Assembly (NCBI GenBank): GCA_900319035.1
Contig: ONMU01000007.1
Location: 1 to 50,956, forward strand
DNA: 50,956 bases
From: an uncultured Bacteroidales bacterium
GTDB taxonomy: Bacteria > Bacteroidota > Bacteroidia > Bacteroidales > Paludibacteraceae
Direction: 5' to 3'
Position 1 is the stretch's first letter. Each line of letters starts with the position of its first letter. Positions 1-50,956 of the stretch are shown here, one piece after another. A program made the translations under genes and the position numbers. The notes beneath the pieces are model-generated. The model searched no databases and was not told the origin of the DNA. It was given only the letters and a program-made list of their open reading frames with translations.

Positions 1-33
1 AGAGTTCAGAATTCAGTATTCAGTATTCAGACA
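1..33. repeat. Heptamer tandem repeat (ATTCAGT type)
   Basis: About four 7-bp units of the ATTCAGT/GTTCAGA type lie at the left edge. They are the reverse complement of the TCTGAA words found at 39386-39427 and inside the hydrolase gene at 34744-34799. Function unknown. Confidence 0.7.
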
Positions 34-83
34 ATTGAGTGCAAAGGTACAAAAAAAAGTTGAAAGGTGAAAACGGAAAGGCG

Positions 84-120
84 AAAAGAGTGCATTTTTT
101 AAGAAAAAAATGCTCTTTTT
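84..120. terminator. Hairpin with A/T tracts, probable terminator
   Basis: An inverted repeat (AAAAGAG-TGCATTTTTT against AAAAAAATGCTCTTTT) ends in a T run. It fits a factor-independent terminator for a gene left of the window, and could work in either direction. Confidence 0.5.
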
Positions 121-141
121 GCAAATAAATGTCGCGCGCGC

Positions 142-172
142 TTGCGTATATGATTTTTTTGTTGTATCTTTG
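142..172 (+). promoter_or_regulatory. Promoter of the polysaccharide export operon
   Basis: TTG at 142-144, a 20-nt spacer, then TATCTTTG at 165-172: the Bacteroidota -33/-7 pattern. Transcription should start near 179, giving a very short leader before the ATG at 194. Confidence 0.65.
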
Positions 173-193
173 CACGCTTATTTTGAAATTTAA

Positions 194-988
194 ATGCTTA
201 TGAACAGAATATCAAGACTAATGGTTGCGCTGACGCTTGTTTTCGCGTGCGCGGGTTGCGTGACGCAAAAGCAGTTGACCTACCTCGTGGATGCTCAGCC
301 GGAGAAAGTAGATGCTATCAATGCTTCTTATGAGACCAAAACCGAATTGGTAGTGCGTCCCGGCGATGCGCTGTCTATTGTCGTGTCGGCATTGGATCAG
401 GAGGCTATTGTGCCGTACAACCTGCCGCTGGTGGTCTATGCCAAGCCGGGTGAGAGAAGTCTGTCAACGACTCCGACGCTGCAATGCTACACCGTGGATG
501 AGGAAGGAAACATCGATTTTCCGGTCTTGGGCAAGCTGCACGTAGCCGGCATAAAGCGCAACGAGGTGGAGCAGATGATCAAAGAGCGGTTGGAGGCACA
601 AGTGCTGAATCCGATTGTGAATGTGAATATCGTAGGCGCGAAGATCTCGGTGATGGGCGAGGTGACGAAACCCGGTCCGGTGGGGCTCTCCAACGGTCAT
701 ATGACGATCCTTGACGCGTTAGCAGCCGCGGGCGACTTGACGCCTTACGGACGCAGGGACAATGTGTTAGTGACCCGTGAGGTGGACGGTAAGATGCAAA
801 TAGCGCGGCTTAACCTCGGTAGCACGGATATCTACACCTCACCGTATTTCTATTTGCAGCAGAACGATGTGGTGTACGTGTCGCCGAATAAGGTGCGTGC
901 CGTAGCAAGTGCCAATACCAGCGTGTGGCTCGGCGTAGTGTCCGCAGCACTGAGTGCGGCTACTATCGTGGTGACGGTGCTGAAGTAA
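194..988 (+). CDS. Polysaccharide export outer-membrane lipoprotein (Wza-like)
   Basis: This 264-residue protein should form the outer-membrane export channel for capsule or exopolysaccharide. It begins with a lipoprotein signal peptide whose lipobox ends at Cys22 (ACAGC). A Poly_export domain (about 50-130) is followed by an SLBB-type domain (about 145-230), and a hydrophobic C-terminal helix could be the segment that crosses the outer membrane in Wza-type channels. The next gene, a Wzc-like kinase, starts 76 nt downstream on the same strand, the classic pairing for Wzy-type export. No glycosyltransferase or flippase genes are visible, so the rest of the cluster is either left of the window or elsewhere. 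An alternative start is the ATG at 200. Confidence 0.92.
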   Translation: MLMNRISRLMVALTLVFACAGCVTQKQLTYLVDAQPEKVDAINASYETKTELVVRPGDALSIVVSALDQEAIVPYNLPLVVYAKPGERSLSTTPTLQCYTVDEEGNIDFPVLGKLHVAGIKRNEVEQMIKERLEAQVLNPIVNVNIVGAKISVMGEVTKPGPVGLSNGHMTILDALAAAGDLTPYGRRDNVLVTREVDGKMQIARLNLGSTDIYTSPYFYLQQNDVVYVSPNKVRAVASANTSVWLGVVSAALSAATIVVTVLK

Positions 989-1055
989 GTTTAGAGTTAA
1001 GAGTTTAGAGTTTAGAGTTTAGGGTAGTTGAGAGTTGATAGTTTATAGTTTATCG
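989..1055. repeat. Heptamer tandem repeat (GTTTAGA type)
   Basis: The whole gap between the export lipoprotein and the kinase consists of about nine 7-bp units (GTTTAGA, GTTAAGA, GTTTAGG, then GTTGATA and GTTTATA variants). It contains no promoter motif, so the two genes are probably one operon. Confidence 0.85.
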
Positions 1056-1064
1056 TTGACAGCT

Positions 1065-3341
1065 ATGGAAAATAATCAAAACGAGATAGATGTGCGCAAG
1101 GTAGTGCGCGTGGTGTTGGAACACTGGTGGTGGTTTGCTATAGGAGTGGTGTTCTTCCTGTTGTTGGGCGTGGCTTACTATGTGCGTAAGAGTCCGAGTT
1201 GGACAACCGATGCCAGCATCATGTTGCGTCAAGGCGATATGATGAGCGAGAAAATGGATCCGATGGCGATGCTGGGTCTGGGCGGCAATGCACAGACCGA
1301 AGACGAGTTGGTGGTGTTTAGTTCTCGCGGATTGATCGCGCAATCCATTGATGCACTGAACCTTTGGGAGTATTCGTTTGTGAAGGACGGTGTGCGTTGG
1401 AAAGGCGAGTTCCGTAATCCGGCGTTGACGATCAATTATATCAGCCTGACGGAAGATGCGTCCCTTTCTCCGTTTACCGTGACGGTCAAAGCCACCAAGT
1501 CGGGCTATAAAGTGAAAACTAAATTGGGCTATTTCACCCGTTCCACCTCTCGCGTGGAGACACTGGACGAGCCGATAGAGACAGCGGTGGGTACTATCCG
1601 TATTCATGCAAACCGTCCGTTGAGCCAAGACACCACCTATAAAGTGGTTCACAAACGTCATGAGTTGGTGGTGTCCGACTACCGTCAATTGCTCAAGGTG
1701 GCGCAGCATAAGAAAGAGTCGAACATCATCGATCTTGCCATGAAATCTCCGATGCCGGATCGCGATAAGGCGTTCCTGTATCAGGTCATTGAGCAATACA
1801 ACATGAATGCGTTGGTGGACAAGAATATGATTGCGTCCAATACCGCTGCTTTCATCGATGAGCGACTCAGAATCATTACCGAGGAATTAGGCGACGCCGA
1901 GAAAGCAGTCTCTGAATACAAAGAGAAAAACAACATCGCTCATTTGGAGACACAGGCGCAGTTGTACCTCCATGCAAGTCGTGCCGAGCAAAGTGCTATA
2001 GCAGAGATAGAGACGCAGTTGAGTTTGGTGGACTATGTGGACGAGTTCCTGCGTGACGACACCAAACGCAATAATCTCATTCCTGCCAATATCGGTATTA
2101 CCGACGCTTCGTTGGGTTCGAGCCTGTCGCAATACAACGCACTGTTGCTCCAACGGATGCGTATTCAGCGTACCGCTACGGATAGCAACCCTGTAGTGGA
2201 GCAGTTAGATCAGCAATTGAGCTCCATGAGGCAGAACATCATCGCTACTATCCGTTCGGTGCGTGAGAGTTTGCAGATACGTCTGAACGGCTTGCAGGCA
2301 CAGGAGTCGAAGATCAACCGTCAGATCAAGAATGCACCGGAGCAGGAGCGCGAGTACGTGCGCGTAGTGCGTGATCTGAAGATAAAAGAGAAGCTTTACC
2401 TCTTCCTCTATGAGAAGAGAGAGGAGAACTCGCTGATGTTGGCTGCTACAACGATACCGGCGAAGATCCTCGATATGCCGCAGCGCGATGTGCGGAGTCG
2501 TAGTCCGCAATTACGTAATTTGCTGATCATCTGTCTGTTCTTCGGACTGATGATTCCGGCGGGACTGCTGTATCTGTATAAGCTGTTTAACGACAAGATC
2601 GATGACGTGAAGGAGTACGAGCAGCGATTCAAAGCACCTGTGCTGGGTCAGATCGTGGAGAACTCGCGTCATGCGCACATCGCTATCCGCGAAGGCGAAT
2701 CGACCGTTTCGGCAGAGCTCTTCCGGTTGATACGTACCAACTTGCGTTTTATGCTTCCTGCAGAGACAAAAGCACCGGTGATCTTGGTGACTTCGAGTAT
2801 CAACGGCGAAGGCAAATCGTATGTCTCCAGCAACACCGCCCTCTCGTTGGCGCTTTTGGGTAAGAAAGTGGCATTGGTGGGACTCGATATCCGCAAACCG
2901 ATGTTGGCTACCTATTTTAACCTGAATACCAAAGGTCATCTGACCGATTATCTGGCTGAGCCGGAAGTGACGATAGATGATATTATCGTTCCGAGCGGCG
3001 AGCATAAGAATCTGGATCTGATACCTTGCGGCGCTATTCCTCCGAACCCGTCGGAGTTGCTGCAGACAGAGCGTCTGGATGCGTTGTTTGCGGAGTTGCG
3101 TAAGCGGTACGACTATATCATCGTTGATACCGCGCCTGTTGCGTTGGTGAGCGACACGTTCCTGCTGGATCGCATTGCGGACATGACGATCTTCGTTTGC
3201 CGCTACAAGTACACGTCCATGGAGATGATCGATTATATCAATCAGGTAGTTGAGCAGAAACGGATGCACAATGTTGCCGGTGTCCTTAATGGCGTCAAGG
3301 GCTTACGTGCCGGGTACGGATATGGGGCTCAGAAAAGATGA
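1065..3341 (+). CDS. Chain-length determinant / BY-type tyrosine kinase (Wzc-like)
   Basis: This 758-residue inner-membrane protein probably controls polymer length and drives export with the preceding lipoprotein. A Wzz domain with a first membrane helix (about 22-41, a WWWF run) is followed by a long coiled-coil periplasmic region (about 250-430), a second helix (about 485-510) and a cytoplasmic kinase domain. The kinase has Walker A SSINGEGKS (about 578-586), Walker A' VALVGLDIRKP and Walker B YDYIIVDTAP. Its C-terminal tail holds only a few tyrosines (AGYGYG), fewer than in enterobacterial Wzc. The reading frame is open upstream to a TTG, but the ATG at 1065 is the natural start because the upstream part is tandem repeat. 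Confidence 0.9.
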   Translation: MENNQNEIDVRKVVRVVLEHWWWFAIGVVFFLLLGVAYYVRKSPSWTTDASIMLRQGDMMSEKMDPMAMLGLGGNAQTEDELVVFSSRGLIAQSIDALNLWEYSFVKDGVRWKGEFRNPALTINYISLTEDASLSPFTVTVKATKSGYKVKTKLGYFTRSTSRVETLDEPIETAVGTIRIHANRPLSQDTTYKVVHKRHELVVSDYRQLLKVAQHKKESNIIDLAMKSPMPDRDKAFLYQVIEQYNMNALVDKNMIASNTAAFIDERLRIITEELGDAEKAVSEYKEKNNIAHLETQAQLYLHASRAEQSAIAEIETQLSLVDYVDEFLRDDTKRNNLIPANIGITDASLGSSLSQYNALLLQRMRIQRTATDSNPVVEQLDQQLSSMRQNIIATIRSVRESLQIRLNGLQAQESKINRQIKNAPEQEREYVRVVRDLKIKEKLYLFLYEKREENSLMLAATTIPAKILDMPQRDVRSRSPQLRNLLIICLFFGLMIPAGLLYLYKLFNDKIDDVKEYEQRFKAPVLGQIVENSRHAHIAIREGESTVSAELFRLIRTNLRFMLPAETKAPVILVTSSINGEGKSYVSSNTALSLALLGKKVALVGLDIRKPMLATYFNLNTKGHLTDYLAEPEVTIDDIIVPSGEHKNLDLIPCGAIPPNPSELLQTERLDALFAELRKRYDYIIVDTAPVALVSDTFLLDRIADMTIFVCRYKYTSMEMIDYINQVVEQKRMHNVAGVLNGVKGLRAGYGYGAQKR

Positions 3342-3387
3342 GAAAATTGACGATTTGACATCTTACATTTTTAAATCATACATTTTT

Positions 3388-5352
3388 ATGGTTGTTTGCG
3401 TAGCAGAGAAACCGTCCGTGGGTGAGTACATCGCCCGAGTGCTGGGAGCTAATCAGCGCAAGAACGGATATTTTGAAGGGAACGGATACCAAGTTACTTG
3501 GACATTCGGTCATCTCTGCGCGTTGCTCGATCCGCAGGAATATACGGAGCAATGGAAAGCATGGAGCCTGAGTTCGCTGCCGATGATTCCGGCGCGTTTC
3601 TCCATCAAAGTGCATGGAGATGAGGGTGTACACAAACAATTCAATGTCATTAAATCCCTGATCGAACAAGCCGATGAGGTGATTAACTGCGGTGATGCCG
3701 GGCAAGAGGGAGAGTTGATCCAGCGGTGGGTGTACCAGAAAGCGGGTTGCAAATGTCCGGTGAAGCGTCTGTGGGTCAGTTCGCTGACAGAAGATGCTAT
3801 CCGCGAAGGTTTTGCGCAGCTCAAAGACCAAAGCGAATACCAGCATCTGTATGAGGCAGGTATGATGCGCGCAATAGGCGATTGGCTGTTGGGCATGAAC
3901 GCTACACGCGCCTATACTATAAGGTACGCGCGCGGGACAGGTAAGGACCGCCAAGTGCTGTCCGTGGGACGCGTCCAGACGCCGACCTTAGCGCTGGTGG
4001 TCAAGAGACAGGCGGAGATAGAGCATTTCGTGCCGAAGACCTATTGGGAACTGAAGACCAACTACCGCGATACGCTCTTCAGCGCACAACTGCCGGTGGA
4101 GGAAGGCGAGTATGCGATCACCAGCGAAGAACAGGGACAGGCGCTGGTGGACAGTATCAAAGATCAGCCGTTTGTGATCACGTCTGTGGAGAAGAAAAAG
4201 GGTTTGGAGTTTGCTCCTAAACTGTATGACTTGACATCCTTGCAGGTCGATTGCAATAAGAAATTCTCGTTCTCGGCAGAACAGACCCTGCAACTGATTC
4301 AATCGCTGTACGAGAAACGCGTGACGACGTATCCGCGTGTGGATACCACTTATCTGAGCGATGATATTTACCCCAAAGTGCCGAATACCTTAGCGGGTAT
4401 CAAGGATTATTATCCGCAGGTAACACCTCTGTTGGGACTCAAGGCAGACGGTAAGAAAGGGGCGGGTTCGTTGCCGAAGTCGAAGAAAGTTTTTGATAAC
4501 AAGAAAGTGACCGACCACCATGCTATCATCCCGACGGGGCAGCGTCCGGAAGGTCTGACCGCGGATGAGAAGAAAGTGTATGACTTGGTGGCACTGCATT
4601 TCATTGCGGCGTTCTATCCCGAATGCGAGGTAAGCAATACCACGGTTTTGGCAAAGGCAGGGGAGATTGATTTCAAGGTGACGGGTAGAGAAGTGCTCAA
4701 ACCCGGGTGGAGAGCCGTTTTTGATAAGGGACAAGGGGACAATGTACAAAGTACAAAGGATAGTTCCGATGATGAGAACGCCGAGAACGCGGAGGAGACA
4801 AAGTCCTTACCTGCGTTTGTGAAGGGGGAGAGCGGTCCTCATGAGCCGGTATTGAAAGAGAAAACGACTACACCGCCGAAGTACTATACCGAGGCGACTC
4901 TGCTGCGTGCAATGGAGACCGCGGGTAAGACGGTGGAGAACGATGAACTGCGGGAGGCGATGAAGGAGAACGGTATCGGACGTCCTTCTACCCGTGCGGC
5001 TATTATCGAGAAACTCTATCAGCGCAAGTATATCCAGAAACAAGGAAAGAGCCTCAGGGCTACGGAGACGGGTATCAATCTGATTCACCTGATTGTCTCT
5101 CCGCTGCTGAAGTCCGCTGAGTTGACCGGTCTATGGGAGAAGAAACTGCGTGAGATAGAGCGTGGAGAGTATCAGGCGTTGGAGTTTTTGAACGAACTTA
5201 AAGAGATGACTACCGGTGTCGTTCGGGATGTCAAATCGAACAAAGCCGGTATGCTTTGCCCTGTTTGTCGTCAGGGACTGATCATCCGCGGTAACACCCG
5301 TTACGGATGTTCTCGCTGGCGCGAAGGCTGTACCTATGCGGAACCGTTTTGA
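3388..5352 (+). CDS. topB: DNA topoisomerase III
   Basis: This 654-residue type IA topoisomerase relaxes and decatenates DNA. The Toprim domain begins with VAEKPSVG at the N-terminus and has the acidic motif GDAGQEGEL. The catalytic tyrosine is Tyr315 in TTYPRVDT. A four-cysteine zinc motif ends the protein (CPVC, then two more Cys near 640-650). The ATG at 3388 is chosen because conserved sequence begins there; the frame extends back to 3250 but overlaps the kinase gene. Unusual: residues about 446-458 are encoded by 7/8-bp tandem words (4726-4761) next to a low-complexity acidic stretch (DDENAENAEE). This looks like an expansion in a variable linker. Confidence 0.95.
   Translation: MVVCVAEKPSVGEYIARVLGANQRKNGYFEGNGYQVTWTFGHLCALLDPQEYTEQWKAWSLSSLPMIPARFSIKVHGDEGVHKQFNVIKSLIEQADEVINCGDAGQEGELIQRWVYQKAGCKCPVKRLWVSSLTEDAIREGFAQLKDQSEYQHLYEAGMMRAIGDWLLGMNATRAYTIRYARGTGKDRQVLSVGRVQTPTLALVVKRQAEIEHFVPKTYWELKTNYRDTLFSAQLPVEEGEYAITSEEQGQALVDSIKDQPFVITSVEKKKGLEFAPKLYDLTSLQVDCNKKFSFSAEQTLQLIQSLYEKRVTTYPRVDTTYLSDDIYPKVPNTLAGIKDYYPQVTPLLGLKADGKKGAGSLPKSKKVFDNKKVTDHHAIIPTGQRPEGLTADEKKVYDLVALHFIAAFYPECEVSNTTVLAKAGEIDFKVTGREVLKPGWRAVFDKGQGDNVQSTKDSSDDENAENAEETKSLPAFVKGESGPHEPVLKEKTTTPPKYYTEATLLRAMETAGKTVENDELREAMKENGIGRPSTRAAIIEKLYQRKYIQKQGKSLRATETGINLIHLIVSPLLKSAELTGLWEKKLREIERGEYQALEFLNELKEMTTGVVRDVKSNKAGMLCPVCRQGLIIRGNTRYGCSRWREGCTYAEPF
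4726..4761. repeat. In-frame heptamer repeat inside topB
   Basis: Units AAGGGAC, AAGGGGAC, AATGTAC, AAAGTAC, AAAGGAT encode part of a variable linker. The GTACAAAG words match those at 18007-18041 and 48798-48843 in reverse complement. Confidence 0.7.
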
Positions 5353-5358
5353 AGGAAA

Positions 5359-5400
5359 GATGTACGATGTACGATGTATGATGTACGATGTACGATGTGC
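5359..5400. repeat. Heptamer tandem repeat (GATGTAC type)
   Basis: Six consecutive 7-bp units GATGTAC/GATGTAT/GATGTGC begin 6 nt after the topB stop codon. The same word family follows the DPM1-type gene at 42197-42238. Confidence 0.9.
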
Positions 5401-5446
5401 ATTTTGTAAAGTCAATTTTGCAAAAAAATGTGTATTTCTATCATTT

Positions 5447-5491
5447 CCGTCAATTTTTCCACATTGGATTGACGGATTTTGTGTAATTTTG
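5447..5491 (+). promoter_or_regulatory. Promoter and inverted repeat upstream of susC
   Basis: TAATTTTG at 5484-5491 fits the -7 element. The best -33 candidate, TTG at 5464-5466, gives a short 17-nt spacer. An 8-bp inverted repeat, CCGTCAAT (5447-5454) and ATTGACGG (5468-5475), surrounds the -33 region and could be an operator. Which regulator would bind is unknown. Confidence 0.5.
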
Positions 5492-5573
5492 CGCCGCATT
5501 TGATACTTATAGTATCTGAACACATGATAAAACTAAAAAAATCAAAATTTAATATCAACAAACAAATTTCTTT

Positions 5574-8500
5574 ATGAAACTGAATCTCAGTGTTTTCCGT
5601 ACCATGACACTCGCAGCTTTGCTATTTGTGGGCATAGCTGCTGAAGCTCGTGTGATTAGCGGAACAGTAACGGATCCGACAGGCGAGACCGTGATCTCAG
5701 CCTCGGTGCTCGTGAAAGGTACCACTATTGGTACAGTGACGGATTTCGACGGTAATTACACCCTTGAAGTACCAGATGATGCAAAAGTGCTTGTATTCTC
5801 TTACATCGGTATGGCAACCCAAGAGTTGAACATCACCGGCGATGTAATGAATGTAGTGCTGCAGGAGAATGCAGAAGTTTTGGACGAGGTGGTGGTTACC
5901 GGTTACGGTACTACCAAGAAACGTGACGTGGTTACATCTGTAGCTTCGGTAAGCGCTGACCAACTGAAGGATATTCCTGTGACGAGCGCAGCAGAGGCTC
6001 TGCAAGGTAAGTTGTCCGGTGTGACGGTTACCACTACAGAAGGTAGTCCTGATGCCGATGTGAAGATCCGCGTTCGTGGTGGTACTTCTTTGACGCAGAG
6101 CAATGACCCGCTTTATATCGTGGATGGTATGCCGGTTAGTTCTATTTCCGATATTGCGCCGAGTGACATTGCTTCGATGGACGTATTGAAGGATGCTGCG
6201 GCTACTGCTATTTACGGTGCGCAGGGTGCAAACGGTGTAATTATCATCACTACCAAAGATACCAATACGGATAGCGATAAGATGACTTTCCATGTTGACT
6301 ACTCTGGATATGTGGGATGGAAGAAAATCGCCAAGAAATACAAAGTGATGAATCCGCGCGAATTTGCCTTGATGCAGTACGAATGGGCCTCGATGAAGTA
6401 TAACACTACTGACGCGTCTAACTCGGATTTGCGTGGACAGTTCTTTGCTTATTTTGATCCGGTATACAATGAGACGAAATATAAGGCATCGGGTGAGGAT
6501 GATCCGACAATCAAAACCACTCCGATTTCCACACTGCTTCAGCAGTATGATGATGAATCTCAGCATGAGTTCATAGATTGGCAGGACAAAACTTTTGGTC
6601 GCACCGGTTTTAACTCGAATCAGTCTGTAAGTATCAATGGTGGTAACAAAAACGCCAACTTTACGCTGTCTTATAACCGTATTGACGACAAAGCCATCAT
6701 GGAGCAATCGAACTATACACGTAACAACCTTTCTGCGAAAGCTAAGTTCAAACCGTTCAAAGACTTCACGGTAGGATTTACTGCTCGTTACACCTCTACT
6801 AAAGTGCTGGGTTCGGGTTCGAATGCAGTAAAAGACAACGGATCGGCAACCGAGTCGCGTCTTCGTAACTGCGTTGTATTCGCTCCAACTAAATTGTTGG
6901 CAAAGAACGATGGCTCCGGTAGTGAGGAGGATGAAACGTTCGGTTCTCTCTATGACCCTCTGACCACTATCCGCGACAACTATAAGTTGAAAAAAGATGT
7001 CAAGTGGAATGTTCAGGGATACATGAGTTATAAGTTTGCAAAGCACTTTACAGCACGTGTTGATCTGGGTTATGAGAGTCGAGATATTAAGACCGACCGC
7101 TACTATGGTCCGACTACTTATTATGCACGAAACACCGGTCGTCCGGGTATTCAAGAGTTAGGTCCGACGGCACAGGTTCAAGTGTTGGGCGAGCGTACTT
7201 CTACGCTTACTAACCACAATACCTTGGAGTGGAAGCAGAGTTTCAAGCGTGATCATAACGTAAGCGTTTTGATCGGTGAGGAGACTATCATCCGCAAAGG
7301 TGAAACCAATACACAGAATGGCTTCGGTTATAAAGGAAGCTACGATGTGGAGAAAGGTGAGATTTTTAACTACTTAGGTCAGGCAGCATATAGCGAGATC
7401 AGCAACTATGTATATCCTCGTGATAACCAATTGTCGTTCCTTGCTCGTGCTAACTATGACTACAGAGGTCGTTACTACATCACTGCTACTTTCCGTGCCG
7501 ATTGTTCGACTCGTTTTGCAAAAGGTCACCAGTGGGGTTACTTCCCTTCTGCTGCTATAGCTTGGCGTATGTCGGACGAGGATTGGATGCAAAAAGCTTC
7601 CAGCTGGTTGAGCAACTTGAAATTCCGTCTGTCTGTAGGTATGGCTGGTAATAACCAAGTGGATTTGGGTTATTTGCACCCAGACTTCCTCTCGCAGCAG
7701 ATGACTTATCTTGATATGGGACAAGGTACCAGCAACATCCTTGTAGTAGGTGGTAGTGAGAAGATTGCTTCTAACCCGAACCTCAAGTGGGAGACTACTA
7801 TTACTCGTGACTTCGGTATCGATTACGGTTTCTTCAATGAGCGCTTGACCGGTACCATTGATCTCTATTGGAATACCACCAAGGATCTGATCATCCGTCA
7901 GAACCTGCCGGCACGCTATAACTACCAATATCAGAATATCGGTTCGACGCGTAATATGGGTATGGAGTTTTCTATCAAGGGCGTTATTCTTGACCATCGC
8001 TCCAAGAACCTGAGTTACAACTTGACTGTTGACGCTAATATCTCCTTCAATAAAACGCGTGTACAAGATCTCGGTAACATGAGTTCGCTTTTGGCACAAA
8101 CCAGCTGCTTCGGTTCGTCTGAGTACTTGACAACCGCAGAGTTCCTTGTAGAAGTTGGTCAACCGGTGGGTAATGTATATGGTTATGAGACCGACGGTTA
8201 TTACACCGCTGCGGATTTCCAAAGTTATGCAACCGGAACTCATACTTGGGGTTTGGCTAAGGGCGTACCCAGATATGGTGACGGATTCTTGAGCAACAAA
8301 CTGGTGCCGGGTTCTATCAAGTTCAAAGATCAGAACGGTGACGGTGTTATTGATGCCAAGGACAAAAAAGTGTTGGGTAATACCGTTCCGACTCACTCCG
8401 GTGGTTTCAACATTAACTTCAATATCAGTGGTCCGAAATGGGGTCGCGTAGATGTGGGAGCTAACTTCACGTTTGCGTTCGGTCATAAGATCCTGAACCT

Positions 8501-9014
8501 CTCGAAGATGGAGTACACGACGGTAACAGAGAAGACAAAGATGCGTAACCTCATCACTTCTATGAATTTTAACAACCGTTATTCGCTCTATAATGCAGAG
8601 GGTACATATATGCCTGATATTTATGCATCTGGTGTGATCGTAGCAGGTGACGCATATAAGACTTTCGCAAGCCAGATTGATCAGATGAACGTGGACAAAG
8701 GTGCCAATACCTATAGCCCGATTATGTCGCACTATGTAGTGACTGACCAGTGCTTGGAGGACGGTAGTTTCCTGCGTCTCAATCAGTTGACCGTAGGTTA
8801 TTCATTCCCGAAAGACTGGATGGAGAAGACCAAAGTCATCAATAACATCCGTGTCTATGTTCAGGGTACTAACTTGTTCTGCGCAACGAAGTACAGCGGA
8901 TTGGATCCGGAAGTGGATACCCGCTCCAGCAAGAACCCGCTTACTCCGGGTGTGGATTTCTCGGCATATCCCAAGAGCCGCGGTGTTAACGTAGGTTTGA
9001 ATATTCAGTTCTAA
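5574..9014 (+). CDS. SusC/RagA family TonB-dependent receptor
   Basis: This 1146-residue outer-membrane receptor imports oligosaccharides together with the SusD-like lipoprotein encoded next. It has a signal peptide (1-25, ending AAEA), a carboxypeptidase-regulatory-like domain (about 26-105), the TonB-contact sequence EVVVTGYG, a plug domain with VRGG and YIVDGMPV (about 115-230), and a long beta-barrel ending in an aromatic residue (NIQF). Neighbouring pectate lyase and GH28 genes suggest pectin or galacturonan fragments as substrate, which is inference. There is no N-terminal extension of the kind that contacts an anti-sigma factor, and no adjacent regulator gene. Confidence 0.96.
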   Translation: MKLNLSVFRTMTLAALLFVGIAAEARVISGTVTDPTGETVISASVLVKGTTIGTVTDFDGNYTLEVPDDAKVLVFSYIGMATQELNITGDVMNVVLQENAEVLDEVVVTGYGTTKKRDVVTSVASVSADQLKDIPVTSAAEALQGKLSGVTVTTTEGSPDADVKIRVRGGTSLTQSNDPLYIVDGMPVSSISDIAPSDIASMDVLKDAAATAIYGAQGANGVIIITTKDTNTDSDKMTFHVDYSGYVGWKKIAKKYKVMNPREFALMQYEWASMKYNTTDASNSDLRGQFFAYFDPVYNETKYKASGEDDPTIKTTPISTLLQQYDDESQHEFIDWQDKTFGRTGFNSNQSVSINGGNKNANFTLSYNRIDDKAIMEQSNYTRNNLSAKAKFKPFKDFTVGFTARYTSTKVLGSGSNAVKDNGSATESRLRNCVVFAPTKLLAKNDGSGSEEDETFGSLYDPLTTIRDNYKLKKDVKWNVQGYMSYKFAKHFTARVDLGYESRDIKTDRYYGPTTYYARNTGRPGIQELGPTAQVQVLGERTSTLTNHNTLEWKQSFKRDHNVSVLIGEETIIRKGETNTQNGFGYKGSYDVEKGEIFNYLGQAAYSEISNYVYPRDNQLSFLARANYDYRGRYYITATFRADCSTRFAKGHQWGYFPSAAIAWRMSDEDWMQKASSWLSNLKFRLSVGMAGNNQVDLGYLHPDFLSQQMTYLDMGQGTSNILVVGGSEKIASNPNLKWETTITRDFGIDYGFFNERLTGTIDLYWNTTKDLIIRQNLPARYNYQYQNIGSTRNMGMEFSIKGVILDHRSKNLSYNLTVDANISFNKTRVQDLGNMSSLLAQTSCFGSSEYLTTAEFLVEVGQPVGNVYGYETDGYYTAADFQSYATGTHTWGLAKGVPRYGDGFLSNKLVPGSIKFKDQNGDGVIDAKDKKVLGNTVPTHSGGFNINFNISGPKWGRVDVGANFTFAFGHKILNLSKMEYTTVTEKTKMRNLITSMNFNNRYSLYNAEGTYMPDIYASGVIVAGDAYKTFASQIDQMNVDKGANTYSPIMSHYVVTDQCLEDGSFLRLNQLTVGYSFPKDWMEKTKVINNIRVYVQGTNLFCATKYSGLDPEVDTRSSKNPLTPGVDFSAYPKSRGVNVGLNIQF

Positions 9015-9035
9015 TCACCGAAAATATATATCATT

Positions 9036-10994
9036 ATGAAAGCAAAATATTTAATTTTAGGTGCCTTGGCACTTGTATTGGTTGCCTGTGAGAAGGGCTT
9101 CTTTCAGACGGAGTCACCTTCGGCTATGGACGTTGCCGTGTTCAAATCAGCTGATTTGACCGAGCAGGCTATCGGCGCTATTTACAATACTTTCGGAGAG
9201 GATAAATCCTTCCGTAACCGTCTATGCGGTGGCTATGTGGCAATGAATACCGATATTGAGCACTGCTCTAAATCTGAAGATAAAGATTATGCCGCATATA
9301 ACATAACGGGCGGTACAGGTGATCTTTCTACCTCTAATGGTAAGGACCCTTGGGCATATTTGAATTCAGCTATCGAGCGCGCGAGCGTTGTAATAGATGG
9401 TATACGCGCGAACTCTGATCTGAATGATGCGAACTTCCGTTACCTCTTGGGTGAGGCACTTACCCTGCGTGCATTCTGCTATCTGGAGATGATTAAGTAT
9501 TGGGGTGATGTACCTGCTTGCTTTGATTCTTTCAAAGGAAACAACGATGAGGTTCTTTATTCCAAGAAATCGGATCGTAACGTTATTTTTGAGCAGTTGC
9601 GTTCAGACCTTAAGGAGGCAGCAGAACTGATGCCGTGGTCCGCAGCTATTCCTATCAGTAAAGCTGCTAATAATACCGGTCGTCCAAGTAAAGCTTTCGC
9701 ATTGGGTCTGCTGGCTCGTCTGGATTTGATGTATGCCGGTTTGGCTATGCGTCCCGACGTATTTACCGAAGGAGGTACAAGATCTTGCCATGTGCAATAT
9801 AACGTAAAGGATGCAGGCAAACGCTTGGCTCTCTATGAGGAGGCTGCTAAAGCTTGTGCACAGATTATCAAAACAGAAGACTATAAATTTAAAAATTCCT
9901 TCGATTCTATATTCCTTGACCTTTGTCATGACGTAACGGATTATTCTCAATCCGAGTGGATTTGGGCAATGCCGTTCTTGGATGACTCACGTGGTCAGGT
10001 GCTTGCACTGACAGGTAATAAGATTTCTACCAACTGTGCGGGTGCTCTCATCAATACAAGATCTTACGGCTCGGGTAACACCAATAACACCAAGACTCAG
10101 GCAATGATTGAGATCGTGCCGACATTCTACTATGCTTATGATAAGGCTGATAAGCGTCGAGATGTCACTATTCTGCCTTGGACATGGGAGTATGATGATG
10201 GTAGCGGAACTGCTCCTACGGGTTACGTGGAGGTTACCTTCCCGGGTTCGAAAGCAGGAGAAAAGAAGGTGTATCAGAAGAACTCGAATGCAGGTCAAAT
10301 GTACTGCGGAAAACTGCGTATTGAATGGATGAACCGTCCTTATTCATCTAACGAAGATGGTATTGACATGCCTATTCTGCGCTATACCGATATCCTGCTG
10401 ATGTACGCTGAGGCTACCATCGGTTCGAAAGAAGGAAACGGTCCTGGTGATATTGACGGTATCAGCGGTCAACAGTGTTTCGACCGTGTTCGTCAACGTG
10501 CCGGATTACCGAGTAAATCGCTGGATTTCGAAGCTATCGTTGATGAGCGTGCGTTTGAGTTCTGCGGCGAGAATATCCGTAAGTATGACCTTATGCGTTG
10601 GGGCCTGCTCAAGGAGAAACTGGAGAAAGCGCAAAAAGATGTATATGATTTGCAGAACGCTTTGGGTGACTATAGCTGGCGTAATGACACGATTTGGTTC
10701 CACTACGTGAAGAATGATGCTTATGCACAGAATGGTCATGCCTATGTCTTTGACCGCTTCGTTGGTCTGGAAAAAGGTTCGACCTGTCCTCCTGATTACG
10801 ATAAAGAGCAGGGCTGGGTTGCTAAGTCCTTCTTCTTCAAGAAATCCGGTGAGGTTATTACCCCGATTATTACACCGGCAGATTGGTATTTGTATAAAGA
10901 AGGTACCAATATTGACATGCATCAGTATTGGCCGATCTTTGATGTGAATATCTCTGCGTCGAACGGTTCCCTTTGGAATGATTATGAATATTAA
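9036..10994 (+). CDS. SusD/RagB family glycan-binding lipoprotein
   Basis: This 652-residue surface lipoprotein caps the SusC transporter and binds glycan. The lipoprotein signal ends at Cys18 (LVLVAC). TPR-like helices follow (AEALTLRAFCYLEMIKYWG; SKAFALGLLARLDLMYAG). The C-terminal SusD domain holds the typical VRQRAGLP and DERAFEFCGE..RKYDLMRWG motifs. It begins 21 nt after susC, so the two are co-transcribed. Its last codons overlap the start of the pectate lyase gene by 17 nt, so translation is probably coupled. Confidence 0.96.
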   Translation: MKAKYLILGALALVLVACEKGFFQTESPSAMDVAVFKSADLTEQAIGAIYNTFGEDKSFRNRLCGGYVAMNTDIEHCSKSEDKDYAAYNITGGTGDLSTSNGKDPWAYLNSAIERASVVIDGIRANSDLNDANFRYLLGEALTLRAFCYLEMIKYWGDVPACFDSFKGNNDEVLYSKKSDRNVIFEQLRSDLKEAAELMPWSAAIPISKAANNTGRPSKAFALGLLARLDLMYAGLAMRPDVFTEGGTRSCHVQYNVKDAGKRLALYEEAAKACAQIIKTEDYKFKNSFDSIFLDLCHDVTDYSQSEWIWAMPFLDDSRGQVLALTGNKISTNCAGALINTRSYGSGNTNNTKTQAMIEIVPTFYYAYDKADKRRDVTILPWTWEYDDGSGTAPTGYVEVTFPGSKAGEKKVYQKNSNAGQMYCGKLRIEWMNRPYSSNEDGIDMPILRYTDILLMYAEATIGSKEGNGPGDIDGISGQQCFDRVRQRAGLPSKSLDFEAIVDERAFEFCGENIRKYDLMRWGLLKEKLEKAQKDVYDLQNALGDYSWRNDTIWFHYVKNDAYAQNGHAYVFDRFVGLEKGSTCPPDYDKEQGWVAKSFFFKKSGEVITPIITPADWYLYKEGTNIDMHQYWPIFDVNISASNGSLWNDYEY

Positions 10995-12432
10995 AACTTA
11001 TTATATCCTGTTAGCGTTGCTTCTCTGCCTCCCTTCCTGTAAAAAGGGAGGCGGAGAGAGCGACCCTGTTGAACCGCCGACTGCAAAAGTGTTGGCTTTT
11101 CCTGGCGCAGAAGGTGGCGGTAAATATACCAGCGGTGGTCGCGGAGGTGTGGTAGTGCATGTCACAACGCTTGAGGATTCATTAGAACCAACTACAGGCA
11201 AACCTGCGTTCGGCACTTTGCGCCGCGCATTATTAATGGAAGGTACACGCACTATTGTCTTTGACGTAGCCGGTACCATTTATTTGGAACAAGGAGCTCT
11301 CGGAATTTCCAGCGGCAATGTCACTGTTGCCGGACAGACAGCGCCCGGAGACGGTATTTGTATCGCCAATTATCCAGTGTTGATAAAGGCGGACAATGTC
11401 ATCATCCAATATGTACGATTCCGTATGGGTGATGTTAAAAAAGTAGAAGGAGATGCGTTGACTATCGTTGGTTGCCGCAATGTGCTGGTCGATCACTGTT
11501 CTTTCTCATGGAGTACGGACGAGTGCGTCAGCGTGTACGGCAATACCGATTTTACGCTTCAGTACTGCTTCATCACTGAGTCGCTTAAAGCATCTGTGCA
11601 TGCAAAAGGGGCGCATGGTTATGGTGGTATTTGGGGAGGAAAGAACGCTTCGTTCCATCATAACCTCTTGGCGCATCATCAGAGTCGTAATCCCCGTTTT
11701 GACCATGACTATGTCAATCCTAAGATTGCAGGACCGATAGATTTTGTCAATAATGTGGTGTATAATTGGGAGAGCAATTCCGCGTACGGAGGAGAAGGCA
11801 CAACGACTCAGGCAGGTGGACGACATATCAATTTTGTCAATAACTACTACAAACCCGGTCCTTCGACGAAGTCCGGTGTCAAAAGTCGCTTGCTGAATCC
11901 GACAACACGATGCGATGGTAACTGTGTTTCCAAATATGGTGGTTCTGTTCTTCCTGGTAAGTTCTATCTGACAGGGAATGTTATGTTTGGAACCGATTCG
12001 GTTACTCAGGACAACTGGAAAGGCGTCGATCCTGATGAAGCAAGTAAGAAATCACAATGTGTGGCTTCTTCTCGTTGGACGGATGGTATGACGCTTTTGA
12101 CGAATGAACAGACAGCAGATGATGCCTATGAGACCGTGCTTACCAAGGCGGGTTGTTCGCTTCATCGGGATGCTGCGGATACGCGTATCGTCAATGATGT
12201 TCGCAACAAAACCGGTAAACTCATTAATACACCTTCCGAAGCAGGAGGATATCCGGTTCTGGATCCCGGAACGGAGGTGGTTGATACAGACAGAGACGGT
12301 ATGCCCGATGTATGGGAGGATGAACACGGTTTGGATAAGCGAAATGCAAGCGATGGAAAAGCTTATTCTCTGAATAAGACTTATACCAATTTGGAGGTCT
12401 ATTTGCAGTCTTTGGTGGCGCATTTGTATTAA
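10978..12432 (+). CDS. Pectate lyase-like lipoprotein (parallel beta-helix, PL1-type)
   Basis: This 484-residue protein probably cleaves polygalacturonate by beta-elimination at the cell surface. A lipoprotein signal ends at Cys21 (CLPSC). The mature part starts with AFPGAEGGGKYTSGGRGG, typical of Bacteroidota PL1 pectate lyases. Beta-helix coils follow, with VDHCSFSWSTDE, HHNLLAHHQSRNPR and FVNNVVYNW blocks containing the acidic and arginine residues expected of the active cleft. Near the C-terminus DTDRDGMPDVWED is a calcium-binding thrombospondin-type-3-like motif. It overlaps susD, so it belongs to the same operon. An ATG at 10984 is an alternative start. Confidence 0.88.
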   Translation: MIMNIKTYYILLALLLCLPSCKKGGGESDPVEPPTAKVLAFPGAEGGGKYTSGGRGGVVVHVTTLEDSLEPTTGKPAFGTLRRALLMEGTRTIVFDVAGTIYLEQGALGISSGNVTVAGQTAPGDGICIANYPVLIKADNVIIQYVRFRMGDVKKVEGDALTIVGCRNVLVDHCSFSWSTDECVSVYGNTDFTLQYCFITESLKASVHAKGAHGYGGIWGGKNASFHHNLLAHHQSRNPRFDHDYVNPKIAGPIDFVNNVVYNWESNSAYGGEGTTTQAGGRHINFVNNYYKPGPSTKSGVKSRLLNPTTRCDGNCVSKYGGSVLPGKFYLTGNVMFGTDSVTQDNWKGVDPDEASKKSQCVASSRWTDGMTLLTNEQTADDAYETVLTKAGCSLHRDAADTRIVNDVRNKTGKLINTPSEAGGYPVLDPGTEVVDTDRDGMPDVWEDEHGLDKRNASDGKAYSLNKTYTNLEVYLQSLVAHLY

Positions 12433-12435
12433 AAA

Positions 12436-12488
12436 TATACACAAATGTCAATTTTTCTACATTTTTCAGCAAAAAGTATTTGTGTATA
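12436..12488. repeat. Long-spaced 11-bp inverted repeat downstream of pectate lyase gene
   Basis: TATACACAAAT (12436-12446) and its exact reverse complement ATTTGTGTATA (12478-12488) are separated by 31 nt. The right arm covers the -33 element of the next gene. It could be an operator or a weak terminator. Confidence 0.6.
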
Positions 12489-12510
12489 TCAAAAAAAAGC
12501 AGTAATTTTG
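12479..12510 (+). promoter_or_regulatory. Promoter of the secreted 235-residue protein gene
   Basis: TTTG at 12479-12482, exactly 20 nt, then TAATTTTG at 12503-12510: an ideal Bacteroidota promoter. The leader to the ATG at 12581 is about 65 nt and A/T-rich. The sequence GTCAATTTTTCTACATT at 12447-12463 is almost identical to 5449-5465 upstream of susC. Confidence 0.7.
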
Positions 12511-12580
12511 CATCGTGAAAAAATGTAAAGTGAATTTTACAAATTAACCTTTTATATTAACAATTTAAAACTCAACAATT

Positions 12581-13288
12581 ATGAAGAAATTTTTCCTCTT
12601 TGCAGCAGCTGCTATTGCAGCGCTGACCGTTAACGCAACAGTGTATGACCTCAACGAGATGAATTTTGCTCAGAGTGATCTGAATGTTACCGGTGGTACT
12701 ATCACCGACAACGCTTCTAAGAGCTATTTCGAGGTTAAGAACAATGAGGGTGAGACCGTTGTTATGAAAATCTCTAAACTGCCGAACATTGAGTTCTCGT
12801 ACAAGAACTCTGCTGTAAAGACCGCGTTCAAGGTGTATTACATTACGGAGAGCAACGCTAAGGGTAAAATCCAGATGGATGGCAACCAACGTGACGTTAC
12901 GATCAAGAACGTAAACGCGGGCGACAAGATCGTTCTGTGGGTTAACTCCAAGGGTGACACGGGTGCTCAGTTCGTTGATAGCGATAAGGGTACTGCTTTC
13001 ACGGGTGCTATCGCTGATAATCCTAACGCTGCTGGTATTGGTACTCCTCTGCCAGGTAAGGCTAACGAGACCGACATGTATCCTATCGAGTTGACCGCTA
13101 TCAGTGACGTAGTTGTTATCCGTGAGACGGTTGGTGGTTATATCCTCCACAAGATTCAAGTAGGTGCCGGCACCCAAGGTATCGAGAACTCCAACGCTGC
13201 TGCTAAGGTTGAGAAGTTCTACCGCGATGGTCAGCTCATCATCCGCAAGAATGGTGTAGAGTACAACGCTCTTGGCGCAAAGCTCTAA
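12581..13288 (+). CDS. Secreted protein of unknown function
   Basis: This 235-residue protein has a clear signal peptide (residues 1-19, ending VNA). The mature part is rich in beta-strand-like segments, Asn, Thr and Val, with no cysteine. The final 25 residues (about 211-235, including FYRDGQLIIRKNGVEYN) resemble the short C-terminal tails of many secreted Bacteroidales proteins. It has its own strong promoter and terminator, and codon use is uniform (many AAC, GGT and GCT codons), which suggests high expression. Its position between pectate lyase and GH28 genes suggests a role with pectin, but no catalytic motif is visible. I do not recognise the family. Confidence 0.75.
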   Translation: MKKFFLFAAAAIAALTVNATVYDLNEMNFAQSDLNVTGGTITDNASKSYFEVKNNEGETVVMKISKLPNIEFSYKNSAVKTAFKVYYITESNAKGKIQMDGNQRDVTIKNVNAGDKIVLWVNSKGDTGAQFVDSDKGTAFTGAIADNPNAAGIGTPLPGKANETDMYPIELTAISDVVVIRETVGGYILHKIQVGAGTQGIENSNAAAKVEKFYRDGQLIIRKNGVEYNALGAKL

Positions 13289-13298
13289 AAATAGTAAG

Positions 13299-13318
13299 AT
13301 CAGCCAAACTTGGCTGAT
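13299..13318. repeat. Palindrome ATCAGCCAA-AC-TTGGCTGAT
   Basis: Perfect 9-bp arms with a 2-nt loop, the same architecture as the REP palindromes that follow at 13361. It lies 10 nt after the stop codon of the secreted protein gene. Confidence 0.75.
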
Positions 13319-13328
13319 ATATACTAAG

Positions 13329-13360
13329 AAAATGGCTCGCAGATGCGAGCCATTTTCTTT
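13329..13360 (+). terminator. Terminator of the secreted protein gene
   Basis: AAAATGGCTCGC, a 4-nt AGAT loop and GCGAGCCATTTT form a 12-bp perfect stem followed by CTTT. A strong factor-independent terminator, possibly serving genes on both sides. Confidence 0.8.
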
Positions 13361-13715
13361 ATCGTGCATCAATGCACGATGCAGAGAGGGAGTGCATGAT
13401 AAACCCAAGGAGGGTGTGGAACTTGCGCTGCTTGGTCCATTGACGGAGGTAGCGGTCGCGGAGAGAGGGAGTGGCGAGGATATATTGCGCTTGGCGGCGG
13501 AGTTGGACAAAGTTCTTCTGTGCTCGTTGTTGAGCAGGAGAGGGGGAGGATGATCGTGCATCCATGCACGATGCGGGGGAGGAAGAGGAGGAAGAAGCGA
13601 GCGTGCGGGTGGAGACACGTTCGGTTTGACGGCGTGTGACGAAGACGAGGTCGGATTGACGGTTCAGTTTGCCAGAGAGGGTCTTGAGGGGACTATTCAA
13701 AGAGACTTGACTCAT
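13359..13715 (-). CDS. Small hypothetical protein, paralogue of its neighbour, interrupted by REP sequence
   Basis: This 118-residue product has an N-terminus (NSPLKTLSGKLNRQSDLVFV) that aligns with that of the gene at 13838-14239 (FNDPVEIIRGKLNKRQKDIY). The C-terminal QRKFHTLLGFIMHSL aligns with that protein's YGNFRAFVRTAIFFQL. The middle differs: it has a serine-rich stretch and the peptide SCMDAR from a REP palindrome at 13553-13572. The last residues (SCIDAR) are encoded by a second REP at 13361-13380. I read it as a shorter, REP-invaded paralogue. Function unknown; it may be degenerate. Confidence 0.6.
   Translation of the reverse strand: MSQVSLNSPLKTLSGKLNRQSDLVFVTRRQTERVSTRTLASSSSSSPASCMDARSSSPSPAQQRAQKNFVQLRRQAQYILATPSLRDRYLRQWTKQRKFHTLLGFIMHSLSASCIDAR
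13361..13380. repeat. REP palindrome copy 1
   Basis: ATCGTGCAT-CA-ATGCACGAT: 9-bp arms and a 2-nt loop. It forms the last codons of the 118-residue gene (frame SCIDAR). Confidence 0.9.
13553..13572. repeat. REP palindrome copy 2
   Basis: ATCGTGCAT-CC-ATGCACGAT, in frame inside the 118-residue gene (frame SCMDAR). It uses a different open frame from the copies inside the transposase gene. Confidence 0.9.
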
Positions 13716-13751
13716 GGTTGGTGGTGTTTAAGAAAAAAACATGGATAAACG

Positions 13752-13826
13752 ATGGTCTGGCGACCATTGTCGGATAGCATCCGACCTAATGAACATAGAG
13801 TTTTTAGTCAACAATTGTCGACAATT
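13752..13826. repeat. Three adjacent palindromes between the paralogous genes
   Basis: ATGGTC-TGGC-GACCAT (13752-13767), GTCGGAT-AGC-ATCCGAC (13769-13785) and the 14-bp self-complementary AATTGTCGACAATT (13813-13826) occupy the gap between the two paralogues. They could end transcription of the upstream gene or be sites for the island's transposase. Confidence 0.65.
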
Positions 13827-13837
13827 AAAGACAAGTT

Positions 13838-14239
13838 TTATTGTTGATATTTGAGTTGGAAGAAGATGGCGGTTCGGACGAAGGCGCGGAAGTTACCATA
13901 ACGTTTGGGTGGTTTGGTGGGATCGAGCGCCTCGGGTTTGGAGAGCTGGGCATCAAACCGTTTGACCCAAAGGGGGCGTTCGGGTGCGTCGGGAAGGAGT
14001 TGGAGCGTAGCCATCTGGCAGGCTTGTTTGAACATGTCCTGGTGGGCTTTCTCGTTCGGGGTCACCGGCGTGAGATCGTAGTCACGGGGATGGTTGATGC
14101 GATAGACCTCTTGAGGTCCTTGCATGACGACAGCTCCCGTCGGCGAGCGGAAGGATTTGATGCGATAGATGTCTTTCTGACGTTTGTTGAGTTTGCCCCG
14201 GATAATTTCTACGGGGTCGTTAAATTCTGCTTTAGCCAT
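13838..14239 (-). CDS. Small hypothetical protein, paralogue of the 118-residue neighbour
   Basis: This 133-residue cytoplasmic protein has no signal peptide or membrane segment. It contains GKLNKRQKDIYRIKSF, then a GAVVMQGPQEVYRI block, and ends in a basic-aromatic region, RYGNFRAFVRTAIFFQLKYQ. The first and last parts match the protein encoded just downstream (13359-13715), so the two arose by tandem duplication. They lie directly downstream of the RAYT gene on the same strand, so they may be passengers or partners of it. I do not recognise a function. Confidence 0.7.
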   Translation of the reverse strand: MAKAEFNDPVEIIRGKLNKRQKDIYRIKSFRSPTGAVVMQGPQEVYRINHPRDYDLTPVTPNEKAHQDMFKQACQMATLQLLPDAPERPLWVKRFDAQLSKPEALDPTKPPKRYGNFRAFVRTAIFFQLKYQQ

Positions 14240-14278
14240 ATTGTGAAGGTAGTTGTTTGATATTGCAATAACTTATAA

Positions 14279-14311
14279 ATAGCCTATGAATAGCCTATGA
14301 ATAACCTAAGA
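14279..14311. repeat. 11-bp tandem repeat
   Basis: Three units (ATAGCCTATGA twice, then ATAACCTAAGA) lie in the 195-nt gap between the RAYT gene and the small paralogue. Nothing else is evident in this gap. Confidence 0.8.
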
Positions 14312-14434
14312 GAAGACGCTATTTGGGTTTACTTACATCCGTGTTTGAACTGTTGGGTGGAGAGGAAGTGGAGGAGGGCGTCATATGAAACGAGAGTTGG
14401 AATTAGACGAAATGGCGGAGGGTATCATATAATA

Positions 14435-15541
14435 TTATCTTTGGCAGATCATCCTTGCTATTTCATTGAGGGCAAGGAAGCGATAGCGGTCACTTTCAAT
14501 AGGGGCTATGGGGGATTTGCGATGAACGACCTTTTCTATATCTTCTCTTTCGAAGACATCTATTTTGGGTTCCAGTAATAACAAGCGTCCTTGCGAGCAT
14601 GCCTCGAAGAGCATGCCGCCCGGTTTATAGTACTTTATATGCGGATCCTCGGGTTTTGGAAAACCACCTTTTAGCAGAATAATTAGCGGAAGTTTCTGCT
14701 CTCTAATCGTGCGACAGATGATTTGTTCACCTTTTGAGATAGCTGCGCTGAGGGAGACGAAGCCGTTTTGGGCTTTGGTGAGGAGATCGTGCATTAGTGC
14801 ACGATACTCGGTATTGTGATTTCCGTTAGTGAGACTTCTGGAGCATTGGATGACCTGTTTTTGGGGAGCGTCCAAGAGATCCCTATTTCCCATAGCCCTA
14901 AACCATAATGGCCCGTTTGTGGTGGGGATAGTGAGATTTTGCATTAATGCAAAATACGAGGGGTGTTTGCGCATTTCGGCTAAGCGTCGCGGGTTATCAT
15001 GTATATAGGCGCGAAGCGTTTCCAGACGCTGTTTACTATAAGCAATACGGTCATTGTAGTTGGGCTCCCAAAGAGAGGACGAGGCTATCTGTTTGCGCTG
15101 CTCTATGGTTAGACTCGCCTTGCCGGGTAAGACCGAAGGGAGGGGCGTTTGATCGTGCATTAATGCACGATGCAGGGATGTGCAGCGCATTTTGTATTGG
15201 CGGATGATTTGACCGATCGGTTTGTCAAGATGGGCGGTTACGCGTAATAAACCATGTAAGTGATCCGGCATCAGTTGAAAATCCAGCGTTTTGATTTGCG
15301 GAACATGGGAAGGTATAGCGTTCCATTCTTGTGAGATGAGGTTTCCCAGATCAGAGGGGTGAATAGTGGCAGATGTTATGTCTAAAGTCCCGAAGAGGGG
15401 TTTGCGGTTGTTGGTGGTGAGCGTGATCATATAGACGCCCCGAGATTGGTAATCGTGCATTAATGCACGATGCTGAAGAGCGAGATTTCTCTCGCTCTTC
15501 CAGTGTCCGTCCGGCGTTTTATAGTGCTTGGGGAAAGGCAT
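14435..15541 (-). CDS. REP-associated tyrosine transposase (Y1/HUH), with C-terminal extension
   Basis: This 368-residue protein is a Y1-type single-strand DNA transposase. The HUH motif is H94-L-H96 in LMPDHLHGLL. The block YIHDNP (179-184) probably carries the nucleophilic tyrosine. The N-terminal half matches RAYT proteins; residues about 200-368 form an extension with FVSLSAAISKGEQ and CSQGRLLLLEP, possibly a Rossmann-like domain (inference). Striking: REP palindromes lie in frame inside the gene, encoding RALMHD at 25-30, 125-130 and 247-252 and a decayed FALMQN at 197-202. Another REP lies 11 nt upstream of its start. The frame is intact, so it is probably functional. Confidence 0.85.
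   Translation of the reverse strand: MPFPKHYKTPDGHWKSERNLALQHRALMHDYQSRGVYMITLTTNNRKPLFGTLDITSATIHPSDLGNLISQEWNAIPSHVPQIKTLDFQLMPDHLHGLLRVTAHLDKPIGQIIRQYKMRCTSLHRALMHDQTPLPSVLPGKASLTIEQRKQIASSSLWEPNYNDRIAYSKQRLETLRAYIHDNPRRLAEMRKHPSYFALMQNLTIPTTNGPLWFRAMGNRDLLDAPQKQVIQCSRSLTNGNHNTEYRALMHDLLTKAQNGFVSLSAAISKGEQIICRTIREQKLPLIILLKGGFPKPEDPHIKYYKPGGMLFEACSQGRLLLLEPKIDVFEREDIEKVVHRKSPIAPIESDRYRFLALNEIARMICQR
14786..14805. repeat. REP palindrome copy 3 (inside RAYT gene)
   Basis: ATCGTGCAT-TA-GTGCACGAT, one mismatch between arms, in frame. It encodes residues RALMHD (247-252) on the minus strand. Confidence 0.9.
14936..14955. repeat. Decayed REP-like palindrome (inside RAYT gene)
   Basis: ATTTTGCAT-TA-ATGCAAAAT keeps the GCAT-TA-ATGC core, but both outer arms have changed together, so pairing is retained. 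It encodes FALMQN. Confidence 0.7.
15152..15171. repeat. REP palindrome copy 4 (inside RAYT gene)
   Basis: The consensus ATCGTGCATTAATGCACGAT, in frame, encoding RALMHD at residues 125-130, shortly after the HUH motif. Confidence 0.95.
15452..15471. repeat. REP palindrome copy 5 (inside RAYT gene)
   Basis: Consensus copy in frame near the N-terminus (RALMHD, residues 25-30). It is followed directly by an 11-bp stem hairpin at 15475-15500 (GAAGAGCGAGA, TTTC loop). Confidence 0.95.
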
Positions 15542-15551
15542 TTTTTTTATG

Positions 15552-15571
15552 ATCGTGCATTAATGCACGAT
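15552..15571. repeat. REP palindrome copy 6 (between GH28 and RAYT genes)
   Basis: Consensus copy 11 nt upstream of the RAYT start codon and 4 nt after the GH28 gene. With copy 1 at 13361 it brackets the island. Confidence 0.95.
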
Positions 15572-15574
15572 GCT

Positions 15575-17068
15575 TTATTCGAGGGGTTTGCCGTTCCAGA
15601 TGATGTTCTTGGTGTGCTTGAGAGTGTGCTCTTTGGCAGGGGTCAAGGTGCAATTCTGGAAAGTGATGTCCTCTGCGTAGTCCATCTTGATGCCTTCTTT
15701 GACGCCGTAGAAACTAACGCCATCGAAGAGCAGGTTATGAACGGGCAGACCTTTCAGACCAGTGATGTCCACTGCCGTTTGAGGGTTCACACAGCTGATG
15801 TTACGGAAGGTGAAATTGCTCCAATGGGGATAGAACTTCGTCTTGTCGTCACTATCGGTAGCGCCGCGTCCACCAGCAGAACGGTCTGCGTAACCGGATT
15901 GGAAGAAGATAGCCGCTTCGCGGATATTTTTCATAGTGATGTTGTAGCAATAGATGTCTTCACACCATCCTCCACGACCCGGAGCCGATTTGAAACGGCA
16001 ACCGATGTCGGTACCATCGAACATACAATCTTTGACGATGAGACGCTGCATACCACCGCAGAACTCCGAACCGATGACAAATCCACCGTGTGCGCGATAT
16101 ACGGTATCGTTGGTGATGAGGAAATCGCGTTGCGGACCAGCTTCTACACCTTTGTCTCCGACGCCGCCTTTCATACAGATACCATCGTCACCAGCGCTGA
16201 CATGACAACCGGCGATGAGGGCTACTTGTACGTTACCCGGGTCCATGGCGTCGCCGTTCTGTGCCCACCACGGACAATCGATGGTGACGTTCTCGATGAT
16301 GAGGTTCTGGATACGCGTCGGTACCAAGTGGAACTTCGGGCTGTTGCGAAGGGTGACACCCTCCACTACAACGTTCTTGGAGTCGGTGATGTTAACCAAG
16401 TGCGGACGCATTTTCTCTTGGATCTCAGCCGTTGCTGCGATATTGGGAATACCGAGTTCGGGATTGAGGTTGAAGGGATACCAGAGGCTATAGGTCTTGT
16501 CGTCCGGCTTGATGGTACCGCCGAGAGCGAGCGCTTCGTCCCAGAACTCGCCTGCTCCGCCTCGTTTGAGTTTCTTCTCTTTGATTGGACGCCAGATGAA
16601 GCCTTGACCGTCGATCACACCCTTACCGGTGATGCCCACGTTCTCGAGTTTGGAACCGTAGATGAGTGCGTGACATTTCTTACTTCCGTCTCGCAGGCTG
16701 TCATTTTTCTGAACGAATAACAATTTGTTCTCAGAGCCAAGGATAGTAGCGCCTTTGCTGAGGTGGAGATCAATATTACTGCGAAGTTGAATAGGACCTG
16801 TTTTCCACACTCCGCGCGGCACGATGACGTGTCCGCCGCCCTGTTTGGAAAGCTCTTTGATGGCTTTGTTGAAAGCCTCCGTACAATCGGTTTTTCCGTC
16901 TGGCACAGCGCCGTATTGGGCGATGTTGACCGAGGTAGACGGGAATTTCACCTCCTGCACGCGTTCGATCTCGATGGGCAGGTTGGTGTAATAATGGTCG
17001 TACTTACTTTGCGCGCTTGCGATGAGCGCTGCGCCCAGCAGGAGGGCGGAGAAGAAGATCTTTTTCAT
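15575..17068 (-). CDS. Glycoside hydrolase family 28 (polygalacturonase-like)
   Basis: This 497-residue secreted enzyme probably hydrolyses galacturonan chains. The signal peptide is residues 1-19 (ending ASA). The N-terminal part has YGAVPDGKTDCTEAFNKAI, typical of GH28. Active-site blocks are N271-GDAMD, the aspartate pair D294-D295 in SAGDDGICMK, H327-GG, and CRFKS near 360, the equivalent of the family's RIK. Its right-handed beta-helix would complement the pectate lyase at 10978. It runs opposite to the SusC operon and is separated from it by the REP/RAYT island, so it has its own transcription unit. Confidence 0.9.
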   Translation of the reverse strand: MKKIFFSALLLGAALIASAQSKYDHYYTNLPIEIERVQEVKFPSTSVNIAQYGAVPDGKTDCTEAFNKAIKELSKQGGGHVIVPRGVWKTGPIQLRSNIDLHLSKGATILGSENKLLFVQKNDSLRDGSKKCHALIYGSKLENVGITGKGVIDGQGFIWRPIKEKKLKRGGAGEFWDEALALGGTIKPDDKTYSLWYPFNLNPELGIPNIAATAEIQEKMRPHLVNITDSKNVVVEGVTLRNSPKFHLVPTRIQNLIIENVTIDCPWWAQNGDAMDPGNVQVALIAGCHVSAGDDGICMKGGVGDKGVEAGPQRDFLITNDTVYRAHGGFVIGSEFCGGMQRLIVKDCMFDGTDIGCRFKSAPGRGGWCEDIYCYNITMKNIREAAIFFQSGYADRSAGGRGATDSDDKTKFYPHWSNFTFRNISCVNPQTAVDITGLKGLPVHNLLFDGVSFYGVKEGIKMDYAEDITFQNCTLTPAKEHTLKHTKNIIWNGKPLE

Positions 17069-17093
17069 TGTATTATTGAGTTTTAGTTTTTTT

Positions 17094-17117
17094 CGGGATT
17101 ACGGGATTACGTAATTC
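17094..17117. repeat. 8-bp tandem repeat upstream of the GH28 gene
   Basis: CGGGATTA twice, then CGTAATTC, in the 61-nt gap between the GH28 and FAD oxidoreductase genes. Confidence 0.75.
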
Positions 17118-17129
17118 TTGTTGCAATAA

Positions 17130-18668
17130 TCATGCCAAGTCGGCTATTTTGAGGGCGGCATTGATGCCATCGAGTGCCGAGGAGGTGATACCTCCTGCGT
17201 ATCCGGCTCCTTCACCGCAGGGATATAGCCCGGGTGTGGAGATGGATTGAAGGGTCTCGGGATCACGAGGGATACGCACGGCGCTGCTACTTCGGCTCTC
17301 GACACCGAGGATGACAGCATCGTTGGTGAGGAAGCCCGGATATTTCTTGTCGAAGTCGCGGAAGCCCTGTTGGAGACGTTTGCCGATATGAGGCGGCAAC
17401 CACTGGTCGAGGCGTGAGGGGACGATACCCGGCAGGTAACTGCAGGCAGGCAGATCCTTGGAGGGGCGTCCTTCTACGAAGTCGAGTAGCCGTTGCGCTG
17501 GCGCAACGGCTGACCGCTGCGCTGTAGCCCGATCTCCATCCTTAGCGTGCATGAATGCACGCTGCTCTAACTTCTCCTGGTATTCGAGTCCGCGGAGCGG
17601 ATCGTTGCCCGGGATGTCTTCGGGATTGATCTGTACGACCATGCCGGAGTTGGCGAAAGGCGAGTTGCGGTGGGAAGCCGACATGCCGTTGACGACACAG
17701 GTGTCGGGTGTGCTACCCGCCGGAACGATGTGTCCGCCCGGACACATACAGAACGAATAGACCCCGCGTCCATCGACCTGCGTGACTAACGAATAAGAGG
17801 CGTTGCCGACGTAGTCAATGAGACCGGCTTCGCTGACAGACCGCTTCGCTGACAGATGATACATCAACTGGTTAATGAGTGCTTGCGGATGTTCAGCGCG
17901 TACGCCCATAGCGAACCCTTTCGTTTCAAGCGCTACGCATTCGGCGGCTAACATCCGATACGTATCGTGCGCCGAGTGACCGATTGCTAAAATAATAGGG
18001 GTAATTCCCTTTGTACATTGTACATGGTCCCTTTGTACTTGTTTGAGACTCGTGACACAAGTCTCAAACCTGATCTCACCGCCATGAGCAATGATACATT
18101 CGCGAATGTTTTTGATGATGGTCGGCAGTTTGTCGGAACCGATATGCGCGTGCGCTTCGTAGAGGACGGTGTCGGGGGCTCCGAAGAAATGGAAGAGCTC
18201 CATGACGCGCTGCATATTTCCACGTTTTTTGGAACGGGAGAAGAGTTTACCATCGGAGAACGTACCGGCTCCACCTTCACCGAAACAGTAGTTCGACTCG
18301 GGATTCAGACCCTCGTTTCGGTTCAGCAATGCGATATCTTTTTTCCTTTCACTTACTTCCTTTCCCCTTTCGTAAATGATGGGTTTGATGCCATGTTCGA
18401 TGAGGGTGAGGGCAGCAAAGAGTCCTGCGGGACCTGCACCGATGATGACAGCCTCCCGTTTGGCATGATGTACATCTTGGAAGACAGGCGGCTCATAGAG
18501 CGGGATCGGCGCATCTTTGGCAATGGGGTTGCCTTGATCATCCGTAAGAACAGTAAGATGCACGCGCAAATCTCGCTGCCGTGCATCTACTGAACGTTTC
18601 ACTACCCGCCATTTCTGCGCCGCTTCGTGCGCTTCGCGCGGGGACAATATGTATTGCTTATTTTCCAA
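17130..18668 (-). CDS. FAD-dependent oxidoreductase (COG2509-type)
   Basis: This 512-residue protein belongs to the large family of uncharacterised FAD dehydrogenases. The N-terminal LKRSxDAR-like stretch ([13 protein letters not shown]) is followed by the dinucleotide fold G77-AGPAG-L, then [20 protein letters not shown] and a C-terminal [13 protein letters not shown] for FAD. The start is a TTG overlapping recA by 11 nt; no ATG lies near. Three places look like in-frame insertions: repeat words at about 208-222, a duplicated GCTTCGCTGACAG at 17829-17858, and two palindromes at 17488-17563. The flanking conserved motifs (QRAF, APAQRL) are intact, so the enzyme is probably active. Confidence 0.85.
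17488..17511. repeat. 11-bp-arm palindrome inside the FAD oxidoreductase gene
   Basis: AGCCGTTGCGC-TG-GCGCAACGGCT, perfect arms with a 2-nt loop, in frame (part of SAVAPAQRL). It has the same architecture as the REP copies, with different sequence. Confidence 0.8.
17544..17563. repeat. REP palindrome copy 7 (inside FAD oxidoreductase gene)
   Basis: AGCGTGCAT-GA-ATGCACGCT differs from the consensus only by compensated changes in the outer arms and by the loop. It is in frame and encodes RAFMHA at residues 370-375. It lies 2 kb from the RAYT gene. Confidence 0.85.
18007..18068. repeat. In-frame heptamer words plus inverted repeat inside FAD gene
   Basis: Units CTTTGTA, CATTGTA, CATGGTCC, CTTTGTA are followed by a 9-bp inverted repeat TTTGAGACT (18042-18050) and AGTCTCAAA (18060-18068). 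All are in frame (residues about 201-221). Confidence 0.75.
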
Positions 18669-19698
18669 TTTTCGAAAGGACGTTCTCCAGACCCATTTCT
18701 TTTACTTGCTCGCTGATCTTAGCTTCGAGTTCTTCGCACAAGTCGGGATTGTCGTTGAGGACTTCTTTGACCTTATCGCGTCCTTGACCAAGTTTGGTGT
18801 CTCCGTATGAGAAGAACGAACCGCTCTTCTTGATGACCTCGGTAGCAACTGCGAAATCCAAGATCTCACCGATGCGCGAGATACCTTCGTTGAACATGAG
18901 GTCGAACTCGGCTTTCTTGAACGGAGGAGCCACTTTGTTTTTCACCACTTTGACGCGCACTTGGTTACCCTTGATCTGCTCGCCGTCTTTGATCTGACCC
19001 GTCTTGCGGATGTCGAGACGTACCGAGGCGTAGAACTTGAGGGCGTTACCGCCGGTGGTTGTCTCGGGGTTTCCGAACATGACGCCGATCTTCTCGCGCA
19101 GCTGGTTGATGAAGATGACGGTGGTACCTGTTTTGTTGACGGAAGCAGTCATCTTACGCAGCGCCTGCGACATCAGACGTGCTTGCAGTCCCACTTTGTT
19201 ATCGCCCATATCGCCGGCAATCTCCGCTTTCGGGGTGAGGGCAGCGACCGAGTCAATGACGATGAGATCCACTGCTGCCGAGCGGATGAGTTCGTCTGCG
19301 ATGTCCAGTGCCTGCTCGCCGCTATCAGGCTGAGAGATCAGCAGTTCGGCGATGTTGACACCGAGTTTCTCTGCATAAAAACGGTCGAAGGCGTGCTCGG
19401 CGTCGATGATAGCGGCGATGCCGCCTTGTTTTTGTACTTCCGCCATCGCGTGAATAGCGAGGGTCGTTTTACCGGACGACTCGGGACCATAGATCTCGAT
19501 AATACGTCCTTTGGGGTAACCGCCAACGCCGAGGGCGTAGTTCAGACCCAGACTGCCGGTGGGGATCACGGGTACGTTCTCGATATTCTCGTCGCCCAGT
19601 TTCATGATGGCGCCTTTGCCGTAGTTCTTGTCAATCTTAGCCATCGCTGCCTGCAGCGCTTTCAGTTTCTCTGCATTCGGTGCTTGTTTTTCTGCCAT
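18658..19698 (-). CDS. recA: Recombinase A
   Basis: This 346-residue ATPase drives homologous recombination and the SOS response. It shows the P-loop GPESSGKTT (71-79), the DNA-binding loop region [19 protein letters not shown], the [17 protein letters not shown] motif and the [17 protein letters not shown] block. Length and sequence are typical. No LexA-type box is obvious upstream. The end overlaps the TTG start of the FAD oxidoreductase gene, so the two are translated together. Confidence 0.98.
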
Positions 19699-19719
19699 AA
19701 TATTGTAGTTTTAAATTTT

Positions 19720-19751
19720 CGTAATGACGTAATTACGTATTAACGTAATAT
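19720..19751. repeat. 8-bp tandem repeat in the recA leader
   Basis: CGTAATGA, CGTAATTA, CGTATTAA, CGTAATAT: four units between the recA promoter and the start codon, so they are transcribed as part of the 5' leader. Confidence 0.85.
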
Positions 19752-19757
19752 CGACTG

Positions 19758-19788
19758 CAAAGGTACAAAAAAAAAAGCACATGTGCAA
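19758..19788 (-). promoter_or_regulatory. recA promoter
   Basis: On the minus strand TACCTTTG (19758-19765) follows TTG (19786-19788) with a 20-nt spacer. The -33 element lies in the loop of the nth terminator hairpin, so the two signals are interleaved. Confidence 0.75.
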
Positions 19789-19798
19789 GAGATGTGCT
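19776..19798. terminator. Terminator hairpin of nth
   Basis: AGCACAT (19776-19782) and ATGTGCT (19792-19798) form the stem. An A-tract precedes it and a T-tract follows on the plus strand, so it may work in both directions. It overlaps the nth stop codon. Confidence 0.6.
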
Positions 19799-20432
19799 AT
19801 TTTTTTGAAAAAAATCTGCAATATTCCCTCAATCCGCATTGTTCGCATTTGGGTTTGCGGGCTTGGCAGATGTAACGTCCGTGCAGAAGGAGCCAGTGGT
19901 GGGCTTTGGGAATGATGTCGGCAGGGATGTATTTGACCAACTGACGCTCAGTCTGGAGCGGGTTCTTGCTGTTAGTGGTCAGACCGAGCCGTTCGCTGAC
20001 ACGGAAGATGTGCGTGTCCACCGCCATGGTGGGTTGATTCCAGATGACCGCGCAGACTACGTTCGCCGTTTTGCGTCCAACGCCTTGGAGGGTTTGAAGA
20101 TCATCGATGTTATCGGGCACGATACCTTGGAAAGCGGAGACGAGACGTTGTGCCATTTGAACGAGGTGTTCGGCTTTGGAACGGGGATAACTGACCGATT
20201 TGATGTATTCGAAGACCTCATCGGAGGTGGCTTCGGCCAAGGTTTCGGGTGTGGGGTACGCTGCAAAGAGGGCAGGGGTGACCATGTTCACCCGTTTGTC
20301 GGTGCATTGGGCGGAGAGCATCACCGCCACAAGGCACTGGAAGGGATTTGTGAAGTTTAACTCACTCTCCGCTACCGGCATGTTGGCTTCAAACCAACTG
20401 AGAATATGTGCAAACCTATCTGATATACGCAT
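19797..20432 (-). CDS. nth: Endonuclease III
   Basis: This 211-residue base-excision repair glycosylase/lyase removes oxidised pyrimidines. It has the helix-hairpin-helix LQGVGRKTANVV (about 113-124) with the catalytic lysine, the catalytic aspartate in AVDTHIFRV, and a C-terminal iron-sulfur cluster motif of four cysteines spaced C-x6-C-x2-C-x5-C. It overlaps the DUF4924 gene by 17 nt and probably shares its operon. Confidence 0.96.
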   Translation of the reverse strand: MRISDRFAHILSWFEANMPVAESELNFTNPFQCLVAVMLSAQCTDKRVNMVTPALFAAYPTPETLAEATSDEVFEYIKSVSYPRSKAEHLVQMAQRLVSAFQGIVPDNIDDLQTLQGVGRKTANVVCAVIWNQPTMAVDTHIFRVSERLGLTTNSKNPLQTERQLVKYIPADIIPKAHHWLLLHGRYICQARKPKCEQCGLREYCRFFSKK

Positions 20433-20862
20433 TGCTTAGGAATCGGAGTACTTTGGTCGCTTGCTGCTGAACTGACGCGGTCTCGGGTGAAACGGGACGT
20501 TTCTGCAGATGGAGCAACATGATCTGGTAGAGCAGGGTGAAGCAGGCTTCAAGATCGCTCATCGTAGGACGGTCGGTTTTTGCCTTGAGGAGGTTGAGGG
20601 AGGGTTGCAGACGAATGATCGAGGCGCGGTACATAGCGTCTTCGTCCAAGAGCTGCGCGTGCAGTTCCTCCAGTTCGTTCAGGGCATTGTTGGCCAAAGC
20701 CAGATGTCCGCCGTTCATGATTCCCTCACGGTGCATCATCTCGTTGAGTTCATGCAACTCCGGCGTCGCGTCCGCGTTCTGCGGAAAAGCACGCAAGTAG
20801 TCCTCCATCTGCCAAAGATAGAGGATGTATTCAGCGATATTTTCTTTTTTACTCTTCATCAT
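20416..20862 (-). CDS. DUF4924 family protein
   Basis: This 148-residue soluble, mostly helical protein has the pattern ENIAEYILYLWQMEDYLRA at the N-terminus and EMMHREGIMNGGHL in the middle, which I recognise as the Bacteroidota DUF4924 family. Its function is unknown. The frame opens with a TTG at 20871, but ATG codons at 20862 and 20859 are better starts and limit overlap with the upstream S4 gene to about 14 nt. Confidence 0.85.
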   Translation of the reverse strand: MMKSKKENIAEYILYLWQMEDYLRAFPQNADATPELHELNEMMHREGIMNGGHLALANNALNELEELHAQLLDEDAMYRASIIRLQPSLNLLKAKTDRPTMSDLEACFTLLYQIMLLHLQKRPVSPETASVQQQATKVLRFLSNAYIR

Positions 20863-21259
20863 CAAAATCAATGTCGTCTAAGTAATTATCACTCATGAAG
20901 GTCTCGATGTCTCGTCGGTCTTTCTTGGTCGGACGACCAGTGCCTCTGTCGCGTCCGCCGTTTCCGGCAAGGCGCGCGAGTTCGAGGATCTCCAGTTGCG
21001 CAGGGCTTGTGCAATCCTGCATGTATTCGGGCACCAGTTTGGCACCGAGGCGGTTCTCGGAGAGTTGGAGTACCTTATAGGTGTACGTGACGGGTCCTTT
21101 GCGGACGTTGAAGATGTCGCCCACATGGAACGAACGGCTCGGCTTGAGTTGCACGCCGTTGATAGAGACGCGTCCGTTCTTACAAGCGTCGGCGGCGATG
21201 GAACGTGTCTTATAGATACGCATCGCCCAGAGGTATTTATCTACGCGAACTTCACTCAT
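20849..21259 (-). CDS. S4-domain RNA-binding protein (Hsp15-like)
   Basis: This 136-residue protein has an S4 RNA-binding domain at residues 4-65 (VRVDKYLWAMRIYKTRSIAADACKNGRVSING). A basic region with GRPTKKDRRDIE follows, and the tail is acidic (DDIDFDDEE). Related proteins (HslR/Hsp15) rescue stalled 50S subunits carrying nascent chains; that role is inferred here. It overlaps the next gene upstream by 8 nt and lies in a tightly packed operon. Confidence 0.9.
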   Translation of the reverse strand: MSEVRVDKYLWAMRIYKTRSIAADACKNGRVSINGVQLKPSRSFHVGDIFNVRKGPVTYTYKVLQLSENRLGAKLVPEYMQDCTSPAQLEILELARLAGNGGRDRGTGRPTKKDRRDIETFMSDNYLDDIDFDDEE

Positions 21260-23183
21260 GTGTCAATTGATTTGTCACCATTCGGTGGATATACTGTTGG
21301 ATATACGCTTTCAGGTAATCGGTCATCTCGGTCGGTGCCTGTTCGGTCGGGAGCGGATGTTGGAGCAGCGTGTCGGTTCGGTAGGCATAGAGAGACGTCA
21401 CCTCTTTGCCGTCAAACTGCATGAGCAGACTGTCGCTCATGATCTGGAAAACCGGATTGTTGTAACAAACGGCGTAGTTATGTTGCTTATGGGTAGTGAG
21501 CGCATCCTCGCCGAAGGCGAAATAGGGCTTTTGGTACCCCGTGAAACCTAAGACAGAGGGCATAATATCCGTTTGGCTGACGATGTCGGTTCGTTGTTCC
21601 GCAGGCAGGTGAGCCGGACAGAAGAATGCCACCGGTACGCGGTATTGACCGAGTGCGTTTGTGTACGCAGGGGTACAGAGTTGGTTTGTATGATCGGCGG
21701 TGATGACAAACAGCGTGTTCTCGAACCAAGGCTGCGTGCCGGCATATTCGAAGAACCGGCGGATAGCGAGATCGCTGTAACCGATACACTGGTGAAGCGG
21801 TTGAGAACCTTGCGGGAAAACGCCTTCGTAGCGTTCGGGCACTTTGAAGGGATGATGGCTCGAAGCGGTGAAGACTGCCGTCATGAAAGGCTCGGTCATC
21901 GTGCTCATCGTGTGAGCGTAGAACTGCAGGAACTCTTCGTCCCAGATCGCCCAAGTACCATCAAAATCGCGATTAGCGTTCGGGTATTCGTCCATACCGT
22001 AATACTTGTCAAACCCGGCACTACGGGCGTATGCCTGAAAGCCCATCGAGCCGTTGGGAGCGCCATGGAAGAAAGCTGTGGTGTAGCCTTCGTTGCCCAA
22101 ACAGTCGGCAATAGAAGAGACGGCGTTGGTGGAATAGGGGGTGACAATATAGGGGTTGATCAACATCGGAATAGACGAGAGCACCGAAGGCATCGCGTCA
22201 ATCGACTTGCGACCGGAAGCGAAAGAGTAACGCCACGTCACACTTTGCGCCAAGAGCGAATCCAAGAAAGGCGTGTAGCCTCTTCCTTCGTTGTAAAAAC
22301 CGATGTGCTCCGCCGCGAACGACTCCAAGATGAAGACGACGACATTGAGTTTCTGAGTCTTGGGTTCAGAGGACTGTGTATGCCAAGGAGTCATGATCTG
22401 CGCTACTTCGTCCTCCGCAAAATAATGCGGATCGGTATAAGTGCTTCCTTCGGAAGAACGCATGATGCAGAACGGGGTGTTGAGAACGAGCATGGTCTCC
22501 TGCGGTCTGTCGGTGTATTGCAGGGCGTTGCTGAGCGTGATAGGACGGGTGTATTTGCCGAATCCGCCTCGGATGCCGATCACAATAAAATATGTGCTCA
22601 CCACAAAAAGCAACACCTCAACGGGGTAGTATATCCATGGACGCGAAGCGATTCGGGAGTCGCTTACGGGGAAATGCGATTTGCGGAAGAGGCACACTAA
22701 CCCTGCCATGAGAAGCAATGCAAAGAGGGTCACGTACCAGTATTGCACAGCGCCTTGCAAAAAGACCGAGAGCAGGTTTCCGTCATTCTGGAACTCATCG
22801 AAGAACGTGATGGTGGTACGTCGGTCGGTGAACCGCACATACACCATGTCGGCACAGTTGACGGCAATACCGATCCAATTAGGTACCAAGAAGAACCACT
22901 TGGCAACCGATTGATAAACAGCGTTTTGTCTCCATCTCATCGGAAGCGGCAGCAACGCTAAAAGTAGATAGACCGAACTCAGATAGAGGATAGCCGTCAG
23001 GTCAAAGCGCATACCGCCAAGTACCATCTCCCATAGATGAGCCGCCGTCACGTTCGGAAAGAGATCCGGACTCGTTAGGAAGAAAAAAAGGCGTGACAGC
23101 GTATAAGCCGCCATCACTATCAGAAGATTACAAGCTGCACAAACCCAAGGGTGATTTGCTATGTGAGATTTGAGATTCGACAT
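21252..23183 (-). CDS. LTA-synthase-like membrane sulfatase-fold protein
   Basis: This 643-residue inner-membrane protein has about five N-terminal membrane helices (to about residue 215) and an extracellular alkaline-phosphatase-superfamily domain of the LtaS type. That domain starts with LNVVVFILESFAAEHIG (metal-binding Glu). It continues with SGRKSIDAMPS, whose serine is the likely nucleophile, and FVITADHTNQ (metal-binding Asp-His). In Bacteroidota such enzymes probably transfer phospho-head-groups to envelope glycans or lipids; the substrate is unknown. The first codons (MSNLKSH) are encoded by two 7-bp TGAGATT words (reverse strand, 23163-23176). Confidence 0.88.
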   Translation of the reverse strand: MSNLKSHIANHPWVCAACNLLIVMAAYTLSRLFFFLTSPDLFPNVTAAHLWEMVLGGMRFDLTAILYLSSVYLLLALLPLPMRWRQNAVYQSVAKWFFLVPNWIGIAVNCADMVYVRFTDRRTTITFFDEFQNDGNLLSVFLQGAVQYWYVTLFALLLMAGLVCLFRKSHFPVSDSRIASRPWIYYPVEVLLFVVSTYFIVIGIRGGFGKYTRPITLSNALQYTDRPQETMLVLNTPFCIMRSSEGSTYTDPHYFAEDEVAQIMTPWHTQSSEPKTQKLNVVVFILESFAAEHIGFYNEGRGYTPFLDSLLAQSVTWRYSFASGRKSIDAMPSVLSSIPMLINPYIVTPYSTNAVSSIADCLGNEGYTTAFFHGAPNGSMGFQAYARSAGFDKYYGMDEYPNANRDFDGTWAIWDEEFLQFYAHTMSTMTEPFMTAVFTASSHHPFKVPERYEGVFPQGSQPLHQCIGYSDLAIRRFFEYAGTQPWFENTLFVITADHTNQLCTPAYTNALGQYRVPVAFFCPAHLPAEQRTDIVSQTDIMPSVLGFTGYQKPYFAFGEDALTTHKQHNYAVCYNNPVFQIMSDSLLMQFDGKEVTSLYAYRTDTLLQHPLPTEQAPTEMTDYLKAYIQQYIHRMVTNQLTHE

Positions 23184-23193
23184 ATGAGAAAGG

Positions 23194-23757
23194 TCATTTA
23201 TTGTTGAACTGATTCATCGTGCGATCGATGCCTTGCAGGCAGAAGGAAGGGATGATCTCGGTGGTCACTTTCAGACGCTCGTCGATCTTTTTCTTCTCCT
23301 CGTCGGTCCATTCTCCCAAGACGAAATTGATCTGCGCACCGCGTGTGTACTCGTTTCCGATGCCGAACCGTACGCGTGCATACGCGTCCGTTCCTAATAC
23401 GGATTGTATGTTACCGAGTCCGTTGTGTCCGCCGTTGGATCCCTGTTTGCGGATACGTATCGTACCGAAAGGCAGATTGAGGTCATCCACCAGAACGAGC
23501 ATGTTCTCCACCGGGATTTTCTCCTGTTGGAGCCAGTAGCGCACGGCATTGCCGGAGAGGTTCATATAGGTGGAGGGTTTGAGCAAGACCATCTCCGCGT
23601 TCTTCACGCGACATTTGGCTACAAAGCCGTACCGCTTGTCCTGCCAAGTGGCATTAACCGATGCAGCGAAAGCGTCGATCATCATGAAACCGATGTTATG
23701 ACGAGTACCGGCGTACTCATCGCCGATATTTCCAAGTCCGACAATAAGGAATTTCAC
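23194..23757 (-). CDS. pth: Peptidyl-tRNA hydrolase
   Basis: This 187-residue enzyme releases tRNA from peptidyl-tRNA that drops off the ribosome. It contains [18 protein letters not shown] with the catalytic histidine, [10 protein letters not shown], the aspartate in [10 protein letters not shown], and GGHNGLGNI. The start codon is GTG. It lies between the L25 and LTA-synthase-like genes on the same strand, and its pairing with L25 is common in bacteria. Confidence 0.97.
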
Positions 23758-23763
23758 GTATAC

Positions 23764-23791
23764 TAAAAATTAAAAATTACGAATTAAAAAT
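23764..23791. repeat. Heptamer tandem repeat (TAAAAAT type)
   Basis: TAAAAAT, TAAAAAT, TACGAAT, TAAAAAT between the L25 and pth genes. A GC-rich hairpin region and a small GTCAC-TTA-GTGAC palindrome (23831-23843) follow towards L25 and may terminate transcription. Confidence 0.8.
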
Positions 23792-23849
23792 GAGAGGCGG
23801 GGCGTTTAACGCCTCGCCCCTTTGTACTTCGTCACTTAGTGACTTCTCA

Positions 23850-24407
23850 TTAGCCTTGCTTGCTCTGACGAGTAGCTTTTACCTCAGCAACGCAAGCGTC
23901 AGCCGGGTTGACAAATTTCAGACCCTCGATCTTCACGTCAGCAACGGCGATCTTCTTACCCAGACCAAGCTCGGTAACGTCGATGTTGATGCGATCCGGG
24001 AATGCGGTGTAGATACCCTGAACTTTGAGTTTGCGCATGTTCTGAACCAGTTTACCACCGGCTTTAACACCCTCAGCGAGACCGTTCAGCTGAACAGGGA
24101 TCTCTACTACAACCGGCTTCTTCTCGTCCACTGCGAGGAAGTCAATATGCAGCGTTTTGCCGTCAATCGGGTGGAACTGCAACTCTTTAACGATAGCTTT
24201 GGTCTTGGTGTCACCGATGGTCAGATCAACAATCTGGGTGTCCGGGCTGTAGATGAGCTTGCGGACGTCAGCTGCTGTTACTGTGAAGGTGGCGTTCAGA
24301 CCACAACCGTAGATGTTGCAAGGAATCAATTCCTCTGCGCGAAGAGCCTTAGCGGCCTTCTTACCGTACTCGCTACGCGGAGTACCTACTAATGCGAATT
24401 CTTTCAT
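23850..24407 (-). CDS. rplY: 50S ribosomal protein L25/general stress protein Ctc
   Basis: This 185-residue protein binds 5S rRNA. The N-terminal L25 domain (KEFALVGTPRSEYGKKAAKALRA, then IPCNIYG) is followed by the C-terminal beta-domain of the longer Ctc/TL5 type (VVVEIPVQLNGLAEGVKAGG). It is encoded immediately downstream of tRNA-Gln and upstream of pth. Confidence 0.95.
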   Translation of the reverse strand: MKEFALVGTPRSEYGKKAAKALRAEELIPCNIYGCGLNATFTVTAADVRKLIYSPDTQIVDLTIGDTKTKAIVKELQFHPIDGKTLHIDFLAVDEKKPVVVEIPVQLNGLAEGVKAGGKLVQNMRKLKVQGIYTAFPDRINIDVTELGLGKKIAVADVKIEGLKFVNPADACVAEVKATRQSKQG

Positions 24408-24489
24408 TTTTTAATTTGTGTTACTCAATATGGGGCAGTAGTTGTTAATTGTCGTGAGGCTGCCCGTATCCCATCACACGTACCCCTTT

Positions 24490-24540
24490 TTACTAAATGC
24501 CCTCCCTTGTGGGGAGGGGCAGGGAGGGGTTTACCCTTGA
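24490..24540. repeat. GC-rich palindromic element between tRNA-Gln and L25
   Basis: A CCCTCCC-TTGT-GGGGAGGG type inverted repeat is followed by a CAGGGAGGGG direct copy. This is an isolated C/G-rich patch in an A/T-rich gap. It may be a terminator after the tRNA or a short dispersed repeat. Confidence 0.55.
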
Positions 24541-24541
24541 G

Positions 24542-24612
24542 TTGTCCACCGAGGAGTCGAACCTCGCTTCTCGGAACCAAAATCCGGTGTAATACCGATA
24601 TACGAGTGGACA
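24542..24612 (-). tRNA. tRNA-Gln (anticodon TTG)
   Basis: The minus strand folds as a cloverleaf. The acceptor is TGTCCAC against GTGGACA, and the D-loop contains GG. The anticodon loop is TTTTGGT, giving anticodon TTG at positions 34-36. The T-arm is CGAGG-TTCGACT-CCTCG. The anticodon stem has one mismatched top pair. CCA is not encoded and the discriminator base is A. Confidence 0.88.
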
Positions 24613-24630
24613 GCACTTTCAAAAAAGCGT

Positions 24631-24663
24631 GCAAAATTACAACAAATTTTTGACATGACCAAA
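24631..24663 (-). promoter_or_regulatory. Promoter of tRNA-Gln
   Basis: On the minus strand TTTG (24660-24663), a 20-nt spacer and TAATTTTG (24632-24639) fit the Bacteroidota promoter exactly. Transcription would start about 10 nt before the tRNA. Confidence 0.75.
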
Positions 24664-24701
24664 TTTTTTGTAATAATTTTGCACTTTTTATGCTTTTTTT
24701 C

Positions 24702-24740
24702 TTATTTTGCAACTACCAAATAGTAGTTTTTCTTAGCCAC
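24702..24740 (-). pseudogene. Second, orphan copy of the tyrS 3' end
   Basis: Downstream of the tyrS stop, in another frame, the minus strand reads [12 protein letters not shown] and a stop codon. The live gene ends [10 protein letters not shown]. Of ten aligned codons, five differ synonymously and one changes Arg to Lys. It looks like the tail of a previous tyrS allele. Confidence 0.8.
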
Positions 24741-24752
24741 AAGGGCACGATT

Positions 24753-24784
24753 AACTATTATCTCGCCACAACGAGATAATAGTT
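24753..24784. repeat. 13-bp inverted repeat spanning the tyrS stop codon
   Basis: AACTATTATCTCG (24753-24765), CCACAA loop, CGAGATAATAGTT (24772-24784). One arm is the last coding codons; the other contains the stop and following bases. It may act as an mRNA 3'-end hairpin. Confidence 0.8.
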
Positions 24785-26053
24785 TTTCTTTCCTTTTTGG
24801 AAAAGAAGGTACTTTCCGTTGAGCAGATTTGCATCCGTCAGCGGGGTCTGCGGATCGGTCAGTTTTTCTTTATTCAAACTGAATCCGTTCGCCTGAATCA
24901 TCTTACGTGCTTCGCCTTTGGAGGGGAAGATATTCGTGCGCTCGGCCAACAGATCCAACGGACCGATACCTGCCTTGAGTTCAGCCATCGGAATCTCGTA
25001 CTGCTCTACGCCGTTGAAGATATCGAGGAACGTAGCCTCGTCTAACGCGCGCAACGCGTCCGCGGTCGTGTTTCCGAATAATATATTGGATGCCTCCACA
25101 GCAGCATTGTAGTCCGCCTCGCTGTGTACCATACAGGTCACCTCTTTAGCCAGACGTTTCTGAAGCACGCGCAGATGAGGTGCCTCTTCGTGTTCTTTGA
25201 TGAGTGCCTCAATCTCTTCGCGGCTGAGGCTCGTGAAGATCTTGATGTAACGTTTGGCATCATCGTCGGAGACGTTCATCCAGAACTGGAAGAACTTATA
25301 CGGACTCGTGTATTTCTTGCTCAACCACACATTGCCGGATTCGGTCTTGCCGAACTTACCGCCGTCGGCTTTGGTGATCAGCGGACAGGTGAGGGCGAAA
25401 GCGGTCTTGCCGTTCATCTTACGCATCAACTCGATACCCGTGGTGATGTTACCCCACTGATCCGAACCGCCCATTTGAAGCAAGCAGTTCTTATGCTCGT
25501 TCAGATAGACGAAGTCGTAGCCCTGCAACAACTGGTAGGTGAACTCGGTGAAGGACATACCTTGGCTGAACTCACCGTTGAAGCGTTTCTTTACGGAGTC
25601 TTTCGCCATCATGTAGTTGACGGTGATGAGTTTGCCGATGTCGCGCGTGAAATTGATAAAGGTGTAGTCCTTCATCCAATCGTAGTTATTGACTAACTCC
25701 GCAGCGTTGGGCGCATCGCTGTTAAAATCGAGGAAATGCTCCAACTGCTCGCGGATACAAGCTACGTTATGACGCAGGATCTCCTCGGTCAGCAGGTTAC
25801 GCTCCGCCGATTTGCCCGAAGGGTCACCGATCATACCGGTAGCACCTCCGATGAGGGCGATAGGTTTATGACCGCAAGCCTGCAGATGACGCAGCATCAT
25901 GATGCCACACAGGTGACCGATATGCAGACTGTCCGCTGTCGGGTCAATGCCTACATAGGCGGTCGTTACTTCTTTATTCAACTGTTCTTCCGTGCCGGGC
26001 ATGATATCCTGCAACATGCCTCTCCAGCGCAGTTCTTCTACAAAATTCTTCAT
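24758..26053 (-). CDS. tyrS: Tyrosyl-tRNA synthetase
   Basis: This 431-residue class I synthetase charges tRNA-Tyr. It has the HIGH motif HIGHLCG (near residue 42), the tyrosine-binding [12 protein letters not shown], the KMSKS equivalent KFGKTESGN, and a C-terminal S4 domain ([15 protein letters not shown]). It follows ruvB by 22 nt in a probable ABC ATPase-ruvB-tyrS operon. A second copy of its 3' end lies just downstream. Confidence 0.97.
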
Positions 26054-26075
26054 ATGATCTGTAATTATTTATTTC

Positions 26076-27092
26076 TTAAAACATAGATTGCTGTCCGTCG
26101 GGACTAAGGATCGTCTTGCCGAGGTGCTTGTACGCCAGTTCGGTAGCTTCGCGGCCTCGTGGTGTACGTTTGATGAAGCCCTCTTTGATGAGGTACGGCT
26201 CGTAAACATCCTCGATAGTACCGGCATCTTCGCCCATAGCGGTAGCGATGGTGTTGAGTCCGACCGGTCCGCCGCGGAACTTATCGATGATGGTGGTGAG
26301 CAGTTTGTTGTCGATCTGGTCGAGACCGAAGGTATCAATATTAAGCGCTTCCAACGCATATTTGGCGATCTCTAAATCGATGGCTCCATTGCCCTTTACC
26401 TGCGCGAAATCGCGCACACGACGCAGCAGGGCGTTGGCTATACGGGGCGTACCACGTGACCGACGGGCGATCTCACCTGCCGCTTTCTCGTTGATCTCCA
26501 CGCCTAAGAGACGTGCCGAACGTTTGACGATACCGGCGAGGATGTCGGCATCGTAGTACTCCAAATGGCAGTTGATACCAAAACGCGCACGTAGCGGGCT
26601 TGTCAACAATCCGCTACGGGTAGTAGCACCGATGAGGGTGAAGTGATTGAGGTCGATCTGAATAGTGCGTGCCGAAGGACCTTTGTCGATCATGATGTCG
26701 ATGCGATAGTCCTCCATCGCCGAATAGAGGTACTCCTCTACGATCGGACTCAGACGATGGATCTCATCGATGAAAAGGACATCGTTGGGTTCCAGGCTTG
26801 TGAGTAGTCCTGCCAAATCACCGGGTTTGTCCAATACGGGACCCGAAGTCACTTTGAACCCGACGCCGAGTTCGTTGGCGATGATGTTGCTGAGGGTCGT
26901 CTTACCGAGTCCCGGAGGACCGAAAAGCAACACGTGGTCAAGACTTTCGCCGCGCAGTTTCGCTGCCTCGACGAAGATCTTGAGGTTCGATGTGACCTTG
27001 CTCTGTCCGGCAAAATCGGCAAAGCATAAAGGACGCAGGGCATTGTCCTGCTCTTTCTCGGTCATCTGGTTTCTTATATCAAATTCTGCCAT
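26076..27092 (-). CDS. ruvB: Holliday junction branch-migration helicase RuvB
   Basis: This 338-residue AAA+ motor acts with RuvA and RuvC. It shows Walker [10 protein letters not shown], Walker [11 protein letters not shown], sensor GATTRSGLL and a C-terminal winged-helix domain ([28 protein letters not shown]). The ATG at 27092 (MAEFDIRNQ) is preferred to the upstream TTG at 27098. It begins 2 nt after the ABC ATPase stop. Confidence 0.97.
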
Positions 27093-27094
27093 AA

Positions 27095-27748
27095 TCAACT
27101 GTTTAATGTTGCAGACCGGAACAGTGTCTCCAAGTCTTCAATCTCTGTAAAAAGCCGGTCGGCTTTGATCTGTCCGTGGTCCAGAATAACGACTCGGTCG
27201 CACATCTCACGTACCTCCTGCATGATGTGCGTGGAGAGGATGACGGTGCGTTCCTTGCCCAAATCGCGGATGAGGGCGCGTATCTCGACCAGTTGGTTCG
27301 GATCCAGACCCGTGGTGGGTTCGTCTAAGATGAGTAACTGCGGGTCTCCGAGCAGAGCTTGAGCAAGCCCCACACGCTGACGGTAACCTTTGCTCAACTC
27401 GCGGATGTGTTTGTGCTTCTCCGGCGTGAGACCGACCAGTTCAATGAGCTCCTTGGTCATTTGACTCTTGACATTGGACATTTTTGCCATGAACTCGAGG
27501 TACTCCGCCACGTACATCTCTTCGTAAAGCGGATTATTCTCCGGCAGGTATCCGATGCGAGGAGGTACCGAGACGGTACCTTTATCGGCGCTCCAAAGAC
27601 CAATCAGGATCTTCATCAGCGTCGATTTACCGGCTCCATTGGGACCCAACAAACCCACCACTTGACCTTGCGGAATAGCCAGTGACACGTCGCGCAAAAC
27701 CTGCTGCGAACCGAACGATTTACATATATGTTCTATCTGAACAGCCAT
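27095..27748 (-). CDS. ABC transporter ATP-binding protein (GldA-like)
   Basis: This 217-residue ATPase has Walker [10 protein letters not shown], the Q-loop, the signature LSKGYRQR and Walker [33 protein letters not shown] resembles GldA of gliding Bacteroidota, but the protein is shorter than GldA and no permease gene is adjacent, so the cargo is unknown. The start is the ATG at 27748, because the promoter -7 element covers the upstream TTG at 27760. Residues about 88-98 (around MSNVKSQM) are encoded by four 7-bp words (27453-27480), an apparent in-frame insertion before the conserved ELVGLTPEK helix. Confidence 0.88.
27453..27480. repeat. In-frame heptamer repeat inside ABC ATPase gene
   Basis: Four consecutive 7-bp words, TTGGTCA, TTTGACT, CTTGACA, TTGGACA, encode the VKSQMTK region. 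Confidence 0.75.
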
Positions 27749-27757
27749 AATCGGTTG

Positions 27758-27789
27758 CAAAGGTACTGCTTTTTTTTGACATACGCAAA
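27758..27789 (-). promoter_or_regulatory. Promoter of the ABC ATPase-ruvB-tyrS operon
   Basis: Minus strand TTTG (27786-27789), a 20-nt spacer, TACCTTTG (27758-27765). The predicted transcript starts almost at the ATG at 27748, so it is nearly leaderless. Confidence 0.8.
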
Positions 27790-27818
27790 AAAAATCGCCC
27801 CGAAGAGCGATTTTTTTT
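27789..27818 (-). terminator. Terminator of efflux operon 1
   Basis: AAAATCGC and GCGATTTT form the stem, and A and T runs lie on both sides. It begins inside the PII-like gene's stop region and lies next to the promoter of the ABC ATPase gene. Confidence 0.7.
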
Positions 27819-28110
27819 AAACTGTGGCTTCAATATTCCACACAAAAGCGCGTACACCGACTTCTTCGTTGCGCAAATCCAGTTTCTTGATGGACTCCAA
27901 CAAGGTCGGTAACTGTTCGTCTTCGACCACCGTGATGACGCATGAGTTCATCTCCGGCCAAGCGTGTGTACCACGGCGGGGTTCACCGCCGTTGGTACCA
28001 CGACCTTGTACTTGCTCAAAGAACGTAAAGCCCTTGATGCCTAAGACATCCAACATATATTCGACACGGCCTGTATTCGCCTGATTGAATACGATCATTA
28101 CACTCTTCAT
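27817..28110 (-). CDS. PII-like (GlnB/CutA-fold) small protein of the efflux operon
   Basis: This 97-residue protein has a pattern suggesting a ferredoxin-like PII fold: KSVMIVFNQANTGRVEYMLDVLGIKGFTFFEQVQG at the start and NSCVITVVEDEQLPTLLESIKKL in the second half. It is the last gene of the RND operon, 26 nt after the pump gene. Similar PII-like proteins linked to transporters can bind metals or nucleotides; a sensor role for the pump is inference. No uridylylation tyrosine loop is recognisable. Confidence 0.7.
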   Translation of the reverse strand: MKSVMIVFNQANTGRVEYMLDVLGIKGFTFFEQVQGRGTNGGEPRRGTHAWPEMNSCVITVVEDEQLPTLLESIKKLDLRNEEVGVRAFVWNIEATV

Positions 28111-28112
28111 GA

Positions 28113-28147
28113 GAATTAAAAATTAAAAATTATAAATTACGAATTTT
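28113..28147. repeat. Heptamer tandem repeat overlapping the RND gene end
   Basis: Five units (GAATTAA, AAATTAA, AAATTAT, AAATTAC, GAATTTT). The last two include the final codons and stop of the pump gene. Confidence 0.8.
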
Positions 28148-31100
28148 CCTTTTTCACCTTGAGATCCATGAAGATAAACTTCTTGCGGAGTGCTTCCTGT
28201 TTGTTGCGATCCCCATGTTTGGTCATCGAACCATAGAGCACGGGGACGATGAAAAGCGTGAGGAAGGTGGAGATCGTCAGACCGCCGATGACGACGATAC
28301 CGAGAGGCTGCCACATCTCTGCGCCTTCACCTTTGCTAACCGCCATCGGGATCATACCTAAGATGGTGGTGAAAGCCGTCATGAGCACAGGGCGCAGACG
28401 GGAGCGACCGGACATCTGGATAGCGTCATTGAGCGCATATCCGCGTTCGCGCATCAGGTTGATATAGTCCACGAGCACGATACCGTTCTTCACCACAATA
28501 CCGATCAGCAGTACGACACCGAGGGCACCCACCATATCGAGTGAACGACCTGCTATCCACAGGGCAATAACCACACCCGAGAGGGCGAAAGGCACGGAGA
28601 ACATGATGATCGCAGGCATACGAAGCGACTCGAACTGCGAAGCCATCACGATATAGACAAGCAGTACGATCAGGACAGCCAGCAGAACCATGTCTCTGAA
28701 GGTATCCTGTTGATCCTCATAACTACCGCCGAGGTGTACCGTATAACCGGTAGGCAGATCCAGCTGCGGCAAGACGTTTGCCTCTACCTGTTTAGCCAAT
28801 TCACCCAAAGAGGTGTTGTACGGAGTGACGCTGACGGTGACAATACGCTGACGTGCCTTACGCTCGATGGTAGGTGGTGCCCAGTATTCACCGATAGAAG
28901 CTACTTCGGAGAGTTTGACCTGTTTGCCGGTAGCCGTAGGAATAGTCATGTCCAGAACGGCGGAGATGGAGTTACGGTCTTTTTCCTGCAAACGAACCAC
29001 GATATCGTATTCCGATCCGTCTTCCTTGAGGTAGCCGCAAGCCATACCGGACACACGGTTTCGCAGGTAAGTGGAGATAGTAGCCGAACTGAGTCCGAGA
29101 CGCGATGCTTTCTCTTTGTCCACGGTGATCTTGATATCCGGACGGTCGTCCTGACGGCTGATCTTCACGTCACGGGCTCCAGGCAGCGTTGCGCTTAACT
29201 TACGGCACTGCTCTGCCAAAGAGGAGGTGAGGTCGAAATCGTAACCATAGATCTCAATATCCACCGAGTTATTACCCATACCGCCGTAACCGGAGGTAGT
29301 ACACTGGTACTCAATGACTTCCGGATGACGGCTCATCTCTTGACGGAGGGTCTCGGCTATCTGCCAAACGCTTTGATCACGTCTCCATTTCTTAGGCAGA
29401 CGGATCGTCATTTGGATCGTGTTGTTCATCGTGGAGGAGAACATAGCGGAGATAGTTGCCTCGTCGTTCGAACCGGCAGAGGTGTTGATCACCTCGATGC
29501 AAGGCACGAGTTCCAAGAAACGTGCCTCCATCTTGCGGGCAGTCTTGAGAGTCTCCTCAATACGCGTACCGCGTTGTAACTTGATGTTCACCGTCAGACG
29601 GGCATTGTCCTGTTCCTGCATGAAGTCCGTACCGATCTTGCCCATGAAGAAAGGCAGCATCGACACCACGAAGAACGCCAACAGAACGGTAAAGGTGATG
29701 AACTTGTTGTTCAGACACCAACCTAACATTTTGGCATACACCTCATCGATCTTATCCAACAGATGAACGACAGTACGGTCGTACCAACTCTTCTTACCTG
29801 CCTCATCTTCCACGAGGTTTCCGTTCTCATCCACATGCACTTTCTTTGCTTTGAGCAGCTTGGAGCAGAGCATCGGAGTCAGAGAGATAGCTACTGCGGT
29901 TGAGGTACAGCATACGATGGTGACAATCCATCCCAGTTCTTTGAACATGATACCTGCCATACCGGGCAGCATCGTCATCGGCACAAATACCGCTACGAGC
30001 ACAAGGGTCGTCGCGATGACGGATACCCACACCTCGTTGGTGGCATAGATAGATGCCTCATGCGGATCCTCGCCACGTTCGATATGTCGGGTGATATTCT
30101 CCAAGACCACAATCGCATCATCGACCACCATACCGATAGCGATAGTCAACGAACAGAGGGAGATGATGTTGATCGAAGAGTCAGCCAAACCGAGGTAGAT
30201 AAATGCCACAATGAGGGCAATAGGAATCGTGATACCGATGATGATGGTAGCACGCCATTTGCCGAGGAAGAAGAGTACCACGAGTACCACGAAGAGAAGG
30301 GCATAACCGATGGACTCCTCCAACGAATTGATGGAGTTTTGGATGTTCTCCGAGCTCTCGAAGATCTCCTCGATCTTCACGTCGGCAGGTAACTGTTTCT
30401 GTATCTTTGCCAATTCCTTCTTGATGTCACGGCAGACCTTCACGGTGTTGGCACCCGTCTGTTTGGAAACCACCAGACGGACAGACTCGCGTCCGTTGGT
30501 CTTCTCATCCAGCGTCAGATCCTTGATGGTATCTTTCACCGTCGCGATGTCGCGGATGAAAACCTGCTGACCTTGCGGAGTCATCGCTACCATCAGGTTG
30601 CCGATCTCGGAGGACTCCAAGTACTCCGAACGAACCTGCATCTGATATTGCTCCTGAGGCATCTTGATCGTACCCGAAGAGAGGTTGAGGTTATTCGCTG
30701 CCACTACGTTTCCGACCTGCTCCAACGTGATACCGTAGGCATCGAGTTTCTGCTGGTCGATATCGACATACACGTATCGGTCCGGCGAACCGGAGAGAGA
30801 GAGGTTACCGATACCGTCCACTTGGTTAAGCTGCGGGATGACCTCGTCATTGAGGATCTTATCCAGACCCGGGTAGGTCTCGTCTGCCGTGATGGAGTAC
30901 ATACATACCGGCATAGAGGATGTCGAGAGCTTGAAGATCATCGGCGTTCCGCAGTTGTCCGGCAGGTTGTTCTTGATCATATCGACAAACGAACGCACAT
31001 CATTCACTGCCTCGTCCATGTTCGAACCCCATTCCAGTTGAAGAGTGACCATGGAGAGATTATCCTTACTCTGCGATGTGATATGTTTCAGGTGATCTAC

Positions 31101-31319
31101 CGAGGTGAGGGCGTTCTCCATGTATTTGGTGACGTTCGTCTCGATCTCGGACGCGGACGCTCCCGGGTAAGTCGTCATCACCGTGATGTACGGAGGATCC
31201 ATCTCCGGGAACTGGTCAATCGGCAGTTTAAGGAAACTGTATATACCGATAATAATGACCGCAATGAAGATCAAGGCGGTAGTTACCGGTTTTTCAATCG
31301 CTGTTTTGTATATTGCCAT
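28137..31319 (-). CDS. RND efflux pump, inner-membrane permease (operon 1)
   Basis: This 1060-residue AcrB-type pump exports drugs or other amphiphiles using the proton gradient. It begins with the typical FLKLPIDQFPEMDPPYI sequence and has twelve predicted membrane helices in two halves. The proton-relay aspartates lie in IGMVVDDAIVVLENI. The second half has the related GIVVKNGIVLVDYI. The periplasmic insert 490-515 (VHVDENGNLVEDEAGKK) is a hydrophilic loop. The adaptor and outer-membrane genes are directly upstream. Substrate cannot be read from the sequence. Confidence 0.95.
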   Translation of the reverse strand: MAIYKTAIEKPVTTALIFIAVIIIGIYSFLKLPIDQFPEMDPPYITVMTTYPGASASEIETNVTKYMENALTSVDHLKHITSQSKDNLSMVTLQLEWGSNMDEAVNDVRSFVDMIKNNLPDNCGTPMIFKLSTSSMPVCMYSITADETYPGLDKILNDEVIPQLNQVDGIGNLSLSGSPDRYVYVDIDQQKLDAYGITLEQVGNVVAANNLNLSSGTIKMPQEQYQMQVRSEYLESSEIGNLMVAMTPQGQQVFIRDIATVKDTIKDLTLDEKTNGRESVRLVVSKQTGANTVKVCRDIKKELAKIQKQLPADVKIEEIFESSENIQNSINSLEESIGYALLFVVLVVLFFLGKWRATIIIGITIPIALIVAFIYLGLADSSINIISLCSLTIAIGMVVDDAIVVLENITRHIERGEDPHEASIYATNEVWVSVIATTLVLVAVFVPMTMLPGMAGIMFKELGWIVTIVCCTSTAVAISLTPMLCSKLLKAKKVHVDENGNLVEDEAGKKSWYDRTVVHLLDKIDEVYAKMLGWCLNNKFITFTVLLAFFVVSMLPFFMGKIGTDFMQEQDNARLTVNIKLQRGTRIEETLKTARKMEARFLELVPCIEVINTSAGSNDEATISAMFSSTMNNTIQMTIRLPKKWRRDQSVWQIAETLRQEMSRHPEVIEYQCTTSGYGGMGNNSVDIEIYGYDFDLTSSLAEQCRKLSATLPGARDVKISRQDDRPDIKITVDKEKASRLGLSSATISTYLRNRVSGMACGYLKEDGSEYDIVVRLQEKDRNSISAVLDMTIPTATGKQVKLSEVASIGEYWAPPTIERKARQRIVTVSVTPYNTSLGELAKQVEANVLPQLDLPTGYTVHLGGSYEDQQDTFRDMVLLAVLIVLLVYIVMASQFESLRMPAIIMFSVPFALSGVVIALWIAGRSLDMVGALGVVLLIGIVVKNGIVLVDYINLMRERGYALNDAIQMSGRSRLRPVLMTAFTTILGMIPMAVSKGEGAEMWQPLGIVVIGGLTISTFLTLFIVPVLYGSMTKHGDRNKQEALRKKFIFMDLKVKKENS

Positions 31320-31320
31320 A

Positions 31321-31353
31321 AATTCAATGATTAATGATCAATGATTAATGAAT
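31321..31353. repeat. Heptamer tandem repeat (TGATTAA type)
   Basis: AATTCAA, TGATTAA, TGATCAA, TGATTAA, TGAAT between the adaptor and pump genes. A second set (ATTCATT, ATTCATT, ATTAATT, ATTCTTT, 31384-31411) overlaps the end of the adaptor gene. Confidence 0.85.
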
Positions 31354-31402
31354 ATTTTTTTGCAGCTAACCCGACTGCGAGATATTCATTATTCATTATT
31401 AA

Positions 31403-32410
31403 TTATTCTTTCACTACATTGATTTTCACGCCGTCCACAAGTTTGTGCTGACCGGTGGTGACGAGTTCTACGCCGTCAATGATCTCCGGTGCAATGATCT
31501 CGATGTTCTGATCGAAACGCTGACCGAGGGTCACAGCTACACGCTTAGCATATCCGTTCTCGTTGAGGAAGACATAACGGTCGTTCGCTCCAACGAGTTT
31601 CTCCACTGCCTGATAAGGAGCTACGATAGCTTTCTCCTTGCCCAAACCGATCTGGGTCGTTACATACATACCCGGACGCAACAGTTGACTGCCGTTCGGA
31701 ATGACGATCTTGCATTGGAAAGTGTGACTCGACGGATCGATGGTCGGGTACACGATCTCCACGGTAGCGGGGAAGATCTTATCGGGATAGATTTCCGAAG
31801 TGAGGGTCAGTTTCATCCCCTCTTTGAGTTTCGGGAAGTAGTTCTCCGGAATAGCAATCAGCGCTTTGAGACGGTCAAGCTGGGTGAGTACCAAGATCGG
31901 CTGACCTCCGTAGAGCTCGCCGTCCTCGTAGTTCTTAGCAGCAATAACGCCGCTGAACGGAGCCTTATAATACGTGTTTGTCTCAATAAACTCCAACTGC
32001 TCTTTCGTGGCGTTGTATTGCGTAGTGAGTTGATCCAACTGTTGCTGGGTAGCCGAACCGGTCTTGAGCAGCATCTCCACACGTTTCTTCTCGGTCTCTA
32101 AGTTAGCCAAGTTGATCTTGGTGGTCTTGTACTGCGTCTGATCCATGTTCACCAACGCCTGACCTTTGGACACTTTGTTGCCCACTTCCACGAAAATATG
32201 CTCGATAGTACCTGTGAGCGACGGAGCTACATTGAGAGTGACGTAGCCTTGGAGGTTCGTGGAGACGCTGATCACACGCTCAATCTCCTGCGCCTTGAGA
32301 ACGGTGGTGCGTACTTGTTCTACGCGCTCCTCTTTCTCTTCTGTGGTTTCTTTCTTGCCGCAAGCTACAAATGCCAAAGCGGCGAGTGAATAAATTAAAA
32401 TCTTTTTCAT
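31403..32410 (-). CDS. Membrane fusion protein of RND efflux operon 1
   Basis: This 335-residue periplasmic adaptor is anchored as a lipoprotein (signal ending at Cys17, AFVAC). The order is a barrel-sandwich hybrid, an alpha-hairpin coiled coil (about 85-145: TKINLANLETEKKRVEML), and beta-barrel domains (HTFQCKIVIPNGSQLLRPGMYV). It links the pump encoded downstream to the TolC-like factor encoded upstream. Confidence 0.95.
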   Translation of the reverse strand: MKKILIYSLAALAFVACGKKETTEEKEERVEQVRTTVLKAQEIERVISVSTNLQGYVTLNVAPSLTGTIEHIFVEVGNKVSKGQALVNMDQTQYKTTKINLANLETEKKRVEMLLKTGSATQQQLDQLTTQYNATKEQLEFIETNTYYKAPFSGVIAAKNYEDGELYGGQPILVLTQLDRLKALIAIPENYFPKLKEGMKLTLTSEIYPDKIFPATVEIVYPTIDPSSHTFQCKIVIPNGSQLLRPGMYVTTQIGLGKEKAIVAPYQAVEKLVGANDRYVFLNENGYAKRVAVTLGQRFDQNIEIIAPEIIDGVELVTTGQHKLVDGVKINVVKE

Positions 32411-32419
32411 ATAATATTT

Positions 32420-32447
32420 AATTCTTAATTTTTAATTTTTATTTATT
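32420..32447. repeat. Heptamer tandem repeat (AATTTTT type)
   Basis: AATTCTT, AATTTTT, AATTTTT, ATTTATT between the TolC-like and adaptor genes, reaching into the TolC-like gene's last codons. Confidence 0.75.
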
Positions 32448-33782
32448 GAGGAACTCTTCCAACTCGGATTGCGCATTGATCAGACTCAACATAGCCTGCA
32501 CGTAGGTCGATTGTGCGCTGATGAGGTCATTCGAAGCGTTGGTCAACTCCAAGTTCGATGCGGCACCCCATTTGAATTTCTCGGTGGTGGAATGGAACAC
32601 ACGTTGCGTCACCTCTATATTCTCCTTCTCATTGAGATAGGTCTCATACGCATTGGAGAGATTAAAACAAAGCTGACGATACTGGATCTCTAAATTATCC
32701 GTGGTCTCGGAGAGGGTGTTTTTAGCCTCCTCCAAAGCGATCTTCTTCTCTACTATGCCTGCTGCACGTTTTCCGGATGACCAAAGCGGCATTTTTACAC
32801 TCACTTGTATTACATTCGGCGGAGTCATACGCATTCCTCCTTCGCCGTAGTACTGCTGGTTCGTGTAGTTATATCCTACACCGATGGTCGGTCCGTATGC
32901 CCAGCTTGCCATGTGTACATTCTTCTTGGCGAGCTCCACTTGTTTGGCGAGAAGCTGGTAGTTGAGGTTGTTCTCCACGGCGAAATTCTCACCCAAAAGA
33001 TTCAGCACGCGTTCCGGTGAAAGGACTTCATCGATGCTCTCGGTTAATGTCAACTCCGTTTCAGCCGGTACATCTAACAGCACTTTGAGGCTGTTGGTCG
33101 CCAATTCGATATTTCGTTTCTGTACGTTGATGGAGTTTTTGAGAGTATTCACACGCACATGGATTTGGTCGGCGGTGGTCTGCTCGGCAGCTCCGGCCTC
33201 TACCGCATTGCGGGTAATGGTCTCCAAATGCTCGATATTATTCAAACTCGAATCCAGCAAATTAGAGATACTACGCAGAGCCAGAACGGATACATAGCTG
33301 CTCAGAATACTGCTTCGAAGTTCGCTTTCCGATTTCTCCAGAGCGATCTTTTTCATGTCAATCGCTACGTTGTTGAGCAGAACGCCTACGATCGCTTGTC
33401 CGTTAAGACCTACAGATGCCGTCACGCCAAGGGCTCCTACATTAGGCATGTTAATCTCAATCGGCATGCCGCCCATACCCAATGTGGCGCTATATCCTAA
33501 ATAATCACTGTAGCTATACGTACCATCTACCTGAGGTAACATCGAAGCAATCGTCTGCCAGCGGGCTGCGTAGGCTTCCTGTACTGCTAAGGAGGCATTC
33601 TTCAGCGTGCGGTTCTGCTTTACCGCGTAGTCCTGCGCCTCTTTGAGCGACAGGCTCAATGTTTTCGGCGCCCCGTCTTTGTAGATTTGGGAACCTTTTG
33701 TGGCCGCCATAACATGGTCTTCTGCCTGTACCGCTGTACTCATCGCGAGTATCGCGGCAATCATTAAAATCAATTTTCTCAT
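32439..33782 (-). CDS. TolC-like outer-membrane efflux protein (operon 1)
   Basis: This 447-residue protein has a cleavable signal peptide (about 1-20, TAVQA) and two OEP repeats forming the alpha-helical tunnel and barrel (for example LKEAQDYAVKQNRTLKNASLAVQEAYAARW, and KAAGIVEKKIALEEAKNTLSE). There is no lipobox cysteine, unlike the factor of operon 2. It is the first structural gene after tetR, with only 5 nt between them. Confidence 0.93.
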   Translation of the reverse strand: MRKLILMIAAILAMSTAVQAEDHVMAATKGSQIYKDGAPKTLSLSLKEAQDYAVKQNRTLKNASLAVQEAYAARWQTIASMLPQVDGTYSYSDYLGYSATLGMGGMPIEINMPNVGALGVTASVGLNGQAIVGVLLNNVAIDMKKIALEKSESELRSSILSSYVSVLALRSISNLLDSSLNNIEHLETITRNAVEAGAAEQTTADQIHVRVNTLKNSINVQKRNIELATNSLKVLLDVPAETELTLTESIDEVLSPERVLNLLGENFAVENNLNYQLLAKQVELAKKNVHMASWAYGPTIGVGYNYTNQQYYGEGGMRMTPPNVIQVSVKMPLWSSGKRAAGIVEKKIALEEAKNTLSETTDNLEIQYRQLCFNLSNAYETYLNEKENIEVTQRVFHSTTEKFKWGAASNLELTNASNDLISAQSTYVQAMLSLINAQSELEEFLNK

Positions 33783-33787
33783 ATATC

Positions 33788-34402
33788 TTATTTATTATTT
33801 CCTTCCATCAAATATAGTGCCAAACCTTCTTCGGAGAGAATACCGCGAACGAGAATGTCCATCGCCGTATGTCCGAGTTGGTGCATGTTATGAAGCGCCT
33901 CGATCTCCTCGAAGTCACGGATAGCGCTATTATGTATGCGAGCAAAAATAAGTGCCGTTAATTCTATATTAAGGTTCGCGCGCACGAGACCCTGCTCCAC
34001 ACCCTGCTCGATATACTGCGCCAAGTACCGCTTGTGGATCTCAAAACACTCTGCCTGAAAATCCGCAAACTGACGAGGGTAGTATTTCTTGAGGTCATAG
34101 ACCAACTGAGGTACACGGCGCACGTCGTTCTTCTCTGCCGCCTGCCGTTTGATAAACAGCTTCACGATCTGCCGAAAATCATTCAACTTCAGCAGCTCCT
34201 CCATCTTCGTGCTCATGTACTTCAGGTTAGCCTGTAACATCTGCTCAATCAGCTCATCCTTTGACGCAAAATAGACGTAGAACGTCTTCTTCGACATCCC
34301 TAATTCACGACAAATATCGTCAATGGAAACACTGCGAATACCAAGGCGGAAGAATAACTCGCCTGCAGTCTTGATAATATTACATCTCTGGTCGTCTGAC
34401 AT
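33788..34402 (-). CDS. TetR family transcriptional regulator
   Basis: This 204-residue repressor-type protein has an N-terminal helix-turn-helix (GIRSVSIDDICRELGMSKKTFYVYFASKDELI, about residues 20-51). The helical ligand-binding domain that follows is weakly conserved. It is the first gene of efflux operon 1 and probably represses its own promoter (34423-34454). Confidence 0.94.
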   Translation of the reverse strand: MSDDQRCNIIKTAGELFFRLGIRSVSIDDICRELGMSKKTFYVYFASKDELIEQMLQANLKYMSTKMEELLKLNDFRQIVKLFIKRQAAEKNDVRRVPQLVYDLKKYYPRQFADFQAECFEIHKRYLAQYIEQGVEQGLVRANLNIELTALIFARIHNSAIRDFEEIEALHNMHQLGHTAMDILVRGILSEEGLALYLMEGNNK

Positions 34403-34422
34403 AATTCATTCAAATGCGGGTA

Positions 34423-34454
34423 CAAAAGTACTACAAAAAAATGAATTACGCAAA
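34423..34454 (-). promoter_or_regulatory. Promoter of efflux operon 1
   Basis: Minus strand TTTG (34451-34454), a 20-nt spacer, TACTTTTG (34423-34430): an exact Bacteroidota promoter 21 nt before the tetR start. Confidence 0.8.
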
Positions 34455-34510
34455 TTTTCAGGAAACTTTTTTCACTTTTATAGTTTCCTTGTAAAGTCGA
34501 CTTTGCAATT

Positions 34511-35119
34511 TTACCTTCTTTCGTAACCAATGGTGGTGGATTCGCCGTGACCGGGGAAAACTTCGGTCTCGGGAGGAAGGGTCATCAAGTGCTCCAACGA
34601 GCTAATCAACTGACCATAGTTACCGCCCGGAAGGTCGGTGCGACCGTAACCGCAACGGAAGAGTGTGTCGCCGGAGAACAGCTTCCTCTCTTCCGGAAAA
34701 TACAAACAAACCGACCCCTGCGTATGTCCCGGCGTATGAATAATCTGAAATCTGAAATCTGAATCCTGACTTCTGAACTCTTCTATCTCAAATCTTTCCG
34801 CCTTGAGTCCGACGCCGAAAAGGTCGTATTGTTGCTGCATCGCTTGAGCCATGGGTATATCCGCCTTGTGCATCAGAACCGGTGTGTGCCATGTTTCGGT
34901 CGCCCATTTGGCACCCCAGAGATGATCCAGATGGCCGTGTGTAGCTACGATGGTCAAAGGCTGATCCGGTTGATGGAGTCGGGTGATCGTTTGGTACAAC
35001 AGTTGCCTTTCCTGCTCGTAAAAACAAGCCGGATCGATGAGGAGCACTTTCCCCTCCTCATCCGCTAAAACATACGTATTCGTTCCAAACGGTCCAAATG
35101 TAAACTGTTCAATTTTCAT
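34511..35119 (-). CDS. Metallo-beta-lactamase fold hydrolase (glyoxalase II-like)
   Basis: This 202-residue hydrolase shows the metal-binding THGHLDH, then HTPGHTQGS, SGDTLFRCGYGRTDLPGG and PGHGESTTIGYER. This is the usual order for small GloB-like enzymes of Bacteroidota. Its substrate is unknown. The ATG at 35119 is the start; the frame opens at a TTG within tandem repeat. Residues about 107-125 (EEFRSQDSDFRFQ region) are encoded by eight consecutive 7-bp words (34744-34799), yet conserved motifs on both sides are in register, so it is an in-frame expansion in a loop. Confidence 0.92.
   Translation of the reverse strand: MKIEQFTFGPFGTNTYVLADEEGKVLLIDPACFYEQERQLLYQTITRLHQPDQPLTIVATHGHLDHLWGAKWATETWHTPVLMHKADIPMAQAMQQQYDLFGVGLKAERFEIEEFRSQDSDFRFQIIHTPGHTQGSVCLYFPEERKLFSGDTLFRCGYGRTDLPGGNYGQLISSLEHLMTLPPETEVFPGHGESTTIGYERR
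34744..34799. repeat. In-frame heptamer array inside hydrolase gene
   Basis: Eight 7-bp units in an unbroken row: TCTGAAA twice, TCTGAAT, CCTGACT, TCTGAAC, TCTTCTA, TCTCAAA, TCTTTCC. The first five match the intergenic array at 39386-39427. Confidence 0.9.
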
Positions 35120-35120
35120 T

Positions 35121-35155
35121 TCAAATCTCAAATGTCAAATGTCAAATATCAAATC
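35121..35155. repeat. Heptamer tandem repeat (TCAAATG type)
   Basis: Five units TCAAATC, TCAAATG, TCAAATG, TCAAATA, TCAAATC directly upstream of the hydrolase gene's ATG, in the 177-nt gap before the radical SAM gene. Confidence 0.9.
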
Positions 35156-35174
35156 CCAATTTTCTCGTCTTCAT

Positions 35175-35218
35175 CGGTCCGTTCTCGGTCCAACATCGGT
35201 CCAATGTCGGTCCATTTA
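35175..35218. repeat. 11-bp tandem repeat (TCGGTCC type)
   Basis: Four 11-bp units starting TCGGTCC (ends GTTC, AACA, AATG, ATTT). It lies between two other tandem arrays of different period. Confidence 0.9.
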
Positions 35219-35228
35219 CGAGAGATAA

Positions 35229-35292
35229 CCCACTAACCCACTAATCCACTAACCCACTAATCCACTAATCCACTAACCCACTAATCCACTAA
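35229..35292. repeat. 8-bp tandem repeat (CCCACTAA type)
   Basis: Eight perfect-length units of CCCACTAA or TCCACTAA end at the stop region of the radical SAM gene. A related array occurs at 50641-50684. Confidence 0.95.
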
Positions 35293-35296
35293 CCCC

Positions 35297-36298
35297 TTAT
35301 TTCCCGCATTCCCTGCAAATCGCAGGTCCTTGTTCCATCGCCGTACGGCGGAAAGACATCGCTTTTTCATTAGAAAAAAGTTCATCGAGGGGTGTCTCCA
35401 TGATATTGCCGTACGCGTGCTCGTGCCCTTTGTCGTAGCAGCAAGGCAGCACCGTTCCGTCGGTAGTGATCACGGCACCGCTCCAAACCCTAAAACATCC
35501 TTTGCCCATTGCTCGGCGGTGATACTTCCCGTCCTTGCCTTGGATATAACGGCTGTATCGCGAGTCGGAAGGCATCAACGGATGTCCGTCTTCGTAGTCA
35601 TAGAGTTGTGCGGTCTTGAACACCAAACGGTCTGCTCCCAATGCCTTGTACTCGCGTTTGAAAAGCGTCCATTCCTGCTCGTTGCTCTTCAGCCTGAGGC
35701 ATTGAAGTTCGATAACCGGCGTCCTTCGTACACCGGAAGACGAATGATCCTTAGCCTCTCTCAGCCATCGAATCGCCGCCTTGCATCGCTCTATATCTCC
35801 TCCTACGCGGTAGGTGCTATAGGTCTCTTCCGTCAACCCGTCCATGGAGATGATGATGCGGTCAAGTCCCGAAGACACCAATTCTGCCGCCCTCTCTTTC
35901 GTCATCGCTTGAGCGTTCGTGCTGACGATCGTATAGAGTCCTGCCTCATGCGCCTCGCGAATCATCTGAGTCAGGTCCGGGTTCAGCAGCGGTTCGCCCT
36001 GAAAATAGAACTGCATCACCAAAGCCGTCTCCTTCACTTCCGCCAACACCCGTCTAAACACCTCCATCGGCATCGTCCTTTCACCTTTCACCTTTAACCT
36101 TTCACTTTTCCCTCTCCCTACCGGGCACTCGGGGCAGTGGAGCTGACAGATGTTCGCCGGTTCGACAGAAACGAACATCGGCGCATGATGAACGGTGACA
36201 GAAGTACGGAAAAGCACTGAGCCGAGACGACTCAGTGCATAACTTCCATAACAGCGTATTGCGTTACTTACACGGGATCTTGTTAATACGGCGCTCAT
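35297..36298 (-). CDS. Radical SAM protein with SPASM domain
   Basis: This 333-residue enzyme has the iron-sulfur motif C-x3-C-x2-C in ICQLHCPECP (near residue 52) and a SAM-binding YFQGEPLLNP. The C-terminal SPASM-like cysteines begin with GCFRVWSGAVITTDGTVLPCCYDKG and end CRECGK. Such proteins modify peptides, proteins or small molecules; no peptide substrate gene is visible nearby. The ATG at 36298 overlaps rpiB by 35 nt. Residues about 61-74 (GKSERLKVKGERT) are encoded by six 7-bp words (36077-36118), inserted right after the first cluster motif. Confidence 0.9.
   Translation of the reverse strand: MSAVLTRSRVSNAIRCYGSYALSRLGSVLFRTSVTVHHAPMFVSVEPANICQLHCPECPVGRGKSERLKVKGERTMPMEVFRRVLAEVKETALVMQFYFQGEPLLNPDLTQMIREAHEAGLYTIVSTNAQAMTKERAAELVSSGLDRIIISMDGLTEETYSTYRVGGDIERCKAAIRWLREAKDHSSSGVRRTPVIELQCLRLKSNEQEWTLFKREYKALGADRLVFKTAQLYDYEDGHPLMPSDSRYSRYIQGKDGKYHRRAMGKGCFRVWSGAVITTDGTVLPCCYDKGHEHAYGNIMETPLDELFSNEKAMSFRRTAMEQGPAICRECGK
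36077..36118. repeat. In-frame heptamer array inside radical SAM gene
   Basis: Six units: CCTTTCA, CCTTTCA, CCTTTAA, CCTTTCA, CTTTTCC, CTCTCCC. The same word forms the intergenic array at 39479-39499. Confidence 0.9.
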
Positions 36299-36713
36299 GA
36301 CGCTCACCCTCAAAATCCGTCTGGAAGAACTTACGAACGATATCCAGCGCCATGGGGGCAGTAATGAAACTTGCCGGCAGACCTAATACATTAGCGTTAT
36401 TGTGTGCGCGAGCGAGCTCTGCCAATTTCGGCTCCCAGCAAAGCGCTGCACGAATACCCTGATGTTTGTTAACGGTCATGGTGATGCCGTTACCCGTAGA
36501 GCACATTACTACACCGAACTCGTACTCACCTTTCTCCACTGCCTCTGCCAGCGGGTGAGCAAAATCGGGATAATCGCAACTCTCCGTCGAGTAGCATCCA
36601 AAATCTTTCACTTTGGCTCCATTGTCCTCGAGGAACAACTGAACCTTTTCTTTAAGTGCATAACCTGCGTGATCCGATGCCAACGCAATGGTCATTTCTG
36701 AAAAGCTTTTCAT
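36264..36713 (-). CDS. rpiB: Ribose-5-phosphate isomerase B
   Basis: This 149-residue pentose-phosphate enzyme interconverts ribose 5-phosphate and ribulose 5-phosphate. It has ALASDHAGYALK, the phosphate loop and catalytic cysteine in VMCSTGNGITMTVNK, and the C-terminal FEGERHERRINKI that binds phosphate. The ATG at 36695 (MTIALASDH) is an alternative start. It is translationally coupled to the radical SAM gene. Confidence 0.95.
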   Translation of the reverse strand: MKSFSEMTIALASDHAGYALKEKVQLFLEDNGAKVKDFGCYSTESCDYPDFAHPLAEAVEKGEYEFGVVMCSTGNGITMTVNKHQGIRAALCWEPKLAELARAHNNANVLGLPASFITAPMALDIVRKFFQTDFEGERHERRINKIPCK

Positions 36714-36730
36714 ATTATATATGATTTAAT

Positions 36731-36767
36731 AGTTTAACAATTTAACGATTTAACAATTTAACGTTTA
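36731..36767. repeat. 8-bp tandem repeat (AATTTAAC type)
   Basis: AGTTTAAC, AATTTAAC, GATTTAAC, AATTTAAC, GTTTA between marC and rpiB; the array runs into the marC stop codon. Confidence 0.85.
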
Positions 36768-37376
36768 AAATACTGCAGCCAAGTTTCCGAACATCAGCTT
36801 GCAGGCAATCGCGAGCACGATGATGCCGAAGAACTTACGGATGATATACAAACTGGTTTGACCCATGAATTTAGTCAGCCATTTGGTGCCGATGAGTACG
36901 AAATAAAGCACCAAGATACACAATATCAGCGCCAAACTCAGATTATCTATGGAGTACTCTGCCGTCAGCGCCACCAGTGCGGTAAAAGCACCCGGACCGG
37001 CGTACATCGGGAAAGCCAACGGCACAATAGCACTACCGTTTCCGATCTCGCCTTCCAACTTGTCGTTCTGGAAGATCGTGATATCCAACACCATTTCCAT
37101 TGCCATCAGGAAGATCACAAATCCTCCGGCAATCGCGAAATACTCGATCTTCACACCGAAGATCTTCAGAATCCATTCTCCTGCGAACAGAAACGCCATC
37201 AGAATGATCAGACTCGCCAAACAAACTCTCCACGCGCTGATCTTAATTCCGCGCTTCTCCATGTTAATCGTAATGGGGATATTTCCGAAAGGATCAATGA
37301 TGGCGATCATGAACACAAAAGCCGACATAATCTGCCAAATATCAAGCCCGGAGAAGAAATTTTGTATCGTTTCCAT
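36765..37376 (-). CDS. MarC family membrane protein
   Basis: This 203-residue inner-membrane protein has about six hydrophobic helices. It shows the MarC/UPF0056 features IIDPFGNIPI near the N-terminus, FVIFLMAMEMV, and GSAIVPLAFPMYAGPGAFTALV. The family was once linked to multiple antibiotic resistance, but its function is unknown. The ATG at 37376 is the start; the frame opens at a TTG inside the promoter palindrome. It is transcribed from one side of a bidirectional promoter shared with efp. Confidence 0.92.
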   Translation of the reverse strand: METIQNFFSGLDIWQIMSAFVFMIAIIDPFGNIPITINMEKRGIKISAWRVCLASLIILMAFLFAGEWILKIFGVKIEYFAIAGGFVIFLMAMEMVLDITIFQNDKLEGEIGNGSAIVPLAFPMYAGPGAFTALVALTAEYSIDNLSLALILCILVLYFVLIGTKWLTKFMGQTSLYIIRKFFGIIVLAIACKLMFGNLAAVF

Positions 37377-37399
37377 AGGTATTTTATCAAATTTGAGTG

Positions 37400-37447
37400 C
37401 AAAATTACTATTTTTCTTGCATATATGCAAATTTTTTTGTACTTTTG
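37400..37447. promoter_or_regulatory. Symmetrical bidirectional promoter (marC / efp)
   Basis: The perfect palindrome TTGCATATATGCAA (37417-37430) supplies a -33 element to both strands. Minus: TTTG (37428-37431), 20 nt, TAATTTTG (37400-37407). Plus: TTG (37417-37419), 20 nt, TACTTTTG (37440-37447). Nearly the same 48 bp recur at 40450-40497. Confidence 0.85.
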
Positions 37448-37479
37448 CAGCGTTTTTTGAAAAAAAGAGATTTTTTAGT

Positions 37480-37538
37480 TCAAATTTTTAAGTTTTAATT
37501 TTGAATTTTTAATTTGTAATTTTTAATTTAATTTATTT
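37480..37538. repeat. A/T-rich heptamer-like repeat in the efp leader
   Basis: Irregular TTTTAAT/TTTGAAT/TTTGTAA words fill the leader between the promoter and the efp start. Confidence 0.6.
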
Positions 37539-37540
37539 TT

Positions 37541-38104
37541 ATGATTAATAGTCAAGACATCAAAAACGGCGTATGTATCCGTATGGACGGCCGTTTGTAT
37601 TTCGTAATCGAGTTTTTGCATGTTAAGCCGGGTAAAGGCAACACGATCATGCGTGTGAAGTTTAAAGACGTTGTTGACGGCCGCGTTTTGGAGCGCCGCT
37701 TCAATATCGGTGAGAAGCTGGAGGATGTTCGCGTAGAGCGCCGTCCTTATCAGTTCCTCTACAAAGAGGGTGAGGACTTCATCTTCATGAATAACGAGAC
37801 CTTTGAGCAGGTACCTATTGCTCACGACCTCATCACCGGTGTTGATTTCCTCAAAGAGGGAATGACCGTTGACGTGGTTTCCGATGCTTCTACCGACACC
37901 GTGCTCTTCGCTGAGCTGCCGACCAAGGTAGAGCTCCAAGTGACCTACACCGAGCCGGGTCTCAAGGGCGATACTGCTACCAACACCCTCAAACCCGCTA
38001 CCGTTGAAACAGGCGCTGAGGTGCGCGTTCCGCTCTTCATCAACGAAGGTGAGATCATCCGCATCGATACACGCGACGGTTCTTACTGCGAGCGAGTTCG
38101 CTAA
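37541..38104 (+). CDS. efp: Elongation factor P
   Basis: This 187-residue factor relieves ribosome stalling at polyproline. The KOW-like N-domain has HVKPGKGNT with Lys32 at the loop tip that is modified in other bacteria. Two OB domains follow (MTVDVVSDASTDTVLFAELPTKVELQVTYTEPG, and the C-terminal INEGEIIRIDTRDGSYCERV). No EF-P modification enzyme is encoded nearby. Confidence 0.97.
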   Translation: MINSQDIKNGVCIRMDGRLYFVIEFLHVKPGKGNTIMRVKFKDVVDGRVLERRFNIGEKLEDVRVERRPYQFLYKEGEDFIFMNNETFEQVPIAHDLITGVDFLKEGMTVDVVSDASTDTVLFAELPTKVELQVTYTEPGLKGDTATNTLKPATVETGAEVRVPLFINEGEIIRIDTRDGSYCERVR

Positions 38105-38124
38105 TCAAACTTAACTACAACCTA

Positions 38125-38151
38125 AAAGAGACATCCGACGGGTGTCTCTTT
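38125..38151 (+). terminator. Hairpin between efp and serB
   Basis: AAAGAGACA and TGTCTCTTT form a 9-bp stem with a 9-nt loop. The T-run is short, so it may only attenuate transcription into serB, whose start lies 21 nt downstream. Confidence 0.65.
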
Positions 38152-38171
38152 ATGGTCAGGGCAATACTATT

Positions 38172-39386
38172 ATGCAACGTGAATTTATTTTAATCAACAT
38201 CATCGGTTTTGATAAACCGGGTGTCACTTCGGCGGTTACGGAAGTGCTGGGTAAATACGGCGCTTTCGTGCAGGATATCGGTCAGTCTAACCTCCATCAC
38301 CAGCTCAACCTCAGTATCCTCATCCGCGTAGAGGATGCTACTAAGAGCGGCGACATGATCAAAGAGGTGCTCTTCTGTTGCTCCAAACTGGAGATGATCG
38401 TTCGCTTCACCCCTCTCTCCGAAGAGGATTATCAGGCATGGGTCGGACGTCAGGAGCAGGATCGATATGTGGTGACCCTTCTCGCACGCGAGATCAACGC
38501 GCGGCATATAGCACGTGTCACCGCGCTCTTCGCCGGAAGACACCTCAATATCGATAATATCCTCCGTCTGAGCGACCGACCGAACGTCTCTCTGCCGGTG
38601 GAGAAAAGACATTCCTGCATCGAGTTCTCGCTTCGTGGCGACCTGCCGGATCGTGAACTGCTGCAGAAAGAACTCATGGATGTCTCCCGCGAAGAGGGTA
38701 TTGACATCTCCTTCCAGCGGGACGATATGTTCCGCCGCAACCGGCGTCTGATCTGCGTCGATATGGACTCTACTTTCATCCAGACCGAGGTCATTGACGA
38801 ACTCGCTATGCGTGCCGGAGTAGGGGACGAGGTCAAAGCTATCACCCTCTCGGCGATGCGCGGAGAGATCGATTTCAAGGAATCTTTCAAGCGACGCGTA
38901 GCGCTTCTAAAAGGTCTCGATGCCTCCGTGCAGCAAGATATCATCGACCATCTGCCTATCACCGAAGGTGCCGACCGACTCTTCTCTGTTCTCAAGAAAT
39001 GTGGCTTTAAGATAGCAATACTCTCCGGTGGATTCACGTTCGTCGGTAAGTACCTGCAGCAACGCTTCGGGGTCGATTATGTCTATGCCAATGACTTAGA
39101 GATCGAGGACGGTAAGTTCACCGGACGCTACCTCGGAGATGTCGTTGATGCCAAACGCAAAGCCGAACTTCTCCAACTCATCGCGCAGGTGGAGCATATC
39201 GACTTAGCGCAGGTCATCGCTGTCGGCGACGGAGCGAACGATCTCAACATGCTAGGTATAGCCGGACTCGGTATCGCTTTTCATGCCAAACCCAAGGTGC
39301 AAGCCTCTGCCCGTCAGGCAATCTCCACCGTCGGTTTGGACGGCATCCTCTATTTCCTCGGCTTCAAAGATGCGTTCCTAAAATAA
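38172..39386 (+). CDS. serB: Phosphoserine phosphatase with N-terminal ACT domain
   Basis: This 404-residue enzyme makes the last step of serine synthesis. The N-terminal ACT-like half (INIIGFDKPGVTSAVTEVLGKYGA) may sense serine. The C-terminal HAD phosphatase has motif I CVDMDSTFIQTEVIDELA, motif II LSGGFTFVG and motif III VGDGANDLNML. The ATG at 38172 is the first that leaves the ACT domain complete. A heptamer array follows directly after the stop codon. Confidence 0.95.
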   Translation: MQREFILINIIGFDKPGVTSAVTEVLGKYGAFVQDIGQSNLHHQLNLSILIRVEDATKSGDMIKEVLFCCSKLEMIVRFTPLSEEDYQAWVGRQEQDRYVVTLLAREINARHIARVTALFAGRHLNIDNILRLSDRPNVSLPVEKRHSCIEFSLRGDLPDRELLQKELMDVSREEGIDISFQRDDMFRRNRRLICVDMDSTFIQTEVIDELAMRAGVGDEVKAITLSAMRGEIDFKESFKRRVALLKGLDASVQQDIIDHLPITEGADRLFSVLKKCGFKIAILSGGFTFVGKYLQQRFGVDYVYANDLEIEDGKFTGRYLGDVVDAKRKAELLQLIAQVEHIDLAQVIAVGDGANDLNMLGIAGLGIAFHAKPKVQASARQAISTVGLDGILYFLGFKDAFLK

Positions 39387-39427
39387 ATCTGAAATCTGAA
39401 TTCTGAATTCTGAACTCTGAACTCTAA
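39386..39427. repeat. Heptamer tandem repeat (AATCTGA type)
   Basis: Six units AATCTGA, AATCTGA, ATTCTGA, ATTCTGA, ACTCTGA, ACTCTAA start at the last base of the serB stop codon. Confidence 0.95.
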
Positions 39428-39443
39428 AAAATATCATTACCCC

Positions 39444-39471
39444 AAAAGCGCCCGATTTTTCGGACGCTTTT
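39444..39471. terminator. Bidirectional terminator between serB and the BadF-type kinase gene
   Basis: AAAAGCG-C-CCG and CGG-A-CGCTTTT form a stem around ATTTTT. The A and T flanks suit both converging genes. Confidence 0.8.
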
Positions 39472-39478
39472 CTGTTTC

Positions 39479-39499
39479 CTTTCACCTTTCCCCTTTCAC
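39479..39499. repeat. Heptamer tandem repeat (CCTTTCA type)
   Basis: CCTTTCA, CCTTTCC, CCTTTCA just after the BadF-type gene; identical words lie inside the radical SAM gene. Confidence 0.85.
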
Positions 39500-39500
39500 C

Positions 39501-40388
39501 TTATTCCGTCGTCGGAACAATGACGGAGCGGTGATACTCTTTGAGACCCTCTATCGGATCTTTGAGCACCATGCCTAAAGGCAGTTTCTCGTTCTTCATC
39601 GCCTCCTCCAAGATCGGTTTGTAGTAATACGCTATCGAACCTACAAAACCAGCTCCGTTGGCATTGGAGATTTGGTCATTGGACTTTTGGAAGTACTGCA
39701 CCAGATTCCTGCGGATGAACTGCACGAAATGGTCATAGACGAGGTCATGGATGCGGGGATCGTCGATATGATCGGCACAGAACTTAGAGAGCTTCGCCAA
39801 GAAACGATTTGGGAACGGTTGACGATATACCTTCTCGATGATATCCGCCATGGAAGTCTCGTATTCCTTAAAGAAACATTCTTTAAGATCGTCACCAAGT
39901 TGATTCTTGAGCAGGTCACCCACTAATCGTTTGCCAAGGACAGCAGCCGAACCCTCATCGCCAAGGATATAACCGAGGGAGGGCACACTCCATTCTATCG
40001 TTTCTCCATTATAGAAACAGCTGCCGGAACCGGTACCAAGGATACAAGCTACACCAACGTTGTGACCGAGCAAGCCACGAGCCGCACCGAGCATGTCGGA
40101 CTCCACATGCACCTCAGCTTTCTTGAAGACCGCCTCAAGGGCTTTCTGAACGAAGATCTTCTTCTCCGGCGTGCATCCGGCACCATAAAAGAAAATATGG
40201 GTGAGCGTACCCGCCCACAACAGAGGCGCTATCTGAGGCAGAAGTTGGTTCGAGATACTGTTCTGCATAGCGATAGTCGTTTGGAAAAGCGGATTGATGC
40301 CGTCGGTAAACACATCCGAGCACTGTCCGCTGGCTGTAAGAAGACACCAATGAACTTTGGTACTTCCGCTGTCGGCAATTAAAATCAT
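39501..40388 (-). CDS. BadF/BadG-type ATPase (N-acetylglucosamine kinase-like)
   Basis: This 295-residue protein of the ASKHA fold shows the phosphate loop ADSGSTKVHW at the N-terminus, the second phosphate motif LGTGSGSCFYNGE, and LGDEGSAAVLGKRLV. Family members phosphorylate amino sugars such as GlcNAc from cell-wall recycling; this role is inferred. Residues about 232-243 (KSNDQISNANG) come from four 7/8-bp words (39662-39690), an apparent loop insertion before the conserved FVGSIAYYY. It is expressed from one side of the second bidirectional promoter. Confidence 0.85.
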   Translation of the reverse strand: MILIADSGSTKVHWCLLTASGQCSDVFTDGINPLFQTTIAMQNSISNQLLPQIAPLLWAGTLTHIFFYGAGCTPEKKIFVQKALEAVFKKAEVHVESDMLGAARGLLGHNVGVACILGTGSGSCFYNGETIEWSVPSLGYILGDEGSAAVLGKRLVGDLLKNQLGDDLKECFFKEYETSMADIIEKVYRQPFPNRFLAKLSKFCADHIDDPRIHDLVYDHFVQFIRRNLVQYFQKSNDQISNANGAGFVGSIAYYYKPILEEAMKNEKLPLGMVLKDPIEGLKEYHRSVIVPTTE

Positions 40389-40449
40389 ATTGGTTGACGA
40401 TTTAGCGATTTATGATATATTGAAATGTACTATTTTCATTTTTTCGCTG

Positions 40450-40497
40450 CAAAATTACAAAAATTCTTGCACATATGCAAATTTTTTTGTATCTTTG
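40450..40497. promoter_or_regulatory. Symmetrical bidirectional promoter (BadF-type kinase / YycJ-type hydrolase)
   Basis: TTGCACATATGCAA (40467-40480, one mismatch) supplies both -33 elements. Minus: TTTG (40478-40481), 20 nt, TAATTTTG (40450-40457). Plus: TTG (40467-40469), 20 nt, TATCTTTG (40490-40497). Geometry is identical to 37400-37447. Confidence 0.85.
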
Positions 40498-40514
40498 CAC
40501 GATTTTTTGATACT

Positions 40515-41345
40515 ATGGAGGAAAACGGACTCATATTCAGGTGTTTTGCGAGCGGTAGTAGCGGTAATTGTTACTATCTCGGTACACGTCAGCGAGGGGT
40601 GCTGATAGACGCAGGCATCTCGGCTCGGCAGATTCAGAAGAACCTGCGCGAGATGGATCTCGATTTCCCCAATATCATGGGTGTCTTGGTCACGCACGAC
40701 CATGCGGATCATATCCGTGCGGTAGGTACATTGGGAGAGCGGGTGAAGATACCTATCTACACCACCGCCGAGATCCACGAGGGTATAGACCGCAACTATG
40801 GAGTCCGCGAGAAGCTCAGAACGAGCCGCCGGTATTTCGAGAGAGGCAAAGAATGGAATCTGTTCGGCATGAAGATCAACACTTTCCATATTGAGCATGA
40901 CTCCACCGATTGTTTGGGGTACTGCATCGACTATATGGAACAGCGATTTGTGCTGATGACCGACTGCGGTTCGGTGAACGACGAGATGGAGGCGTATATC
41001 CGTACGGCGAACCACCTTGTGATCGAGGCGAATCATGACGAGCATATGTTGCTCAACGGCCCGTACCCTACTTACCTCAAGGAGCGAATCCTTAGTCCGC
41101 GCGGTCATCAGAGCAACGACACCTGTGGTGCGCTCTTGGAGCGTAACTGGCATCCCGGGCTGAGAAACGTCTGGCTCTGCCACTTGTCCTTGGAGAACAA
41201 CGACCCCGAGGTAGCTTACAACACCGTCAAGGAGTACTTGGAGGAGATTGAGATCGAGCCCGGTAGCGATATCTTCCTCAAACCGCTGGCTCGCACCTCG
41301 CCAAGTCCTACATATGAGTTGAACGACAAGATCATTCAAGTTTGA
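40515..41345 (+). CDS. Metallo-beta-lactamase fold hydrolase (YycJ/WalJ-like)
   Basis: This 276-residue protein begins FRCFASGSSGNCYYLGT, typical of YycJ (VicX) proteins. It has the metal site VTHDHADHIRA, a second histidine in HIEHDSTDCLGY, and TDCGSVNDEM, then EANHDEHML. YycJ proteins are linked to DNA repair exonuclease activity or cell-wall control in other phyla. The ATG at 40515 lies 18 nt after the -7 element, while the upstream part of the frame is promoter. Confidence 0.9.
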   Translation: MEENGLIFRCFASGSSGNCYYLGTRQRGVLIDAGISARQIQKNLREMDLDFPNIMGVLVTHDHADHIRAVGTLGERVKIPIYTTAEIHEGIDRNYGVREKLRTSRRYFERGKEWNLFGMKINTFHIEHDSTDCLGYCIDYMEQRFVLMTDCGSVNDEMEAYIRTANHLVIEANHDEHMLLNGPYPTYLKERILSPRGHQSNDTCGALLERNWHPGLRNVWLCHLSLENNDPEVAYNTVKEYLEEIEIEPGSDIFLKPLARTSPSPTYELNDKIIQV

Positions 41346-41355
41346 GCCCTGCGGG

Positions 41356-41443
41356 CTTTGTTTGACGCGAAGCCAAACAAGGACGCAGTCCCAAACAAAC
41401 GAAGTCAAACAAGCGCAGCCAAACAAGGACGCAGTCCCAAACA
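41356..41443. repeat. 15-17-bp degenerate tandem repeat (CCAAACAAG type)
   Basis: Units such as GCGAAGCCAAACAAG, GACGCAGTCCCAAACAA and ACGAAGTCAAACAA fill the 120-nt gap after the YycJ-type gene. The same set recurs at 44075-44152. Confidence 0.85.
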
Positions 41444-41465
41444 TTTTTAGAATAAAAATTTAGTT

Positions 41466-42203
41466 ATGGAAAGATTGGTAATCATCCCCACCTACAACGA
41501 GAGAGAGAACATCGAAGCGATCATCACCACGGTGATGGAATTGCCGATACTATTCAACGTGCTCGTCATCGATGACGGTTCGCCGGACGGAACGGCAGAG
41601 ATCGTCAAACGAATGATGAACGGCAAATATAAGGGATGTATTCATCTCATTGAGCGTGCAGGCAAACAAGGTCTGGGCACCGCTTACATCGCCGGATTCC
41701 AATGGGCAATCGAGCACAAAGCGAACTATATCTTCGAGATGGACGCCGATTTTAGTCACAACCCCAAAGACCTGCTCAAGCTCTATGACGCTTGTGCGAT
41801 TGAGGGTGCCGACCTCGCTATCGGTAGCCGTTATGTGACGGGTGTCAACGTGGTCAACTGGCCTATGGGACGCGTGCTGATGAGCTATTTCGCATCCAAA
41901 TACGTGCGTACTGTCCTCGGTGTGAAGATCCATGACACCACTGCGGGCTTCGTTTGCTACCGACGCAAACTGTTAGAGACCATCGAACTGGACAAGATTC
42001 GTTTCAAAGGCTATGCTTTCCAAATTGAGATGAAGTTCACCGCCTATAAATGTGGTGCGAAGATCACCGAGGTACCGATCATCTTCGTTAACCGTGTATT
42101 GGGCACCTCGAAGATGAGCGGAGGAATCTTCTCAGAAGCCCTCCTCGGCGTCATCCGTCTCAAGATCTCTTCTTGGTTCCGCAAGTATCCGAAGATGATG
42201 TAA
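41466..42203 (+). CDS. Polyprenol-phosphate mannosyltransferase-like glycosyltransferase (DPM1 type)
   Basis: This 245-residue GT2 enzyme probably transfers a hexose to a lipid phosphate carrier. It has IPTYNERENIEAII, VIDDGSPDGTAEIV, the metal-binding FEMDADFSHNP and the catalytic-region GSRYVTGV, and it ends with FVNRVLGTSKMSGGIF. There is no C-terminal membrane domain, as in the short DPM1 class. Its stop codon forms part of a 7-bp repeat (42197-42238). Confidence 0.92.
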   Translation: MERLVIIPTYNERENIEAIITTVMELPILFNVLVIDDGSPDGTAEIVKRMMNGKYKGCIHLIERAGKQGLGTAYIAGFQWAIEHKANYIFEMDADFSHNPKDLLKLYDACAIEGADLAIGSRYVTGVNVVNWPMGRVLMSYFASKYVRTVLGVKIHDTTAGFVCYRRKLLETIELDKIRFKGYAFQIEMKFTAYKCGAKITEVPIIFVNRVLGTSKMSGGIFSEALLGVIRLKISSWFRKYPKMM

Positions 42204-42238
42204 GATGTAAGATGTATGATGTATGATGTAAGATATCA
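42197..42238. repeat. Heptamer tandem repeat including the stop codon of the DPM1-type gene
   Basis: GATGTAA, GATGTAA, GATGTAT, GATGTAT, GATGTAA, GATATCA: the first unit carries the gene's TAA stop codon. Confidence 0.9.
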
Positions 42239-42253
42239 CTTTCAATTTAGATC

Positions 42254-44071
42254 ATGAATAGTTTAGAACAACAAATAACCGAATTGGCAAAAGCGGCAGT
42301 GAAGGCGTTGTATAACGTCGATGCCGAGGACAGCCAGATATCCTTGCAAAAGACCCGTCCGGAGTTTGAGGGAAACATCACCTTGGTGGTCTTTCCTTTC
42401 GTTAAGTTGGCTCGCAAAGCGCCGGCTCAGGTAGCTGCCGAGATAGGAGAATGGATGACCAAAGAGGCGCACATCATCTCCAAATACAATGCCGTACAAG
42501 GCTTCCTGAACCTCAGCATCTCCGATGCGTTCTGGGTTGACCAGCTCCAAGGTATCGATGCCGACGATCACTACGGTCGTTTCGATCGTCCAAATAGCCA
42601 AATGGTAAATGACCAAATGGTACATCCCCTCATGATGGTGGAGTACTCGTCTCCGAACACCAACAAACCGCTGCACCTCGGTCACGTGCGTAATAACCTG
42701 CTCGGTTATTCGATTGCGAAGATCCAAGAAGCGAACGGTTGGAAAGTGGTGAAGACCAATATTGTCAACGACCGTGGTATTCATATCTGCAAATCCATGC
42801 TCGCATGGTTGAAGTTCGGTAACGGCGAGACACCCGAGTCAAGCGGCAAGAAAGGCGACCACCTCATCGGTGATTACTATGTGCGTTTTGACAAAGAGTA
42901 CAAGAAACAGATAGCCGAACTGATGGCTTCCGGTAAGGACGAAGAGACCGCTAAACGCGAGGCTCCGCTCATGCTCGAAGCGCAAGAGATGCTCCGCAAA
43001 TGGGAAGCTAACGACCCTGAGGTGCGTGAGCTTTGGGCGAAGATGAATAGTTGGGTCTATGCCGGTTTTGACGAGACCTACCGCAAAATGGGCGTTTCGT
43101 TCGATAAGATCTACTACGAATCGAACACCTATCTGGAGGGCAAATCGGAGGTGGAGAAAGGTTTAGCGTCCGGTCAGTTCTACCGCCGTGAGGACGGTTC
43201 CGTCTGGGCTGATCTCACCAAGGACGGTCTGGATGAGAAACTGCTGCTCCGTTCGGACGGTACCTCGGTCTATATGACGCAGGATATCGGTACCGCTAAA
43301 CTGCGGTTCCAAGATTATCCCATTGACAAGATGGTCTATGTGGTCGGCAACGAACAGGAGTACCATTTCAAAGTGCTGTCTATCCTTCTTGACCGTCTCG
43401 GTTTCCCGTTTGGCAAGGAACTCGTACATTTCTCGTACGGTATGGTGGAACTGCCGAACGGTAAGATGAAGAGCCGTGAGGGTACGGTGGTCGATGCCGA
43501 TGATCTGATGGAGAAGATGATCGAAGATGCACGTGAGATCAGCAAGGACAAGGTCAATACCCTGCAAGGTATCACCGAAGAAGAGGCGAACGAGATTGCC
43601 CGTAAAGTAGGTCTGGGTGCGCTCAAGTACTTCATCCTGAAGGTCGATCCGCGTAAGAATATGCTCTTCAACCCCGCTGAATCCATTGATTTCAACGGTA
43701 ACACAGGTCCGTTCATTCAATATACCTACGCGCGTATTCAATCCGTTTTGAGAAAAGCGGAAGGAGAATCTACCTCCGCCCTGAAGGGAGAGGCGCTCTC
43801 CCTCGATCCGAAGGAGTTAGCGCTCATCCAGCGTTTGACCGAGTACCCCTCTGCCGTGCGTACTGCCGGAGACGAGTTCTCGCCCGCGATCCTATGTAAT
43901 TACGCGTACGCGCTCGCATGTGACTTCAACTCATTCTATCACGACCTCAGCATTCTCAATGAGCCCGATCCTGCTAAAAAGGCACTGCGTCTACTCCTTG
44001 CTAAGAACGTCGCAAAAGTCCTTTGCTCCGCAATGGGTCTCCTCGGTATCGAGATGCCGGAGAGAATGTAA
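42254..44071 (+). CDS. argS: Arginyl-tRNA synthetase
   Basis: This 605-residue class I synthetase has the N-terminal tRNA-binding domain, SSPNTNKPLHLGHVRNN with the HIGH motif, FSYGMVELPNGKMKSREG in place of KMSKS, and a C-terminal anticodon-binding domain ending ERM. Residues about 113-124 (NSQMVNDQMVH) are encoded by 7/8-bp words (42589-42625). They lie just before the conserved VEYSSPNTNK strand, a site where other ArgS proteins have only a short linker. All signature motifs are intact. Confidence 0.96.
   Translation: MNSLEQQITELAKAAVKALYNVDAEDSQISLQKTRPEFEGNITLVVFPFVKLARKAPAQVAAEIGEWMTKEAHIISKYNAVQGFLNLSISDAFWVDQLQGIDADDHYGRFDRPNSQMVNDQMVHPLMMVEYSSPNTNKPLHLGHVRNNLLGYSIAKIQEANGWKVVKTNIVNDRGIHICKSMLAWLKFGNGETPESSGKKGDHLIGDYYVRFDKEYKKQIAELMASGKDEETAKREAPLMLEAQEMLRKWEANDPEVRELWAKMNSWVYAGFDETYRKMGVSFDKIYYESNTYLEGKSEVEKGLASGQFYRREDGSVWADLTKDGLDEKLLLRSDGTSVYMTQDIGTAKLRFQDYPIDKMVYVVGNEQEYHFKVLSILLDRLGFPFGKELVHFSYGMVELPNGKMKSREGTVVDADDLMEKMIEDAREISKDKVNTLQGITEEEANEIARKVGLGALKYFILKVDPRKNMLFNPAESIDFNGNTGPFIQYTYARIQSVLRKAEGESTSALKGEALSLDPKELALIQRLTEYPSAVRTAGDEFSPAILCNYAYALACDFNSFYHDLSILNEPDPAKKALRLLLAKNVAKVLCSAMGLLGIEMPERM
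42589..42625. repeat. In-frame 7/8-bp repeat inside argS
   Basis: TCCAAAT, AGCCAAAT, GGTAAAT, GACCAAAT, GGTACAT encode the linker before the HIGH-motif strand. Confidence 0.75.
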
Positions 44072-44074
44072 AAA

Positions 44075-44152
44075 AGCGCAGCCAAACAAGGACGCAGTCC
44101 CAAACAAGCGAAGCCAAACAAACGAAGTCAAACAAGGACGCAGTCCCAAACA
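44075..44152. repeat. 15-17-bp degenerate tandem repeat, second locus
   Basis: Same unit set as 41356-41443 (GCGCAGCCAAACAAG, GACGCAGTCCCAAACAA, GCGAAGCCAAACAA) directly after argS. An almost verbatim stretch of about 30 bp is shared by the two loci. Confidence 0.85.
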
Positions 44153-44185
44153 AAAAAAAGCAACTCGAGCGAGTTGCTTTTTTTT
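44152..44185. terminator. Terminator between argS and efflux operon 2
   Basis: GCAACTCG (44160-44167), AG-C loop, CGAGTTGC (44170-44177), with A-run before and T-run after. It suits both converging genes. Confidence 0.85.
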
Positions 44186-45579
44186 TATTTCGTCGCTCCG
44201 CCAAGAGCGATGTAGAGACCGATGATCGCTTGTGAGCCGTTATAGAGGTTCGTCACCTCGTTGAGCTGCGCGGTGAGGTACGACTCCTGAGCGGTGAGCA
44301 CCTCGATATAGCTGGCTTTACCATTGTTCATCAGCTCATGCGTGCCCTCATAGGCGTTACGCAGTACCTCCACCTGACGTTTATACAGCACATCTTTCTG
44401 CGCAGAGATCTGACAGTCTGCCAAAGCTTCGTTGACCTGATTACCTGCGTCAATAACGGTCTGCACGTATTTATTGAGTTGGTCCTCTTGGTTGTACTTG
44501 GCGATCTTGAGTTGCGCCGTCAGTTTGCCTTGCGCGAAGATCGGCTGTACAAGGGAAGCGGCAGCCTGCATAAGCAGTGCCCCCGGATTAGCAATCAGAC
44601 CTCCGTTGTTAGTCCAACCAATCAAGCCTGAGAGCGAAAGAGAGGGATAGAACTGCGACTTAGCGGCAGCGGTGTTATAGAACGCTTGAGCCAAAGCTTG
44701 GTCGGCGGCTTTGATATCCGGACGGTTCTGCAAGAGAGCTGCAGGTACACCTGTACCGAAACGCTCAGGCAGTTTGTACGCACCCCACGAACTACGAGTA
44801 ATCTCTTGCGGCGTCTGACGAAGCAGTTTGCAAAGCTCGCTCTCTGCCGTTAAGATACTGCGTTTGGTGCTCAGTATCTGCATCTTGACATCGAGGGTTG
44901 AAGCCTCCATCTGCTCCACAGCGGTCGAATAAGCTTTTCCGTTCTCCCAAAGGGCACGCTCCATCTCTAATGAGACTGCCCAGAGACTATCGGTCTCGGT
45001 GAGGATAGCTAACTGACGATCGAGCAGAAGGAGCTGGTAATACTCTTGTGCTATGGTAGCGATGAGGTTCGCCTGTGTAGCCTCACGCATCGCTTTCGCT
45101 TGCTCCAAGACTGCTTTCGCCTTGCGTTTGTTCACCGTCACAGAACCGGCGATACCTATATTCCAATCCAGCTGAAGCGGGATGTTATATGCCCAAGTAG
45201 CCGAACTGGTCGAACCGGATTTGGACATCGTACCCGATACACTTCCTTGCGGCGCAAGGCTGAGGGAAGGCAAGTACGCCAATTTGGCGGCTTTGAGCGA
45301 AGCCTGAGCCTGCTCTACAGCAAGACGGGCGGACTGCATGTCGGTATTACGAACGAGGGCGGAATCGATGAGTTGACGAAGCAGCGGATCGGTGAAGAAC
45401 TCACGCCAAGAAACCTCGGCTATCGATGCCTCTTGAGCCAATTGAGCGATCGTGTCACCCGTACCGAAGAGGTTCTCAGGTGCTTCGGATTGAGAATGAT
45501 ATTTCTTATATACCCCGCAAGAGTTTAAAGTAAAGATTGCCAGCAAAAGGGCAAAAATGCTATATTGTTTCATATTCAT
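44185..45579 (-). CDS. Outer-membrane efflux lipoprotein (OprM/NodT-type, operon 2)
   Basis: This 464-residue protein has a lipoprotein signal (FTLNSCG; cysteine near residue 21) and two OEP repeats (LARQ-like VEQAQASLKAAKLAYLPSLSL; RPDIKAADQALAQAFYNTAAAKSQFYPSLSLSGLIG). The latter is typical of the NodT family. A strong Shine-Dalgarno, AAAGGAGG (45587-45594), lies 7 nt upstream of the ATG at 45579. That decides the start against the TTG at 45597. It follows the RND pump gene in the operon. Confidence 0.94.
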   Translation of the reverse strand: MNMKQYSIFALLLAIFTLNSCGVYKKYHSQSEAPENLFGTGDTIAQLAQEASIAEVSWREFFTDPLLRQLIDSALVRNTDMQSARLAVEQAQASLKAAKLAYLPSLSLAPQGSVSGTMSKSGSTSSATWAYNIPLQLDWNIGIAGSVTVNKRKAKAVLEQAKAMREATQANLIATIAQEYYQLLLLDRQLAILTETDSLWAVSLEMERALWENGKAYSTAVEQMEASTLDVKMQILSTKRSILTAESELCKLLRQTPQEITRSSWGAYKLPERFGTGVPAALLQNRPDIKAADQALAQAFYNTAAAKSQFYPSLSLSGLIGWTNNGGLIANPGALLMQAAASLVQPIFAQGKLTAQLKIAKYNQEDQLNKYVQTVIDAGNQVNEALADCQISAQKDVLYKRQVEVLRNAYEGTHELMNNGKASYIEVLTAQESYLTAQLNEVTNLYNGSQAIIGLYIALGGATK

Positions 45580-45586
45580 ATTCCTT

Positions 45587-45594
45587 CCTCCTTT
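45587..45594 (-). promoter_or_regulatory. Strong ribosome-binding site of the outer-membrane factor gene
   Basis: AAAGGAGG overlaps the end of the RND pump gene, 7 nt before the ATG. Such strong sites are unusual in Bacteroidota and in the rest of this window. Confidence 0.7.
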
Positions 45595-48500
45595 CAATTT
45601 TCACTTTTCTCTTCCATTTTGGGAGTACCGCTGATCTTCTCTTCGATAGTCTGGAAGACGATGAAGAATGCCGGAACCACGAATACCAAAGCAAGTGTTC
45701 CGATGGACATTCCGCCTACCACACCGAGTGCCAAAGCACGGTTACCGTTAGCGCCGGCACCGCCGGTGATCACCAACGGGATCATTCCGACAATCATCGT
45801 GATGACGGTCATCAAGATCGGACGGAGACGCTCTCTACAGGACTCCAACGCAGCCTCCACAATCGACAGACCTTGTTTGCGACGTTCGCTGGCGAACTCG
45901 GTAATAAGGATCGCGGTCTTTGCCAACAGACCGATCAGCATGATCACACCCGTCTGGAGGTAGATGTTGTTATCCATACCCGGCAGACCGATCTTATTAC
46001 CGATCCACGAGAAGAGGAACGAACCCATCAGACCGAACGGCACGGACAGCAGGACAGCGAAAGGCGTTACCCAGCTGTTATAGAGCGAACCTAAGATGAG
46101 GTAGATCAGGATGATACAGATGAGGTAGATCAGAACGGTAGTGTTGCTCTTTGCGTTCTCCTCCACCTCACGGGACATAGAGCCGTACTCGTATGAGCAG
46201 TATGCCGGCATCATCTCTTTGAAGACCTCTTCGATCACTTTGTGTGCCTCGCCCTCCGAGTAACCGCTGGCGGTCGTCACAGAGCAGGAGATGGTTTGGA
46301 AGAGGTTGAAGTGAGCCAGCGAAGACGAACCGACGATCTCTTCGAGTCGTACGAACTGCGAGAGAGGAGCCATCTTGCCGTTGGCTACTTTGATGAACAT
46401 ATTATTGAGCGAAGAGGGATCCAGACGATACTCTTGTCCGGCGCTCAGCCAGATCTGATAAACCTTACCGTACTGGTTGAAGTTACCCACGTACGCACCT
46501 CCACAGTAGGTACCGAGGATGTTCAGCACATCCTTGGCAGTCGTGCCGGCACGTTCGCATTGAATCGGATCAACATGCACTTTGAATTTCGGGAAACGCT
46601 CCGAGTAGGTGGACATAGCACTCTCGATCTCCGGACGTTCCTGCAGTTTCTGGAGGAACTTATCCGTATATTCGCAGAACTGTGTCATGTCACCATCACT
46701 CAGATCTTGTACCTGAAGGTCGATACTACTGGAGTTACCGTAACCCGGGATCTGCGGCATCTGGAACGGAATGACTTGTGCGTTCTTGATGCTCAGACAG
46801 TCGTAGTAGAATCGTCCCATGACGGCGTCTATATAGTGCTCAAAGCCCGGACGCTCACTCCAGTTCTTAAGACGGATGATGAGCGTAGCGTAGCTCGAAC
46901 CATTGGACGAGAGCATACCATAACCGCTACACAGACCATAACTTTCCATCTCGGGAATAGCTTTCACTTTCTCCTCCACCTGCTTCATGATCTCGGTGTT
47001 CTCATGGAGGGTCGATCCTTCCGGCATTCGCACCTCACAGAGGATCACACCTTGGTCTTCCTGCGGTACCAGACCCGAAGGCAGGATCTTCATGAACAGC
47101 ACAAACAACACCGCTGCACAAGCAAGCAGAGCAAACGATACCCACGGCTTTTTCAGATAGACCGTAACGGCTTTCTGATATTTCGAGAGGATCGCATTGA
47201 AGCTGGCTTCATAAGCGAGTTTGGTGTAGTAGTCAAGACCTTTCCATTTCTTGCCTTCGAGGCTCTTCTCATCGTTCGGACGCATCATCAGGGCGCAGAG
47301 AGCCGGACAGAGCACAAGGGCGCTCACGCACGACAGACCGACTGAACCCGCGATCGTGATACCGAACTGCGTGAAGAACGTACCGGACGTACCGCTCATG
47401 AACGTCACAGGGATGAACACCGCCATGAAAACGAGGGTACAGGAGATAACTGCTACCGATACTTCGCTCATTGCCTCACGGGTTGCCTGAATAGCCTGAT
47501 CCTTAGGCGAACCTTGCATCTTACCGCTCTCTAACTTCGCCATCACGGCTTCCACCACCACGATCGCATCATCCACGACCGTACCGATAGCCAGCACTAA
47601 CGCAAAGAGTGTCAATATATTCAGCGAGAAACCCGCCATCTGCACGATAGTAAACGTACCGAGCAGTGAGACGATGATCGAGATAGATGGGATCAAGGTC
47701 GCCTTGAAGTTCTGCAAGAAGAAATAAACGACGAGGATCACAAGGATGATCGCGATGACGAGGGTCTCCACCACGTTATGAATAGCGGCGAAGAGGAAGT
47801 CATTACTGGTCATGAGGGTCACAAACTCCAAGCCCGCAGGCAAGGTCGGTTTGAGTTGCTCGTAGAGCTCGTCGATCTTCTGGTTCACAAGGGTTGCGTT
47901 AGCTCCCGGGGATTGATTGACGAGAAAGAACACACCCGGCACACCGTCCATGAGCGAGGTCATGGTATAGGTCTTAGCGCCGATCTCTATCTTCGCTACA
48001 TCCTTGAGGTACAGCACCGTACTGTTGTCCTTGGTACGCAGCACGATGTTCTCAAACTCCTCGATGCTCTTGAGCGTACCTTTGTACTCCATCGGGTACT
48101 GGAACGCGTTCTCGGACTGCTGACCGAGCGTACCGGTAGCGGTCACGAAACTCTGGGCATCTATAGCGGCAGCTATATCGTTCGGCACCAGACCGTACTG
48201 AGCCATCACTTCGGGGTTCAGCCATACACGCAACGCGTACGTGTTACCTAAGTTCACTACGTTACCTACGCCCGTCACACGAAGCAGACGAGGCTTGACG
48301 TTGATGTCGATATAGTTCGATATAAAATCCGCGTCATACTTGCCGTCGGTCGATTTGAGACCGGCGATCTGAAGAATACTGTTCTGCCTCTTGATGGTGG
48401 TCACACCTACTTTGATGACATCGCTCGGCAGCAATGCTTGTGCCTGAGACACACGGTTCTGCACGTTGACGGTCGCGATATCGGGGTCGGTGCCTTGTTT

Positions 48501-48785
48501 GAAATACACCATGATAGTGACGTCACCGGTTGAGGTAGCCGTCGCTGTCATGTAGGTCATGTCTTCCACACCGTTGATCTGCTCTTCAAGAGGCTGAATC
48601 ACGGATTTCATACAGTTATATGCGTCCGCTCCCGAGTAAGAGGTGGTTACCTCAACCGTTGGAGGAGCGATGTTCGGATACTGCTCCACCGGCAGGGTGT
48701 TGAGGCTGATATATCCGACCAGCATAATCACGATGGCTATCGCACAAGCCATCACGTGTTTCGATATAAAGATATTTCCCTTCAT
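45594..48785 (-). CDS. RND efflux pump, inner-membrane permease (HAE1 type, operon 2)
   Basis: This 1063-residue AcrB-type pump has the N-terminal SLNTLPVEQYPNIAPPTVEV and SYSGADAYNCMKSVIQPLEEQINGVEDMTYM typical of hydrophobe/amphiphile exporters. The proton-relay pair is in AIGTVVDDAIVVVEAV, and GFSLNILTLFALVLAIG precedes it. The periplasmic docking and pore loops are complete. It is closer to AcrB/MexB than the pump of operon 1. The stop codon overlaps the ribosome-binding site of the next gene. Confidence 0.96.
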   Translation of the reverse strand: MKGNIFISKHVMACAIAIVIMLVGYISLNTLPVEQYPNIAPPTVEVTTSYSGADAYNCMKSVIQPLEEQINGVEDMTYMTATATSTGDVTIMVYFKQGTDPDIATVNVQNRVSQAQALLPSDVIKVGVTTIKRQNSILQIAGLKSTDGKYDADFISNYIDINVKPRLLRVTGVGNVVNLGNTYALRVWLNPEVMAQYGLVPNDIAAAIDAQSFVTATGTLGQQSENAFQYPMEYKGTLKSIEEFENIVLRTKDNSTVLYLKDVAKIEIGAKTYTMTSLMDGVPGVFFLVNQSPGANATLVNQKIDELYEQLKPTLPAGLEFVTLMTSNDFLFAAIHNVVETLVIAIILVILVVYFFLQNFKATLIPSISIIVSLLGTFTIVQMAGFSLNILTLFALVLAIGTVVDDAIVVVEAVMAKLESGKMQGSPKDQAIQATREAMSEVSVAVISCTLVFMAVFIPVTFMSGTSGTFFTQFGITIAGSVGLSCVSALVLCPALCALMMRPNDEKSLEGKKWKGLDYYTKLAYEASFNAILSKYQKAVTVYLKKPWVSFALLACAAVLFVLFMKILPSGLVPQEDQGVILCEVRMPEGSTLHENTEIMKQVEEKVKAIPEMESYGLCSGYGMLSSNGSSYATLIIRLKNWSERPGFEHYIDAVMGRFYYDCLSIKNAQVIPFQMPQIPGYGNSSSIDLQVQDLSDGDMTQFCEYTDKFLQKLQERPEIESAMSTYSERFPKFKVHVDPIQCERAGTTAKDVLNILGTYCGGAYVGNFNQYGKVYQIWLSAGQEYRLDPSSLNNMFIKVANGKMAPLSQFVRLEEIVGSSSLAHFNLFQTISCSVTTASGYSEGEAHKVIEEVFKEMMPAYCSYEYGSMSREVEENAKSNTTVLIYLICIILIYLILGSLYNSWVTPFAVLLSVPFGLMGSFLFSWIGNKIGLPGMDNNIYLQTGVIMLIGLLAKTAILITEFASERRKQGLSIVEAALESCRERLRPILMTVITMIVGMIPLVITGGAGANGNRALALGVVGGMSIGTLALVFVVPAFFIVFQTIEEKISGTPKMEEKSEN

Positions 48786-48797
48786 TGTTCCTTAGTC

Positions 48798-48843
48798 TTT
48801 TGTACTACTTTGTACATCGTACATTGTTCCTTTGTACATCGTA
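48798..48843. repeat. Heptamer words (CTTTGTA / CATCGTA type)
   Basis: TTTGTAC, TACTTTG, TACATCG, TACATTG and CTTTGTA words fill the adaptor-pump gap. The order CTTTGTA-CATNGTA is also found in frame inside the FAD oxidoreductase gene. Confidence 0.8.
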
Positions 48844-48869
48844 TTGTTTTGACCGCCGGTCAAAACAAT
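48843..48869. repeat. 12-bp inverted repeat spanning the adaptor gene stop codon
   Basis: ATTGTTTTGACC (48843-48854), GCC loop, GGTCAAAACAAT (48858-48869). One arm is the last codons and stop of the adaptor gene. Comparable to the inverted repeat at the end of tyrS. Confidence 0.8.
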
Positions 48870-49975
48870 ACTCGTTGTCCTTCATACACGTTATTAGCTC
48901 CTTCGGTAACGATGACATCGCCTACTTCCACACCGGAAGCGATGATCAGGTCACGGTCGTCGCCGATACCTGCAGTCGTCACGATGGCGCTATACGCACA
49001 ACTGTCCGGACCTACTTTATAGACCAGACTCTTGTTCTGCAAACGAACAACAGCGTTCTGCGGAACAACGATCACATTATGTACGTCCAACGGAATCACT
49101 ACCGTTCCTTGGATACCCGAATAGAGCGCACCCTTGGGGTTCGGGAACGTAGCTTTGCAGGTCAGCGCACCCGTCGTACGATCCACCGTTCCGGTCATAC
49201 TGGTAATACGACCTTTGTACGGGTACTCGGTGCCGCTCTTGTAGTAGAATGTCACATCCGGAAAATCCGAAATCGTCCAATCTTCGTCTTCCTCTTTACC
49301 TGCCCCTTTCTTCTGGTTCTTCTCCGTCGCTTTGTCTGGCTCCAAGATCGACTCGCTTACCGAGAACTCAGCATACATCTTTGCGTTTCCGCTCACCATC
49401 GTCAGGTAGGTCGAACTGTTCACTTGGTCTCCTGCAAACACCGGTATCGAACCGATCACACCGTCCACCGGAGCTGTGATCGTGCAGTAACCAAGGTTCA
49501 CACGTGCGCGATTAGCGTTTGCCTGACATTGAGCAACTGCAGCAGTCGCTTGAGCGTAGTTGTTCTCCGCATCATCCAACACATACTTGCTGACAATACC
49601 TTTCGAGTACAGGTTTTGACTGCTCTCGTACTCCAACTTAGCGCTGCTCTCTTTGGCTTTTGCTGCCAACAGATTAGCTTCCGCCGACTCCAACTCCAAC
49701 TTAGCGTCACGGTCGTCAATACGGAAAAGGACTTCGCCTTTCTTCACCTGCTGACCTTCGGTAATGAGTACTTCCATCAACTGTCCGCTGATCTGAGGGG
49801 TGATCGTCACATCCGAAGTACCTTTCAGCGTCGCGCTGAACTTGAGGGGCACGGAGATGTTACTTTTACTGATAGTAAGGGTCTGGTAGGACGTCTGTAC
49901 CACTTTCGGCATGTCCGTTCCGCAAGCGACCATCATCACTGTCGCTGCCAGTAAATAGAAATGTTTGATGTTCAT
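48860..49975 (-). CDS. Membrane fusion protein of RND efflux operon 2
   Basis: This 371-residue adaptor has a lipoprotein signal ending at Cys18 (MMVACG). The barrel-sandwich hybrid, coiled-coil hairpin (about 80-145: LELESAEANLLAAKAKESSAKLEYESSQNLYSKG) and beta-barrel domains follow. A Lys/Glu/Asp-rich loop near 215-228 (EKNQKKGAGKEEDED) is an extra. It is the first gene of operon 2. Confidence 0.95.
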   Translation of the reverse strand: MNIKHFYLLAATVMMVACGTDMPKVVQTSYQTLTISKSNISVPLKFSATLKGTSDVTITPQISGQLMEVLITEGQQVKKGEVLFRIDDRDAKLELESAEANLLAAKAKESSAKLEYESSQNLYSKGIVSKYVLDDAENNYAQATAAVAQCQANANRARVNLGYCTITAPVDGVIGSIPVFAGDQVNSSTYLTMVSGNAKMYAEFSVSESILEPDKATEKNQKKGAGKEEDEDWTISDFPDVTFYYKSGTEYPYKGRITSMTGTVDRTTGALTCKATFPNPKGALYSGIQGTVVIPLDVHNVIVVPQNAVVRLQNKSLVYKVGPDSCAYSAIVTTAGIGDDRDLIIASGVEVGDVIVTEGANNVYEGQRVLF

Positions 49976-50080
49976 AAATTATGGTGTGTTTTTGATTTTA
50001 GTCTGATGGTTTTATGGTTTGTTTGACTGTTTGCTTGTCTTATTGTATGATTGTTTGCTTGTTCTACGCAAATTCGGCTG

Positions 50081-50112
50081 CAAAGATACTACTTTTTTTG
50101 CATATATGCAAA
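50081..50112 (-). promoter_or_regulatory. Promoter of efflux operon 2, with TTTGCATATATGCAAA palindrome
   Basis: Minus strand TTTG (50109-50112), a 20-nt spacer, TATCTTTG (50081-50088). The -33 lies in a perfect 16-bp palindrome (50097-50112), the same sequence as in the bidirectional promoters, but the plus side has no matching -7 element. The leader to 49975 is about 100 nt and consists of TTTGACT/GTTTGCT-like words. Confidence 0.75.
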
Positions 50113-50190
50113 CAAAATCCTAAAAATATGCAAAATTTGCCGATTTCTGCTTTATTGTGCTTTATTCTGCTTTTTTTCCTCTGTGCACTT

Positions 50191-50380
50191 TTCGCGCATC
50201 ATTGCGCGAATCTTCTCTCCCCCTTTAGTGGAGCCGGAAGGTGTCTTTTTCATTTTTCATTTCTGTCGCATATTTGCGGCAGTTTTCTCCCGCCTTGTTC
50301 CCTTTTTCCTCTTTCTTCTTTTACAGGCAAATAGTATTTGCCGCTCTTCTTTGTCCCTTGCGTCGGGATTTGATCCCGAC
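50191..50380. repeat. Cluster of four unrelated short hairpins, no gene
   Basis: TTCGCGCA-TCAT-TGCGCGAA (50191-50210), CTGTCGCA-TATT-TGCGGCAG (50263-50282), GGCAAAT-AGT-ATTTGCC (50326-50342) and GTCGGGAT-TTG-ATCCCGAC (50362-50380) lie in a T-rich region. I see no credible coding sequence from 50113 to 50451. Confidence 0.75.
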
Positions 50381-50451
50381 ATTTATTTTGGGGGACATTT
50401 TGGGTAATTTTGGACAAATATAAGAAAAACGTAGTTTTCCAAGCCCCAAAA

Positions 50452-50483
50452 TTTGCATATATCAAAAAAAATGCGTATCTTTG
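50452..50483 (+). promoter_or_regulatory. Promoter facing right, start of an untranslated structured region
   Basis: TTTG (50452-50455), exactly 20 nt, TATCTTTG (50476-50483). Transcription would start near 50490 and run through a strong hairpin at 50506-50542. Confidence 0.75.
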
Positions 50484-50505
50484 CACCGCAAAGTTCGCAT
50501 TGGGG

Positions 50506-50542
50506 TCCCCGACGGACGCAAACGAAGCGCGTCCGGTGGGGA
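50506..50542 (+). other. Strong hairpin in the leader RNA
   Basis: TCCCC-GAC-GGACGC and GCGTCC-GGT-GGGGA pair around an AAACGAAGC-type loop, directly after the promoter. The 300-nt leader to the next start codon also holds a second TATCTTTG (about 50620) and the 8-bp repeats at 50641-50684. It may be a regulatory leader or a small RNA. Confidence 0.5.
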
Positions 50543-50640
50543 GAGCGGAGGCATCGGTTGCCCGTTTATTTAGCGGAGCGGTATAAACCCTTGCACACCG
50601 ATTGTCGAACGCGACGCGTATCTTTGCGCCAAATTTCAGG

Positions 50641-50684
50641 ATTCCTCTCACCCACTAACCCTCTCACCCTCTCACCCCTTCCAA
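50641..50684. repeat. 8-bp tandem repeat (CTCTCACC type)
   Basis: CTCTCACC, CACTAACC, CTCTCACC, CTCTCACC; mixes with the CCCACTAA word seen at 35229-35292. Confidence 0.75.
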
Positions 50685-50725
50685 GGGCTCTGCCCGAGAC
50701 CGAGTACAGAGTGGATCGAGACCGG

Positions 50726-50768
50726 AAAGGAGGTGTCCTAGACCATGCTAATTGTAACACCAATATAA
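50726..50768 (+). other. Perfect Shine-Dalgarno followed by a 7-codon reading frame
   Basis: AAAGGAGGTG (50726-50735) lies 9 nt before an ATG that encodes MLIVTPI and a stop (50745-50768). It may be a leader peptide for the gene starting at 50797, or a chance match. Confidence 0.35.
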
Positions 50769-50796
50769 CAACCACATATACAAACGTTTACAGCCA

Positions 50797-50956
50797 ATGT
50801 CAAAGCATCTAAAAACAACCATATTTTTAACTTTAACAAGCACCCTTTTCCAAGAGGTGCCTTCTCCCGCGGTTTCCAAGGTTCGAGCCCGTGGAGTTCG
50901 CTATTTATACCCCATTGATGGCATCAATTATTACTGCGGAATGATGAACTCCCAAA
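50797..50956 (+). CDS. Start of an unidentified gene, cut by the window end
   Basis: An open frame from the ATG at 50797 runs 53 codons to the end of the window without a stop. It begins MSKHLKTTIFLTLTSTLFQ and continues through VRARGVRYLYPIDG. I do not recognise it. The first 20 residues are mildly hydrophobic after two basic residues, which could be a weak signal sequence. The long structured leader and promoter upstream support a real transcript, but coding status is uncertain. Confidence 0.35.
   Translation, partial: MSKHLKTTIFLTLTSTLFQEVPSPAVSKVRARGVRYLYPIDGINYYCGMMNSQ

Follow-up and report, generated by a model that had tools for sequence, protein, structure and literature searches.

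REP-type hairpins in frame within the gene of a divergent Bacteroidales RAYT, and at one loop of many of its relatives

In Rickettsia, unrelated proteins have gained in-frame peptides from palindromes, and in this respect the Rickettsia palindromic elements, as described in the portions of the literature available, resemble the REPs considered here. Those elements are longer than the REP of this locus, and to our knowledge none lies inside a RAYT gene. A known REP transposase for comparison is E. coli TnpAREP (4er8; PMC8266576, in the parts available), which has in common with the present system an HUH-Y1 fold, a REP hairpin as partner and discrimination between strands by a 5' motif. It differs in its GTAG foot, imperfect stem, length of 165 aa and intergenic REPs. 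Co-evolution of TnpAREP and REP has been shown (Corneloup et al. 2021, in the text available). REPs also lie in many other genes according to the available text of Di Nocera et al. 2013 (PMC3733652), in frame as here and including genes for tRNA synthetases and repair; they are described as insertions with GTAG/CGTC tags, whereas several copies here are equal-length replacements with a GC foot.

Among the closest described groups is subclass 2.4 of the tnpAREP genes, treated in the main text of Quentin et al. 2018 (PMC6006769). It includes Bacteroidetes, and its genes contain REPs that leave the frame undisrupted; REPs flank the gene too, and the internal ones lie between the HuH and Tyr motifs. 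Flanking REPs and in-frame REPs inside the gene are equally features of the RAYT described below, but the variable insertion of subclass 2.4 falls between strand 3 and helix C rather than between helix C and strand 4, its motifs are NH[IFV]H/WQ/YIxNNP rather than PDHLH/WE/YIHDNP, and its feet are GT[AG]G, whereas in the present family the C-terminal half is longer and the foot is GC. Subclasses 2.2 and 2.6 match the present RAYT in insertion site: they have short insertions from helix C to strand 4, described as close to the region that recognizes the REP; the main text reports no coding of these insertions by REP hairpins. Subclass 2.6 is mostly from Bacteroidetes, and its flanking hairpins are atypical and found again elsewhere in the genome, but it differs in its motifs (NH[LIV]H/WQ/YIH[QN]NP) and in its mean length of 179 aa against 368 aa here. 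Since in-frame REPs in tnpAREP and in other genes are already in print (PMC6006769, PMC3733652, as far as their available text goes), the kind of arrangement is known, and the description of this locus as an undescribed system, offered in an earlier note on the same DNA, does not hold. This Bacteroidales family, lineage-specific hairpins at one homologous loop, the GC foot and equal-length replacement met with no report in the literature searched, mostly without subscription papers and the Quentin supplements.

The window analysed, that is, the whole stretch of DNA, comprises 50,956 nucleotides from an uncultured Bacteroidales bacterium. The best reading of its locus, with a probability of about 0.62, is a REPtron belonging to a divergent RAYT family of Bacteroidales, with substrate hairpins also within its own coding sequence. 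The features concerned are the following.

14435..15541, minus strand: RAYT/TnpAREP-like gene, an ORF of 368 aa.
15552..15571, minus strand: upstream REP copy, 10 nt before the RAYT start; its foot, 5'-GC, is on the sense strand of RAYT.
15452..15471, minus strand: site 1, REP in frame (RALMHD), coinciding with the family motif RAxxHDY.
15152..15171, minus strand: site 2, REP in frame (HRALMHD), where helix C ends and the loop leading to strand 4 begins.
14936..14955, minus strand: site 3, variant hairpin ATTTTGCATTAATGCAAAAT with four mismatches, fully paired and in frame (FALMQN).
14786..14805, minus strand: site 4, in-frame REP (YRALMHD) whose single mismatch is central.
13359..13715, minus strand: ORF of 118 aa, with no family match above cut-off.
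13553..13572, minus strand: REP in frame in the 118-aa ORF (SCMDAR).
13361..13380, minus strand: REP at the 3' end of the 118-aa ORF (SCIDAR).
17544..17563, minus strand: REP-like palindrome AGCGTGCATGAATGCACGCT, in frame (QRAFMHA), with two complementary changes.

The transposase is recognizable in both sequence and predicted structure. NCBIfam REP_Tyr_transpos (NF047646) matches it with E 1.2e-11 and 44.7 bits, under the curated cut-off of 80, and Pfam Y1_Tnp with 21.6 bits, under the cut-off of 23; by curated scores it is at best a divergent family member. Its catalytic residues are intact (the HUH motif, the Tyr and an Asn four residues on), and an alignment of 61 sequences shows no variation at the HUH-Y1 residues H94, H96, Y179 and N183. 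It carries the motifs PDHLH, LWE and YIHDNP. A structure model (pLDDT 88.3) places a strand at residues 94–101, a helix at 109–127 and a strand at 158–167, with site 2 at residues 124–130. Foldseek matches the model to ISDra2 TnpA (2xma, E 2.4e-6) and to E. coli TnpAREP (4er8, E 1.6e-4), so that the naming of the gene as RAYT-like stands. The full model also matches ShosA (8zva, E 3.3e-4) and DprA (4ljr, E 0.014); for the isolated C-terminal domain the best values are E 0.037 for ShosA and 0.17 for DprA, with none at E <= 0.001. ShosA is a DprA-like protein, and the modelled matches are suggestive of a DprA-like C-terminal half. A pairing of TnpAREP or RAYT with DprA was not found in the literature searched.

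Six near-identical 20-bp palindromes had been noticed within 13361–15571, and they are borne out by pattern search and shuffling. Matches to ATCGTGCATNNATGCACGAT in the window start at 13361, 13553, 14786 (one mismatch), 15152, 15452 and 15552; a seventh, at 17544, has two complementary mismatches and sits within the gene of an FAD-dependent enzyme (17130–18668). With up to three mismatches allowed, these seven compare with a shuffle mean of 0.05, and none of 100 shuffles reaches seven. The reversed control pattern has zero matches in the 2.48-Mb genome, and the window shuffles together with this control rule out a chance origin. Three copies lie in the RAYT ORF in the RALMHD frame (15452, 15152 and 14786) and two in the 118-residue gene in the SCxDAR frame (13553, and 13361 at its very end), as the earlier note had read them; the sixth, at 15552, is outside genes. 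A terminator-like inverted repeat adjoins the copy at 13361..13380.

The palindrome is dispersed rather than confined to this locus, with 10 exact copies in the own genome and 18 with up to three mismatches, which at roughly 10–18 per genome is a low number for a REP. Ten of the 18 lie in frame within ORFs: three belong to the RAYT gene and two to the 118-aa ORF, while the genes of the FAD enzyme, RsmH, MurE, IleRS and GluRS have one apiece, so that murE, rsmH, ileS and gltX are the housekeeping genes affected. The remaining eight are intergenic, lie at the ends of genes or fall in ORFs that may not be real; one of these eight, with three mismatches, may be a chance match. In the third frame the TTA core gives the stop codon TAA, and the earlier statement that no copy uses this frame agrees with the count: seven in-frame copies are of the RALMHD type, three of the SCxDAR type and none of the ten in the third frame. 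Individual copies recur in three close relatives, that of MurE in G102, of IleRS in G103 and of GluRS in G101. Exact copies, one or two each, are present in six of 101 genomes besides the own genome, where the best RAYT match is distant or absent among the matches listed.

The repeat unit extends beyond the palindrome. In a sample of 31 distinct copies from four genomes (at most one mismatch; the copies are not independent), 5'-GC stands at exactly one foot in 22 and at both feet in none, and only one carries a tag of the GT[AG]G or CGTC kind. The own genome has a one-sided 5'-GC foot in 12 of 13 copies, and in the six window copies the foot is on the RAYT sense strand, five times as GC and once as GT. 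A one-sided GC foot implies that the REP unit is directional, like known REPs but with another tag.

Comparison with the RAYT of genome G008 (L081/L111), which is 52–54% identical to that of the window, reveals change in concert. Two upstream copies, site 2 and site 4 have hairpins of type GCGCATTAATGCGC in G008, where the window has GTGCATTAATGCAC. Site 3 reads ATTTCGCATTAATGCGAAAT in G008/L111 and ATTTTGCATTAATGCAAAAT in the window, with the outer arms the same and the inner pair changed. Compared with L111, the window RAYT thus differs in concert at one stem pair (T-A/C-G), both in the upstream hairpin and at internal sites 2, 3 and 4; the palindrome of site 1 is not present in the G008 RAYT. 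The hairpin at 14936 had been taken for a fourth, decayed copy that kept its pairing. Pairing is indeed kept with changed arms and in the same frame, but simple decay does not describe it, because L111 retains the same outer arms at this distance and the inner pair alone is changed. All three exact copies of the GCGC type in G008 are at its RAYT. That type also occurs in six genomes besides G008, and together with the exact copies of the window type in six other genomes with a distant or unlisted RAYT this makes the link between REP type and RAYT type a loose one. Among closer relatives, the upstream REP is also found in L048–L050, and the site 4 palindrome is exact in L048 and L050 and has one other mismatch in L049. 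In the four closest genes the hairpins show no significant extra conservation (2 of 80 hairpin bases variable against 62 of 1024 others).

A wider pattern, which the earlier note missed, appears among the RAYTs of the genus. Homologues were found in 129 of 178 genomes, with up to 13 matches per genome. From 81 loci among the matches listed, a motif recovered 78 ORFs (L114, L204 and L214 were missed), of which 65 passed an 85% filter and 63 were kept after L080 and L117, with loops too short for the rule, were dropped; loci L103–L110 were left out of the further analysis. The loop that joins the helix after the HUH strand to the strand following it holds in-frame hairpins of widely differing sequence, encoding HRALMHD (in the window), YRALMRD, NQPYMAD, YPPRLAD, GCPKDGT, DSLNDER and others. 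A perfect hairpin is present in this loop in 36 of the 63 non-redundant RAYTs, against 0.61 expected under codon shuffling, and is lacking in 27; the remainder of the gene has 11 hairpins against 4.4 expected by the same shuffle. Loop hairpins with arms of at least 9 number 16 (0.17 expected) and of at least 10 number 11 (0.03 expected), and arm thresholds of 7 or 8 give the same 36 genes and 51 palindromes. The control of 369 other ORFs from the same loci, which took in a few motif-missed RAYT frames and some antisense frames, contains 66 palindromes against 52.3 expected, and a general palindrome bias of the genus is rejected on this count. Outside the genus a loop hairpin occurs in three of 15 readable RAYTs (22 loci sampled), and in none of six Prevotella/Hallella RAYT records.

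The arms of these hairpins covary. At one protein-anchored site 61 of 64 cells are paired against 49.2 in shuffles, and at a second 67 of 90 against 46.9, with three of 10 sequences unpaired; none of 2000 shuffles reaches either value, although descent alone can lift related sequences above shuffles, so that covariation is support and not proof. Some of the internal palindromes are matched nearby: 20 of 82, counted in stop-to-stop frames so that some precede the likely start codon, resemble a palindrome in the flanks of the same locus, compared with a mean of 2.0% of other loci, and 62 have none in the flanks examined. The loop hairpin is lineage-specific in sequence with covarying arms, and a different hairpin at the same spot in many related transposases suggests that enzyme and target evolve together.

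How the copies came to lie in genes bears on the first rival explanation, in which RAYT moves REPs at random and in-frame copies in tolerant loops survive as harmless debris, a view of intragenic REPs proposed by Di Nocera (PMC3733652) and Quentin (PMC6006769), as far as their available text goes. The exclusive use of open frames fits this explanation, as do the variable loops at RAYT site 2, MurE and RsmH, where relatives carry other palindromic or tandem-repeat peptides. At RsmH the region around the palindrome differs by two residues from the nearest relatives, against which a clean insert was not found. Neither was a clean empty site found in L048–L050, whose aligned region contains no counterpart of the 118-aa ORF or of the 133-aa gene. 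At four other sites length is unchanged. Palindrome-free RAYT relatives have RAKWHDY, RASGHDY and similar peptides of the same length at site 1; MurE relatives of equal loop length have SDRAYMRN, and the loops of other species hold other repeats; all 29 aligned IleRS relatives are equal in length, mostly with TDALLHV-like peptides; and the FAD enzyme has LEQRAFMHA against LERLAFEHG in relatives. Equal lengths at these four sites mean that several copies replaced similar codons, and REP copies likely replace similar older codons no less often than they are inserted. The term peptide inserts, applied earlier to these sequences, therefore fails for MurE, IleRS and the FAD enzyme, which have no net insertion, and for site 1, which overlays the older RAxxHDY motif. 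Of the two findings that the earlier note named as refuting its reading, a palindrome restricted to this locus is not what the genome shows, and RALMHD in homologues free of the palindrome is seen in part, as a similar peptide at site 1. Neutral insertion is unlikely given this want of net insertion, the occupation of one loop in more than half of the RAYTs with little excess in other ORFs, and the hairpins of sites 3 and 4, kept with a concerted pair change at 52–54% identity.

An operator or mRNA element is quite improbable. A dimeric regulator, or RAYT itself, would bind a double-stranded site or RNA hairpin and so control RAYT and some housekeeping genes, which suits the 20-bp dyad form, the copy that precedes the RAYT start by 10 nt, the several copies in the transcript and the shared RAYT-sense orientation in the window; most other copies, however, are within coding sequence or 3' of genes, and a one-sided foot is unexpected for a symmetric operator. 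Correction of quasi-palindromes, whereby template switching in replication perfects imperfect inverted repeats with RAYT uninvolved, would account for origin in place at several sites and for complementary changes in both arms at the FAD and IleRS sites, but is very improbable since the other ORFs reveal no strong general bias (66 against 52.3) and neither the convergence of unrelated genes on one 20-mer nor the recurrence of one foot dinucleotide is explained.

The REPtron reading may be set out as follows. (i) The REP is a unit of 22 nt, a 5'-GC foot and a perfect 20-nt palindrome, that would form a hairpin in single-stranded DNA. (ii) Its copies are present upstream and downstream of the gene, at about a dozen further places in the genome and, which is unusual, at the four in-frame sites of the RAYT gene. 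(iii) RAYT would bind the hairpin and cleave and rejoin its DNA, as is known for TnpAREP; the way in which copies spread and any benefit from them are presumed. (iv) In this genus a hairpin of the cognate type tends to occupy the helix C/strand 4 loop, its sequence differing by lineage, which implies joint change of the enzyme and of its flanking and internal REPs. Further than this, it is conceivable, though doubtful, that the RAYT genes of this genus encode, at a fixed loop near the presumed REP-recognition region, the same hairpin that their enzyme recognizes, so that substrate and enzyme would be inherited and changed as one unit. Short-patch conversion might then carry a change of specificity from the hairpins inside the gene to the flanking REPs and the dispersed ones, overwriting similar coding sequence in other genes and not inserting.

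The family bears on the origin and spread of REPs and on how they follow changes in their transposase. With a lineage-specific hairpin at one homologous coding position of many transposase genes, and natural replacements in many species, it offers ready enzyme–substrate pairs for tests of co-evolution. If codons are overwritten without change of length, REP spread would resemble conversion more than insertion, and essential genes, ileS and murE among them, would then preserve a record of it in their short palindromes.

The RAYT gene of the window carries, within its coding sequence and immediately preceding the in-frame REP copy at 15452-15471, a further perfect stem, which is retained in three close relatives (L048-L050). 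Outside the gene lies a copy of a second hairpin family of the genus.

Additional hairpins of the window
13299-13318, ATCAGCCANNNNTGGCTGAT hairpin
15475-15500, perfect stem GAAGAGCGAGA..TCTCGCTCTTC in the RAYT coding sequence

The ATCAGCCANNNNTGGCTGAT family is present in 74 of the 178 genomes of the genus, reaching a maximum of 36 copies in one genome (control, 0), and is also found within RAYT loops, where it is read as the peptide NQPYMAD. Another pattern, TGCATNNATGCA, occurs 56 times in the window's own genome vs 11 for the reversed control, for example at window positions 37418 and 50099; at the majority of the places listed the match is TGCATATATGCA, a repeated dyad distinct from the REP.

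The same genome holds a second RAYT (L116, on G000:C22). Its loop hairpin is a different one, ATCCGCC..GGCGGAT, and similar hairpins are found in the flanks of this gene; in two further loci (L032 and L034) similar hairpins adjoin REP copies. Single-hairpin arrays lie on either side of the RAYT genes of L098 (about 15 copies, of the TTGTCCCA..TGGGACAA types) and L102 (seven copies, of the TTCGCTCA..TGAGCGAA type).

Repeats are also read as peptide in other genes. The palindrome ATCGCGCAT..ATGCGCGAT lies in the SCxDAR-type frame of one ORF in two related genomes (L273 and L276); judged by eye, the product looks like a DAHP synthase. The variable loops of the housekeeping proteins MurE (L122-L151) and RsmH (L284-L301) contain palindromic or tandem-repeat peptides, such as NGQWTMDNGQ and SPHLTSPMKGEEGK, which differ between species of the genus.
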